Positions 1 through 64,000 of a stretch of DNA of 64,000 nt are shown here, piece by piece. A program made the translations under genes and the position numbers. Origin of the DNA: Clavelina lepadiformis (taxonomy: Eukaryota > Chordata > Ascidiacea > Aplousobranchia > Clavelinidae); contig NC_135245.1 in the NCBI RefSeq assembly GCF_947623445.1, positions 3,169,501 to 3,233,500 on the forward strand. The letters run 5' to 3'. Each line of letters begins with the position of its first letter. Positions within the stretch are counted from its first letter, which is position 1. The notes beneath the pieces were generated by a model. The model saw only the letters and a program-made list of their open reading frames with translations, did not search any database and had not been told where the DNA came from.

Positions 1-2228
1 TGCATCCCAATAACAAATAAACTTTTATTAGTTTTTGCAGCATAAAATAACAAATTTCAGCCGGCACTACTTCATTTCATAGCCTTCACCTAATAACTTC
101 TTCTTCGTTCACCTAATAACCCGTTCATAGTAACCTAAACTTAATTTAAATCTACCTTTCAATGTCAAATTAACTTAAAGTAAATCTTAAAACTTAAAAT
201 ATACTAAAATATACGTTTCACATAAATTTTGCCATGGTGAGCACTTTAACATGTTTTAATTGCCTTTGCTTTATTTGCGTGGGTTGTAGCCTTATCACTT
301 TGCACTTTTTATCTTATCTCCAAATTAGTGAGAGTGGTGGTCGTTGTCTGTTGTAGATAAAAGATTTCATCCAGGGTCAGTCTTGTTTCTATACATTTGT
401 TTGGTGCGGCGGTTCATCGTGAAAGGAGAATCGTCTTGGTGAGAACGGATGTGATATTCCTTTTCACTTGCATGCAGTGATTAGAATTTTTGTCTTGGAT
501 TTCCTGCTGCTGCGTGTATGTCGTTGCCGAATGCCCATATATTTGCCGCAATTTAATTCAACCGTTTAATCGAATGCATTTGCGCTGAAGAATAAGGACG
601 AATATTTATGTCGGAAATATCTCAGTTTAACCACATAAGCGCATTCCATTGACAATCCCTTAAGATAAAATGGCTAGCTTGTGTAGGCACTAAATGTCGT
701 ATCGTGGCATATCAAGAATTTATCCACAGCCAGCACCATCAGTTGCAATGTTTTTGATCCAGCCCCAAAGATGATTATATACTTGTGCACGTTTTAGAAA
801 TTACGAGGACCAAGTGCTTTTCATCAAAACATGCTTTTCTTTATTAACGATGAAAATGTGGATTTTGAGATTTACGAAAATGAGATTTACGCTCTAATTA
901 TCTTTAATCGGTGTGTGACCTGGTGAGTGACATCAATTTACGATTGAAATATTGACAACTGCTACTGCAAAGTGACTCTGTGTACTGTTTTCGGACATAA
1001 TTAAACGGGGTTTTCTGTCGCCAAACTCGAGTCGTTACTTTAGCCTAAGCAAGGGAATATGTTTTTGTCGACGTCAGTTGGTTTGTTTGTTAGGAATATC
1101 TCTCAAGGGTGTGTTGAAACTGATGTGTAGAAAAATGTTAATTTACTTTGGCGATAACACAGAGAACAACCGATTAAAGTGTTTGACCTCTCCTGGACGA
1201 GTTTAGGCGAAAAAAAAACTTCCCCGATCTTTCATTTCATTCACCTCTTCCTTGTAGAAAAATGCGGGGAAAAAGTGAATGTTAGTGTTAATGTTATGTA
1301 ACGTTTATCGAGCAAATCGTGATCACAAAGGACAGATTTGGTCAACTGCCGAGACAGAGATACTTAACATGGTAAAAAATTCCTCCTATGCTGTTATAAG
1401 GCTACGTTATACCAATATTCAGGTTATATTCTTTCATGGAGAAACCCCGTTTACGGGCAAATGATGCAGATGACATGCAAAACGTCTCGGGTTGCAACTG
1501 ACGGATGTGCTAGACATGATTCGATTCTGTTTCCTTTTTCTTCTTTACGGCAATTTCCGGCACAGATGTCTTTACGTGTTTGCAAATGCTTGCCATAAAT
1601 CCTACTTGTCTTTCACTCTGATTACGTTACGTACTTTTAGAAAAACTTTGTTCTTTGAAACATCAATTTTAAAGTTTCAATGTATTTATCACATCAAGAT
1701 TTATATAGTATAATTTATATCCAGACAAACATATAGGCATCCCAAATAAAAATGTATCGCAAATGACAAAACAAGACGGTAAAATACGCAACAATACTGT
1801 ATATAGTATACCATAATGTGTTTATTGCATGCAAAAAAAAATTTAAAGAATAAAATTAAAGTAGTATCAAATCGACATTACATAAAGATCTGATGTATGT
1901 AATTGGTAAATGCGTGTAATTTTTTTGATATTTTAGCGGAACATGGCAAACTGTTCAAAGCTATCCTTTCGATCCTCGAACTCAAACCACGTGTTATCTT
2001 GTCAACATACCGTGCTTGGGCTACATTTTAAGCTACTGGTTTTAGCTGAAGAAATCGCTTTAAACGTAAATTACACAACAAATGTACCTTGACTTAGTTC
2101 AAGCTTAAGCAATTTTCGTTGTGACTAATATAGGCTTAACCGTAGCTATTATTTGAAAAGATTAACCTTTTATGCAGAACTGGACGAAAGAAACTGACCG
2201 ACTGACCATCATAATAAAGGGTTTAGTG
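1..2228. other. No gene recognised
   Basis: I see no convincing gene here. The short ORFs lack family resemblance, and no chain of phase-matched splice sites was found. The stretch is AT-rich and could hold UTR or regulatory sequence of a gene beyond the left edge. Confidence 0.4.
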
Positions 2229-2418
2229 CAGTGGTGGGATTCAGCCGGTTTGCACCGGTTCGAGCGAACCGCTTTTTGGAATTTTAATGACCTCCGCGAA
2301 CCGGTTGTTAACAAGCGTATGTATCATTGCATAGGCCTAAGTGTATATCGGCCCCGGGTCAATGTGGCATGCTGCTAGTGAGAGAACCGGATGCTAAAAT
2401 ATTTGAATCCCAACACTA
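2229..2418. mobile_element. Non-autonomous hAT MITE (190 bp)
   Basis: The element starts CAGTGGTGGGATTCA and ends TGAATCCCAACACTA, an imperfect terminal inverted repeat. It is bounded by an exact 8-bp target duplication, gtttagtg, at 2221-2228 and 2419-2426, as expected for the hAT superfamily. The inside has short mirrored CCGGTT and GAACCG blocks and no coding capacity. The small ORF crossing it is accidental. Confidence 0.85.
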
Positions 2419-3096
2419 GTTTAGTGTTGTCACAATCTATACGTCTCACATGTAATCAGCAAGGCAGTAAGTAAGCAGTAAACCCTTGAGTGTTTTGCAA
2501 GTATTTGTGGCTTAATTTGTGTTTTCATCACTGAGCTCACACTGTTTTGTTTCTGGAGCGCAGCGGTTGGTTGGTCGGTTGTCTGTGCACTCTTTCTGTG
2601 TCATTCTTGTCGTGTTGTGGCACTGGAAGCTACTCGGTTTGGACGCCGGCAAACAAATCGTTCTTTCAGCCGATTAACGAAATAACGAGTTTGCCAAGAT
2701 GATCTGTAAACGTCAAAATAATTGAAGACAAGCCATACGAATCCCAGAAGAATATGTTCAACTTTGTTTAATACTGTTTCCAAACCTTTAACTGAACCCT
2801 CAAAATTCTTCGAAATCATCAAAATTATGACCAAATTTTCAATTAATTACCTAACTGTTATCTCTTGTGTAATAGGATCAATTCGTTTTTAAGTATATTA
2901 ACGTGTTTCAAAAGAACAGTCGCTTGTTTTCCAAACATGAAAGAAATTAGCAAAAATCCAAGAAAACAATAAAATTTTTACACTCTCAGCCCGACTGCGG
3001 AATTGGCTGAATCTTAGTTATAGGGAAAACTTAATTTGCGCTGACCATTGTAAGTTTATTTCACCTTATCAAGTTGTATAGGCGTGAAGCCGATTA

Positions 3097-5379
3097 CACT
3101 GGTCTACAAATTTCAACTTTTTTTTTCAGGTTTGGGTTTTGACAACTGATTGTAGCTAATTTTGGGGCGCTGAATCCGAAAATGAACTCAGATTTTCTCT
3201 ATCACATCAAGTTTTCTTTCTATCGGTGTCATTATTTTATGAAATTGACCAATTTTACCCTTTTTACAGTAAAATGTCAAATATAATTATTTTCTAACAG
3301 CTATAAACTTTCAAACATAGAGATATTAGGAAAAGGTTCACAAATGAAATTTGGAATACCCATGATTTGGCGAGAGCAACGAAATCATGTTGACGATTGT
3401 TATTTTTGTCTTGTTAGTGTGAAAGGGTATAACAAAAAGAGTAAACATCGTTTGAAATATCCAAATCTGGATTCGGCATTGCGGCCAGTTCCTCACAGTG
3501 ATGAAAAGCCACTGCCAGTATTTATATCACTTCCAGAACTACACGAAGAGGCTATTTCTTCTTCAGAAGCATCGTTTGGTAAAGGAGAAAGTGAAATTTT
3601 TCAACCAGCACCCGAGGATCTGTCAGACAAGCCTTCCCAGTTTAATCAGATGGAATTAAATGATTTAGTGAGAGATTTGTATTTGCCTAAGCAATTGGCG
3701 GAGTTATTGGCATCAAGGCTACAGGAAAGGAAACTTCTCAAAGCTGGTACAAGCGTGACATTTTTTCGCAAACGAGAAGAAGAACTGCTTCCATATTTTG
3801 CTTCCCACAATGATTTCGTTTATTGCAACAATATAGAAAGGCTTCTTCTAGAAATGGGATTACCACAGTATGATGCAGACGAATGGAGACTTTTCATTGA
3901 TAGCTCCAAACGAAGTTTGAGGTGTGTTCTACTTCACAATGGTAACGTGTACGGTTCTATTCCTATAGGACATTCGGTGACAATGAAAGAAGAGTATCAG
4001 AACATCAAAACCGTTCTTGAAAAGTTCAAGTACCATGAGCATAGTTGGCTCATCTGTGTAGATTTAAAAATGGTGAACTTTTTGCTGGGGCAACAAAGTG
4101 GCTACACCAAATACCCATGTTTGCTATGCTACTGGGACAGCAGGGCCAAGGATCAGCACTGGAAGAAAGAAGAGTGGCCTCCAAGGCTTACCTTGACACC
4201 TGGAGACAAAAATATCATACGTGATCAGTTAGTTGATATCAAAAAGATCCTCTTGCCTCCTCTTCACATCAAACTTGGTCTCATGAAACAATATGTAAAA
4301 GCTTTGGATCATGAAGGAGAGTGTTTTAAGTATATATGTTATGCTTTTCCTGGTCTCAGTGAAGAGAAAAAAAGAGCTGGGATTTTCAATGGACCACAAA
4401 TCAGGCAATTGTTAAAGGATGAAAATTTTGTAAAATCAATGTTGCCATTCGAGGCTAGAGCTTGGAATGCTTTCGGTGCTGTTGTGAGAAATTTTTTGGG
4501 AAACAGAAAAGCAGAAAATTATAAAGGTCTCTTAAGGGAGCTACTGCTTAGTTTTGAAGATTTGGGATGCAGGATGAGCATCAAAGTTCCCTACTTGAAG
4601 AGCCATGCGGATGAGTTTCCAGAAAACCTTGGGAAAGTTAGTGAAGAACAGGGTGAACGTTTCCACCAGGATATTAAAATTATGGAGGAACGTTATCAAG
4701 GTCGATGGGATTGTCATATGAAGGCCGACTATTGCTGGAGTTTGAAAAGAGAAATTCCAGATGCTGCTCATAAAAGAAAGTCCCTCAAAAGAGCATTTTT
4801 AAGCTTATAAGTGAAGAGCTCATATTTTATGAAAGCTCTTTTGTTGACTGTTTCTGAACTCGCCCTGCCCAAGTCCCTTTGAGTCAATCTTTATTTCGGC
4901 ACTTTGCTATTTCTGTGTGTGTCTTCAGAATTTCTGCACTCCGTTGTCTATGTGCATATTGTGTGAACTGTAGGCTATAATTCAGATAATACCTTGTCAC
5001 TGTCCTATCGACAGGTTCGTCAGCATAATGTAGCGTTTGATGTTATTATGGTTGCTCTTTTGTATGCCTATTTTTTATTCCAAAACATGAAATTTTAATA
5101 AAGACAACGCAAATTTGTGTGAATATAATATAGAATGCTTGTTTGCTAATTAAAGCTAGATTATTGCAGGTAAAACAGTGTTTATTGCATCAGAATTCCT
5201 TGTTTTGACAACAGAGGGGGGGGGGGCAAAAATTGATTTTTTTCAAAAATTAGGGATATTTCATATCTCAAAAACGTGATGTGATAGAAAAAACCTGAGT
5301 TCATTTTCGGATTCAGCGCCCCAAAATTAGCTAAAATGAGTTGTCAAAACCCAAACCTGAAATTTTGTGTAGACCAGTG
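3097..5379 (+). mobile_element. Complete DNA transposon with CACTGG termini and TTA target duplication
   Basis: The two ends share an inverted repeat of roughly 115 bp (about 3097-3215 and 5263-5379). It begins CACTGGTCTACA and contains the conserved block TTTTGGGGCGCTGAATCCG. The 3-bp target duplication is TTA (3094-3096 and 5380-5382). One long ORF fills the interior and an AATAAA lies at 5097. A 3-bp duplication with CACTG ends recalls CACTA/CMC elements, and TTA also fits PIF/Harbinger, so the superfamily is left open. Closely matching arms and an open ORF suggest a young insertion. Confidence 0.8.
3344..4810 (+). CDS. Putative DDE-type transposase of the CACTGG element (488 aa)
   Basis: The protein belongs to a family I recall as multi-copy 'uncharacterized' proteins in arthropods, cnidarians and other invertebrates. 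It starts with a segment around IPMIWREQRNHVDDCYFC. An RNase H-like core follows: an Asp in RLFIDSSKRS, a second in LICVDLKMVNFLLG next to CLLCYWDSR, and an acidic/His cluster in EEQGERFHQDI near the C terminus. I infer that these are the catalytic DDE residues. The ORF is unbroken. ATG 3344 is the first usable start after an in-frame stop at 3284. A splice acceptor-like TTTTCTAACAG ending at 3300 also reads into frame, so a short 5' exon is possible. The ORF sits centrally between the two inverted repeats. Confidence 0.7.
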   Translation: MKFGIPMIWREQRNHVDDCYFCLVSVKGYNKKSKHRLKYPNLDSALRPVPHSDEKPLPVFISLPELHEEAISSSEASFGKGESEIFQPAPEDLSDKPSQFNQMELNDLVRDLYLPKQLAELLASRLQERKLLKAGTSVTFFRKREEELLPYFASHNDFVYCNNIERLLLEMGLPQYDADEWRLFIDSSKRSLRCVLLHNGNVYGSIPIGHSVTMKEEYQNIKTVLEKFKYHEHSWLICVDLKMVNFLLGQQSGYTKYPCLLCYWDSRAKDQHWKKEEWPPRLTLTPGDKNIIRDQLVDIKKILLPPLHIKLGLMKQYVKALDHEGECFKYICYAFPGLSEEKKRAGIFNGPQIRQLLKDENFVKSMLPFEARAWNAFGAVVRNFLGNRKAENYKGLLRELLLSFEDLGCRMSIKVPYLKSHADEFPENLGKVSEEQGERFHQDIKIMEERYQGRWDCHMKADYCWSLKREIPDAAHKRKSLKRAFLSL

Positions 5380-5459
5380 TTATCGGTTCCCTGGCTATTA
5401 ATTCAGTTGCTTATTCAATGACGGTAAGCATTTTTATTTCCGAAAAATTAGTAGTAGTA

Positions 5460-5548
5460 GTGATTATGTGTCGCGTGATTAAGTGTCCTAGTGATTATGT
5501 GTCGGTGATTAAGCGTCGCGTGATTAAGTGTCGCGTGATTAAGTGTCG
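5460..5548. repeat. Short tandem repeat, about six units of 14-16 bp
   Basis: About six degenerate copies of GTGATTAAGTGTCGC lie head to tail, just outside the right end of the CACTGG transposon. Unit length varies by one or two bases. No function is apparent. Confidence 0.7.
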
Positions 5549-6925
5549 GTACACCGCAATGCAGCATGTATATACGTTTGTGTGATGTAACGAACTTCAT
5601 CTGCATGCAGATAGCTGAATAAAGAAACTACACAACAGGTAACCAAATTCACGTTATGAATAAACAAATAAATGAGTAACACAAAGAAACCGGCAAACAA
5701 CTTCACGCCGGTCCAAGATTTGCCTGAAAAAATTAGGGTCGTAGAAGAAAAAGTTTGAAAAGCTTTGGCATAATTCATACATTTCTACTTAAATACTTCA
5801 CTTTAAAGTATCCAATGATTTCCAAATGACGTAAATGGAGATTCATGGCGGCTGTCCTTTATAATGTTGTTTAACATTTGCGACTTGTTCTGCAATTAAT
5901 ACGATAATGGAACTCCGCTTCTAGAATGAGATTACAAAGAATCGATAAGAGAGGAACGCTTTCCACAGGCAGGAAACAACGAGCCACTTAATTTATCCAA
6001 ATAAATTAATTGTTTAACCGCGATGAACAGCGCTCTTCGCTTTTTCGTGTTTTTTGACGTTCTGCAAATAATTACGTCGACTTTTGCGGCTTCAAAATGC
6101 GTCGACGAGTGACGTAAATATTACGCTGTAGCTGCTGGCGGCTTTTACCTGGAATGATTTTGTCGTAGAAGTAAGATCAAGTACGTATTTAGTTAAGTGT
6201 GGAGAAGGTTCTAGAACAGACTGCTTTAATGGAATTGTTCTGGCCATTTTGAACATACTCCAGTGACGATGTTATCCCGCTTGTGATGTAATAACGTTTT
6301 CCCATAGAACAACGTTTATCTATTCAATGCTATTCAACATGCAATGACTTTTACACAAGAAACGGCATTTACATCCGTTTATCCCGGCCTGAAATGACGA
6401 TTGATGGCTAAATATTGCAATCAGAACAACACAATAGCTCTTGTAGAAATGTTTAACTGATAGGGACAACAACGAACAGCATAAATAGTTTATAAAACAC
6501 AAAATATTAACACTAGCTTCTACAATTCAGCTTTTTCAAGCTCACAGCCATCGATATACTGATACACTGACTCCTGTTCAAAATTGTGAACGTTATTGGG
6601 ACAAGTTTTGCCAGCAAGGTGCAGTGATTGATTGATTGATGATTGATGATGTCGTCAACATATTACCGCTTTTCAGCTTGAGAGATAGAGATAAAAGATG
6701 TCAAACATGATTGACACGACGTATATAGCTAATATAATGCAAGAGTGAAAAAGCCGTTTTTCACGAACGATCGGATACGTAAAATAACACCACATACAAA
6801 TCAAACTTAGTAAAACTACAAGGTACAGTGTTCCAAGGGTGTTGTGTATAGTGTGAAGATATCCAGCTCCTGTTATAACAACACGCAACCTACACTCGAC
6901 ACATTGAAATGCAGGGAATCATATT
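5549..6925. other. Intergenic, no gene recognised
   Basis: Only short, unconvincing ORFs. A small GATT microsatellite lies near 6625-6652. The right part probably includes the 3' UTR of the muscarinic receptor gene, which is transcribed leftward into it. Confidence 0.4.
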
Positions 6926-9900
6926 CTACCGAGCTGCTGGCGCTCTAAATCGTCGATTTTCGGGATGTAACCATTTCATAGACATGATAAATTTAAACGT
7001 GTCACGAAAATTCTGGTTGCACAGCGCGTAGCAAAGAGGATTAATAGTGCTGTTCAAATAACAAAGCCAGTAGCCTATATTCCACGCCAAGTCTGGTATG
7101 CAAGTGCCGTGCTCGGAACAAAAAGCTTCTCTCAATGCCATAATGTTGTAAGGTAACCATAATATTATGAAAGTTGCCAGAATGGAGGTCAGAAGCCTGG
7201 CCGCTTTTGTTTCCTTGTCTAAGTGTGCCTTTTTTTTCAAAACATTTCTTTGATGTTCTTGTGTTTTCTTTGGAACTTCTTTCATCATCTTCCTCCACAA
7301 ACGCGAACGCTTCATGTCGGGAGTTGAGCCGGGCGTCGGGTTTCTTTTACAGACTGCATCCTTGTTGGTTAAAATTGACTTTTTGTCCATAAGTGGACTG
7401 CTTTCAACGACGCTGATGGCAAGAAAACTGCGCGATTTGCCCTGCTGGTACGTTGCTGGCGTGGCGAGACTTTGCAATGCAACAGGATTATCCCGTATGA
7501 TGTTCCTGGCCTGTGAGGATTGTTCCAGCACTGGAAGATTGGGCGGGATCTCTTCGACGGGCGAATTATTAGACAATACTGGCGACGGTGATTCTTTACT
7601 GTTAAAATATTAGAAAATGCTTTTAGATTCAGCGACAATTAGAAAACAGAATTTCAGATTTAACTTGTTGGGAAAGCGCATAAATTATTCAAGTATTTTA
7701 TAACAAGAAAACGACGTACAGTAATTTGTTTTCTTGCCTGTTTTTAAAGTTCGGATTGTCAGTCGAATTTCTGTGCGGCCGGTGTTTTAGAAGGAGTTTG
7801 ATGCAGGATACATCCGATGGTAAACTTGGTAATTTTCGCCCTGGGATTTTCTTTCTTCTCGGCAATTTTCTCCTTTGGTCTAATTTTCTGGTCATGCAGT
7901 TTTCAATCTTGGCTTTGCCCTGTCTGATTTTGGCATTGGCTTCCTTCGAATATTTTGATTCTAGATCCCGGTTGATCTCTTGTGCATCTTCAGGCGATGT
8001 TGGTGTTTTCTCATTTTTTGCAGCGACTTGCTTGCTGGCGCTCGACAATACGTCTTCAACTCGCTCTTTGCATGACTGGTTGAGAGTTTTAAGCTGAATG
8101 TCATTACTAAATTTGTCTTTGCTGCTTCTCTTCGTGTCAGCAGCATTTATTGCAAAACCGGCAACTTCCTTAATAGACTCAGTTCGATTTGAAAATAAAA
8201 TTTCTTTTTTCCCAGCTTTAGGCGACCGAGATGTTAGCTTGGTGTCATCGACAGCGTTAACATGGTTATCGTTGTTATCTATTTTTTCGATTGTAACGGC
8301 TTCCTTTTGTTTTTCATTTGAATTATTTTTGGAGGTTACATTATAGCTCCTTGAGAAAATCTTTCTTCTACAAGATGCACTACAACACAGAAGCTCCTTA
8401 AGCCAGAGTAGCGTGTTTGATATCCGACGATACAACGAAATATTGGGACTCGGAACTGGTTTTAACGATTCCAAGCCGATCTCTGAGCTAGTTGATGGTT
8501 TTTCGTCTTCCGATGTTGGGAGGGTTCCGGAACTTTTATTTGGAGCTTTAATCTCCCTCATACTTAATAATTTTCTGGTGAAAAAACATCAAAGCGTTAT
8601 TAACTCAATAGATGTAAATTAGAATATAAAATTTCCGCCAACAAAAAGCGAAGGTTTGAACTTTAGAGGAAAACACTTATTGCAAAATTTGGTTGGTTGC
8701 AAAAATGGTTGAGAAAAACCTTGAACCAAATAAGGCCACAATTCTGTTTTGTTGAAGATGTCAAGATAATATTTGGACACAGAAAACGATAAGAAACTCA
8801 CAAAACAAGACTAACTGTCGGTGTTTAATCGGATTGTCTTCCGAAGGGGGATAAAATTTCCATGAATAATTAAATGAAAAATTTACAACGTGATCGTCAA
8901 CCATATTGCGATTACAACATGCATATTGAACAGATGAGGCACAACTGCGAAGAACGTAAAAGCCACGCCACTTTATCATTGATTTATGTTGAAATATATA
9001 CTATATCTGTCCAATAAATTAAAGTGAATTTACTTTGTTCTTCTTCTTATGACCAACATAACTTTCGAATAAAGAGAAACCATGGTTGCGGCAGGAAGAT
9101 AAAATGCGATACAAGCAGTACCTATAGCCATCGTTTTAGAATCCTTTATGAACTGGATGTAGCACTGGTTCTGATAAAAGAAAGTGCAGCAGTCCGCAAA
9201 GATTACAATAAAAATCGTAACTTCCTATTGGACACTTTTCAAAAGCTTGATTAGGTTACAAACCAATAGAATCAAAAACAATAAATCAATTGAAATGGGT
9301 GAGAGTTCGAACCATGGTACACAGATATTTTTCATTTTTTGAAGCTCTTTCAAACTTTATAAATATGCCACAGAAATTATGTTTTGATCATTCGCTCTAA
9401 AACCTACAGCTTTAACCAAATGGTTGCCATACATAAAGACGTACAGTAGGTTCATTAAACATTGACTTACTGAAAAATTTTGAGTTCTTGCTAAAACAAT
9501 ATATCACTGAAAACGATATTATTTTACCAAAATAATAAAGACTTTTAAGTAATGAAAGAGTTAATTAATAAAACTTATCCCACTATTCATACGACAGATT
9601 TCTGCCGGTTAAAACAGCGAAAATTGTTCAGCAACTAACACAAATTTGCTAAGGTACAATTAACTGGAACACAGATCACAAGGCTGGCCAACAGAAAACA
9701 TTTCTACTCCTACATAATCAAATTTACCTGGGGCACTGTCCTCCCTTCTTTTACCATAAACGGCCAGAACAAAATCCAAGGCGCCCACAAAAGAAATGAC
9801 GTCAACCAAGCAAAAGCAATTGCAAAGATAAATTTCTTTGGAGTTCGAAGATTTCTGTATTTCACTGGATATGTTACGGATAAGAACCTTCATAGTTAAA

Positions 9901-12900
9901 CATAACTGCAGTGATAATACAGTGAATGGAATTTACCATGCGGTGTGCTACTTCATGGTAATTTATATATCAAATAAATAATAATCAATTAAACCATTAC
10001 TATTTCAGCATATGCTGCTATATCATTGTACCAACCAATAGCGGTATACGTGGTTTACTTAAACGTTAGAGTTGAGACGCAGATACAACTTAAATCTGAT
10101 CCCAACTTATTTATATATCTTTTGATTTAAAAAAAACACACAAACTTTATCAAGGGAAGATTTAGCAACGTGGCAGATAGTGTTGCACGTAATTAACAAT
10201 AATTACGAAAATTACGTAACAAAGCTGCTGTTACGAATGTTTGGTACAGATTACGTAATTACGCGATGTACTTCCTCGGTATATTTAATGCACACAAAAC
10301 ATCGATAACAATAGCTTTTTATCCGTCAGCATTCAATATGTAAACGCAAACGGAATGAGTGCGATAATTTTCCCCACTTGGCAAACATCGTCGTTTTTCG
10401 ACACCGAGCAACAGCGGAAAAGGACGTTTGTAATGTGACGTAATAACCTTCCTTCGGTAACTATTGCTATGAACATAAATCTAGTGTGGAAAGTAAAGCA
10501 GTGACACCATTAACCTGCTACAGTGACGTCACACTCAACGAAGCCCACGAAGAAGGTCGCTTTCACATCTCGTGCAAAAGTAGATCACACATAACGTGGA
10601 TGACGTCACGATACACAATTAAGTTTGGAAAGATGTTTGTCAGAAAATAAGTCCGATTGATAATGAATATGGCAAATAACCTTTATTTACATTTTGACTT
10701 GCCTTTAACATAAGACAAGAATAAATGAAAAATGCAGAAAAGACAATTTTTTCTGGGAAATTTCCAGCGACTGCAGGCGAAAATTAACGTAAGTTTTGCG
10801 AAACTCAGTATTAAGTATATTAGTTGTGAAGTGAACACACTTTGCCACAATGATCCAGTATTACCATAAACCAATGCCCGCTGCAGTAGGACAATTACGA
10901 AATTAAATTTTGAGTTACGTTCAAGTGGTTCAACACTAGTAACAGAGCACATGAACCATTCAACTACAAGAGTATATCATCAAACTTTAACATCAGATAG
11001 CCAAAAACAAATTTACTTTCGTGCTGTTGTTACCGTTGGCCATTGGGAATTATTGGTTTGTTCGGTATAAATTGGTAAGCCATTATGCCTTGTCCAAAAC
11101 AAAGCTACTGTAACTATGACTGCTTTTTAGGATAAATTGAATCAAACATCATTATTATCACGCTTTAAAGCATAGTAGCTCATACTGGAAATTTTGTATT
11201 TCGCGTTATACTTTCAAGCAAAAAAGATTTGTTTGATAGGGGCGTGATATTCAGGGAAATCCATTTTGAACAACTTTGGAACTTCTATTATGGATGTGAC
11301 CTTTAAGACGAGATAGAACCTTTTTTCCTTATCTTAGTTAATTACTTGAAATTTTATTGACAAGATGTTCGACTTAAAAAGAGGCAACACTAATGGACAG
11401 TTTTACTTAATGTTTAATCGAAAACGGTCTCTACGCTTTGGGCTTACAGGGAGCACTAACTGCATTAGTATCCTGTCATTAACGATTTAAGATTTTCTCT
11501 GAAAACTGACGCACTAATTTGGTCTAAAAAAAAAGAAAAGGCCAAACAGAAAGACTTGTTAATTGACTTATGGTTCTGCACGAATACGTAGACATCTTAA
11601 GGAGTTTATTTATTTGTTTCATGTTGTCAAAATCTTTTTTTTAAATTTTAATTATTTTAATTACCTATTTTTTATCAGTTCTCTCGCATTGGAATTATTA
11701 CCCTAGAGCAGTGGTTCATGACCTTTTTTGGCTTACGGCACCCTGCAAACAACCAAAAGATTTGGCGGAACCCACAGTCAAGCCAAAAAGTTTCTGCATT
11801 AATTAAAAATAATTTTCGCAATCGTTTTCCTGGACTAGTGATTAGTGCGCAATAACTTGCGGCATCCTTGCGAAATGTAAATGGCACCCTAGGGTGCCGC
11901 GGCAGCCCGGTTGAGAACCACTGCGCCTAGAGAATATATCGGATCGTTACCATCTGGTTTCTCAATTAGGAGCAACAAATTACACTAATTAGATACTAAC
12001 GAGACTGCATAAAGCAAATTCTTCACTCCTAATCGATGGGACCGCATCATCAATTATTGTTCATTATATTCAAATCTTTTCCTGATCATTTTACATTTTT
12101 CAAGATAACTGGCTAAGCCAAAAGCTACATGATTTAAAATGCATTTCATACAAGTTTAAGACGTTGTAAATTGTTACTTGGAATTTGACATGAGCAAAGA
12201 TTTGGAGCATTCTGGGGAGCTATTGTTTAAATGAGTTGTAAAGCTTACTTATTTAGTTTACTTACTTACTTACTAAGCTTATTTAGTTATCTGGAATAAA
12301 ATCTGGAATGATGCAGAGAAACGAGGTTGCTGAAATTTAGGCAAAATCATCTTCACTCAAATCACTAAATTCAATGCAAACGATAAAACCCATATAGAAA
12401 CCATAAATGACTTTCTTCAAAACAATCTTAATGTAATAATTCAAACTCCGTAATGAGGATCTTAACCACACACTGTAGACATTTTTGGTACAATAAGTAC
12501 GACAACAATAAAAGGTCAGCAGAAAATCTGTACGAAATCCACCTGGTAAAAACCAGCCCAACTTTTCCGGCAAATTAAACGGTCTGAACGAGGCAGAACT
12601 GTTTCCGAATAAAATCAAGTGTTTATAATAATCCATTACATCTGTTTGATGTATGATTACTTACATATGAGGTGTGAGAAAATAATATACGAGAATCTTC
12701 GTTATATATACACGTTTTTACACACAAATCTTTCAAAAGCAATTTCAGAATTGTGTCAAAGAAGCCGCAACCTTTCCTTTGTAAACTTGTGTTTCTGAAA
12801 CATCTAGTCTTGGATATTTTGGGGGCCAAAAACCGCGCTTAAATTTGGATGAAATGTTAAATGCTTTGCCATGCTTACAACTGCTGAAATATACAGTCAC

Positions 12901-13970
12901 ACGCAAGTCGTTGTATAGATCGACCATGACAACCTGATGAACAAGAAGTCATTAATTATTAAAACAAACTGTTTAAAACAATGAGTTTAAAACCAATGGA
13001 CCCTGCCAATCAACACGTTAATCTTTACCGTAGTTGCATGATTAAGTGCAAGGAAAAAGAGCGTGTAAGTACAACATTTGCTAACTGCCAACTTCTGGAA
13101 TCAACTTCATGATGTTAAATATTAAAAAAATATTGTATATTTAACTCGCACAAAGTTAGTTGTACGGTTTATGTTTTAAAACGAAAAATATATGGTTGCT
13201 CAAACAAATGTTATTTAGGTGAAATTTGGTTGAATTTTAACTTAGTTCAAATCAAGATTTTATCTGACATAATTTGAAAAACATTCACTTGGAAGTGTCT
13301 TGAAGCCATGAATTGTGTAATAAACTTTGCGTCTATAGAAATGTGTTTAAATGTTCTGAAAACCGTTCCCAATTCAACAAATCGTTTTCACGTCCAAGAT
13401 GCGAAAAGTTAATATACCGGTAGGCTTGCGTTAAAGCTCAATACTGTGATGTACTCATATAGACCTACAAGCCAAGTTAGGATCTTCATCACCATTGTTA
13501 TTATTAGAATGCAGATAAAATTTATATTACAAAATTGTTTCTCGGACTGCAGCAAACGATTCTTACCTGTCCAAGCAAATTATGAAAAGATTCAACACCG
13601 ACGCATTGCTGGCAACATAGTCCATGGCAAGCCAGAGATCACACAGTACCGTTCCAAGGGTCCAACCGCCACTGACGATGTAGAAGGTAAAAAGATTCAT
13701 CGAAATGAGACCGATCCACAAATCGGCCCCCGCCAGACTCAGCAGCAAGTAGTTGTTGACCGTTCGCAAGGCTCTGTTTATGATGAACGACACAATGACC
13801 ATTAAGTTACCTGCGACGGTCAGAAAACTCGCGAGCCCAGAGATAATGCAGATTGAGATGATACTGGCCATTTGTGGACTTGAATCCGTGGAAGATACGT
13901 TTATCGAGATCTCAAACTGATCCATTGTAGTGTTGTTGTATTGCGCTCCTCTCATTATTTTTGATATCAT
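6926..13970 (-). CDS. Muscarinic acetylcholine receptor, five coding exons (742 aa)
   Basis: A class A GPCR expected at the plasma membrane, binding acetylcholine. Exons in transcript order: 13970-13567, 9887-9728, 9170-9034, 8574-7720, 7598-6926; all phases agree. The N-terminal exon has N-glycosylation sites (NNTT, NVSS), then TM1-TM3. The ligand Asp is residue 117 in [11 protein letters not shown]. Exon 2 carries TM4 with [12 protein letters not shown], exon 3 TM5 with QCYIQF and [11 protein letters not shown], and the last exon TM6 WLPYNIM and TM7 [13 protein letters not shown]. Between TM5 and TM6 lies a very long charged third intracellular loop, mostly exon 4, longer than in vertebrate receptors. 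The motif after TM3 reads DRF, not DRY. ATG 13970 was chosen as the first ATG upstream of TM1; ATG 13955 is an alternative. The subtype cannot be assigned. Confidence 0.92.
11709..11924. mobile_element. Non-autonomous hAT MITE in receptor intron 1
   Basis: The element begins CAGTGGTTCATGACC and ends GGTTGAGAACCACTGC. The flanks carry an 8-bp duplication with one mismatch (ccctagag at 11701-11708, gcctagag at 11925-11932). It has no coding capacity. It sits in the 3.7 kb first intron of the muscarinic receptor gene, which otherwise shows no recognisable feature. Confidence 0.75.
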
Positions 13971-15689
13971 GCTCCAAAAAGTTTTTGCCGTCAAATGGCC
14001 AAGAATAAGAATAAAAGTAGTTTTCTTGAGACAAGTTTTGGTCTTTTTAGCAATAGTTTATGTTATCAATCTTTCAGCATTTATTGAAATTCTTATTTGC
14101 ACGAGTGCTGACAGCAGCTTTCCAAACATGCACTATCAAACAATAGTCTATTATAGGATTATAGGCGCTAAGACTATCTTAAATGGCATTAAAAATTAAA
14201 CTCATATTTCCCGGCAAGGATGCCGCTCATGATAACAAACCTACCTTTAATAAAATAAAACCCCGTCACAAGGCGCCAGTCTAAATATACTTCCAGAACA
14301 TTGGCTTTACACGGAATTAAACGTGTTCGAAGCAAGTGACAGCTCGTTTGTCTGTAGTGTTCTATGTACTGCAATTTTTAGATGGATTGGGCCTAAAAGT
14401 GTGACCCGTGCGGACGTTAAGGCGCCCACGAGGTTTAAAAAATCATTTAAGGAGATTTATTGAGCCAGTCTTATTCGACATATTATATCTAGTGGCAAAG
14501 AATGGACTTGCATCAAGGTTACTACAATAAATTTCATCAATATGAAATTTAATTCTAAAATTGCATTCCAGCCATGAACTGCTCTGTTGCATTCTTCTGA
14601 TAAAACCACTGCGTATGACAAGTCTTTGTGCAATTGATTTTGCGTTTGCTTGATTCAAGCAATGCTGTGGTTTTATCAATTATTTAATTAATCAGTCGAG
14701 TAAAAGAAATACTTTAGTTTTTAGTTTAAATCTGGTCTATTGCTTCGCCAGCCTATAAAATGTACGAAAATACTTAATCACAACTAACTTTACATAACTT
14801 TCACCGTAATACATTCACCGAGCTGCACCTCAAGCAGAGTTCTAAGATACACTATAGCTTTTATACATATATATTTTAAACAAGTCTTTAAACACAATCT
14901 TGTCCATGTTCCACCTGCTTGAAACAGGCAAGGCGACTATACTGTTCTGAATGTTCCACTGATGACAGATTTCTCATTAGTGCTTGCGGTGGAAAAAGGC
15001 GATTAACTGACCATACACTCACTCATTTTTAAGCGTTAGCTGTTGAAAATTTACTTTGCTTTTGCTGACCGCAAGAGAATGCAGCATTCATTATTTATTT
15101 ATAATGGAAGGTCTTGCAATCGGTCGCACAGGTTCGCTTGCCGTAAAATGTTTTATGCGTATCATGTTTTTGGCCACTTTAAACATATATAATACTGTCT
15201 TGTCAAAGGTAGTTATAAATAATGATTGCAAAACCGGACAAAAACATATATCTTAAAGCTAATGAACAACCTGAAAATCTATTACTTGCTTCTTCAAAAC
15301 TGTAAATTAAACACATACTAAACCGCTTACTATTTATATGCAACGCAAAGCCCCATTTTTGCCTATATAGAAAATTATATAATCGACGAATTCACAGAAT
15401 ATGGTCAAAAAGATGTCGGACTAATCGTAAATCTGTTCTTGATTTTAGCTCTGTCCGGTACATTTTTATAGAATCCAATTTAATCGACCAGCGCAATCTC
15501 GATTTGGCAGAAATAAATCTATTTGTGCGAAAGCGTATAATCATTTAAAATTTGACAGTAGGCCTAAATTAGAATTTTAAGCTGGTCGTTGTTTCGACGT
15601 AATTCATAACCCATCAATACACCGGCTGGATTTGTATTCTAAAATATCTCAGATAACCGTCGTACAGACTGCTGTTGAACGACATTTCC
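13971..15689. other. Intergenic, upstream of the muscarinic receptor
   Basis: No gene recognised. It should contain the promoter and 5' UTR of the minus-strand receptor gene, but no core promoter element is clear enough to call. Confidence 0.35.
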
Positions 15690-16620
15690 TTCGGCCATTC
15701 CAAGGCTAGATTATTTTCGCTACGCGCAGTAACTTAGCTAACATACGACTTCTTGAAACAGTAAGCTCGAACTTGTTAAGCAAATCTTGAGCATTTACTT
15801 TAATCTCGTCACCAAACATCATGTAGTAAGTTGTGGCTCCTGTTGTAACTTGTGGGGTTGACCGGTAAGCTGTGAAAAACTTGTTGATTTCTAACTTCCA
15901 CTCCTTTTTCTCCAGTTGTGCAATACGGATTGATTTCATCAGTGTGTGGTTCTGTCGTTCCACCTCTTCGTTTGCTTGAGGCCACAATCAGTCTGTACAT
16001 GACTGATTCCATGCCCCATGAACAAATTCTCAAAATCGTCTGAAACAAATTGTGGTCCGTTGTTGGTCCGCAATGAAAATGGATTCCCGAATCTCGCAAA
16101 CACTGGTATCATAGCTTTAATTACCCTTGAACTTGTAATTGTTTCATCACAGCAATTTAATAATATCTAATGCGGTTGCCGACGACCACTAGAGTATTCT
16201 CTCCACTAGGCAATGGTCCTATAGTATATTAGCGGCACAGTCTTGCCGAGATCCATTAATTGGAGGCAAGATTCTAGCAAGAGGTTCTGGTTTGCTTATT
16301 CTGCTCGTCATTTGGCATCCATCACATTTCTTACATATTTCGTTTGCTTCTTTATCAGTCTATGGCCACCAAACGCATGTGCGAAGTCTTGTTCCAGGTA
16401 GGCGTGTTGTTGGGGTTGTGAACTGTTGTTAATTATTGCTTGATCGATTGTTGTTCTTGGTTTTCACCATTCCCTGATGTCCTTCATGAGCCAAATTTAA
16501 CACTTGTTTTCGTAACGCTGGCGGTATTACGACTCGTGTTTCTCTCAGTAACAGTTGTCCACAAATAGCCTACACAATTCGTCTTTCACATGCAAGTAAC
16601 TTGTGTTAGTTCATTCGAAC
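15690..16620 (-). mobile_element. Ty3/gypsy-type LTR retrotransposon fossil (integrase part of pol)
   Basis: Read on the minus strand, the stretch resembles a Ty3/gypsy integrase. A zinc-binding part near 16440-16560 (LAHEGHQGMVKT) comes first, then a catalytic-core part, then the downstream core segment at 15706-15987 (QANEEVERQN, FFTAYRSTP). It is broken, with several disruptions. No LTRs, gag or reverse transcriptase are visible next to it, so this is an old decayed fragment. Confidence 0.8.
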
Positions 16621-16960
16621 CAGTCACCTAATCTCACGTTTCTTCTTATGTCAGCAAGCTCCAAGTTATTGGCAGACTCTTTCTCTATTTTTTTTAGATG
16701 TCAAAGCATTCTTTATACTGTTGATCACTACCGATCTCACAGAATACAGTCTCTTTTGTCTCTGCATATCTTTGAGTTCAATTCTGACAAAGCATATATA
16801 GGCCTACACGACATTGAAGTTAGCACGGCCACTAAACCTATAATTAGTTAAATCCATAAAAGATAAGTTGAAAAAAGCGAAATTAAGCAAATAACAATAT
16901 ATGGATCAAGATAGAAGTATATGGGTTTTCGTAAGATGGATGGAATGGATTTCGTTTTAT

Positions 16961-17257
16961 TAGGCTTACCATATAATTTTGTGGCTTCAAAGCGGGACGC
17001 TTTCGACATATGACGTCACAATAACATTTTTATCGAAAACAATGAAATAAATAATAAACAAGATCACGAATTCTTCAAGAAGTACTGGTACGCGACACAA
17101 CAAAAACAATAATAAGAACATGCTAATGTTCGTGTATGGCTTCTATGCGGTATGCTTATGCTGGCTGACTGAATGCCAAACCGGGACGCCGGGACGCCGG
17201 GACAAGACGTTAAAAAAGGGGAATGTCCCGGCTAAAACGGGACGCATGGTAAGCCTA
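16961..17257. mobile_element. Non-autonomous hAT MITE with TAGGCTTACC ends (297 bp)
   Basis: It begins TAGGCTTACCAT and ends ATGGTAAGCCTA, with an exact 8-bp target duplication, cgttttat, at 16953-16960 and 17258-17265. Near the right end are repeated CCGGGACG blocks. It is non-coding. Confidence 0.85.
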
Positions 17258-17423
17258 CGTTTTATGAACCTTTTAAGGCATCTTCTTCGACCGTAGGTTA
17301 AGAATCTCTGGTCTAAACCAAACAGAGGGCGGCTTGGCTGGTGTTGTATTTTATCCAGGGAATTCCCCTTGCTGTTGGCGCATGCAGAAAACTAAACTTG
17401 GATAGAATTAAATTGCCATGAAA

Positions 17424-17965
17424 AAGTAGCGAATGTGTGTTTTAGGCCCAAAAATCCACTTTTTACTTTGGGCCTATTTAACGGGGTGTAGAGACATTTG
17501 ATTTTTGTCATATTCTAATGAGATAGTATTTGGCAAGCTTGGTTCACATGCAAAATTTCAGGGATTCCTATGTGTTTGTGTTGCTCATTTTTCGCAATTG
17601 ACTGTAGGTGGGCAAAAAGTATTGTGCGAACCTCGTTGTAGAATGGTCAAACAACAAGTACGCTCACGGTCAATCAACGAACGGGTAAAAGCGACAAAGC
17701 CGCGAAGGTTTAAAACATGCAATGTGTGATTACAGTGGTGCTACAAGGATGGAAGGTCAGAAAGTTATGAGTATTTAAACCAAAAACAACAATTTAAGGG
17801 AAAGTCGAGGGCATGCTTAGGAGTCTAGTTGCACATTAGAAGGTAAAAATAAACGATTTCATTGGGAAGATTTTGAGTAATTGCATTTTTAACAATTTTA
17901 CTACATAAAGGAATAACAAAGTAGCCTAATTGACCCTTTTTTGAAGCCCATAAGAACCGGCATAT
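17424..17965. repeat. Unclassified dispersed repeat, copy 1
   Basis: Segments of this stretch recur in diverged form at 18735-18925 in the same order. Shared blocks include GTGTTTTAGGCCC-like sequence, ACTTTGGGC, ATGAGATAGTA and CATGCAAAATTTCAGGGAT, then TTTTGAGTAATT and TTTTTTGAA.CCCATA. Copy 1 has extra sequence between the blocks. No coding content or clear termini. Confidence 0.5.
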
Positions 17966-18734
17966 GCTATATTCCTCAATACAGTTTTTTATTGCTGTTT
18001 AGATGAATTTCAGGCTATGTGCGCTCAGTGTTGTAAATTAATTAGTAGACGTAAAAATCTTTAATTGCTTTTCTTTTATTTTCAGCAGTGTGAACGCTAT
18101 CAATGACAAACTAATACACCTGGGTATAATTTATTTTTAGATTTGCACATAAATTGGTTTCATTTGACAGCTTGATGCAATAGTAGATCATCGAAAGGTG
18201 AGTCAATATTTTAATGAATACAGGTTGCAGAAAATTGGCCATAATTAATTTTACAATTATCACTTAGTCATGTTTTAACCTGGCAGGTGACTACCTTGAA
18301 GCAAATTTGTTGATAAAATTACAGCTTAGTTGAGCTTACAGCTTTATTTTTTCGTCATTTGTTTGCAGAGCAAGTTTTTTGTGGGATATGAACTGATCCT
18401 AAACAGGAGACATCAAGTAATTGTTTCACACGGTCAATTTATCAACAGGCAAGTTTTTATGACTTTCAATAGTTAATCATCTTTTCCTGTTTTTAACTTC
18501 TGGTTTGGTATTGCTATAAATGCATGCAATTGCAATGTTTGATTTGCATCTATTGATCAATTAAATTATTTGTCTCCCAAGTCATGGGTAATTCTTAAAT
18601 GATTACGGCGTGTTGCATGAGATTATGCCATTTTGATCAAAAATGGAAAATGGGGAAGTTTGCAAATTTTTTTTTACTTGCGTTGTGTGAAGTTCCAGGT
18701 TGTGTGGAAAACTTGGTTAGAAATTGGCATGATA

Positions 18735-18925
18735 AACCAGGAAATATGTGTTTTATGCCACTTTGGGCGTACATAACGGGATATAATCTAGTATGAGATA
18801 GTAGTAGGAAAGCCTATAGTTAACATGCAAAATTTCAGGGATCGGATTTTTGAGTAATTTCTTTTTTATTAATTTTACTACAAAAAGTAATTGCCTCTTT
18901 TTTGAAACCCATACGCCTCCTGAAA
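18735..18925. repeat. Unclassified dispersed repeat, copy 2
   Basis: A shorter diverged partner of the repeat at 17424-17965, in the same orientation about 1.3 kb away. The rest of 17.9-19.6 kb is AT-rich and shows no gene. It includes the region just 3' of the hormone-sensitive lipase gene. Confidence 0.5.
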
Positions 18926-19586
18926 CGCCCCCAGATTTAGCTAAGCCTTTGCTTTTAATGGTTATACAAAAATTTTTTTGCCAAATCAATTACTTTATTT
19001 TTAATTAAAAGCACAGTCACATATTCAGTGTATGTTGCGTACAACATCACCTGAAGTGCTGAGTGCACTTAGAAAAAACTTGTGTTGACAGTGACCTGGG
19101 CATGCAAAGACACAAACATGACAGCTAAAGTGCAAACTTTAAATAAGAATGATGTATCTTGTAGTTGACTAATCTAAAAATGTCAAAATCCAGTTTTTAT
19201 TGGAAAAAATGTTTACTAAGAGTACTAAGACTATTTGCCAAAAATTCTATTTTAAACAACAAATCTGTTAATTTTTAGAAACAAAACTGGTGAGAGGGAA
19301 AATTTCCCAACGTTAAAAATCATATTCCAACTCGGACAGAAACAAGTGCTGTACATGTAAATACAGTAATAAATATACATAAGAAGCACTTGCGTGATAG
19401 AAGCACTTTAATCAAAATGCTTTTAATGAAAAGATGGTGAATATTAAAAAGTACGTGGTTCAGAAGTGCTACGAAATTAGGCGTTAAGGTGTTAGGCATA
19501 AATACGTGAAGATGAATATCTGCCAAGTAATCTACATCTCTGCCACAACAAGCAAAACATGGTGAGAAGAAAAAACCAACTTAGTC

Positions 19587-22500
19587 TTATAAAGGTGTTG
19601 TCCGCTCCAAACCAGCTTTGATCCTCTCCAAACAGGACTTAGCAGCTTCTTTTGCTTCATTGGAGACCTGGAGGTTAAGGAAGCCATGCGGAAGTCCACG
19701 GATCAAGTGAAATTGATAAGATTTGCCGAGTGATTGAAGTCGTTTTGCCAATATGACCGAATCATCTAGTAGTGGATCGAACTCGCAACCCTACAATCGA
19801 AAACATGAAACGGTTACCAAGCTGACGAATGCGAACAGTGACTTCCTTCACGTTTTTCTCAGAACAGATCAATCAATCAATCTGGAGCTAGGTGAGGTAG
19901 TAGTCAATGGCGGATGATCTACTTAACATCACATGTATTTGTTTACTAACTGTGATTAAGCCAAATTACAACGATGTTTTACATAGGCGTCCTGCCATTA
20001 ACTTTTGCTGTTGATAATTGCATATGTTTAAGTAGTAGCTTTATTCAATATTTATGACTATATATAAGAATTGGTTTGTCGGTTCTACTAACATTGCTAG
20101 TGAAAACAGCCTGAAATAAGTAATGAAGAAATGATTTAATACGGCTCAGGTAGATTAACTTGATTGAGTTCAACAAAATGACATTTGATTTTGTTCGACA
20201 TTGAGTATTTTCAAAACCTAATGACAAACCAAAACACAAAAAAATGATCTAACTCACAACGATATCGACGTATGGCAATTTCCGCAGTAAGTCTTCGCTG
20301 GCAAGAGCAGGAGAAATGAATGCGTTTCTCACAACAGGAGAGTGATGCATTTGAAAATTATCTCCACAGAATTTGCTTTTCAATGGACGGAACGAGTGAG
20401 GAAGCTTTAACTTAAATTTTGTTCCAGTCTGAAGTGATGATCTTCCACCTCTTTGAATGGTCTCTCCAGGATCATCATCTTGCATATGGGAGGATGAGGT
20501 CGGAGTTTTTTCGGATGTTGTATCAGGATCTGCTCCTGCACTGTTGTTGTTAATGCCATCAATAGACATAGCTGAGCTATTTCTATGTTTTTCTTCATCC
20601 CTTGATTGGTCAATTGACTGATCTGAGATGGTTTTACTGATCTCATCAGGAGAGACGACTTCAAATTCCTCATCCCACCAAGTTTTATCCTCTGGTTTTC
20701 GCTTCGTCGACGTAGCATTGTTCGTGATGCGATTAAATGTTTCGCCAACGTCTTTCACAAAGCTGGACAAAAGCTTCACGCTGACTGGTTGCCTGGATGG
20801 GGACATGGGCCGAAGCGATGCATCCCAATCTTTGGAGGTCCGTCTCTTGATCTTCTTTGTCTTCACTCCTGAGTATGCTCCCAGACAGCCCGACAACACA
20901 CCTAGTGGTAAGAGTGGGTCCATTATCTGTAAGTTGTAATATATCGGTAATATTTTGCTCCACACAAAATAAATAAAATACTGTCACCATTAAGCTTTAC
21001 TTATTGACGTAGTTAAAACCGCTAATGATTGCTATAGCGCTTTATCCCAAGCAGCTTTAGTGTTATTTATTTTATTTGCATTGCTTAAGTTTAGAAATGT
21101 TAAGCAGTGCCGATGAACAAGAGCTGGTATCTATGATAAACTATCCCAGGACCCTAGAAGATTAGGCAATACTGTGAATACCAACATATTCATATTAATT
21201 AGCATACTACACAGGGAATTAATATTACCATGAGCAATACTAATAATATAAGCAATAAAGGGAATTCCCCAATTTCCTGTTTCGAGAATCATATGCCACG
21301 GGGTAAGAAAGAAAAGATACTGACCGAAAGCAGGCGTGCCGGCGATGCAGAGTATCTAACAATACAGGCAGGATACATCGACACAATTGAGTTTGGCAAC
21401 TTGATGCCATACATTGCTGCCCTCATCGCAACTGATAGTACAAGGTTACCGCCAGCTGAATCGCCGGCAAACACAATATTCTCGGCAGTTGTACCTGGAC
21501 ACCAATTGACTGCATTATACCGATATAACATTACTATCTGATGTAATAATGGCTAGTAATACAGTATACATACACAATAGTCCACCGGGAAATAGGCAAT
21601 TGCTAAGAAACATGCTTCAGTGTTATTGTTGCTGTTTACGTTATGGTACGAAATGGTTAAAATAGAATGAAGGTTCCGGTATGCACAAGATGGGTACTAT
21701 TCAGAAAAAGGATGACGCAAGTGAAATATGCAATTAGCACTAGTGATGTTACTTGCTTACCTAGGTATTCCGCATTATTAATTGCCCATGCGTAAGCGTA
21801 AAAACATTCTTCAAATGCTTCAGGGAAAGGAGCATCTGGCGCCAAGCTATAGTCGATACTAAAAATCGGGCATTCTAACTCTTTCGACCACTGACGCAAT
21901 ACAAGCTGTAAAATAAAGTTAAAGTTAAAATTCTTCTTATAACAAACAGTAGCTGTAAGACAACAAATGCTAAGGCAGGAATAGTTTCATGGCTTTAAAT
22001 AGATTTAAAAAATCACATTATATATATTGCGTACTTCATAGGATTTTGACGTAAGCGCAACAAAACCACCACCGTGGCAAAAGAAAATGAGATTTTTTGA
22101 CTTGGGCTTCGCTTTAATGGTCTTGAACCTCACTCGAGATTTATCAAATCCTGTGTCTGGCTTGCTTGGTGAAGCAGGGCTTTCCTAATGGAAATAATAT
22201 ATAATACTAAACTGTATAGCATAACCGTAGTGTACAAAGGTCACACAAATGCAAAAATGGTAAACCAATGGCAAAGTGACAATGAAAGCACCTCAATGAA
22301 ACCAAGCAAAATGATTTCATTTGGAAATGAAAAAATAGTTTCCGCAATTTCAACTAAGATGTGATCATTCAACTTACCTGGCCTTCACGAAGGACAAATG
22401 ATATCAGACGACCATTTACAGTTTTGGTTAAACCTAAAGATGATGTGAAAGAAATTCTGACATTCTTATTTTCAACCACGCTTGGCAAGTCAAATGCTTT

Positions 22501-25500
22501 AGGTTCAATCTCAAATGTTCTATTGACTTGCACAGAAGCACCAACTAGATTAGGAATTGCCTGTAAAGATTTTATATTTGACATCATGTACCTTCATTGC
22601 ATTACATTTTATTCCAATAAAATAGCATAAATAGGTAAAGTGTTACGGTTAAATATAAGGACATCTTTATTTAAATTATTTGGTACAACCCAATATTTCA
22701 GAGCGTTTCATATTGAATACCATTAGATCAAAATCTGCTTAAGTTAACTGATTGAATATTCGCATGTAAATTAAATACAGTTCACACCAACAAACTACGG
22801 CATTTTGTTTAACTAAATTAAGTCTGATCTCGGCAAGGTAAAATGTCTCTTAAACACGCAAAGTTTTAAAGACTTATGATCCATTTTTGCTGAGGCCAAA
22901 GACCTTACTGTATATGTTTTGCAACTAGCAATTGGTAATATTTGTAAAATTACTTGTCATATTATTGTACCAAATGTCAGATTTCATGGTGATTTTAACA
23001 TTTAAAATTTTGCATAAAAAGTGTGTAGCATCACCGATTAGCAACGCAACAGTTAATTAATTATTCACATAACTTCTAATTTTCTAGTTTCTGCTCCTTT
23101 TAAAATAAAACTATTAACATAGTTCATACAGTGCCAGCAAGTTAATAATTGTACCTTGTTAGTACTTTAAAGTTTTCCAGCTCATTGAAAACGCTTAAGC
23201 GTCTTACTTACAACAATAACAATACAATATAGAACTTATGGGAACTTACCACAAAATATATTAAGACAGCACCACCAATAACTATTTCGTAACAAACATA
23301 AGATAGAAAGCACCCACAACTAATGTTATCTACAGTAGTATTTTTAATGTTATCTAAGTTTCCAACGTCAAAAACACCACCAGGCATTTGCCAACCAAAA
23401 TTTAACAAACCATTTTCATCTTAATTTGTTCTGAAATTGCAACCCATAGTTCTCATTTCTTTTAATGTTACAACAAACTTTCCTGCATGTATAAACTGTA
23501 TATAATATACGTTGAATATATCATGTTATAATGTTTTAAATAATTAATTGGATACTGAATTCGAGTTGCTATTATGGATTGTTATGAAGTTTTTTTTTTA
23601 CAATTTTTACCTTTACAATCCCTTGTTCATGAAGACCCCAGAAATTTTTAAAAAACTGAATGTCTCCACCATTATATACCTTCTCCAACTGTTCTCCACG
23701 TAGTTCAGGAGAGACCACGTATCTGCCTAACAAGATAACCACAACTTATATGACTATACTAATACCTTTACTGGGTAATTGTCTTTACTAATGTCTTTAC
23801 TAGGTAATTATTACTGCATACTTGAGTTAATTGCCGATTTAAACGTAGCCCAGGTACCAGCAGGTTGGTGTACATCGTTGTACGAGGCTGCGAAGGTTGC
23901 TAATGATTGCACCACCGGTTTCATTCCACCACAATACTAAACGTGTATATATGTATACAGTACATGTAATTATGGATATTTAATATTTTTTGAAAACCAG
24001 TATATATATCATATAATTAAACAGGTAAACACCAACAAAACATCTGAATGAGGCCGACTAAGCTAATGCAGCAGCATTGATCAATGTAGAAAAATGAGGT
24101 TATTCATACAACACTAATAGACTGTAAAACGCTAAACACACATTAAACCAGTTTTCAGGAAAAAGATTATGGCACAATATGGCAGCAATAGTATGCTGTC
24201 AGCAATTTGACACTAATATCAATACATTTATTATATCACTTCCTAAACATTTATCTATTATAGTGACACTGCACACCTGAAAGCCGTGCATGGAGCCATA
24301 GAAACATGCCTTTGCCATTATTTCGCAGTCATGCATGAATGGTTCTGAAGCTTTTTCGTCAACGAACAATTCTCCGTTTGGTGTTAATCCTGTTGATCAC
24401 GTTAAAACATGACCATTAAATAGAACAATTTAAAAAACCCGGCTTGTAACAAATATAGATGTACTGTCAGGCACAAAAATACACTAAACAAGTAGTCAAT
24501 CAACTAGTGTATAAAGTGTATTACTTCAGGTTTGTCATACAAACATCACCCTTGTAATACTATAAATGTATTACAACAAGGTACATAATGTAAACGGAAG
24601 TATTGTTGTACAGGGAAGCGAATACATATATGCGATTAACAAAAAAGGTTAATAAGTGCTTTTAACATCAATAAAAAGTAAGAAGATATTCAAAAAACTA
24701 ACCTATAAGCATTTGAGCATAATAGAGTAAAGCTCGGAGTTGATGCAGAATATCTGAATAGATATGCAGTTTGTCAACATAAAAGTTTCCTTGAAAAAAT
24801 GTCTTTCCACACTCGGCAGAAACTGTTCGCAACGTTGAAATAATGATGAGCAAGAGAGACTCAAGAACGGCAAGAATGCTTCGATATCCATTGACTTCCA
24901 GCCCTGGTACGACATCATAATTGCTTGCATATTTCCTTCAGAAAAAGATTTAAACATTATCAGTAAATATTACTAACAAATGCTAAACATACCTTAGAAA
25001 TCTTTAAAAAATAGATTTAGCGGCTATTTTATTGGCAGATTGTGTTGTTTGAGATAGGCAGTAGGTTTGAAAGTTAAGGACACATAAGTTGTTCAATTTT
25101 TTTCATACAATACTTAGACTGAGGTAAGAGTTAATTTGGGTTGTAGATTAGGGTCACATTGTTTAAGATAACATTTAAGTAAGAAAAAATGCTTTGAATG
25201 CAACTTCTCCAGTGAAGTAGATGCTACAAATTTTTTAATAGAATACAATAATGCACTTCCATGACAACATGCTGGACACAGCAGACTTTGAAAAGATAAA
25301 GACAGCTTAAAACTTTATGGTAGCCTACCAGGCTGCAAAATACAGTGGTTTTGACAAGATCGTATGGGTGTGCATAGATGCCCGACTGGAAAGTTTGGCA
25401 GTCTTTGACACGAAATTGTCATACCAAGGCACGAATTTTGGTGTGATAGCATGCATTGAAGCTTAGGTTGTTTGTTTGTCATAAATTAGTGTAACAGTTG

Positions 25501-26221
25501 AAAAAGTTTGACTTGTTTACAGGTTTATGTGTTTCGTTTATGCAGGTACCACCCTTTCCACTACGGCAGAGATGCAAATTTTGTGGTGCTGTGAAATGCG
25601 AACTTTTAATTTTTGTTTGTTCATTAGAAAACGGACTGCAAGCAAGATTCTTGTCACGCGCAGAAGCACACATCCACGTAGACATAATGCATTTGTATCA
25701 TAAATAGCTTTCTAGTCCCAAGCATATATATAGTGGAAAGTGTGGCAGCGGCACACACGAGATTCATCAACGTACAAGCTGATTTTTTATCATTATGCAG
25801 ATTTATAATAAACAAAGAGAGAAAAGCTGGCTGCTTTAATGCCAATTTATAATAAATAAACAAAGAATTGAGTCTTTAATGCACGCCATCACGGTAAAAT
25901 TTGCGTCTTTGCACGCACGATGTCTCGTTGAATACTGCTTTAGTTTCCATTTGAGCCAAGACTTATGTCATCTGGTCATGCGGTTGCCTAGGCCTATATG
26001 GTGCGTGTCTGTTTCAGATTACATAGGCTAATCAAATAATAAAGCAATGCTTACCCGATAAAATCTTTAGCAATTGGTTCCACATACTGCAGGTGGTTTT
26101 CAATCGTTTGAAGATATTTAAGAATGGATTCCGAAGAAACGCTGTGGCAATTCGCACTGAAGTGCTGGATACATTCAGTCAGCAAAGAAGATAACGTGTT
26201 GTACACTAATGAGTTCGCCAT
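19587..26221 (-). CDS. Hormone-sensitive lipase, 11 coding exons (754 aa)
   Basis: A cytosolic neutral lipase that hydrolyses diacylglycerol, cholesteryl and retinyl esters. Exons in transcript order: 26221-26055, 24935-24703, 24389-24277, 23936-23822, 23726-23611, 22560-22378, 22184-22035, 21905-21761, 21494-21325, 20926-20258, 19790-19587; all phases match. The first six exons encode the HSL-specific N-terminal domain ([26 protein letters not shown]). The alpha/beta-hydrolase core follows with oxyanion motif HGGG (His about 346), nucleophile GDSAGG (Ser about 420), Asp about 692 in DPLLDDS and His about 722 in LPHGF. These positions are close to those I recall for the 775-residue human enzyme. 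Exon 10 holds the low-complexity regulatory module and a PKA-type RRTS (Ser about 495). ATG 26221 starts a conserved-length N terminus. Confidence 0.95.
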
Positions 26222-27681
26222 AGTTGCTTCAACTTGCTATATTGTTTTGTTCTATAGTTAGGGCACCATAGTCTCAGACACGTACCTAACCAGTGTTTTT
26301 TCAAAACTTCACCTAGTCCCTAGTCCTATATGCTTTGCCTTGGCTAATTTGTGATAAGTTTGCAACTAATTTTTTCCGAATCTGGAAATCCCCTAATTCG
26401 CGACCTTCAACGGTTACCATAAATTCACAACTTGCTATGTAAATATCTAGATCGGTTTTGCAGAATATTGTTTAGAACATCAGTTATGCCAATTAACAAC
26501 ACAGTATGCTCTGCAGTTGTGTTACTTTAGTTTAATGCTCTTTAATAACGTGATTAGGAAAAACCGCCTCTGATCATGTGACCATAGTCAAATAAATTGC
26601 TTGCAATTGAAAAAGTATCTAAAGCGCTGTGCAGCTTGTCGTGATTTAAACTTGGAAGCAGGGGGTCGAACTGGAACTGAATCTAAACCTTTAAACCGGT
26701 TTGAGCAAATGCTTTTGGCTTTTGGGAGACCGAACCGAAACTAGAACCTTATGTACCAAAATTTTCTGAACTCAAAACGAACCTGAACCATTGAAGACAA
26801 AAATCAAATATGAGGCAAATGCCTTGATGAAGCTAATCGAAATGGATTAATGAAATGTCGGCAAACAACATAGTTGTGTATTCACCAGTATTGCCTTATA
26901 TTAGATGATTTTTATGCCTGGTGGCAACCATAGTACAGCTTATTCATTGAATACAAAGCTCAAGTAGAATCCCAAACCGGAGTTGTAGCCTACCTTAGAC
27001 TGGAAACTGTTTAACCTAGTTGAAATCATGACGACGATCACCACAGACATATTCTACGCCTATAACGTTCATACAATGCATTACATATCCAACCATGCTT
27101 TCAACTCACAACTCTATTGGTAGCTAGGAGTAGAGATACGAAACAGCGACAGCCTACTTTCTGGTTAAAGTCGGTTGATACGAAAGCTTAGTTTCACGAC
27201 TTGAATCATGTTGTAGGCTAATATTCGGTTTGCTGGCAATTGACAAATGCTCTATTGCTGGAACAAATACGCAAATTCCACATTATCAAGTTTGTCTCCA
27301 GCTAAGTTAACATCAAGACAGGCATATAAAGGAATAACAGGGCTGTAGTTAATTTGGAATAAGTTAGTAATTTGAGAAACCAAATTCAATATTTCGCTTT
27401 TAAGACAGGTTTGCTCCGAAAATTTTATTTCCAATGTGTTGCATTGAAGAAAACAAGATAACAAACATGCAAAATTGAAAATTGCATTTTTTATGAACCC
27501 ATATTATCACAAACCTATAGACAACTACAGATATAAGCTATATGCTACACTCCTACAGTATGTACTACGCGGCGATAAAAGGCGGAGTCGTCATCGATAG
27601 TGAATTGGAAAATGTTGGTCTCTGCCGATGATTATACAGTTGCGATTGCAACACAACGAAAAAGTTTTTTAATCAGAAATA
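26222..27681. other. Intergenic, upstream of hormone-sensitive lipase
   Basis: No gene seen. It should include the promoter and 5' UTR of the lipase, but no TATA box or other core element is clear. A GC-richer patch near 26655-26760 with ACCGGTTT and GACCGAACCGAAAC may be a decayed MITE. Confidence 0.35.
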
Positions 27682-28285
27682 CAGTCGATTCCGCTTAATT
27701 CGGACACTTTGGTTCCGCTCACTTTTGGCCGAATTAAGCGGAAAATCAATTGTTCGTTTCATGGTCATGCATAAAGGCAAAAAAACGCATTTAAAATACT
27801 GTACTGTTGCGTAATAAATGAATTGCAGCTGCGCTATACTGCAGTAACAGTAACTGGCACTGATCGCATAAAACGTCTTCGTTTACTTTAGTGAGCAATT
27901 TCACTTTTTGTGCTAAACTTTTCTGTACAATTTTGTCCTACAAGATGGACGCCATTGTACCGAAGTAAAAGCGACTATGAAGCTGGCACGGCGTTATATG
28001 AGTTCATTGTCGATTTTTACTGCATGAATCGTGATTGTTTCACCATAATCACTCATAATGCAATTGAATCTTGTCTTAAAACGAACGAAGTACTGTTTAT
28101 TGTGTCATATGACTCATAACCTAACGATGGAATTGCGAACCTGTGTCCGAATTAAGCGGAGAATTGTCCGAATTAACAGGAGTTTTTTTACGTTCAATTT
28201 TTACTTTTGTTCCGTTCCCGAGCATTTTGGCCGAATAAAGCGGTTGTCCGGGTTATCCGGTGTCCGAATTAAGCGGATTCGACTG
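27682..28285. mobile_element. Pogo/Tigger-like non-autonomous element (604 bp)
   Basis: Terminal inverted repeats begin CAGTCGATTCCGCTTAATTC and end with its near reverse complement (AAGCGGATTCGACTG), flanked by TA on both sides (27680-27681, 28286-28287), the Tc1/mariner-pogo signature. Subterminal copies of the CCGAATTAAGCGG motif occur at both ends. It is the same family, in the opposite orientation, as the element at 38596-39424, but lacks the HTH-coding segment kept there. Confidence 0.85.
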
Positions 28286-29437
28286 TACACAGTGCAGGAT
28301 TAAGGTGGATGCTATTGATGCTGCAGCATTAGGCCCATTCCTGAAATAGGCCCAGACGAAAACAGACGTGAATTTTCCGGACGCTGAACAGTTTTCCTTT
28401 GCTTAATTAACCCACAAATAATTCTTATTATGAAATTTGTAGTCCGACTTTCGCACGCCTAGGCACAGTGTTACGCCTAGGCACGTAAGATAAAGCAAGA
28501 TTTTGGCATAGACTACTTATTTAAGATGAAAAATTATAACACTTTTCGAGCTGTTTCAGGGCCCTTCATTACTTCAGCCGCAGATAAGATGCACGGCTTT
28601 ATTAACTCTTCCCCAATCGTGTATGCTTTTTTTGGTTTTAACTATTCGTAGAGAAACTAGATAGGATTCATGAAGAAAGGATTTTTCGGTAGTCGTCATC
28701 TTTTCATTTGCTTTTTTTAATCGTTCATATCAGAGAATATTCGTCCAAAATATTCAAGTGGCTTGCCTTCAAGATTGTTGTGCTTTGAATGAAAGTGACG
28801 AACAACTTTAGAAGGTTTCATAACGTCATTTGGCAGAATTTGGGAGCACACCAAACATTAGGGCCGTGACGATTGTTCACTACCCGGAACTATTGTAAAA
28901 CCAAGCTCCAAGTATTTTTATTGTATTGCCTGACAAATTCCCCTTTTCGTTTCTTACTTCCCTCTGTGACACTCAACTTATCTGCATATGCCCTTTTCGT
29001 AGTTTACATTTGCACCTACTGATACTTGGTTCATTTCCATTTTGAGAATTATTTGTTTCAGAAGTCTTAGTTTTTTCCTTCTTGTTAAAATACACTTGTT
29101 GGTTCGTTGATTCCATATTAATCCTTCTGTAGTTTAACAGGACAAGCTATTGCAGCATCTGAAAAGTGAAGAATGACCTTGTATTACAAAACTTTTTGAA
29201 AGCTAGACGCAGTTTATGACGAAACAATCATAAACGGCACAAAATCTAGGTCATCGGAAGGTTAACCTTTATTATTAAACAGTTCTGCTGTATCAACGAA
29301 GGAGAGATAGGCTATGCCAGTTTTAGCCTACTGCTGTGAATCGGCCAAGCGTAAAATGAGTTTTACAGGAAGTATCAACTTTGCAATGCTTATGATTCCA
29401 GATTAAAATTAGCTTGGCAGAAAGTAAGATACGGTAC

Positions 29438-29467
29438 TTCGCGGACCGGCGGTTGAGAACCACTGAG
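29438..29467. repeat. Solo hAT terminus fragment inside the larger hAT element
   Basis: The sequence CGGTTGAGAACCACTG matches the terminal repeat of the CAGTGGTTC hAT family seen at 11709-11924, but I found no partner end nearby. It looks like a truncated MITE remnant in the 5' non-coding part of the autonomous element. Confidence 0.4.
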
Positions 29468-29858
29468 TTAGGCTAAGCCTTAGGAATAGATTAGGTTAAG
29501 GCAGTAAGATTAGTACTCATTATGGTTGGGAAAAGAGTTAGCAATCATTATTGTTGAGTTCAATGTTGTTTCATTGCCGATTCACAAGCTAACACCGTGC
29601 AAACAACTGCCGGTTCACAACAAAAAATGATGGAAACCAGTGTCAGTTTATAACAAAAAATGATGGAAAGCATTGGGGTTCACTTGGACGCTAGCGACTG
29701 CCTTAATTCTAAGACAATTGCTAATGTTTTTTTTTTGCACTGTGACGTAGGCTAAATATACGGCGTTGTGTTTATTGTAACGGAAGCTTTCAAGTTAATG
29801 CGATAAATTTTACGGTTCCACAATTTACAAATTTAGCTGCGTTTTGTGCACGCTTGCT

Positions 29859-32363
29859 ATGGCGTCTCAACTCAGTGGATGGGATAAAGCGAAAAAGAAA
29901 AGGAAAGAAGCAGCAGAACAAGAAAAGCTTCTGGCGAAAATTCCAAAACTGAGTTCATACTTTGGAATGCGAGCAGCTTCGTCTCAATTGCCTGCGTCGG
30001 ATGCGATTGCGAATTCGAGCGCTCCTGAAGACCAGGCCAAGCAAGATGAACCTGATGAGGAAAGAGAGGATAAAGAGCGGGAAAGTTCAGCGGAGAGAGC
30101 AGAGGTGAAAGGAGACGCTATCACTGGCGAAGCACTGGCGCAAACGCTGGAGGATATCACCAATGATTTAGGACAGTGGGGTAAAATCAACGCTGACACT
30201 CGAGAATATTGGGCCAAGAAAGGTTCAAAACACTGCCAACACACTGAATCGATGTTTGAAGAGAGCGCCAGACAATACCTAGGTGAATCATTCCAACGTC
30301 GATGCACTAAGACCTTCTTCGTGCGTACGCATCCGCTCAATGGTGAAAAATCCTATAGACAATGGTTGTGCTACTCGCCTTCGACCGGGAAGGTGTTCTG
30401 CTTTGCATGCAAGTTGTTCGGTGGTAATGCTGTTCAAGCAACCAAGTTCGTATCCGGCGGTTTCGACAATTGGAGGACAGGCGAATCCAGAATAAAAATG
30501 CATGAAAGCAGCGATGGTCATCGCAAGGCTATGTTGTCTTTTGCGAGCCGACAGAGGGAGGCCGGTCGTGTTGACTACCTAGCCGCTAAACAGGTCGAGG
30601 AAGAGCGGTGTTACTGGCGCCAGATTGTAAAGCGGCTCATCGACGTTCTGATATTCCTAGCTAAGCGTGGCCTTGCTATAAGGGGCGCGGATGAGATCAT
30701 AGGTTCCCCTCATAATGATAACTACCTTGGCATCATTGAGTTGTTGGCGGAGTACGATACTCTGCTGGCTAGCCATATTAGAAAATATGCGAACTGCGGG
30801 AAAGGTCACATTTCTTATTTGTCATCCACAATTTGCGAGGAGCTGGTGCAGCTCATGGGACAAAAGGTGCAGGACACCATCCTGAAAGAAGCCAAGAAGG
30901 CGAAGTATTTCTCTGTCTCGATTGACTCTACACCTGACGTATCACACCTCGACCAGCTAACGATTGTTATTCGATATGTTCTGCCGTTGGGTCCAGTTGA
31001 ACGGTTCCTGACATTCTTGCCTATGATGAGACACACCGCTACGCACATGGCTAGCATACTTCTGAACTTTCTGAAGGAAAATGGCTTGGATGTTACTAAC
31101 TGCAGAGGCCAGTCGTATGACAATGCGTCAAACATGTCAGGACGGTACAACGGTGTCCAGGCAATTGTGAAGCGAGAATGTAAATATGCTGCTTTTATTC
31201 CATGCTGCAACCACAGTTTAAACCTGGTAGGAGACCAGGCTGTTAATAGCTGCGCTGGCTGTACCAGGTTTTTTCATTTTGTCAATGGACTATACGTTTT
31301 CCTGTCTGAATCGACATATCGCTGGCAGAAACTGAAGAATCGCTGCACATTAACGCTCAAAGGTTTGTCTGGAACCCGATGGTGTGAACGTGCAGATGCT
31401 GTCAAAGCGCTAGTAGAAGGGTGGAAGAGCATTCAAGAAGTCCTGGATGAGCTTGCGGCAGATAAGGAGCAGAAGGCCGATACGAGAAACCAGGCCGACG
31501 GATTTTCGCGCAGGATGGACGAACTTGAGACAGCAGTTATGGCGACTGCCTGGAACGATATCCTATGCCGTCTCAACAGTACGAGCATTAGCCTCCAAGA
31601 CCCTACAGTCAGTCTGAATACGGCAACTAGTTTATTGGCATCACTGGTCGACACGATTCAATTTGCACGGGACAGATTTGACGTGTATGAGCAGATGGCG
31701 ATCGAAAAGGTTCCTCACGGCGAATACAAGTCTGAAGAACGTCGAGGCCGTAAGCGAAAGCGAATGCCTGATGAAGGAGCTGCAAACGAAGAAAACCTCA
31801 CCCCTAGGGAAACATTCAAAACCCATATATATCTGGTCATGATCGACAGACTGTTAGCTGAACTGGAAAAGCGAATGAAGGCGTATGAGGATATATCTAC
31901 AACATTCGGCTTTCTTTCGGAGCTAACGTCATTGAGCATAAAGCAGATCGAGAATAAAGCTCAAAATCTCGTTTCCTCGTATCCAGATGACTTGGAAGAC
32001 ACGCTGGTGGCTGAGCTCATACAGTTTGCTGCATTTATGCGCACCCAGAAATCGGTGAGTGTGAACGAGTCAGCAGAGCTTACCATGTACAAGCTTTTGT
32101 CGTCGTTGAACCTTTCTCAAACATTTCCAAACGTCGAGATTGCTTTGCGCATCTATCTGTGCTTGATGGTGTCTAATGCCTCCGGCGAGCGGAGCTTCTC
32201 AAAACTGGGAATAGTCAAAGGAGAGCTGCGGTCCTCGATGAGGGAGGAAAGGCTAAACATGCTGGCGCTTATGAGCATTGAACATGAGGTGCTGAGCAGC
32301 CTTGACTGCACTGACATGATCGAAGATTTCGCGCTTGCTAAGGCTCGAAAAACAGTAGTATAA
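29859..32363 (+). CDS. hAT transposase, ZMYM1/TTF-zinc-finger type (834 aa)
   Basis: The protein catalyses cut-and-paste transposition of the surrounding element. ATG 29859 (MASQLSGWDK) is the first Met of the frame. A basic N terminus is followed by a TTF-type zinc finger around residues 110-225 (ESFQRRCTKTFF, VFCFACKLFG). A DUF4371-like/RNase H core comes next, with Asp in SVSIDSTPDV and in GQSYDNASNMSG. A helical insertion domain follows, and a C-terminal hAT dimerisation domain (VSNASGERSFSKL, MREERLNMLALMSIEHE). Length suits an intact family member and the frame is unbroken. Base composition is visibly richer in GC than the surroundings, consistent with a recent arrival. A domesticated host gene is less likely because both termini and target duplications remain. 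Confidence 0.9.
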   Translation: MASQLSGWDKAKKKRKEAAEQEKLLAKIPKLSSYFGMRAASSQLPASDAIANSSAPEDQAKQDEPDEEREDKERESSAERAEVKGDAITGEALAQTLEDITNDLGQWGKINADTREYWAKKGSKHCQHTESMFEESARQYLGESFQRRCTKTFFVRTHPLNGEKSYRQWLCYSPSTGKVFCFACKLFGGNAVQATKFVSGGFDNWRTGESRIKMHESSDGHRKAMLSFASRQREAGRVDYLAAKQVEEERCYWRQIVKRLIDVLIFLAKRGLAIRGADEIIGSPHNDNYLGIIELLAEYDTLLASHIRKYANCGKGHISYLSSTICEELVQLMGQKVQDTILKEAKKAKYFSVSIDSTPDVSHLDQLTIVIRYVLPLGPVERFLTFLPMMRHTATHMASILLNFLKENGLDVTNCRGQSYDNASNMSGRYNGVQAIVKRECKYAAFIPCCNHSLNLVGDQAVNSCAGCTRFFHFVNGLYVFLSESTYRWQKLKNRCTLTLKGLSGTRWCERADAVKALVEGWKSIQEVLDELAADKEQKADTRNQADGFSRRMDELETAVMATAWNDILCRLNSTSISLQDPTVSLNTATSLLASLVDTIQFARDRFDVYEQMAIEKVPHGEYKSEERRGRKRKRMPDEGAANEENLTPRETFKTHIYLVMIDRLLAELEKRMKAYEDISTTFGFLSELTSLSIKQIENKAQNLVSSYPDDLEDTLVAELIQFAAFMRTQKSVSVNESAELTMYKLLSSLNLSQTFPNVEIALRIYLCLMVSNASGERSFSKLGIVKGELRSSMREERLNMLALMSIEHEVLSSLDCTDMIEDFALAKARKTVV

Positions 32364-32717
32364 GTAAGCAGCACTAGCGCAGCATTGACAATATGCCAAC
32401 GTTAAGTTGATCTGGATTAGCCTTTTCTTCATTAACTCCGCTTTTCAGGCAATATTGGTATTGAATTGTGTTGGTGTTACATAGCCTGATGTTACTCTCG
32501 AGTTTTTACGATAACACGTCGTTATTATTGTTCATGTTCATTAAAATTTGGCTGACTGCGTCGAAAGCAATAAAGGCTCTTTGGTCGGTCTGATTACGCG
32601 TGTACGGTGGAGTCAGAGTGTCGAATGCATATGTACCAATGCCTAGAAAAAATAGGCCTGTTTTTGCGCTGCAGCATCAGGCCCAGTTTCGTCTTAATCC
32701 GGCCCTGAGTCTGTACA

Positions 32718-33286
32718 TTGAAATAGCGTTTAAGTATTTTAGCTTTCAATTGAAATTGGCTTCGCCCTGATATATATACATTTAGTATATGTATATGTGT
32801 ATGTATACGGAAGCACATCTATACATACACCAAGAAATATACAAACAAGATGTGCAAAAACTCACAGAATATCTAGAATTGTTCAGAATAAACTTCGAAT
32901 CTTTAATACAGGTCACGTCAATGACAGTTAAGTACACTTGCAGAAAAAAGTAGGAGATTATTTATAAAAATAAAAATGAATATTCTATGCTATAACTGAG
33001 AATTTACATATGGTCTATATATTTTTATATGCATAAACAAAAATTTTTCCTTGAATTATAAAGACGTTAATTGAGTCACGCTTAAGAGTCGAGTATAATT
33101 TGATGGCTTTGATGTAGAACGTCGCCCTCTGACTGGTGTTATGATTATGATTATGTTAAGATTATGAGACCTATTCTTAATACCTGTATATATGTTTTTT
33201 GCAGTAGGCCAAAAAAAACGTCTGTGATTATTAAAAAAAGCAAATTTAATTTCAACTTTTTTTTGATACATGGTCTCTGCTTGCCA
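32718..33286. other. Intergenic, 3' of the asteroid-like gene
   Basis: AT-rich, no gene seen. Likely includes the 3' UTR of the minus-strand nuclease gene that ends at 33287. Confidence 0.4.
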
Positions 33287-36200
33287 CTAAAACAACAAAG
33301 AACATATGTTGTTGTACAACTGCTCTGCTTCTCCTTTAGCACCCCAGTCAATCTTGTTTGTTTGCTGGAGTTCGTCGTAAACAATTTTTACAGTATCTTC
33401 ATCAAATAAACTGGCGATGATAGGAATTGGCATGCAAGGACCCAAAAGCTGAACAACAGCGATAGCCTCGCCCACTGTAACCTGCCACTGAGCAAACCAA
33501 AAAGTGAACTGCGAATCAATGTCGGGCTTTGATGAATATTTGCGTTGCATGGGTCTTACTTTATCGCCTTCAAAGCAATCCTGGGTCAGGGCAAATACAG
33601 CAGCAAGAGCTTGCACAGATTCACTGGGAGGTGAGCATTTTTCCATCCAAAATATGGTGGCAGGGATAACTAGCTTAAGATCATCACTTAGGTCTTTTTC
33701 CTTTCGGAAAAAAAGGTCTCTCTTTTCCACATCTTCTATCAAATTTTGAAGAAGAAACTCTCGACGTAACTGGGTGATACTTGCGTTTGGTTCAAAGTCG
33801 TCCAACCGCAATGCCTCCACATCCAGATTGCGTTCTACCGACATTGGCTCTGTTGCTTCGTACCGGAGCTCAACTCGGTCAAACTCATTGATTTCTCCTT
33901 CGCCTATCAACAGCTGGTAGGCGACCTTCCTAAGTTGCTTTGTTGACTCGTGAGGAGAAGGAAACTGGCGCGGATCAGAGGTTATCAGCGGAAGAAAACG
34001 GATTAAATCTCCTCCCGAATGCTGATGAATCATAATGCTGGCAATCCAGCAAGGAAGATCGTTTTTATTAATCCTACATATGAGGTCTGCTGAAATCCTT
34101 TCATCTCTTTCTTCGTTTTCTTGCCTGCCCTGGCCTACTTCGAGCCAAGTTTCATTTTCTTCAGGAAGTTTTTCTTTTAGCTCCCGCAGAAGATTAGCCT
34201 GAACCCGAGGATTTTGATGTTTCTCAATTCTTTGTTGCAGTTTATTTTGAATTTCTTCGCTCTGTAAATTTTCAACAATTTCTTCTAAGTTGTTGCGACG
34301 TGACCAGTCGATGTATTTCGAGACATTATGAACTTTTATCATCTGTAAAAAAAAAAACAAAGTAAGTACTAAGGCAAATCAATCAATCCCACCGAAAACA
34401 AGGTTTGGATTAGCCGTGGATAACAGCAAATAGCTTAACGTGTAAAACACCACCGTCATTAATAGCTGTCGTCAACAGCGCTTATACTACAACACGATAT
34501 ATAAGGGATTGATATACAGTAGGTATCAGTCATAAGCAACAAACCAATCAATAACGACTCACTTGCCGGATTCCTACAAAGTTTTGAAAATCATTATTGT
34601 CGAAAATTGAAGCCATTACTGAAATAGCTTGTCTGTCCATGTTGTACGTCTCAGCGAAATTGTCAATTTGAAACTTCTGAGCCATAATGCTTCCTCTCCT
34701 AACCTATAATTGCAACAAGTTTTTGAGACAATACAGAAAATAAACAGAAGTCATGGAATTTTTAGTGAGCTAGTAAGATGAAAAACCGTCTGCAACTACA
34801 TTGCAATATCTATCTCACATTTCTCCATTGAAAATAACGCAACGGGAGGAATCCAGCTTCGAGGTTGTAGGCACAAAAAATGGTGTCGGTCGCTACCACT
34901 GGTGCATCAAGCAGCTTCGAAATGGCGGCAATGTCTTCGTCCGTGTCCTTCCTTCCGTTTGACCAAGCAACTTTGAGTGAGGTCAACGTCTGACGTAGCA
35001 CCATCCCTACAAAGAAAAGATGTCATTTATTAAATTTTGCCAACGACAACTGTTTATGAAACAACAAGATTAGTCGGTTGATAAACACAACGCTAAATAA
35101 TAGACGAGTTTCAATGAAACGGTAAACTAGATGAGCAACAGGGTAAACCGAAATAGCAATCTTCAAGGTTTAAGTGAAGCGTTCAGTGCAAAAGTTACAA
35201 ATGTTATCTTGCAAGCGCCGATCTAACATTAAAAACAAGGCGTGTACATAATATACATTCACCACAGAAATAAGCTTTTGTAGGTCTTCTTAGCTTTCCT
35301 CGGCGTTTTTGAATATATCTTTCATGATCGTCTTCAAACTTGAATCTATATTAGGTTGATTGAAAATCACAATTAAGTTAGGAAGTCGTCGTCATCACAT
35401 GGGACCAATTACAGCACGGGCCATGGCCAGTGGACAGTAGGACTGCATTGGAGGAAGAAAACATTGTTTGAAATAGGGTCTAAATTCTCGCATTTGCCAA
35501 CCCTACCCAGGATGAGCAAATCTCAAAAACGTTGCGACGTTATACCGCAAAGAACATCTCGAAATGAAATGCATTCTCATATTTATAGGTACAGTGGCTG
35601 ATAATAATTTATTACTAAAACACCGCATAAAACAAGTTACCGTGTTAGAACTTGCTGACTTATGTTTTGTTGAAAGGATCACTCAAGTTTTCTGATAACC
35701 AAAGCTTGCTTTGTGCAGGGGCCCTAACCCTATAATTTTTGTATAATAAGTTTTGTATCATAACTCTATTCACTTCACAATGAGCTTTGTATCATGTTTC
35801 TTGTCAATACCAATCTTGGAAAATTTGGCTACCCTAAGTTTGCTTTTCCTGTACAACTCGATTAAAACACAAATAACTCCGAATCAACAATTGCAGTGCG
35901 ACTTGTTTAGTTTAAAGTAGTCATCGAAGTTTTCCTCTCAATGCTTGAGAATCAGAACGAAAATCAAACTGTCGTCTTTGCAATTCTCGCGTTTGTCACG
36001 AAGAAGAAAATGCGATCGACGAAAAGGAGCAGACTAAAGACGCATAAAATACATGCACCCCAAATAGGGTTTATGAGGGGGAGGGGGTGGGGGAACATGC
36101 CGGCTCAATGTCCTCCCCCCAATACAATAATGACCATGGTTAGTGAAATGCCAAACTATCATTGAGGAAAAGCAAAAAAATTTGCCATTTTTGCAAGGTC

Positions 36201-39200
36201 GAGCATTTTCAACGTTTAAAACTACTGTAACTGTATAATATTAATGACAAACGTAAATTAACCACTTTACCCATCAAATATAATAATTGGTTTTATTCGA
36301 CACTTCTGCATATTTTTGACGAATTTCACAATCTGTTCCCGAAAAACTCTGTAGTTACCTCTGCAAAAACAAATGATTTCGTAAACTTGACACCCAAAGA
36401 TAGGGATGAGTGCACTATTATAACATATAAAGTACGGAGGGAAGTTTGTTGTTAACCACAGTCAGTTAAAGGAACGAGCGAGTTCACAAGTTATCCGCAA
36501 ATAATAAAATTAGCGACAAATGTAAATACCCGGCGACAAAAGTTGTGCATAATGAATTACCAAGTATCAACACTGGTTTGAACTTTTATTTTAAAATCAA
36601 ACATGAAATTGGTATTGTGGTTGCGAAAATTAGATGTACAGTATCCTTTAAGCACAAACAATATAACCATCACGGTATTGCGCCCATGGATGTGATATAC
36701 TTTTAACAAGTTTAGTTGTAATTATTTATGGAACGCCAACGCCGCAAAAATGGCAAAGTGTTAAATTGAATCGCAAGTATGCAATTTATGTATTGTTTTC
36801 ATAATTTGATTGGAAGGTTTTCAAACGTAACTTTATAGATTCAAATCACGAAACAACAAGCCAAACGCCAAAGCCGGCAATCAAACGGTCTTTTCTGTGA
36901 TTGCTGTTGCACGATTCATATGGCAATTTTCAAAATGGTTTCGCAACATTTACAATTACACCACAGTTTTATAAACTTGATTTTTCAAATCAAACCACGA
37001 CATTTTAAGTCAGATATAACAACTGCAAAGCAAACTGGCTGTTGGCAAGTTACAATGCCTAATGGCAAATGGTATTTTCTTTAATCGGATTGCAGTTTTG
37101 TTAATCACATGTCGGTTTTTTGAATCATGTAACTTATACCATGAATTATAAAATGGCCAAATGTATAGATGATTTGCCAAAAGTGCATGAATCGCTAAAT
37201 GTACATGATTCGGTAAATGCATGCATGAATCGCCAAATGTACATGATTCGGTAAATGCATGCATGAATCGCCAAATGTACATGATTCGGTAAATGCATGC
37301 ATGAATCGCCAAATGTACATGATTCGGTAAATGCATGCATGAATCGCCAAATGTACGTGATTCGACAAATGTATGCGTGAATCGCCAAATGTACGTGATT
37401 CGATGAATGTATGCGTGAATCGTCAAATGTACGTGATTCGATGAATGTATGCGTGAATCGACAAATGTATGGATGGTTCGTTGTTAAAGTGCGCCGCGCC
37501 AAGTGTGCAAAAATGTCTCTATTGGGGAAAAAATGTCTCTCTTGGGGATACCAAGAAGAAAAAGGGATTTTGAGAGAAGACAAAGTTTTCTGAATAGCCT
37601 ATGTTTCGGGCAGGCCGAAAGTTACCGTGTACCGTCAGTGCAAAATACTTTGCGATCAGCAATAAGCGTAAGCTTAGTTTTGTTCGCAATGAAGAATGGG
37701 ATGTTTCTTTAGAAGTTATTTCAACACTACACGCGCTAGGTTATGTTCTATTTGAAATGTGATTATTAAGCCGGGCCAGTACTGCAGTGCTGTGGTATTC
37801 CTTTCCATTCAGGTCTGCAATTCTGACTGCAAAATGAAATAAACCCAACCAACCTCATGTGCTGCTTAATAAAACGCTAAAAGGCGCTCTTGAAAGACGA
37901 GCCTGAATAGGATATACCAGCCTACCACAGCACTGCAGTACTGGCCCGGCTTAATAATCACTAGGGCAACCAGTTTTTTGACCTAAAAATGTTAAATTTT
38001 GACCTTAAAATTTGCAAATTTTGACCTCATTTTGACCTAAAAAGTTTAAATTTTCACCTCATTTTGAAAAACGCTATACTGATAGTCTCTACACTGTCTA
38101 CAGCAACTTTCTAATCTAAAGCTGCATTTAAAAATGACAAAATGTTTTTCTAGTGTTGACTTTTTTTCGTTTCTGCGTATTAAGATTGACAACTTGCAGT
38201 TTCAAATGCAATGACGTCACATCGTGACGTCACATCGTGACGCCACCAAACGCGCTGAAAAGCCTTCCCTCTCTTTGTAGCTTTGGTTCTAAGTAAAATT
38301 TGCGGGACTGGAATTGTTTGCGGTACAAGAAAAGAGAAAAACGGAAGAATAATATTACAAAATGGTTACAAAATTACAAGTTTAATAGATTTTGACCTAA
38401 AAAAAAGACCTAACGAAACAATTTGACCGTATTTTGACCTAACGTAACATTTTGACTTTATCTCACCTAATAACTTCTATACCACACGTCGTACAAAGCT
38501 GAAATTTGTTTTGTGCTTGTTTCATAGCATTCTGAGCAGGTAAAAAAAATTGACCATATTGACTTTTGGTTGCCCTAATAATCACATTTCAAATACAGTC
38601 GAATCCGCTTAATTCGGACACCGGATAACCCGGACAAGCGCTTTATTCGGCCAAAATGCTCGGGAACGGAACAAAAGTAAAAATTGAACGTAAAAAACTC
38701 CCGTTAATTCGGACAATTCTCCGCTTAATTCGGACACAGGTTCGCAATTCCTATCGTTACATCGTTAGGTTATGAAACAATAAACAGTACTTTGTTGGTT
38801 CTAACACAAGACGCAGTTGCATTATGAGTGATTATGGTGAAACAATGACGATTCATGCGATAACAATCGACAATGAATTCATATAACGCCGTGCCAGCTT
38901 CATAGTCGCTTTTACTTCGGTACCATTGCGACCATCTTGTAGAACAGAATGGTACAGAAAAATTTAGGAGAAAAAGTGAAATTGCTCACTAAAGTAAACG
39001 AAGAAAAAAATGACGACGCTTCCTTGACAGTTCGGCAGTTAGTTGCGTTGGTGGGGATATCAAAACGTACTTTGCAAGATTGGCAGAAAAATGATGCAAA
39101 TCTGCGTGAACAACGTGAAGAGACTATGCTTCGTGGACGAGGTTTAAAGACAGAGAGGAAGCGGCTCAGAATGTGCGTTTTATGCGTACTCATTTACTCG

Positions 39201-40985
39201 TACTCTTGTGCGTTTTATGCGATCAGTGCCAATTACTGCAGTATAGCACAGGTGCAATTCATTTATTACGCAACACTACAGTATTTTAAATGCGTTGTTT
39301 GTCTTTACGCATGACCATGAAACGAACAATCGATTTTCCGCTTAATTCGGACAAAGCCGTTTCTCCGCTTAATTCGGCCAAAAGTGAGCGGAACCAAAGT
39401 GTCCGAATTAAGCGGAGTCGACTGTAGAACATAACCTAGCGCGTGTAGTGTTGAAATAACTTCTAAAGAAACATCCCATTCTTCATTGCGAACAAAACTA
39501 AGCTTACGCTTATTGCTGATCGCAAAGTATTTTGCACTGACGGTACACGGTAACTTTCGGCCTGCCCGAAACATAGGCTATTCAGAAAACTTTGTCTTCT
39601 CTCAAAATCCCTTTTTCTTCTTGGTATCCCCAAGAGAGACATTTTTTCCCCAATAGAGACATTTTTGCACACTTGGCGCGGCGCACTTTAACAACGAACC
39701 ATCCATACATTTGTCGATTCATGTACATTTGGCGATTCACGCATACATTCATCGAATCACGTACATTTGGCGATTCACGCATACATTTGTCGAATCACGT
39801 ACATTTGGCGATTCACGCATACATTTGTCGAATCACGTACATTTGGCGATTCACGCATACATTCATCGAATCACGTACATTTGGCGATTCACGCATACAT
39901 TTGTCGAATCACGTACATTTGGCGATTCACGCATACATTTGTCGAATCACGTACATTTGGCGATTCACGCATACATTTGTCGAATCACGTACATTTGGCG
40001 ATTCATGCATGCATTTACCGAATCATGTACATTTGGCGATTCATGCATGCATTTACCGAATCATGTACATTTAGCGATTCATGCACTTTTGGCAAATCAT
40101 CTATACATTTGCCGATCCATCTATACTTGGCAATTCATGAAGACGTTATGTGATTCATACGTACTTTTATAGAATCATTTAGTGCTTTTAGGAATGCATG
40201 TTTGTTTAATCACGTATGAATTTTGCAAATTGGTTCGCCCATTTTTAATTCACGAAGACTAATTTCCAATCATTTGGCCATTTTATAATTCATGGTATAA
40301 GTTACATGATTCAAAAAACCGACATGTGATTAACAAAACTGCAATCCGATTAAAGAAAATACCATTTGCCATTAGGCATTGTAACTTGCCAACAGCCAGT
40401 TTGCTTTGCAGTTGTTATATCTGACTTAAAATGTCGTGGTTTGATTTGAAAAATCAAGTTTATAAAACTGTGGTGTAATTGTAAATGTTGCGAAACCATT
40501 TTGAAAATTGCCATATGAATCGTGCAACAGCAATCACAGAAAAGACCGTTTGATTGCCGGCTTTGGCGTTTGGCTTGTTGTTTCGTGATTTGAATCTATA
40601 AAGTTACGTTTGAAAACCTTCCAATCAAATTATGAAAACAAAACATAATTTGCAAAGTTCCCATTCAATTTAACATTTTGCTATTTTTGCGGCGTTGGCG
40701 TTCCATAATTATTGTCTCATAAGCCTAAGTATTACTGTACTTGCTATCAATCTAAAATGTTCTTCAATGGAGTATAGATATGTAAACTTCACCTGGGTGC
40801 AACATACCAAGGTAGCTGGTTTAAGAGGTTATAACAACGACATACCTTCCTTTTGCGTTGCAATTGCTGTGAAGCGTATAGAGTAGCTCGCTCCCATCTA
40901 TTACAATCGTTGTATTGGAAACTTTTACTTTCGATAAAACTCCTTGATTTTTTTCCAAAAAGGTTTGAAATCCTTTGATACCCAT
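33287..40985 (-). CDS. Asteroid homolog (ASTE1-like) XPG/FEN-family nuclease, six exons (565 aa)
   Basis: The family members are structure-specific DNA endonucleases of the XPG/FEN1 type. Exons in transcript order: 40985-40846, 36360-36271, 35345-35263, 35006-34819, 34703-34563, 34342-33287; all phases match. The protein opens MGIKGFQTFLE, the XPG N-terminal motif, with metal-ligand Asp 30 (VIDGSELLY) and Asp 76 (PIIIFDG). The XPG-I part has KDTDEDIAAIS around 124-134 and VVATDTIFCAYNL around 141-152. Exon 5 and the long last exon resemble the asteroid C-terminal region (FAETYNMDRQAIS). The usual second Asp of the DSD motif is Ile 147 here, so one catalytic ligand may be lost. Exon 3 is the least certain. 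Intron 1 (36361-40845) contains the giant foldback element. Confidence 0.8.
37183..37480 (-). repeat. 38-bp tandem array in the left arm (about 7 units)
   Basis: Units of 38 bp contain GTACATGATTCGG or GTACGTGATTCGA followed by AATGCATGCATGAATCGCC. Four units are of the first subtype and three of the second. Because 38 is not a multiple of three and the unit has no stop on the minus strand, all three frames stay open. The resulting ORFs are artefacts. Confidence 0.85.
37962..38577. mobile_element. hAT MITE nested in the foldback right arm (616 bp)
   Basis: Ends are TAGGGCAACC and GGTTGCCCTA with an exact 8-bp duplication, ataatcac (37954-37961, 38578-38585). The duplicated site is foldback-arm sequence, so the insertion came after the palindrome formed. 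The interior is rich in TTTTGACCTAA-like runs and contains a triple TGACGTCACATCG block at 38212-38246. No ORF. Confidence 0.85.
38596..39424 (+). mobile_element. Pogo/Tigger-like element nested in the foldback right arm (829 bp)
   Basis: Termini CAGTCGAATCCGCTTAATTC and AAGCGGAGTCGACTG are flanked by TA (38594-38595, 39425-39426). Removing it restores pairing of the arms (ATTTCAAA-TA-GAACATAACC against the left arm). It keeps the start of a transposase ORF from ATG 38949 and is a deletion derivative of an autonomous element. Confidence 0.88.
38949..39170 (+). pseudogene. N-terminal HTH fragment of a Tigger/CENP-B-like transposase
   Basis: The frame encodes EKVKLLTKVNEE, then a psq-type helix-turn-helix, LTVRQLVALVGISKRTLQDW, then a basic RGRGLKTERKRLR stretch, the usual start of the pogo/CENP-B DNA-binding region. 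The second HTH and the DDE domain are missing, so the protein cannot be active. Beyond about 39170 the frame continues into unrelated sequence. Confidence 0.65.
39715..40100 (+). repeat. 38-bp tandem array in the right arm (about 9 units)
   Basis: The mirror-image partner of the array at 37183-37480, with nine units. The GTACATTTGGCGATTCACGC subtype is expanded to seven and the ATTTACCGAATCATGTAC subtype reduced to two. Copy number and subtype counts differ from the left arm although neighbouring arm sequence is nearly identical. Confidence 0.85.
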
Positions 40986-41134
40986 CGCTCGAGAATAAGT
41001 TACCCTAACTATCCTGCTAATACTGAAAGAAATACAATGTTGAATAATCTCCTCAATATAATGCTATATTTCTCAAAGATGAAATGTACAGAGTACAGCT
41101 AAACTTCGGGGTTAGTGTTAGGTATACCATATAG

Positions 41135-41526
41135 CAGTGGTGGTCAAACTGCGGCTCACCGGCATGTTTTTTGTGGCTCTTCTAGTCGAATCGTAAAATT
41201 CCAAAAAAAATGTAAAGGCTACCAAGAGTACTGTTTATGAACGTTTCTCTCTTTTTCTTTTCTTTATTTAGGTCAGCATTTCGTTTATGACGTAACATTA
41301 GACATAGAATCCGAAGAGTTAGTTAACAGCAAGTCAACGCAATTTCATTGCTAAGATAGTAAGGTTTAGCTCAGTTTAGTCTACTTAAATACACTGCAAA
41401 ACGAAAACGATGACATCTAATGCTAATGCATTATTTACCGTTTTTGTATTGAAATAATTTTGAGGCTCTCTGGTACTTATATTTTCTGCAAATGGCTCTT
41501 CCATTGAATACATTTGCCAACCTCTG
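41135..41526. mobile_element. hAT MITE (392 bp)
   Basis: Starts CAGTGGTGGTCAAACTGCGG and ends TTTGCCAACCTCTG, with an exact 8-bp duplication, ccatatag (41127-41134, 41527-41534). It lies about 150 bp upstream of the start codon of the asteroid-like nuclease, so it may touch that gene's promoter. No ORF of its own. Confidence 0.85.
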
Positions 41527-41534
41527 CCATATAG

Positions 41535-43267
41535 CGTAGACATATTGACAAGACCAGGACAGTCTACCTCACTCACTGTAAGCAGAGGCGAACTGATGCC
41601 AAGAACACTTGCGCAACAAGTGGTGCAAAACAAAAGTTTTCTCTTGTGTTTGTGCAAAGAAACTATAATCTCGCGGTAGGGGCTTTCCCCAACGCGTAAG
41701 GTCTGTCACCAACGACCAGCGATGGCCCGTGGCAACTAGTGTTGTGATCGCAATTGTTAATAGATTATTCGTAAATCTAACGTTGTACATATTCGTTAAT
41801 AACTGATAGACTAGCTGAGCATCACAGTATGTTGACCAAGCGGACAGTGTTGTTGAATGTGGTTTTTTAAAGTATGCTTAGCGGTCGTATCCCATACACT
41901 ACAAACATCGCATAAAATAGTATGTTTTGTTGTATTGGTTGCTGATATTTTCTCTTAAAATTTGTGTTGTGCTGTAATTGTGTTTGTGTCACGTGTGATC
42001 TCTGGCTAACGTCTCCTCCCTTTTGTGTGACCATAGACTTTTGCCGATCATTTGTTGTTGTCAGTTCACCGTTTTTCGCCTGCATTGTTTGGCGATTTTC
42101 GGGAACACACGACGTAGTCTGCCATGCTTGTTACCACTGCGGCTGGTGCTTGGCCGAGGATTGAAGCGCTGTGGTTACTCTGAGCGATATTTCTTTCGTT
42201 TTCGTTTTACCAAATCTTTGATACCCACGTCATACATCACGCATCACTTTCCCGTAAATTGATCTGGCATATTAAACTCGCTAAAAAGGGTTTAAACCAA
42301 ACTTGTTCACTAGTTTCCTAACTATGAGTTTTTTGAACAACTTTTTAGCAAATGTTGTTTTTGCGCCTATATCAAAGTGAAACATAAGTATGATATAATA
42401 GGCCTGCCACTCTACTTCCGTTTTTTTATATGCCGTTAAAAATAAGCAATTTTTCTTAGAGTAATTAAGTCAAAATAATAGCAAAATATTTAAAAGAATT
42501 TTTATACCTATTAACCAAAAACAATAACCTTTGTCCAGTGGTAAGTATACGTGACCAAATGAGTGTTGCATCATTAACGTTGCATCATTAACGTCAATCA
42601 ATGCAACCAGCCAAACACAAGTTCATACGTAGCATACCAAAACAGCTTTTATTTTCTAAAGCAAGCAGTTGAATGGAATAGAAAGTTACAAAATGACACA
42701 GAACTTTCAGAAGAAAACAACAAATTATACAAAATAATTGAGCATATAGCTTACATTCAGGTTAAAATTGCAGTTACAAAGAACGAACAAGTTCAGCACA
42801 CAACGTACTTGCAATATATGACAAAGTAAAATCCTGCAATTAAAAATTGATAAGGTATTTGCATATCGTTAAAGTAATGAAAACGAAGCTGTGCGTCTTT
42901 TGGAAGTTATCTGTAGTCGTAAAAATAGATGACAGCCAGTTCGCTTTTTAATTTGCTATAACTTTGACTATTAATTGCTTCTGCAAATGCGAAGGTCATT
43001 GTCCTTATTTAGACCTACAGTTTTCCTGGAAAAGTAGTCGAAGTCATATCAGAAATTCTATTTTGCAAACACAGTATAAATTTAAGCAATGTTTGTTGGA
43101 TATTGCAAAAGTGCAAAGTCATGTTTCATGTCGAAAGGACTCATCAGCATTCAAAGAGTAACACTAAATAACGAAGTACAGCAAATTTTGGCTAAATTTA
43201 GCCCCCGAGATCATGGAAGAACAAAAAAAGAAATTGCAAAACTGACGACACTAGAATCAGTCGAACA
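41535..43267. other. Intergenic, no gene recognised
   Basis: No family resemblance or coherent splice chain. A direct repeat, TGCATCATTAACGT, occurs twice near 42568-42592. The right end lies 3' of protease A and of its anchor exon. Confidence 0.35.
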
Positions 43268-43389
43268 TTATGCAACGAATAGTAGCGAATGCATAACAAC
43301 ACTAAGCATGGCTACAACTGACACCAGGATTATACTCATTTCTCTCTTATCAGCCCCGCCGCCATCGCCATAGTCCGATGTCAAATTCC
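43268..43389 (-). other. Candidate GPI-type anchor exon of protease A, in frame only with a non-GT donor
   Basis: After acceptor TTTTACAG the exon reads, in phase 1, 39 residues: NLTSDYGDGGG..., then a hydrophobic tail around SIILVSVVAMLSVVMHSLL and a stop. Position, phase and composition match the last exons of B and C. The expected donor at 43463/43462 reads GCAG/GAAAGT, with GA in place of GT. The nearest GT donor puts the exon in another frame that soon stops. Either a rare GA-AG intron is used, or the exon is a relic and protease A is now secreted. Confidence 0.6.
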
Positions 43390-43423
43390 CTGTAAAATGC
43401 AATGAACAGTTGAAATATTTGGC

Positions 43424-46037
<2,614 letters not shown>

Positions 46038-48527
46038 ATCACCTTCTATAGATTGTGTAGCAGCTAGCAACTGTTTAAGTTCTGTACTTTCTAACTATAG
46101 CGCTAGCGCTAATAAAGCTCATTTTTTACTTGAAATGTTTGTTCAATGGCTTTCCATTGTTTACCCAAGGTTATACCTTTGTAATGACACTTGTGTCAAC
46201 AGTATCAAAATCACGCTTGCCCGGATTATTGGATAAGTATAGACTAGGAACGAGAAATACCTTTGGATCAGCACAAAGCTACGTTAACAATGGCTAACTA
46301 GAACCGGATTACGTGAAGCACCACATATGGAACAAGCATATAACAAAGATTATTACTCTACATCATATTTGTGTAGGCTGAAGTGAAAGACTTTCTTCAC
46401 AAAGCAACATGCGCTTGAGTTTATTCGGCACGGGATGGTAAGGAAATTACCAAACGTGTCAAACATTTCTTAAGAAAATTTTTTCAGAACATGAAAATGG
46501 AAAGGTATCGCAAGACGTGTGCCTATAAGATCCGTAAATTCTCAAGCTTGGACGACGCTTTGTTTGTTTTTTAATGTTACTCGCTTAACCTTCTGGAAAA
46601 ATTTTTTCAATACCGTTTCGCTATTTATTGCAGAAAGGAAATTACCACAATGTATATGTTTTTCTTACACTGCAGTATGTTATGATTTTTCCAAAGATGG
46701 CGCCCATTTCGTAGCTGCGTTTCCACCTTTCGACTGTTAGCAACTGTCTACAACTTATACAAATACTATCATGACGAAATCATTTTCAGAATGCAATCCA
46801 AGCAATTATTAAAACAATAAATTTACAAGCATTAATTATCAAAACAAGCCAATCAATGTACCGATATCAACGTTAAAATGGAATTAATAGTTTGAGAATG
46901 GGTAACAACATTATGACGTAACAAACGATTTCGCGGAATTTATTTTAGGTATCCTATGAGTAAGTGTCACGCGCTATCGCTAGGAGAGTCGATGCAGTTA
47001 AAAAATGCTAACTAGAGTACTCTATACAATGCTCAAAACCTGAAATATCCAGATATTCCTAGCCATCGGAGAAAGCAGGAAACAGACATGCAGTAATGAC
47101 GTTGAAAAATCTTAGCTTGTATGAGGACCTTGGTCCTTGGTAGATGTTAACCTTTAACAATTTCATTATTTTGTTGCGGTGTTGATATTTGATATTCGTC
47201 ACAAATAAGGCGATGTCCGATGGGCGATGAGAACACACTGTGAATTGTGAGGAGGTATTAACCTATGATGTCACAACGTGAATTGGCTTGTCATTCTAGC
47301 GTTGAAGATGAGTATTATGTAGAGACCGCTCTACAACTTAGGTGTATTACAATATATCAAAACTCAATGAAATGTTTACCAAATAGCCTATGGTATGATA
47401 TTGACATATTTACCCTCATACACAGAGAATAAATTTACTGCACAACCTAATATGGTATGGTTGGCTATGGTTTTCCAAAACCCGAGCTCCTTTCTCCTAA
47501 CTAAGACAATTTTTGGCAGCAACATTTTTATTTTTGTTTTAGGTGATCCTTAACAAAATCGGTATAATGTGAGAACCACTCTAAAAAGCAGAAATTGGCT
47601 GTTGGAATTTATTTAGCTAAAAGTCTGTAATCAACCGGTTTTCCTTTCCCACAGCAACATTTAACGGCAACCGGTACTTGAAAACTTCATCTATAAGTCT
47701 TACATGAATAAAACCTTGAGTAACATGTCGCAAAATGCACACTTTCAAAGGAGTAACTGTAATTAAACTAGTAACCAGCCATGGGCGTTTAACTGCAAAC
47801 CGATCAGCAATAAACTACGTTTACACGTGGGAATGACAACCAGGTTTCGTTCATTGAGATTGAGATTTGACGCGTCAAAAACGTGCGAGGTCTCGCGAAC
47901 AGAAATCGTTTCATGAATGAATGAAATCATGAATGAACGACTTAATTAGAGGTTTCATTCCTGGTTTCAGATCGCTTCGTCATCATGAAAAATTATCCTT
48001 ATTATCCTTTGGTCATTACTAGGGATGTACCGCGATTAAATTTCGCTTTGTAAAATATTTGTGATTCTAGGCTTTCAGTTCGTCAAAACGTTTCTGTATT
48101 TGCACATTAAAAGTGAAAAGGAAATCAAAAGACATAGAACTTAAACGTAGACCTTGTTCACGACCATATAGTGATCTAAAAGTGTTTCATGACAACGCCA
48201 CTAACTTAAACTTAAATAAGCGTCAGGAATGAATATTTGTGGATGTTTTATTATGAAGCAGGTAACAAAATGACAAAGCATATAAGGGGACATATGAATG
48301 GTGACTCGTCACCAGTACTAAAAGAAACTGCAAATACAAAGGAAGAACTTCCCAGCACTACCAAAGCAACAAAAAGCTATTTTCTGAGATTTCATTGTCT
48401 CTGTTGTTTAGGTTGTTATTTGAGCTCTGTACGATTTCAAAGCATCTAATCCAACATGGCGTGATTAGTTATTACCTTACTCTTGAAAGATGCTCGGTCT
48501 TGTACTGCCCAAACCGACATCGGCATC
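46038..48527. other. Divergent intergenic region between proteases A and B
   Basis: Head-to-head spacer of 2.5 kb that should hold both promoters. No gene and no clear core promoter motif. A TAGGGATGTACCG sequence near 48020 resembles a hAT end but has no partner. Confidence 0.35.
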
Positions 48528-51213
<2,686 letters not shown>

Positions 51214-53811
51214 TGTGAAAAAATTCTTTTGCAATTTGACAGTAAATGACGGACTTTATGACATCATAAGACGACGTTGATTCAATCGGTAAATTTAATT
51301 TTCGGGCCTAACTCGGACTTAAAATTAACTTTTCCAGTTCGGACTTGTATTTTTACTTTTGGGCCGGTTTTGGGTTAAAAAATATAAGGCCCCATTACAA
51401 ATCAGCATTTTACTAAAAATTATTTTTTTGCAAGTTGTAAATTTATCTCGCTTTCACGATCCCTGTATGTACAGTATTATATATTTTTTCACTGTTATTT
51501 CAACACACTTGCACTTCGACGTAACTTTGCGTACGTTTGATTATTTACCAAAGTCAGAGAGATCTTAGAAGTTGTAAATGTAAACGTAAATGTAGTTTTT
51601 GTTTTTATTTCTTTTACAAAAACACGCCAATAAATTTATATGATAAAATCATATGTTACATTTTCACGCATCATAGCTACAACGACTCCCAAGCTGTTTC
51701 TACATCTAACCTAAACAACAAAACCACCGACCCAAAATCAAGGTGTTAGCATATTTATGACATATCAGCTTGAGTTGCGGTAAAATATCCTTGTATTCTA
51801 ATACTAAAAGTTTATTTAAGGGTAATTATGTCAACTCTCAGAAGCGTCACATCACAATTACAGGTGTAACAGAATGACAGACATTCGCTGGCAGTTGACG
51901 TTCAGTAATCTTAAGATATCTAGTAGCCTACGTAGGCCTAATTGTATATATGTACTTATGCATTTTCGTCAATTGTTACCGTTTATGTTATTGTTATTTA
52001 CTTCTTTTGTTACCACATGTTTTGCATGTTCTATACACTGTCATTCATGTGTTTAAAATTTAAACACAATTTTACTTCTTTAAACATGTTAAAGTGTTTA
52101 ATTATGTGCTTAAGTGTATAGAATTTGTTACTTTGACAAAATTTTAACACTTTATGGGTTAAACACCACAATCCATGACATGTTTAATAATGATTTATGC
52201 CTATTCTACACTTTTTGCTTACTTATAAGCTATAACGTTTAAATTGTTATAACGTTATAACGTTTAAATTGTTAAACACATAACACAAAGATTACAAAAT
52301 GTGTCAAACCAAAAGGTGTTTAGGAGGAATGTGTTTATTTTAATGAGTTTTATTGCATCATAACTTATACTTTAAGTTGCTTTAGAAAGAATCTATCAAA
52401 AACAGTTTACATTTTCTTTTAACCATATATTTATTTTCAAATTTTGTGGCTCAAGTTGGAACCAGTTTTTTCGGTTTGCACGCGTTCTTTTCTTAAGCAA
52501 GTCGAGCATATATTAATATCATCAGCGGAATAAGTTTAAATGACTTGAATACTTCAGCCAAAGCAAGAAAATTTCGTAGTTTTTGCATACCTAACTAAAC
52601 GCGGACTTAGTTTTGTATCATCGGTCGATTGCCGTATACCAATATTTTTGTTTTTTTGAATAATGATCGTGTTCCATTGAAAACACTAATAGCTTAAGGG
52701 CACCTTTTTCGGTACTATATGCTTTAGACTTGTTCGCATTACCCAATTACAAGAGCTATTGCTCAGTATAGATTTGTATCTCAAACTCAATTCTTGGGTT
52801 TAAAGTTGGACAATGGAATAAAACCAACAATTTGTATAGTTCTCTTAAACTCATAAAATATTTGCCCCCCTCCCAATTTTTTTTCCGGCTACGCCACTGG
52901 CTGTGATTGGTTTTCAAGTAAAGCCATTCACCCAGGAATGGAGAGTGAGAAACCAATTACCATACTTTGCCCATCAAAGTTTAAAATCACTCGGGTGTAG
53001 CCTAACGTGGGCGTTCTCTTTTCGTCTTTTGATTGAAAGGTAAATGACAAGCGTTCACAATCAGTTAGTCGTTAGTGGAACGTCAGAATAACGTTTTTTC
53101 ATATAATGTAAAATGTGTATCTGAAAATAGTAGGATATAACTATTTATTCTATGTTTAAATAACTCAAAACCTAAACTATTAAAGTTAAAAACTTTCATA
53201 ACATTACATTAAACGTATTGTTTTACATTGGAAAAAGCAATTGTTGTTTTTATTTGTTTTTTATCCAGCAAGTTTGCCATTTCAAAATTATTTTAAGTTT
53301 TATGAAATAACATGTTAAATTCTACCATGGTCAAAAATATGGGCGCGCATATACCTCCTTCAGGCAGCTAGGCTACAAGTTATCTCTAAAATCTGAATCC
53401 TCTTTTCTGCTTACATAAAGACAGCGAATTGTTTTATGATATTTCGTAGGGCAATAGCTTATTGTCACAGTTTATTTTTTGTAGCCTATATAGGTAGCCT
53501 GGTGTAGCGTATTTCGCTGTATGGTTCAGGTTTGTTACTACAAGCTAGGCCTATAGGCCTATATTCCAGGCAGAAAGGTTTACAGAGTTACAGACAATAA
53601 CAAATACTTATAGCATGTTTTCGATACCCGGTGTTGCCATACCGTTGTAATGCTCTTGGGCAAGGCATTGGCCTTCGGTAAGCATTTGATTTTGATAATT
53701 TAATATTTGCAAAATTGTTGTAGTAACTGTAATGATAAATTTCCTACATTATAAAATATTTTTGTACTTAATATAGGCTATAACAGTTTATACTAAGCTG
53801 TTTCTTTACAG
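51214..53811. other. Intergenic between protease B and the unknown gene
   Basis: AT-rich, no gene recognised. The stretch 52050-52300 is full of short TTTAAACAC and GTGTTTAA motifs in both orientations, also seen near 56170-56300, perhaps a decayed MITE family. Near 53625-53690 a GTTGTAATGCTCTTGGGCAA block resembles the SINE at 54056-54215. Confidence 0.35.
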
Positions 53812-55236
53812 GCGTTTTCTGTAGAAAGGCATTGGAAAAGCTTAGAAACTTATGTTGGAATAGAAGCCATCCACCTGTGCCATCACATGTATAGTAAACA
53901 ACCATCATCATCAGGTTTCCTTCAGCTGCAAAGACTGACAGGTGATGCAGAATTATATATTTTTGATCCACATGAAATTTATATTATTGGCAATATTGAG
54001 TTAATTTTAAAATATACTGCCAAAAAGTGTTGCTTCAGTGGTGGATTGGTTTAGCACCAGGTTCAAACAATGCGGACTTATTGCAAATGTTCAGTGTTAC
54101 TACTTTTGTAATGTTCTTGGGTAAGGCATTATTAACCTTTACTCTTCTGGTCCCGTTGAGCAGTGTCATGGTTGGTCAATACGTTATAAAAATCAATAAA
54201 CAAATAAAAATTGAGTTTTTGTGGAAAACTGCAGAGGGTGGAGGAATCATTGCCGAGTCCGAGTCTTCCACAAACGAAACGATTAACGACGTTCCTCAGG
54301 CCGAGAAGAAATATTCTGATACCTTATCAAAAAGCTTAAATAATAATTACATCTCACTACTGTTTTAAAAGCTATATTGTTTAGTTTTATATTTGTAATC
54401 ACTGTAGATTCAGAATGGACAAAAAAAGGCTACTGAAGTTATTAGACAGCAATTAGAAAAGGAAGAATCAGAATGGGAATATGGTCTACTAAAACATGTA
54501 TTTAAGACCAATACTGTCTTTCAACAAGAAGCAATTAGTTTAATGAAAGATGGTTGCGTTGGTGGAATCATTGAAAAGTTTTCATTATTAGGACAAATGC
54601 TTTTTGTTAGTGTTTGAAAGAAACTATGGTAAGGCGTTTTAGATTTTGATGCTTTCGTAAGAGATTACAGTTGTAGATCATGTTTAGAGGCTGCAACATG
54701 GTTATTGATATGACGATAAATTATGCAGATTGAGGAAAAATTCAGAAACGTTTATCAATTTGATTACAATGCGATTGAAGAGGCTTGCGTAAGCATGCTA
54801 ACCACACTAGACAACAAATGTAACAGCAATGTTGAGCGGCAATGTCATGAGACTGAGGTGAGCAATCTGAGCATTCATCCAGCAATTAACAAAAATCAAA
54901 TTTTGTTGTTTGTGTATTAGTTTATTGCTTTGTTGAAGAATAATGTGTTCAGATCTTGAGACTCTTGATATATATTGAGGGAAAAATAGATTCATTATTA
55001 ATAGTGTAACAACCTAACAAAACTTTTGACATAGGATCCATCATCAGAGAAAGAACTTAATCTCTTTTTGAGGTCACAAAAACAACTTTGGCCGACCCGC
55101 AAAACAAAATTTTTGATGCAATGCAGACTGTTAATGTGAGTTGTAGTAGCTTTATTTAACTGGTGGTTTTACAGAACAATTTGTATACATTGACATTTTT
55201 TGTTTTAATTTTTGAAGGCATGTTGGATTAGTTTGA
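53812..55236 (+). CDS. Possible multi-exon gene of unknown function (partial model)
   Basis: I do not recognise the product. Four consecutive segments keep phase across good splice sites: 54414-54605 (QQLEKEESEWEYGLLKHVFK), 54729-54857 (EEKFRNVYQFDYNAIEEACV), 55035-55135 (DPSSEKELNLFLRSQKQLW) and 55218-55236, which ends in a stop. Upstream, 53812-53941 also reads as an exon (FSVERHWKSLETYVGIEAIH) between an acceptor and a GTGATG donor, but how it joins is unclear because a SINE-like copy lies between. The predicted protein is acidic, Lys/Glu-rich and mostly helical-looking, with no signal peptide or recognisable domain. It lies between proteases B and C on the same strand. Confidence 0.35.
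54056..54215 (+). repeat. SINE/LINE-tail-like repeat
   Basis: The order TTGTAATGTTCTTGGGTAAG, CCTTTACTCTTCTGGTCCCG, GGTCAATACGTTATAAAAAT and a short A-rich AAT/AAAC tail recalls the 3' part of L2-like LINEs and SINEs in deuterostomes. A related block at 53625-53690 supports a dispersed repeat. It makes the exon-like frames here doubtful. Confidence 0.45.
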
Positions 55237-56700
55237 ACTCCAGAAAGAAAACACCGCCAAGTTTGCTTGTTTCTTAAAACGAAGCCGGAACCATGAAAAC
55301 ATTCATTGTTGCTGATTCAGTCCACATCAGATGTAACAATAATGATTCGAGGGTGATGTTAAGACTATTTAATGCAACTTATGGGTTGCTATTTTGCTTG
55401 GCAGTTGCAATACCCAAAGGCTTACCCTATTTTGGGTTTTTTACTAACTCATCTGGTCTGTCTGTTTATTACAAGTCATCCAAATACATCTTCTTTGAGA
55501 AACAATAGGAACATGGAACATTATGAGCAATAATTGGACCCTAAAATTGTTGCAGCAAATTTACCCACGGGCGCAGGAAGAGGGAGGGCAAACTGGCTAT
55601 TGAGCCCTTGCCATTTTGCTTTACCACCGAAGGGCACAGGGGACATTTTATGCAGATTTAAAAATAAAACAACAACATCAAACCAGATTATTTAATTTGC
55701 ATCTTGAGTTCATTTCAAGCAATTTTCTGAGCGCATTAAGTCATTTTTTAGGTTATTGTTAAAGCGTGTTGGAAATGTAAGATATTGGCTAGTAAGTGCA
55801 GTTTATTTGACAACTAAAATATTTGACTTGATGTTGAGTGACTCGTCGCTAAAGTGTCTCTACTTATCTTGTGTGTATGTATTTTCTTTTAAAGATATAT
55901 GAATAAGTGTAAAGACGTTTACGTTGGAAGTGATAAAAGAGCAATGATATATATATCTTCTGTAATAAAACGCCAGGAGTCCGAGACGGCTCAAATTGCA
56001 ACCAAAATGTCATGGAAAACGTGCCCTTTGTTTGGAATTTTGCCCCCTGCCAAAAATAATTCTGGCGCTCGTAATTGTACCTGCCTTGTTTCTGTTGCTC
56101 TGCTGTAATAAAAGCTATTTTGGAAGTTTTGACTGCTAAGTGACAACACGCATTAGATAATAAACATCTGGTTAGTAAACACGTACAACATTTAAACACC
56201 AAACAGAATAAACATGTGCGATTTAAACATGTAACCATTTTAGGCGTTTCTTTTTGGCCTCACTTTTCGTGTTTAATTATAGTGTTTAACAAAATAACAG
56301 ATAGTTACCTTTTTAATATTGTTTGAATCATCTTTGATCTCATGCTGATCTTAAAGAAAATATGGAAAAAACATTTTTTGGTGACCAGACATGCCGCAGT
56401 GATCGCTGTTAGGTCTTTAATTGTTTCACATACTTTACAATTGGTCTAAAAACTCTAAACAAAAATCGAACACGTCATGGTCCCATGATTGGTATAGTCA
56501 CTATGACGTATGGATACAGTAACACAAGTACTCAAAATATTTATAACTGTGCAGGATCAGGTTACCTTAATTGTTCTATAAATGAACAATGGTTTTCGTT
56601 AACGTTCCTTCTTTAACAAGTATTTTGTGTGTTCACGTGTGACGTGTCTATTGTGAACATCCTGGACCAAAAGTTATTTTGCACCGGCCGCTTATGGTTG
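55237..56700. other. Intergenic upstream of protease C
   Basis: No gene recognised; small ORFs only. Should contain the promoter of protease C. The stretch 56170-56300 has several TTTAAACA/GTGTTTAA words shared with 52.1-52.3 kb. Confidence 0.35.
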
Positions 56701-59065
56701 ATGAAGATGTACGGTATGTTTACTCCGATATTTATTCTTGCCTATTTGGTGTATCAAGCTACTGCAAGAAATGTTGGACTTGTGAAACAAGGTAAGCTGA
56801 TCAGCAGGCTATGGAAGTAAAATAATTAAAATCTGGTTGTTTAGTTTGCGTAGATAATCGCAAAAGTTCGCTCAGTTTTGCATTCAGCTGTCCTAGAAAT
56901 CCAACATTTATGAAAATCATTTCAACTGTAGTATAATAGAGCGTAGATATTTGAATAATGGACGGTGCGAGAAGCGCTAGGCAAAGTTACAGCGCGACTT
57001 TGACAAAGAAGTTTAACGAAGTATCATCGTTAAGGTCATCAACGAATAGTCGGCGGAACATCAGCTGCATTCGGGGAACTTCCGTGGCAGGGATACCTCA
57101 CGACATCTAGCGGACAATATTGCGGATGTTCTCTGCTAAGCAGCACTTGGGCGATTACTGCTGCTCACTGTACTGCGGGGCATGTTGAAATTGATTGTAA
57201 CATCAGCAAAGGAGAATGAAAATCTGAGTACTTTAGACGTTTTTAGTAATAAAATACCCTTTTTCTTTATTGAAATAGTTCTTCCGCCACTGACTTAACT
57301 GTTGCATTTGGCCAAATTGATCGCAGGACGTTTACGTCAGCGCAAGAATACTCGATAGCAGAGTTACACGATCATCCGTGTGAGTTTCTGTAAAATACAA
57401 CCGAGGCTCATGAAAGTTTATCCATTTTGTGACGGTTATATTTTATATCATATCATTTTGGAAAAAGCACGAGTTATAATAAGTTACAGCCTTTTAGCCT
57501 TTCGTTGTATGGTGGGCATATATTTTATAAAGCATCGTACCGCTTGTAGGTAACTAGGTATATGCTTTATACAGTGTTCTTGTGCATGGCCTACATCTTA
57601 CGTTAATTTTGACTCAGCCATAGTTTTACCTTAATATCACGTGTTGTATATAAACATTTTGTCGTAATTTTCAGCCTATAGCGGTACTACTTTGGAAAAC
57701 GATATTAGCTTACTAAAAATAGATGGAAGTATTTCCGTTGGTGGAAATGTCCAAACAATTTCTATTCCTGCCACTCAAGGAGTCGATGTCACTGCTGGGA
57801 CCAGCTGCCTCATTTCTGGATGGGGTACAACATCGTGTAAGTTACTTGTCCATTTATTAAGTTACATAACCAAGTACCAAACTCTGTGGTAAAAACTAAG
57901 TATTCAAAAACAGACAGATGTCATTCTTTCGTAGGGACCTGGTCCATAGTATGACGAATAAAGGCAAAAATCAACATTATCTAAGAAGCTAATTCGATTT
58001 CTCTTCCTGTCTTCGTAGTTGGAGGGACATCATCAGACGTTCTTCTGAAAGCGACAGTTCCGATTATAAGTGACACTGACTGCGTCGGCTGGTACAGCTC
58101 TTTCGGTTTCACTGTTTACACCAGCGTCCAGCTGTGCGCTGGGTAAGCGTCATAAGCTCGTTGTTGTCAATTTTATGTCCATTATAGACAAGTGGCATTT
58201 AACTATATAATTCTTTTAACTGGTTATACACGCAGATACCAAACTGGCGGTACAGACACCTGCCAAGGTGACAGCGGCGGACCGCTGGCATGTCAGGACT
58301 CTTCTGGTACTTACTACTTAGAGGGTTTAACCAGCTGGGGTGTGGGGTGCGCGTATTCACGTCGCCCAGGAGTCTATACAAGGATGTCTGAGTATGTTGA
58401 ATGGATCAACAGCACTTCAGGTATAAAGTAGGACTTTTAAGAGGTTGGGTGCCTTGTTCAAAATAGGAAGTAAATGTCCTCAAAAATTCAGATGGATTAC
58501 GTTGTATTTAGCGTTGCTTTGGATGATGGAAAACGCTTTTGGTTCACGTTAAAACAAGTTTTCAAATAAACGTATCAACCTAAAATCTGAGAGGGAAAAA
58601 TGATCGTATGGGTGTAACTTTTGGGAGAAAATAAACAATATTTGTCGTTATGGGAGCCTACAGTATATGGTGTTATAAGTATTCGAAGTTTGTACGTACA
58701 TACTGGGACTACATAAACTCAGACGACAACTACAAATTGAGCCTTTATGGTTTCTCAACAAACAAAACATTCTCTCGTGGTAAATCTCCATAAGTTATAA
58801 GAAAATCTCAAGTTTTTGTTTTAGAAACACATTTTGATCAAAGTTCGCTTGGAAAACACAGCATTGTAAAAATACAAACCACTGTTGTTCAGTAGGTGAA
58901 ATTTTGTATTTTGTAGGTATTACTCCATTGAGTAGCAGCGTCGCTACAGTCATTACTACCTCGGACGAAGTAACCACTACAGGAGGCGGTAAAACATTCA
59001 GCGGTTCTTTGTTTGTTGTCATCCTGATGACAACTGTGCAAGTGATTCTTACAACAATATTTTGA
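56701..59065 (+). CDS. Trypsin-like serine protease C with GPI-type anchor, seven exons (318 aa)
   Basis: Exons: 56701-56791, 57035-57179, 57279-57379, 57675-57836, 58019-58142, 58236-58420, 58917-59065. Signal peptide ([16 protein letters not shown]), propeptide and HQR/IVGG site precede the triad His (ITAAHC), Asp (NDISLL), Ser (GDSGGP) with Asp189. Cys44 is again cysteine (YCGCSLL). The last exon gives a Ser/Thr-rich stalk, a small-residue patch (TTTGGG, FSGS) and a hydrophobic end ([18 protein letters not shown]), a typical GPI-attachment layout. Read-through of exon 6 would stop at 58431. Intron 2 has a GC donor (GG/GCATGT) with a normal AG acceptor. Closest to B, with one extra codon in exon 5. 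Confidence 0.9.
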
Positions 59066-59423
59066 AAACTTTTCCAAAATTTTTGTTTTACCATTTGTCA
59101 TGAAACGACAAAACTTGTTTTTATTTTGTGTAATGTTTTGGAGTTCTTCGTAAAATATCCTTATAATACATTATTATGGTAATAACAACATTGTGTAACT
59201 GCTTTAGCCAAAATATTTTCCGATTATTGTTATTTTGGTAATCACTGTGATGTTTGTTTCTTCATAGTTATTTTGATTGTGCCAACGAGTCTTTGTTATT
59301 TTTTTTATCTCATTGTCATTGCAGTGACGAACAACGGTTACCAATAGCAAGTGCAAGGCATTGCATATGTAATGGTATATCTTTCATTGAAATCCTATAT
59401 TCTGGAACAAATCTTGTACAAGC

Positions 59424-59500
59424 GGAGGCTTAGTGGCGTAACGGTAGCGCGTCCGATTCTAGATTCGAAGGTTCCTTGTTCAAATCATGTCGGGGGCACC
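59424..59500 (+). repeat. tRNA-like sequence, probably the head of a tRNA-derived SINE
   Basis: TAGTGGCGTAACGGTAGC resembles an internal A box, and GTTCAAATC a B box. Between them TTCTAGA could be an anticodon loop with UCU (Arg). The T and acceptor stems pair poorly, so a working tRNA is unlikely. Further B-box-like blocks follow on the same strand at about 59680-59700 (GGTTCGAACCCCGG) and 60150-60170 (GGGTTCGATTCCCGG). Confidence 0.45.
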
Positions 59501-59689
59501 TCTCCACAAGAATTAAATTGAAAGACAAATTGAAGCGTAAGCGTACAACCCTTAGATGATACCTTTCCTTTTTTCAAGAACCATCACCTGATGCCAGGTT
59601 GAATACGTTAATTTACCTCTGTCCACAGTTGCCACTTTGTAGCTCGTATTCTTCGACACTGCACTCGGTGCGATAGGTTCCAGGTTCGA

Positions 59690-59990
59690 ACCCCGGCCAT
59701 AAGCAATTCTAGCCCAATTCAAGGCCATAAGCCGCTTAAGCTTTAATTACAGCCGTAAGCCGCGATAGATTAAACCCCGGCCGTAAGCCACTCTTATCCC
59801 AACAAAGGCCATAAGCCACTCTTAAACAAAATCCATGGCCTTAAGCCGCTTTGTGTCCTATCCCTCGGCCTTGGGCCACTCTAAACCCTTTAAACCCCAC
59901 CCCAACCCCACCCTCCCTTCCTAATCCCTTCCCTAATCCCAACCCCATAAGTAAGTTAACGGCCTTAAGCCACCAACAATGTCTGGGACT
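59690..59990. repeat. Degenerate tandem repeat with GGCCATAAGCC core
   Basis: About eight units of roughly 30-40 bp share CGGCCRTAAGCCRCTCT. The first unit follows directly from a B-box-like GTTCGAACCCCGGCCATAAG, so the array may have arisen by duplication of a SINE body downstream of its B box. A C-rich run, ACCCCAACCCCACCCTCCC, interrupts the array near 59900. Confidence 0.6.
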
Positions 59991-60179
59991 GAGGCGCCGG
60001 TCCGGGATGCGGGTGAAGTGGCAACATTAGTGGGAAGACGTTTTCTACTTGGCCCCGCGATTTCGAATGATATATATTTAAAAATTGAACCAAAATAAAA
60101 GGGGTAGTTTTGCTTGGTTGTAAAGGTTTTGCCTTATAGCATGAAGGTAGCGGGTTCGATTCCCGGCCATGCAGTAACT

Positions 60180-61176
60180 GCAGAGAAAAAATTTCTTGCA
60201 TCGTGGTTGAAAGCTCAGTTGGAGTTTGATCATTAGCACCGCTTAGTGCTGAAACTTTTTATAAATCAATGTCCACGAGGAAACAATAAAAATCACTATA
60301 CTATACCACTAATACTTGAATACAATAATTAATTAATCAATACTTCATATTTTATTAAACAGATGCTTTTTACCTTAAATAGTTTACGCAACTTGTCGTT
60401 AAAGCTATTTAATGAAAGCTTAAGGAATTAGATCTACGCATTAAGATTAATAAACTAACTATGTTGTATACCAGCTAAGTTAGGTTAAGGAGAATTTAGC
60501 TTTGAAATTATGGCTTTTCGGCGAAATAGTGACAGCGAAAAAGAATTTAAAGACATAAAATTCAAAGAGAACATTGCGATTGAACTATTCCACTGAACAC
60601 ATGATCCGCAACGGTTAAAAGAATTTAATTTTGCGAGTTGTTTATCGATCAAAGTTTTGCTAAATTCGCTCACGTCAATAAAAGTAACTGAACGTTTCCA
60701 GAAAGTCTACGTCATTGTCGGAATGTTGAGAATTGATCGGAGGTACATCGCCTGAACCTGTAAACATATTTTAAATAAAAAATTCTAAAGTTTCGATAAA
60801 GTTGACGTAAAAGCTAAACTAATAATTGCTTACAAAATAAAGTTAATTTACGAGTTGGCTTTGTTACAAAAATAAAATGAGGTAACTTTACACCAGTTTA
60901 AATACAAGTCAACAGAAATTGTTTACAATCAAATAAAAATATCAAACGGACAGCTTTAAAAACTTCCTAATCGTCTAACTCTAAGACCTAATAATGTTAA
61001 TACGTATACTATATGTATATACTGCAACTGTACACATAAAGAATATTTTTGAATTGTTTTTGTCACAAACATATTCATCACTATCAATGCAGCAATAGTA
61101 AGAAAAAATATTCCTACTTAAGTCGAAATATAATACATAACAAATCGAATTTTTGCAATACTTTGTGGCCGAACGT
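60180..61176. other. Intergenic, 3' of holocarboxylase synthetase
   Basis: AT-rich, no gene recognised. The right end likely holds the 3' UTR of the synthetase gene, which is transcribed leftward. Confidence 0.4.
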
Positions 61177-63935
61177 TTAGCGTTTAGCCGCTATAAGATT
61201 TCTGGTGATGTCAAAAGTATTTCCGTCAGGTTGCAGACTCATGACGTCACCGTTGTCATGGCGACGAGCAAGAAGAAAACCGCAGTCGTCCACACCAACG
61301 ATGGTGGATGCAACAAGAGATTCATCTACCTGTACCTCGACTTCGCTGTTTCTGAAATGACAATAAAGTATCTTTAGTTCGTTGCACCGGCACTCATCAA
61401 GTCTGTGAGATTTTCCACGTTTTACCATCCATCGATTGTCGCAGCTTTTCCTGTTCTACCAAGTTTGGTGGAACCGGAAGCCTCGGTGCTTGGATTTTCC
61501 CAAAGTTAATGTTGAAAACCCAAACTTACTTCCTTTGTTGGGAAACTACATTCATTTCAAACAAAATATACATAACTGCAGTATGTTTTTGGAATCTTTG
61601 TCCTCGGATAAAAGAAAGTCTTCACACGATTTGAACTCGGCGAAGATTCTTCACCGCTCGAGCTCTGACTACCGAGCTTGCCTGTGTGCATTTTCGAATC
61701 GTATTTTTGATTTGTTTTTTTTTAGTTTTTTTGGTTCTTCCCAGAGTCGGGAACTGTTCAGCACGGCAACCGAACAGGAGCAAGCGTCGTCAACGTCATG
61801 CTTAATGGCATTACAGCGGTAGCTTCGGTGGGGCTCTAACACGGGCGTGAATAATTGCTAGCCCAGCGCATTAATCTCTCCGTTACCGAGCCGACTTGAA
61901 TTAAAAAACAGCGGAAACAATTGTGCTGACTATTTTTCAGCCTGTCCTTAATTTTCATCTAGTCATTCTAACACTACCTGTGAATCCAGTATTTGTAGTA
62001 AAGTTTCAGAAATGTTTCTGGCCCATTTTGCTGGAAATCCTCAATGATATTTTCCAACTGAGTTACGGTGAGTGCTATAACTTCTTGGCAAGTCAAGATT
62101 TTGTCTATGGAGTATTTTTCTAAACAGATATTGTTGACTTCAATAAACCTTGGATGTACGAATTTCAGAGTTGATAGCTGGTGTTATTGAAAAAATCAAA
62201 CTTACCACGCAGAATGTCATTCACACACACTGTGGGCTTGCTATTCGCTATGTTGACGCCACAACCTGCAATAAAAAAGAATTTTTATCTTACTGCATGA
62301 ACCTTGACAACTGCAAGAATTCTGTTCAATTTATCGTAACTTCAGAGTATTTAAAATAACCTTCCAAAAATAATTGTCTATGAGCAGCAATTTACCAATG
62401 GAGGCAATGCAGCTGTCTCCGATCACTGTAGATTTAACCATCACTCCTCCAAGCTTGATGGATGTTCCAAAGTAGATGTCGTTTGGCCATTTGACTCTGA
62501 GATCCACATTCTAAATTTACAACAGATATTATTGTTAATATTAGTTTGAGACATTGTGGAGCTAAAGGTATTCTACAAAAATTGTATCACTATAACAACT
62601 TCTAACAGTTACATTGAAAGTCGCCTGAAACAAAACATAAAGAGAGTTAATAACGTTAATAATACACCTCTACACCATCAAGCATCCTAATTGCATGGAC
62701 TACAGCCACTGACATCATGTGTTGGAGAAAAGGGAGCCGGTGCCCAAGGTATGAGTTAATGGGTATGATCACCGGTAATGTGAACATTGCACAACCAACA
62801 GGACTCAGCCACTTATTTGTGCTTCTACCTATGAACACAAAATCACCTGGAAGCTACAGCAATTTTTATAATTCCTGTTTTATAAATTACACCATACACA
62901 TTGTAACTCATGGAGTGCAGAACAATTTAATTTGAAAAACCTTTGTTTTGTTTTGCCTTTGTTCTTATTTTGTTCTTATTACAATAAAATAATATTATTT
63001 TAGTGTACCCTGGCCTTTTGTTTGTTGTCTTGCGATTGCAATTACTCCATATTCTGAAGTCAAATTGAGCAGAATACTAAAAAAGTAACATTGCTATAAA
63101 AAGTACCGCGAAGTGGAAATATTAGAGCAGCAATGGTAAACTTGTAACAGTTTCCAAATATCAAGCATATAACTACGCATGTTGGAATATGCTTAATCCG
63201 ATAATGTACCATAATATAATTTCTACACAGACTTAAAACAGAAAAATTTGTGGTTTTAAGAAGAAACTTACCCGTCAAACACTTGCATAGTTGATGATAT
63301 CACATCAGCATATAAAACAATTTGACCGAGTGCTCTTGTGCTAAGGTTAGAAAAATAAACTTTCCAGTTGAAGGAACACTTTTTTGCTAATTCTGAATTC
63401 TGTGTCTCAGGACTCGGGAATATGACTGGAAACTGCTCACTATCACTGCAGATGTGCTCATGTTCTGAAAACAAAACATTGCTAACAAAAATCCGAAGAT
63501 AACAGCAAATTATTGGTTTGCTTTAGGTACCGGCAATGTGATAAATATTCATTAAACGATACACACATAATCTTTCGAACATATTGAAAGTATATCACCT
63601 TTGTCATTGTACGATGATGAAGGGATGAACGCTAATCCGGAAACATGGACTGTGTTTTGTGGTGCAAAATCTTTTATCACTCTGCAATAAAAAGTTTAAT
63701 ATGGAATCCATCGCTTCACATGAATGCTTAACTCAGACGAAAATATTGAGATTTTATACCTGTTCAAAAATTGATAGCATTTACTTTCTGGTTTTGAAAA
63801 TAAAAATCCAACCGATTCATTTCTCTTATGGTATAGATCGAGTGTTTGATTCCAATTTGTTTTCAGTCCAAGATGATGGAGAAGATAAGAGAGAATCCTC
63901 TGTGATGAACCTTCATTTTCATTCAACGATGATAG
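61177..63935 (-). CDS. Holocarboxylase synthetase (biotin-protein ligase), C-terminal nine exons; 5' part outside window
   Basis: HLCS activates biotin with ATP to biotinyl-AMP and attaches it to biotin-dependent carboxylases in cytosol and mitochondria. Visible exons in transcript order: 63935-63760, 63681-63599, 63464-63272, 63076-63009, 62828-62668, 62510-62396, 62265-62206, 62119-61978, 61351-61177; all phases agree, giving the last 390 residues. The catalytic domain shows [10 protein letters not shown], the biotinyl-AMP loop region [16 protein letters not shown], the core motif [11 protein letters not shown], then [13 protein letters not shown]. The end has LYYKYWIH and the C-terminal cap domain ([21 protein letters not shown]). 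The first visible exon starts in phase 0 at acceptor TTTTGCCAG, so more coding sequence lies beyond 64000. Confidence 0.95.
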
Positions 63936-64000
63936 CTGGCAAAAAAAATGTAACTATTGTACCGTTACTGGGTGTGTGATATATACTGCGGATTGTTAGT

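Follow-up and report, generated by a model that had tools for sequence, protein, structure and literature searches.

Positions 36727 to 40707 of the window, the 64,000-nucleotide stretch of Clavelina lepadiformis DNA analysed here, are occupied by a foldback element that belongs to a multicopy family and is not a one-off. Taken as a whole, it is very probable that the element is non-autonomous and arose by internal deletion of an IS3EU-type parent with long repeats. The arms pair inward from 36727/40707 to 37797/37923, which bears out the palindrome with arms of more than 1 kb proposed in the first-pass annotation, and the palindrome is real: the longest exact inverted match is 371 bp, whereas 50 shuffles in 2-base blocks gave at most 20 bp. 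The loop had been placed at 37798-37919 with a length of about 120 bp; its start stands, while its end moves to 37922 and its length to 125 bp. The features are as follows.

36267..36408, minus strand: exon 2 of an XPG/FEN-type nuclease gene, approximate
36721..36726: left target site duplication, ATTATT, 6 bp, read from the sequence, its length set by 14 of 17 elements
36727..37797, plus strand: left arm, 1,071 bp, insert-free, starting TATGGAACGCC, from sequence and arm pairing
37184..37469: 38-bp tandem array of the left arm, 7.5 units
37798..37922: loop, 125 bp, corresponding to sub-terminal sequence of the C5 element
37923..40707, minus strand: right arm, broken by the hAT and pogo-like inserts, ending GGCGTTCCATA
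37962..38577: hAT-type non-autonomous insertion, with the 8-bp duplication ATAATCAC at 37954-37961 and 38578-38585
38596..39424: pogo-like insertion, with a TA duplication at 38594-38595 and 39425-39426
39704..40085: 38-bp tandem array of the right arm, 10.1 units
40708..40713: right target site duplication, ATTATT, read from the sequence
40846..40985, minus strand: exon 1 of the XPG/FEN-type nuclease gene, boundaries approximate, with MGIKGF... in its translation

After removal of both inserts and their duplications, the right arm measures 1,330 bp. Identity between the arms is 98% across 441 nt (4 flanking bases counted in) and reaches 100% both over 297 nt of the inner arm (37454-37750 against 39425-39721) and over the 39 nt adjoining the loop. 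Arrays of 38-bp units lie inside both arms, as had been noted at first pass, and the long inverted repeats that carry them fill most of the element around a short middle, which is the foldback architecture. The hAT and pogo insertions and their duplications, also reported there, can be read directly in the sequence; the label hAT is retained from that annotation on the grounds of ends and duplication, and the pogo-like insert has helix-turn-helix matches below Pfam cut-offs. With exon 2 on its left and exon 1 on its right, the element occupies the first coding intron of a nuclease gene of XPG type, the location originally given for it; the two exons joined match XPG_N (E 2.8e-07), and the gene is one that we take to be Asteroid-like.

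The suggested check for other genomic copies returned 76 matches to the element terminus compared with 4 for the reversed pattern used as control, by which measure chance may explain a small number of the 76; 38 of the 76 matches lay within fetched sequence. Ends of the form TATGG..CCATA were found in 15 two-ended loci and in both C5 elements, a consistency that is partly selection since loci were chosen by terminus with at most 1 mismatch. An exact 6-bp duplication flanks 14 of 17 two-ended elements and none of 272 cross-copy controls, an exact match of 4, 5 or 7-10 bp occurs in none of the 17, and the three without a matching duplication are L009, L011 and, of the C5 pair, the outer copy A. 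Of the "6-bp (or 8-bp)" duplication described earlier, the 6 bp (ATTATT) are thus upheld and the 8 bp are not. A lack of other copies and of any single-copy empty site had been named as the outcome that would speak against the reading; copies exist, and a single-copy target is seen where a C5 element inserted into another. No empty paralogue or second allele of the window's own site was found in the genome, in which the left 400 bp of flank is single-copy.

The C5 element, 10,294 bp long and with the same ends as the window element, occurs as an inner copy B inserted in an outer copy A. When B and one AATGTG are subtracted from A, the remainder is identical to B at 10,294/10,294 bases, and B has a single AATGTG at the corresponding place; because host and insert are identical, B itself displays the empty site. 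In B, inverted repeats of 1621 and 1835 bp surround four integrase-type transposase fragments matching rva_4 (PF24764; profile positions 1-27, 19-70, 48-121 and 119-191 of 194; best E 2.5e-22), which follow one another in order on one strand and whose frames contain the motifs WHID, RSDKG and SRIE. The transposase is spread across several frames and two of the four pieces cross one stop each (TGA, TAG), which introns or decay would each explain. The suggested search for an autonomous partner with the same ends thus turned up a candidate, with these ends and with transposase pieces that are split over frames and crossed by two stops. An rva_4 remnant also lies within L012.

IS3EU elements are described as having TA..TA termini and, as a rule, duplications of 6 bp (PMC10045372), with ends of the form TAYGG..CCRTA (PMC12730594). 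The family studied here shares with IS3EU/GingerRoot the TA..TA termini, in the form TATGG..CCATA, the 6-bp duplication (14 of 17 elements and the C5 empty site) and, between the ends of the long element, pieces of an integrase-like DDD/E transposase. Judged by ends, duplication length and integrase domain, it appears to belong to the IS3EU-like transposons, a minor class, where the first-pass annotation could name no family. It differs in its 1.6-1.8-kb inverted repeats with 38-bp arrays and in its derived foldbacks, given that terminal inverted repeats (TIRs) of >30 bp are described for fungal IS3EU elements (PMC12730594) and of 36 bp for the IS3EU-related Styx (PMC10853768). No foldback IS3EU elements were reported in the excerpts of the literature searched, the lone co-mention coming from a paper that cites a title with foldback and lists IS3EU in a table. 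L030, which represents another rva_4 family, has no long inverted repeat within the 4.5 kb fetched.

The resemblance to Foldback and Galileo elements noted at first pass holds for the long, internally repetitive arms of a mobile foldback and does not appear to extend to the family, be it Mutator or P. Most foldbacks are regarded as Mutator elements (PMC4079207); Tm1, Tetris and FARE, of the Foldback/Mutator group, share the architecture seen here, and Tm1 also shares nested insertions (PMC4079207, PMC3169594). Galileo, a member of the P superfamily, likewise has long internally repetitive inverted repeats, and transposase-less copies with two TIRs, TIRs up to ~1.26 kb and chimeric copies are described for it (PMC3573991). 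However, Tm1 duplications are mostly 9 bp and those of Tetris, itself assigned to Mutator, 8-10 bp, with a MULE transposase in Tm1 and FARE (PMC4079207, PMC3169594), and Galileo has a 7-bp duplication and a P-type transposase (PMC3573991). Here the duplication is exactly 6 bp in 14 of 17 elements and neither 7 nor 8-10 bp in any, rva_4 pieces lie between the ends, and Pfam returned neither a MULE nor a P-type match for the five C5 interior frames scanned. An origin from a Foldback/Mutator- or Galileo/P-type foldback is therefore largely contradicted and, in our estimate, highly improbable. As to the architecture, snap-back synthesis from one broken end could replace deletion in a long-repeat parent, and the 1-bp overlap at the arm/loop junction is compatible with either. 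L014 and L020 do require an inverted duplication of one half to account for their secondary palindrome, because the hAT is confined to one arm in the nine copies that carry both inserts, and both L020 outer arms cluster with L018_L (99/97). For the primary structure, however, the C5 element has the loop sequence in both repeats (right, 125 bp at 96.8%; left, 116 bp at 96.6%), so that one deletion yields it without inversion. Moreover, in an arm tree with low support on many branches (6 of 25 starred), in which L013, L027 and L029 are represented by one arm each, the outer arms of a copy usually fall into different groups, roughly insert-bearing and insert-free, that are shared between copies, a pattern that retention of two parental repeats would predict. 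We regard snap-back as unlikely.

Palindromes of such size can be misassembled, so a false palindrome is conceivable in general. Against this, the identical arm/loop junction is present 16 times across 14 loci, 10 of which, with both ends fetched, have differing flanks and their own 6-bp duplication each, and the chance of an artefact seems to us negligible. About as improbable is a local palindrome into which hAT and pogo inserted at the window's locus, although the duplications of both inserts are intact here. The hAT junction was found in 12 loci and the pogo junction in 10, each at a constant place within the element, and both inserts are present in 9 of 15 two-ended loci. Since other copies carry both inserts in identical places, the hAT and pogo-like elements inserted in an ancestor, and insertion at this locus is contradicted. 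Of the insertion order first proposed, the greater age of the palindrome relative to the hAT survives, as L029, a more diverged foldback, has the same arm/loop junction and an arm unbroken at the hAT site; the landing of hAT and pogo at this locus does not.

Under the internal-deletion account, the parent would have been an element of ~10 kb with an rva_4 (integrase-like, DDE) transposase gene and long terminal inverted repeats that already contained 38-bp arrays. As its left repeat misses inner-arm positions 94-327, B is not the direct parent, and we infer one with a complete left repeat. As suggested by the junctions, a deletion running from within the left repeat to a position in the right repeat 125 bp further in would have left a short loop between two arms. 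The parental loop context is common to the C5 element and to L027, which is 14-23% diverged, and the foldback junction is thus derived. A transposase of this kind, provided in trans, would recognise the TATGGAACGCC ends, move the foldback and cut the target with a 6-bp stagger; the duplication itself is observed. A hAT and a pogo-like element would have entered one arm of the ancestral foldback, the enlarged form with both inserts would be the one that spread most, and the window copy would have landed in the first coding intron of the nuclease gene. Within this one genome we observed long elements that hold transposase pieces, L012 as a simple internal deletion, L029 as a foldback lacking the hAT, foldbacks with hAT and re-palindromised copies; since these stages coexist, much of the sequence of events can be reconstructed.

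The re-palindromised copies, L014 and L020, share a hAT-centred junction that has only two sites in the genome (at most 3 mismatches), and they lie in different targets with their own 6-bp duplication each, which argues that the re-palindromised element moved again. On balance, we favour the view that the foldback architecture evolved once more, in the IS3EU superfamily, and that the family rebuilds itself: following loss of one half, two ends were regained through an inverted copy of the remaining half, with its arm, loop and part of the hAT, and the product transposed anew. Apart from exceptions such as Galileo, most foldbacks have been placed in Mutator (PMC4079207), and it has been proposed that the form arises independently from unrelated transposons (PMC4079207, PMC3169594); a foldback from an integrase-type transposon would support that proposal.

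General homogenisation of the arms within copies was considered and set aside, the evidence being mixed. The two arms of a copy show 0 to 16 differences over the outer 424 bp in 13 elements (L009, L013 and L016, with an arm short or split, are excluded as pairs), compared with between-copy medians of 11-15.5. Among eight copies, mean differences were 9.25 between insert-bearing arms, 12.9 between other arms, and 13.9 between insert-bearing and other arms of different copies as against 9.9 within a copy; the last two values may reflect some arm-to-arm exchange, and the nearly identical outer arms of L012 (0/424), L023 (2/424) and the C5 element (3/425) give the same hint. In the inner arm, the two arms do not differ in the window copy and L020 (0/280 each) or in L011 (0/188), and the other nine pairs show 2-7 differences over 128-286 columns, with between-copy medians of 3.0-10.3 per 280.

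The inverted structure proposed in the first-pass annotation is borne out, with two arms pairing around a 125-bp loop and the right arm interrupted by a hAT-type and a pogo-like element.

Features of the foldback element (window coordinates)
36727-37797, left arm
37798-37922, loop of 125 bp, the arms pairing on either side
37923-40707, right arm, interrupted by the following elements
37962-38577, hAT-type element in the right arm, duplication ATAATCAC
38596-39424, pogo-like element in the right arm, duplication TA

Exact inverted matching extends to 371 bp, whereas 50 shuffles in 2-base blocks never exceeded 20 bp. The left arm measures 1,071 bp vs. 1,330 bp for the right arm with its two inserts removed, and each arm carries a 38-bp tandem array (7.5 and 10.1 units). 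The element is flanked by the duplication ATTATT, its left flank is single copy in the genome, and it lies, as had been annotated, in the first intron of a minus-strand nuclease gene, the first two exons of which, one on either side, jointly match XPG_N. Elsewhere in the window, an unbroken 854-aa frame at 29799-32363 (plus strand) with DUF4371 and hAT dimerisation domains appears to be an intact or domesticated hAT transposase-like gene, and an exon-like frame at 44836-45096 (minus strand) resembles trypsin-type proteases (E 6.5e-08).

The terminus TATGGAACGCCNNCGCC has 76 matches in the 209-Mb genome (at most one mismatch), which establishes a multicopy family; the reversed control pattern gives 4, so chance may account for a few of the 76. 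We took 15 loci with two facing ends, including the window's, and a five-end cluster on contig C5; further fetched sequence brought the termini covered to 38 of the 76. An exact 6-bp flanking repeat was found in 14 of 17 two-ended elements (the 15 loci and two on C5), the exceptions being L009, L011 and the outer C5 copy, while exact repeats of 4, 5 or 7-10 bp were found in none of the 17 and flanks cross-paired between different copies gave 0 of 272 matches. In PMC10045372, families of IS3EU that are complete are said to end in TA..TA and to make duplications that are usually 6 bp long; fungal IS3EU elements are described, in PMC12730594, as TAYGG..CCRTA with a 6 bp duplication. Our element has the published termini and duplication length, and by these marks probably belongs to IS3EU. 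The foldback form would be new in an IS3EU-type element, though of a kind already known; no report of foldback IS3EU elements was found in the literature searched, most subscription papers and Repbase lying outside its scope.

A partner with the same ends, as anticipated earlier, was found at C5:9564623-9574916 (10,294 bp), with termini identical in kind to those of the foldback and terminal repeats of 1621 and 1835 bp, tandem array included. Between these repeats lie four pieces of the rva_4 integrase core (PF24764), in order and on one strand, which jointly span profile positions 1-191 of 194; two of the four read through one stop each, and the frame changes would fit predicted introns. The frames contain the motifs WHID, RSDKG and SRIE, read here as containing the catalytic residues D, D and E. 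This element is nested in a second copy, and the outer sequence minus the inner and one AATGTG equals the inner copy at 10,294 of 10,294 bases, a single AATGTG marking the empty target in the inner copy. Because the two copies have not diverged, the self-insertion looks recent; their identity could instead reflect mis-assembly, but this would leave the 6-bp duplication unexplained. The nested pair occupies C5:9561605-9582198, and its outer copy adjoins a pogo fragment of another foldback.

Among other relatives, L012 is an internally deleted 3.8-kb form with a transposase remnant and the duplication TGATCG, and in L029 a remnant lies ~3.3 kb past the foldback end. At 15.69 and 15.71 Mb, C5 also carries a subfamily that differs by ~14% in the outer arm and by as much as 23% in the inner one; its arrays retain the 38-bp period. 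A second rva_4 group, at C5:19002333 and 12 further places (each at least 98 bits), has long uninterrupted frames, with 6 of the 13 places in a 443-aa open frame, and was possibly active recently; in its member L030, the 4.5 kb examined holds no long inverted repeat. C1:1.4-3.7 Mb, which contains many termini, parental junctions (the loop-sequence context of long elements) and rva_4 pieces, is perhaps a transposon-rich region.

Both terminal repeats of the C5 element contain the loop sequence, with surroundings that recur in the diverged L027. One deletion, starting at the inner end of the left arm and stopping where the right-hand loop sequence has its inner edge, would yield the arm-loop-arm order, and the arm/loop junction of the foldback has a 1-bp overlap. 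Since the C5 element is without positions 94-327 of the left arm's inner part, a relative whose left repeat is complete must have served as the direct parent; the loci fetched include no such element. Sites with the foldback junction number 16, distributed over 14 loci; of the 9 with the parental junction, the two C5 copies account for four.

With at most two mismatches, the hAT occupies the same position in 12 of the 14 foldback loci; two more hAT-junction matches, with 3 mismatches each, lie elsewhere. The remaining two of the 14 loci, C1:2149083 (in L029) and C1:2237444, alone have a mismatching foldback junction. L029, the one of the two in the fetched set, has an unbroken arm at the hAT site. 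The pogo junction was found in 10 loci. Both inserts are present at 9 of the 15 two-ended loci, among them L011, which has lost its loop and the outer edge of the hAT; hAT occurs without pogo in L014 and L020, a pogo fragment occurs without hAT in L022, and L009, L012 and L013 have neither. This distribution supports the annotated order of palindrome before hAT and places both insertions before the spread of the copies bearing them, so that they did not land, as had been thought, at the window's locus. A 373-bp insertion (L014:1081-1453), flanked on both sides by the 8-bp repeat gaatagcc, is another such marker: 362 bp of it recur in L015 and L016 at 99.7%, and the targets of the three loci all differ.

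L014 and L020 contain two facing hAT stretches, which end at hAT positions 355 and 600 respectively, with the hAT outer end, loop and arm on both sides; this hAT-hAT junction is restricted to these two loci. Since the nine copies that carry both inserts have the hAT in one arm, one half must have been duplicated in inverted orientation. L014 and L020 each have their own 6-bp duplication, which suggests that the rebuilt element transposed. On the arm tree, the arms of L020 both cluster with the window's insert-free arm (L018_L), and those of L014 fall in different groups, so L014 may have swapped an outer arm at a later stage, unless a more complex event took place. More generally, the outer arms within one copy are mostly not mutual nearest relatives; there are exceptions, and some hints of exchange between arms.
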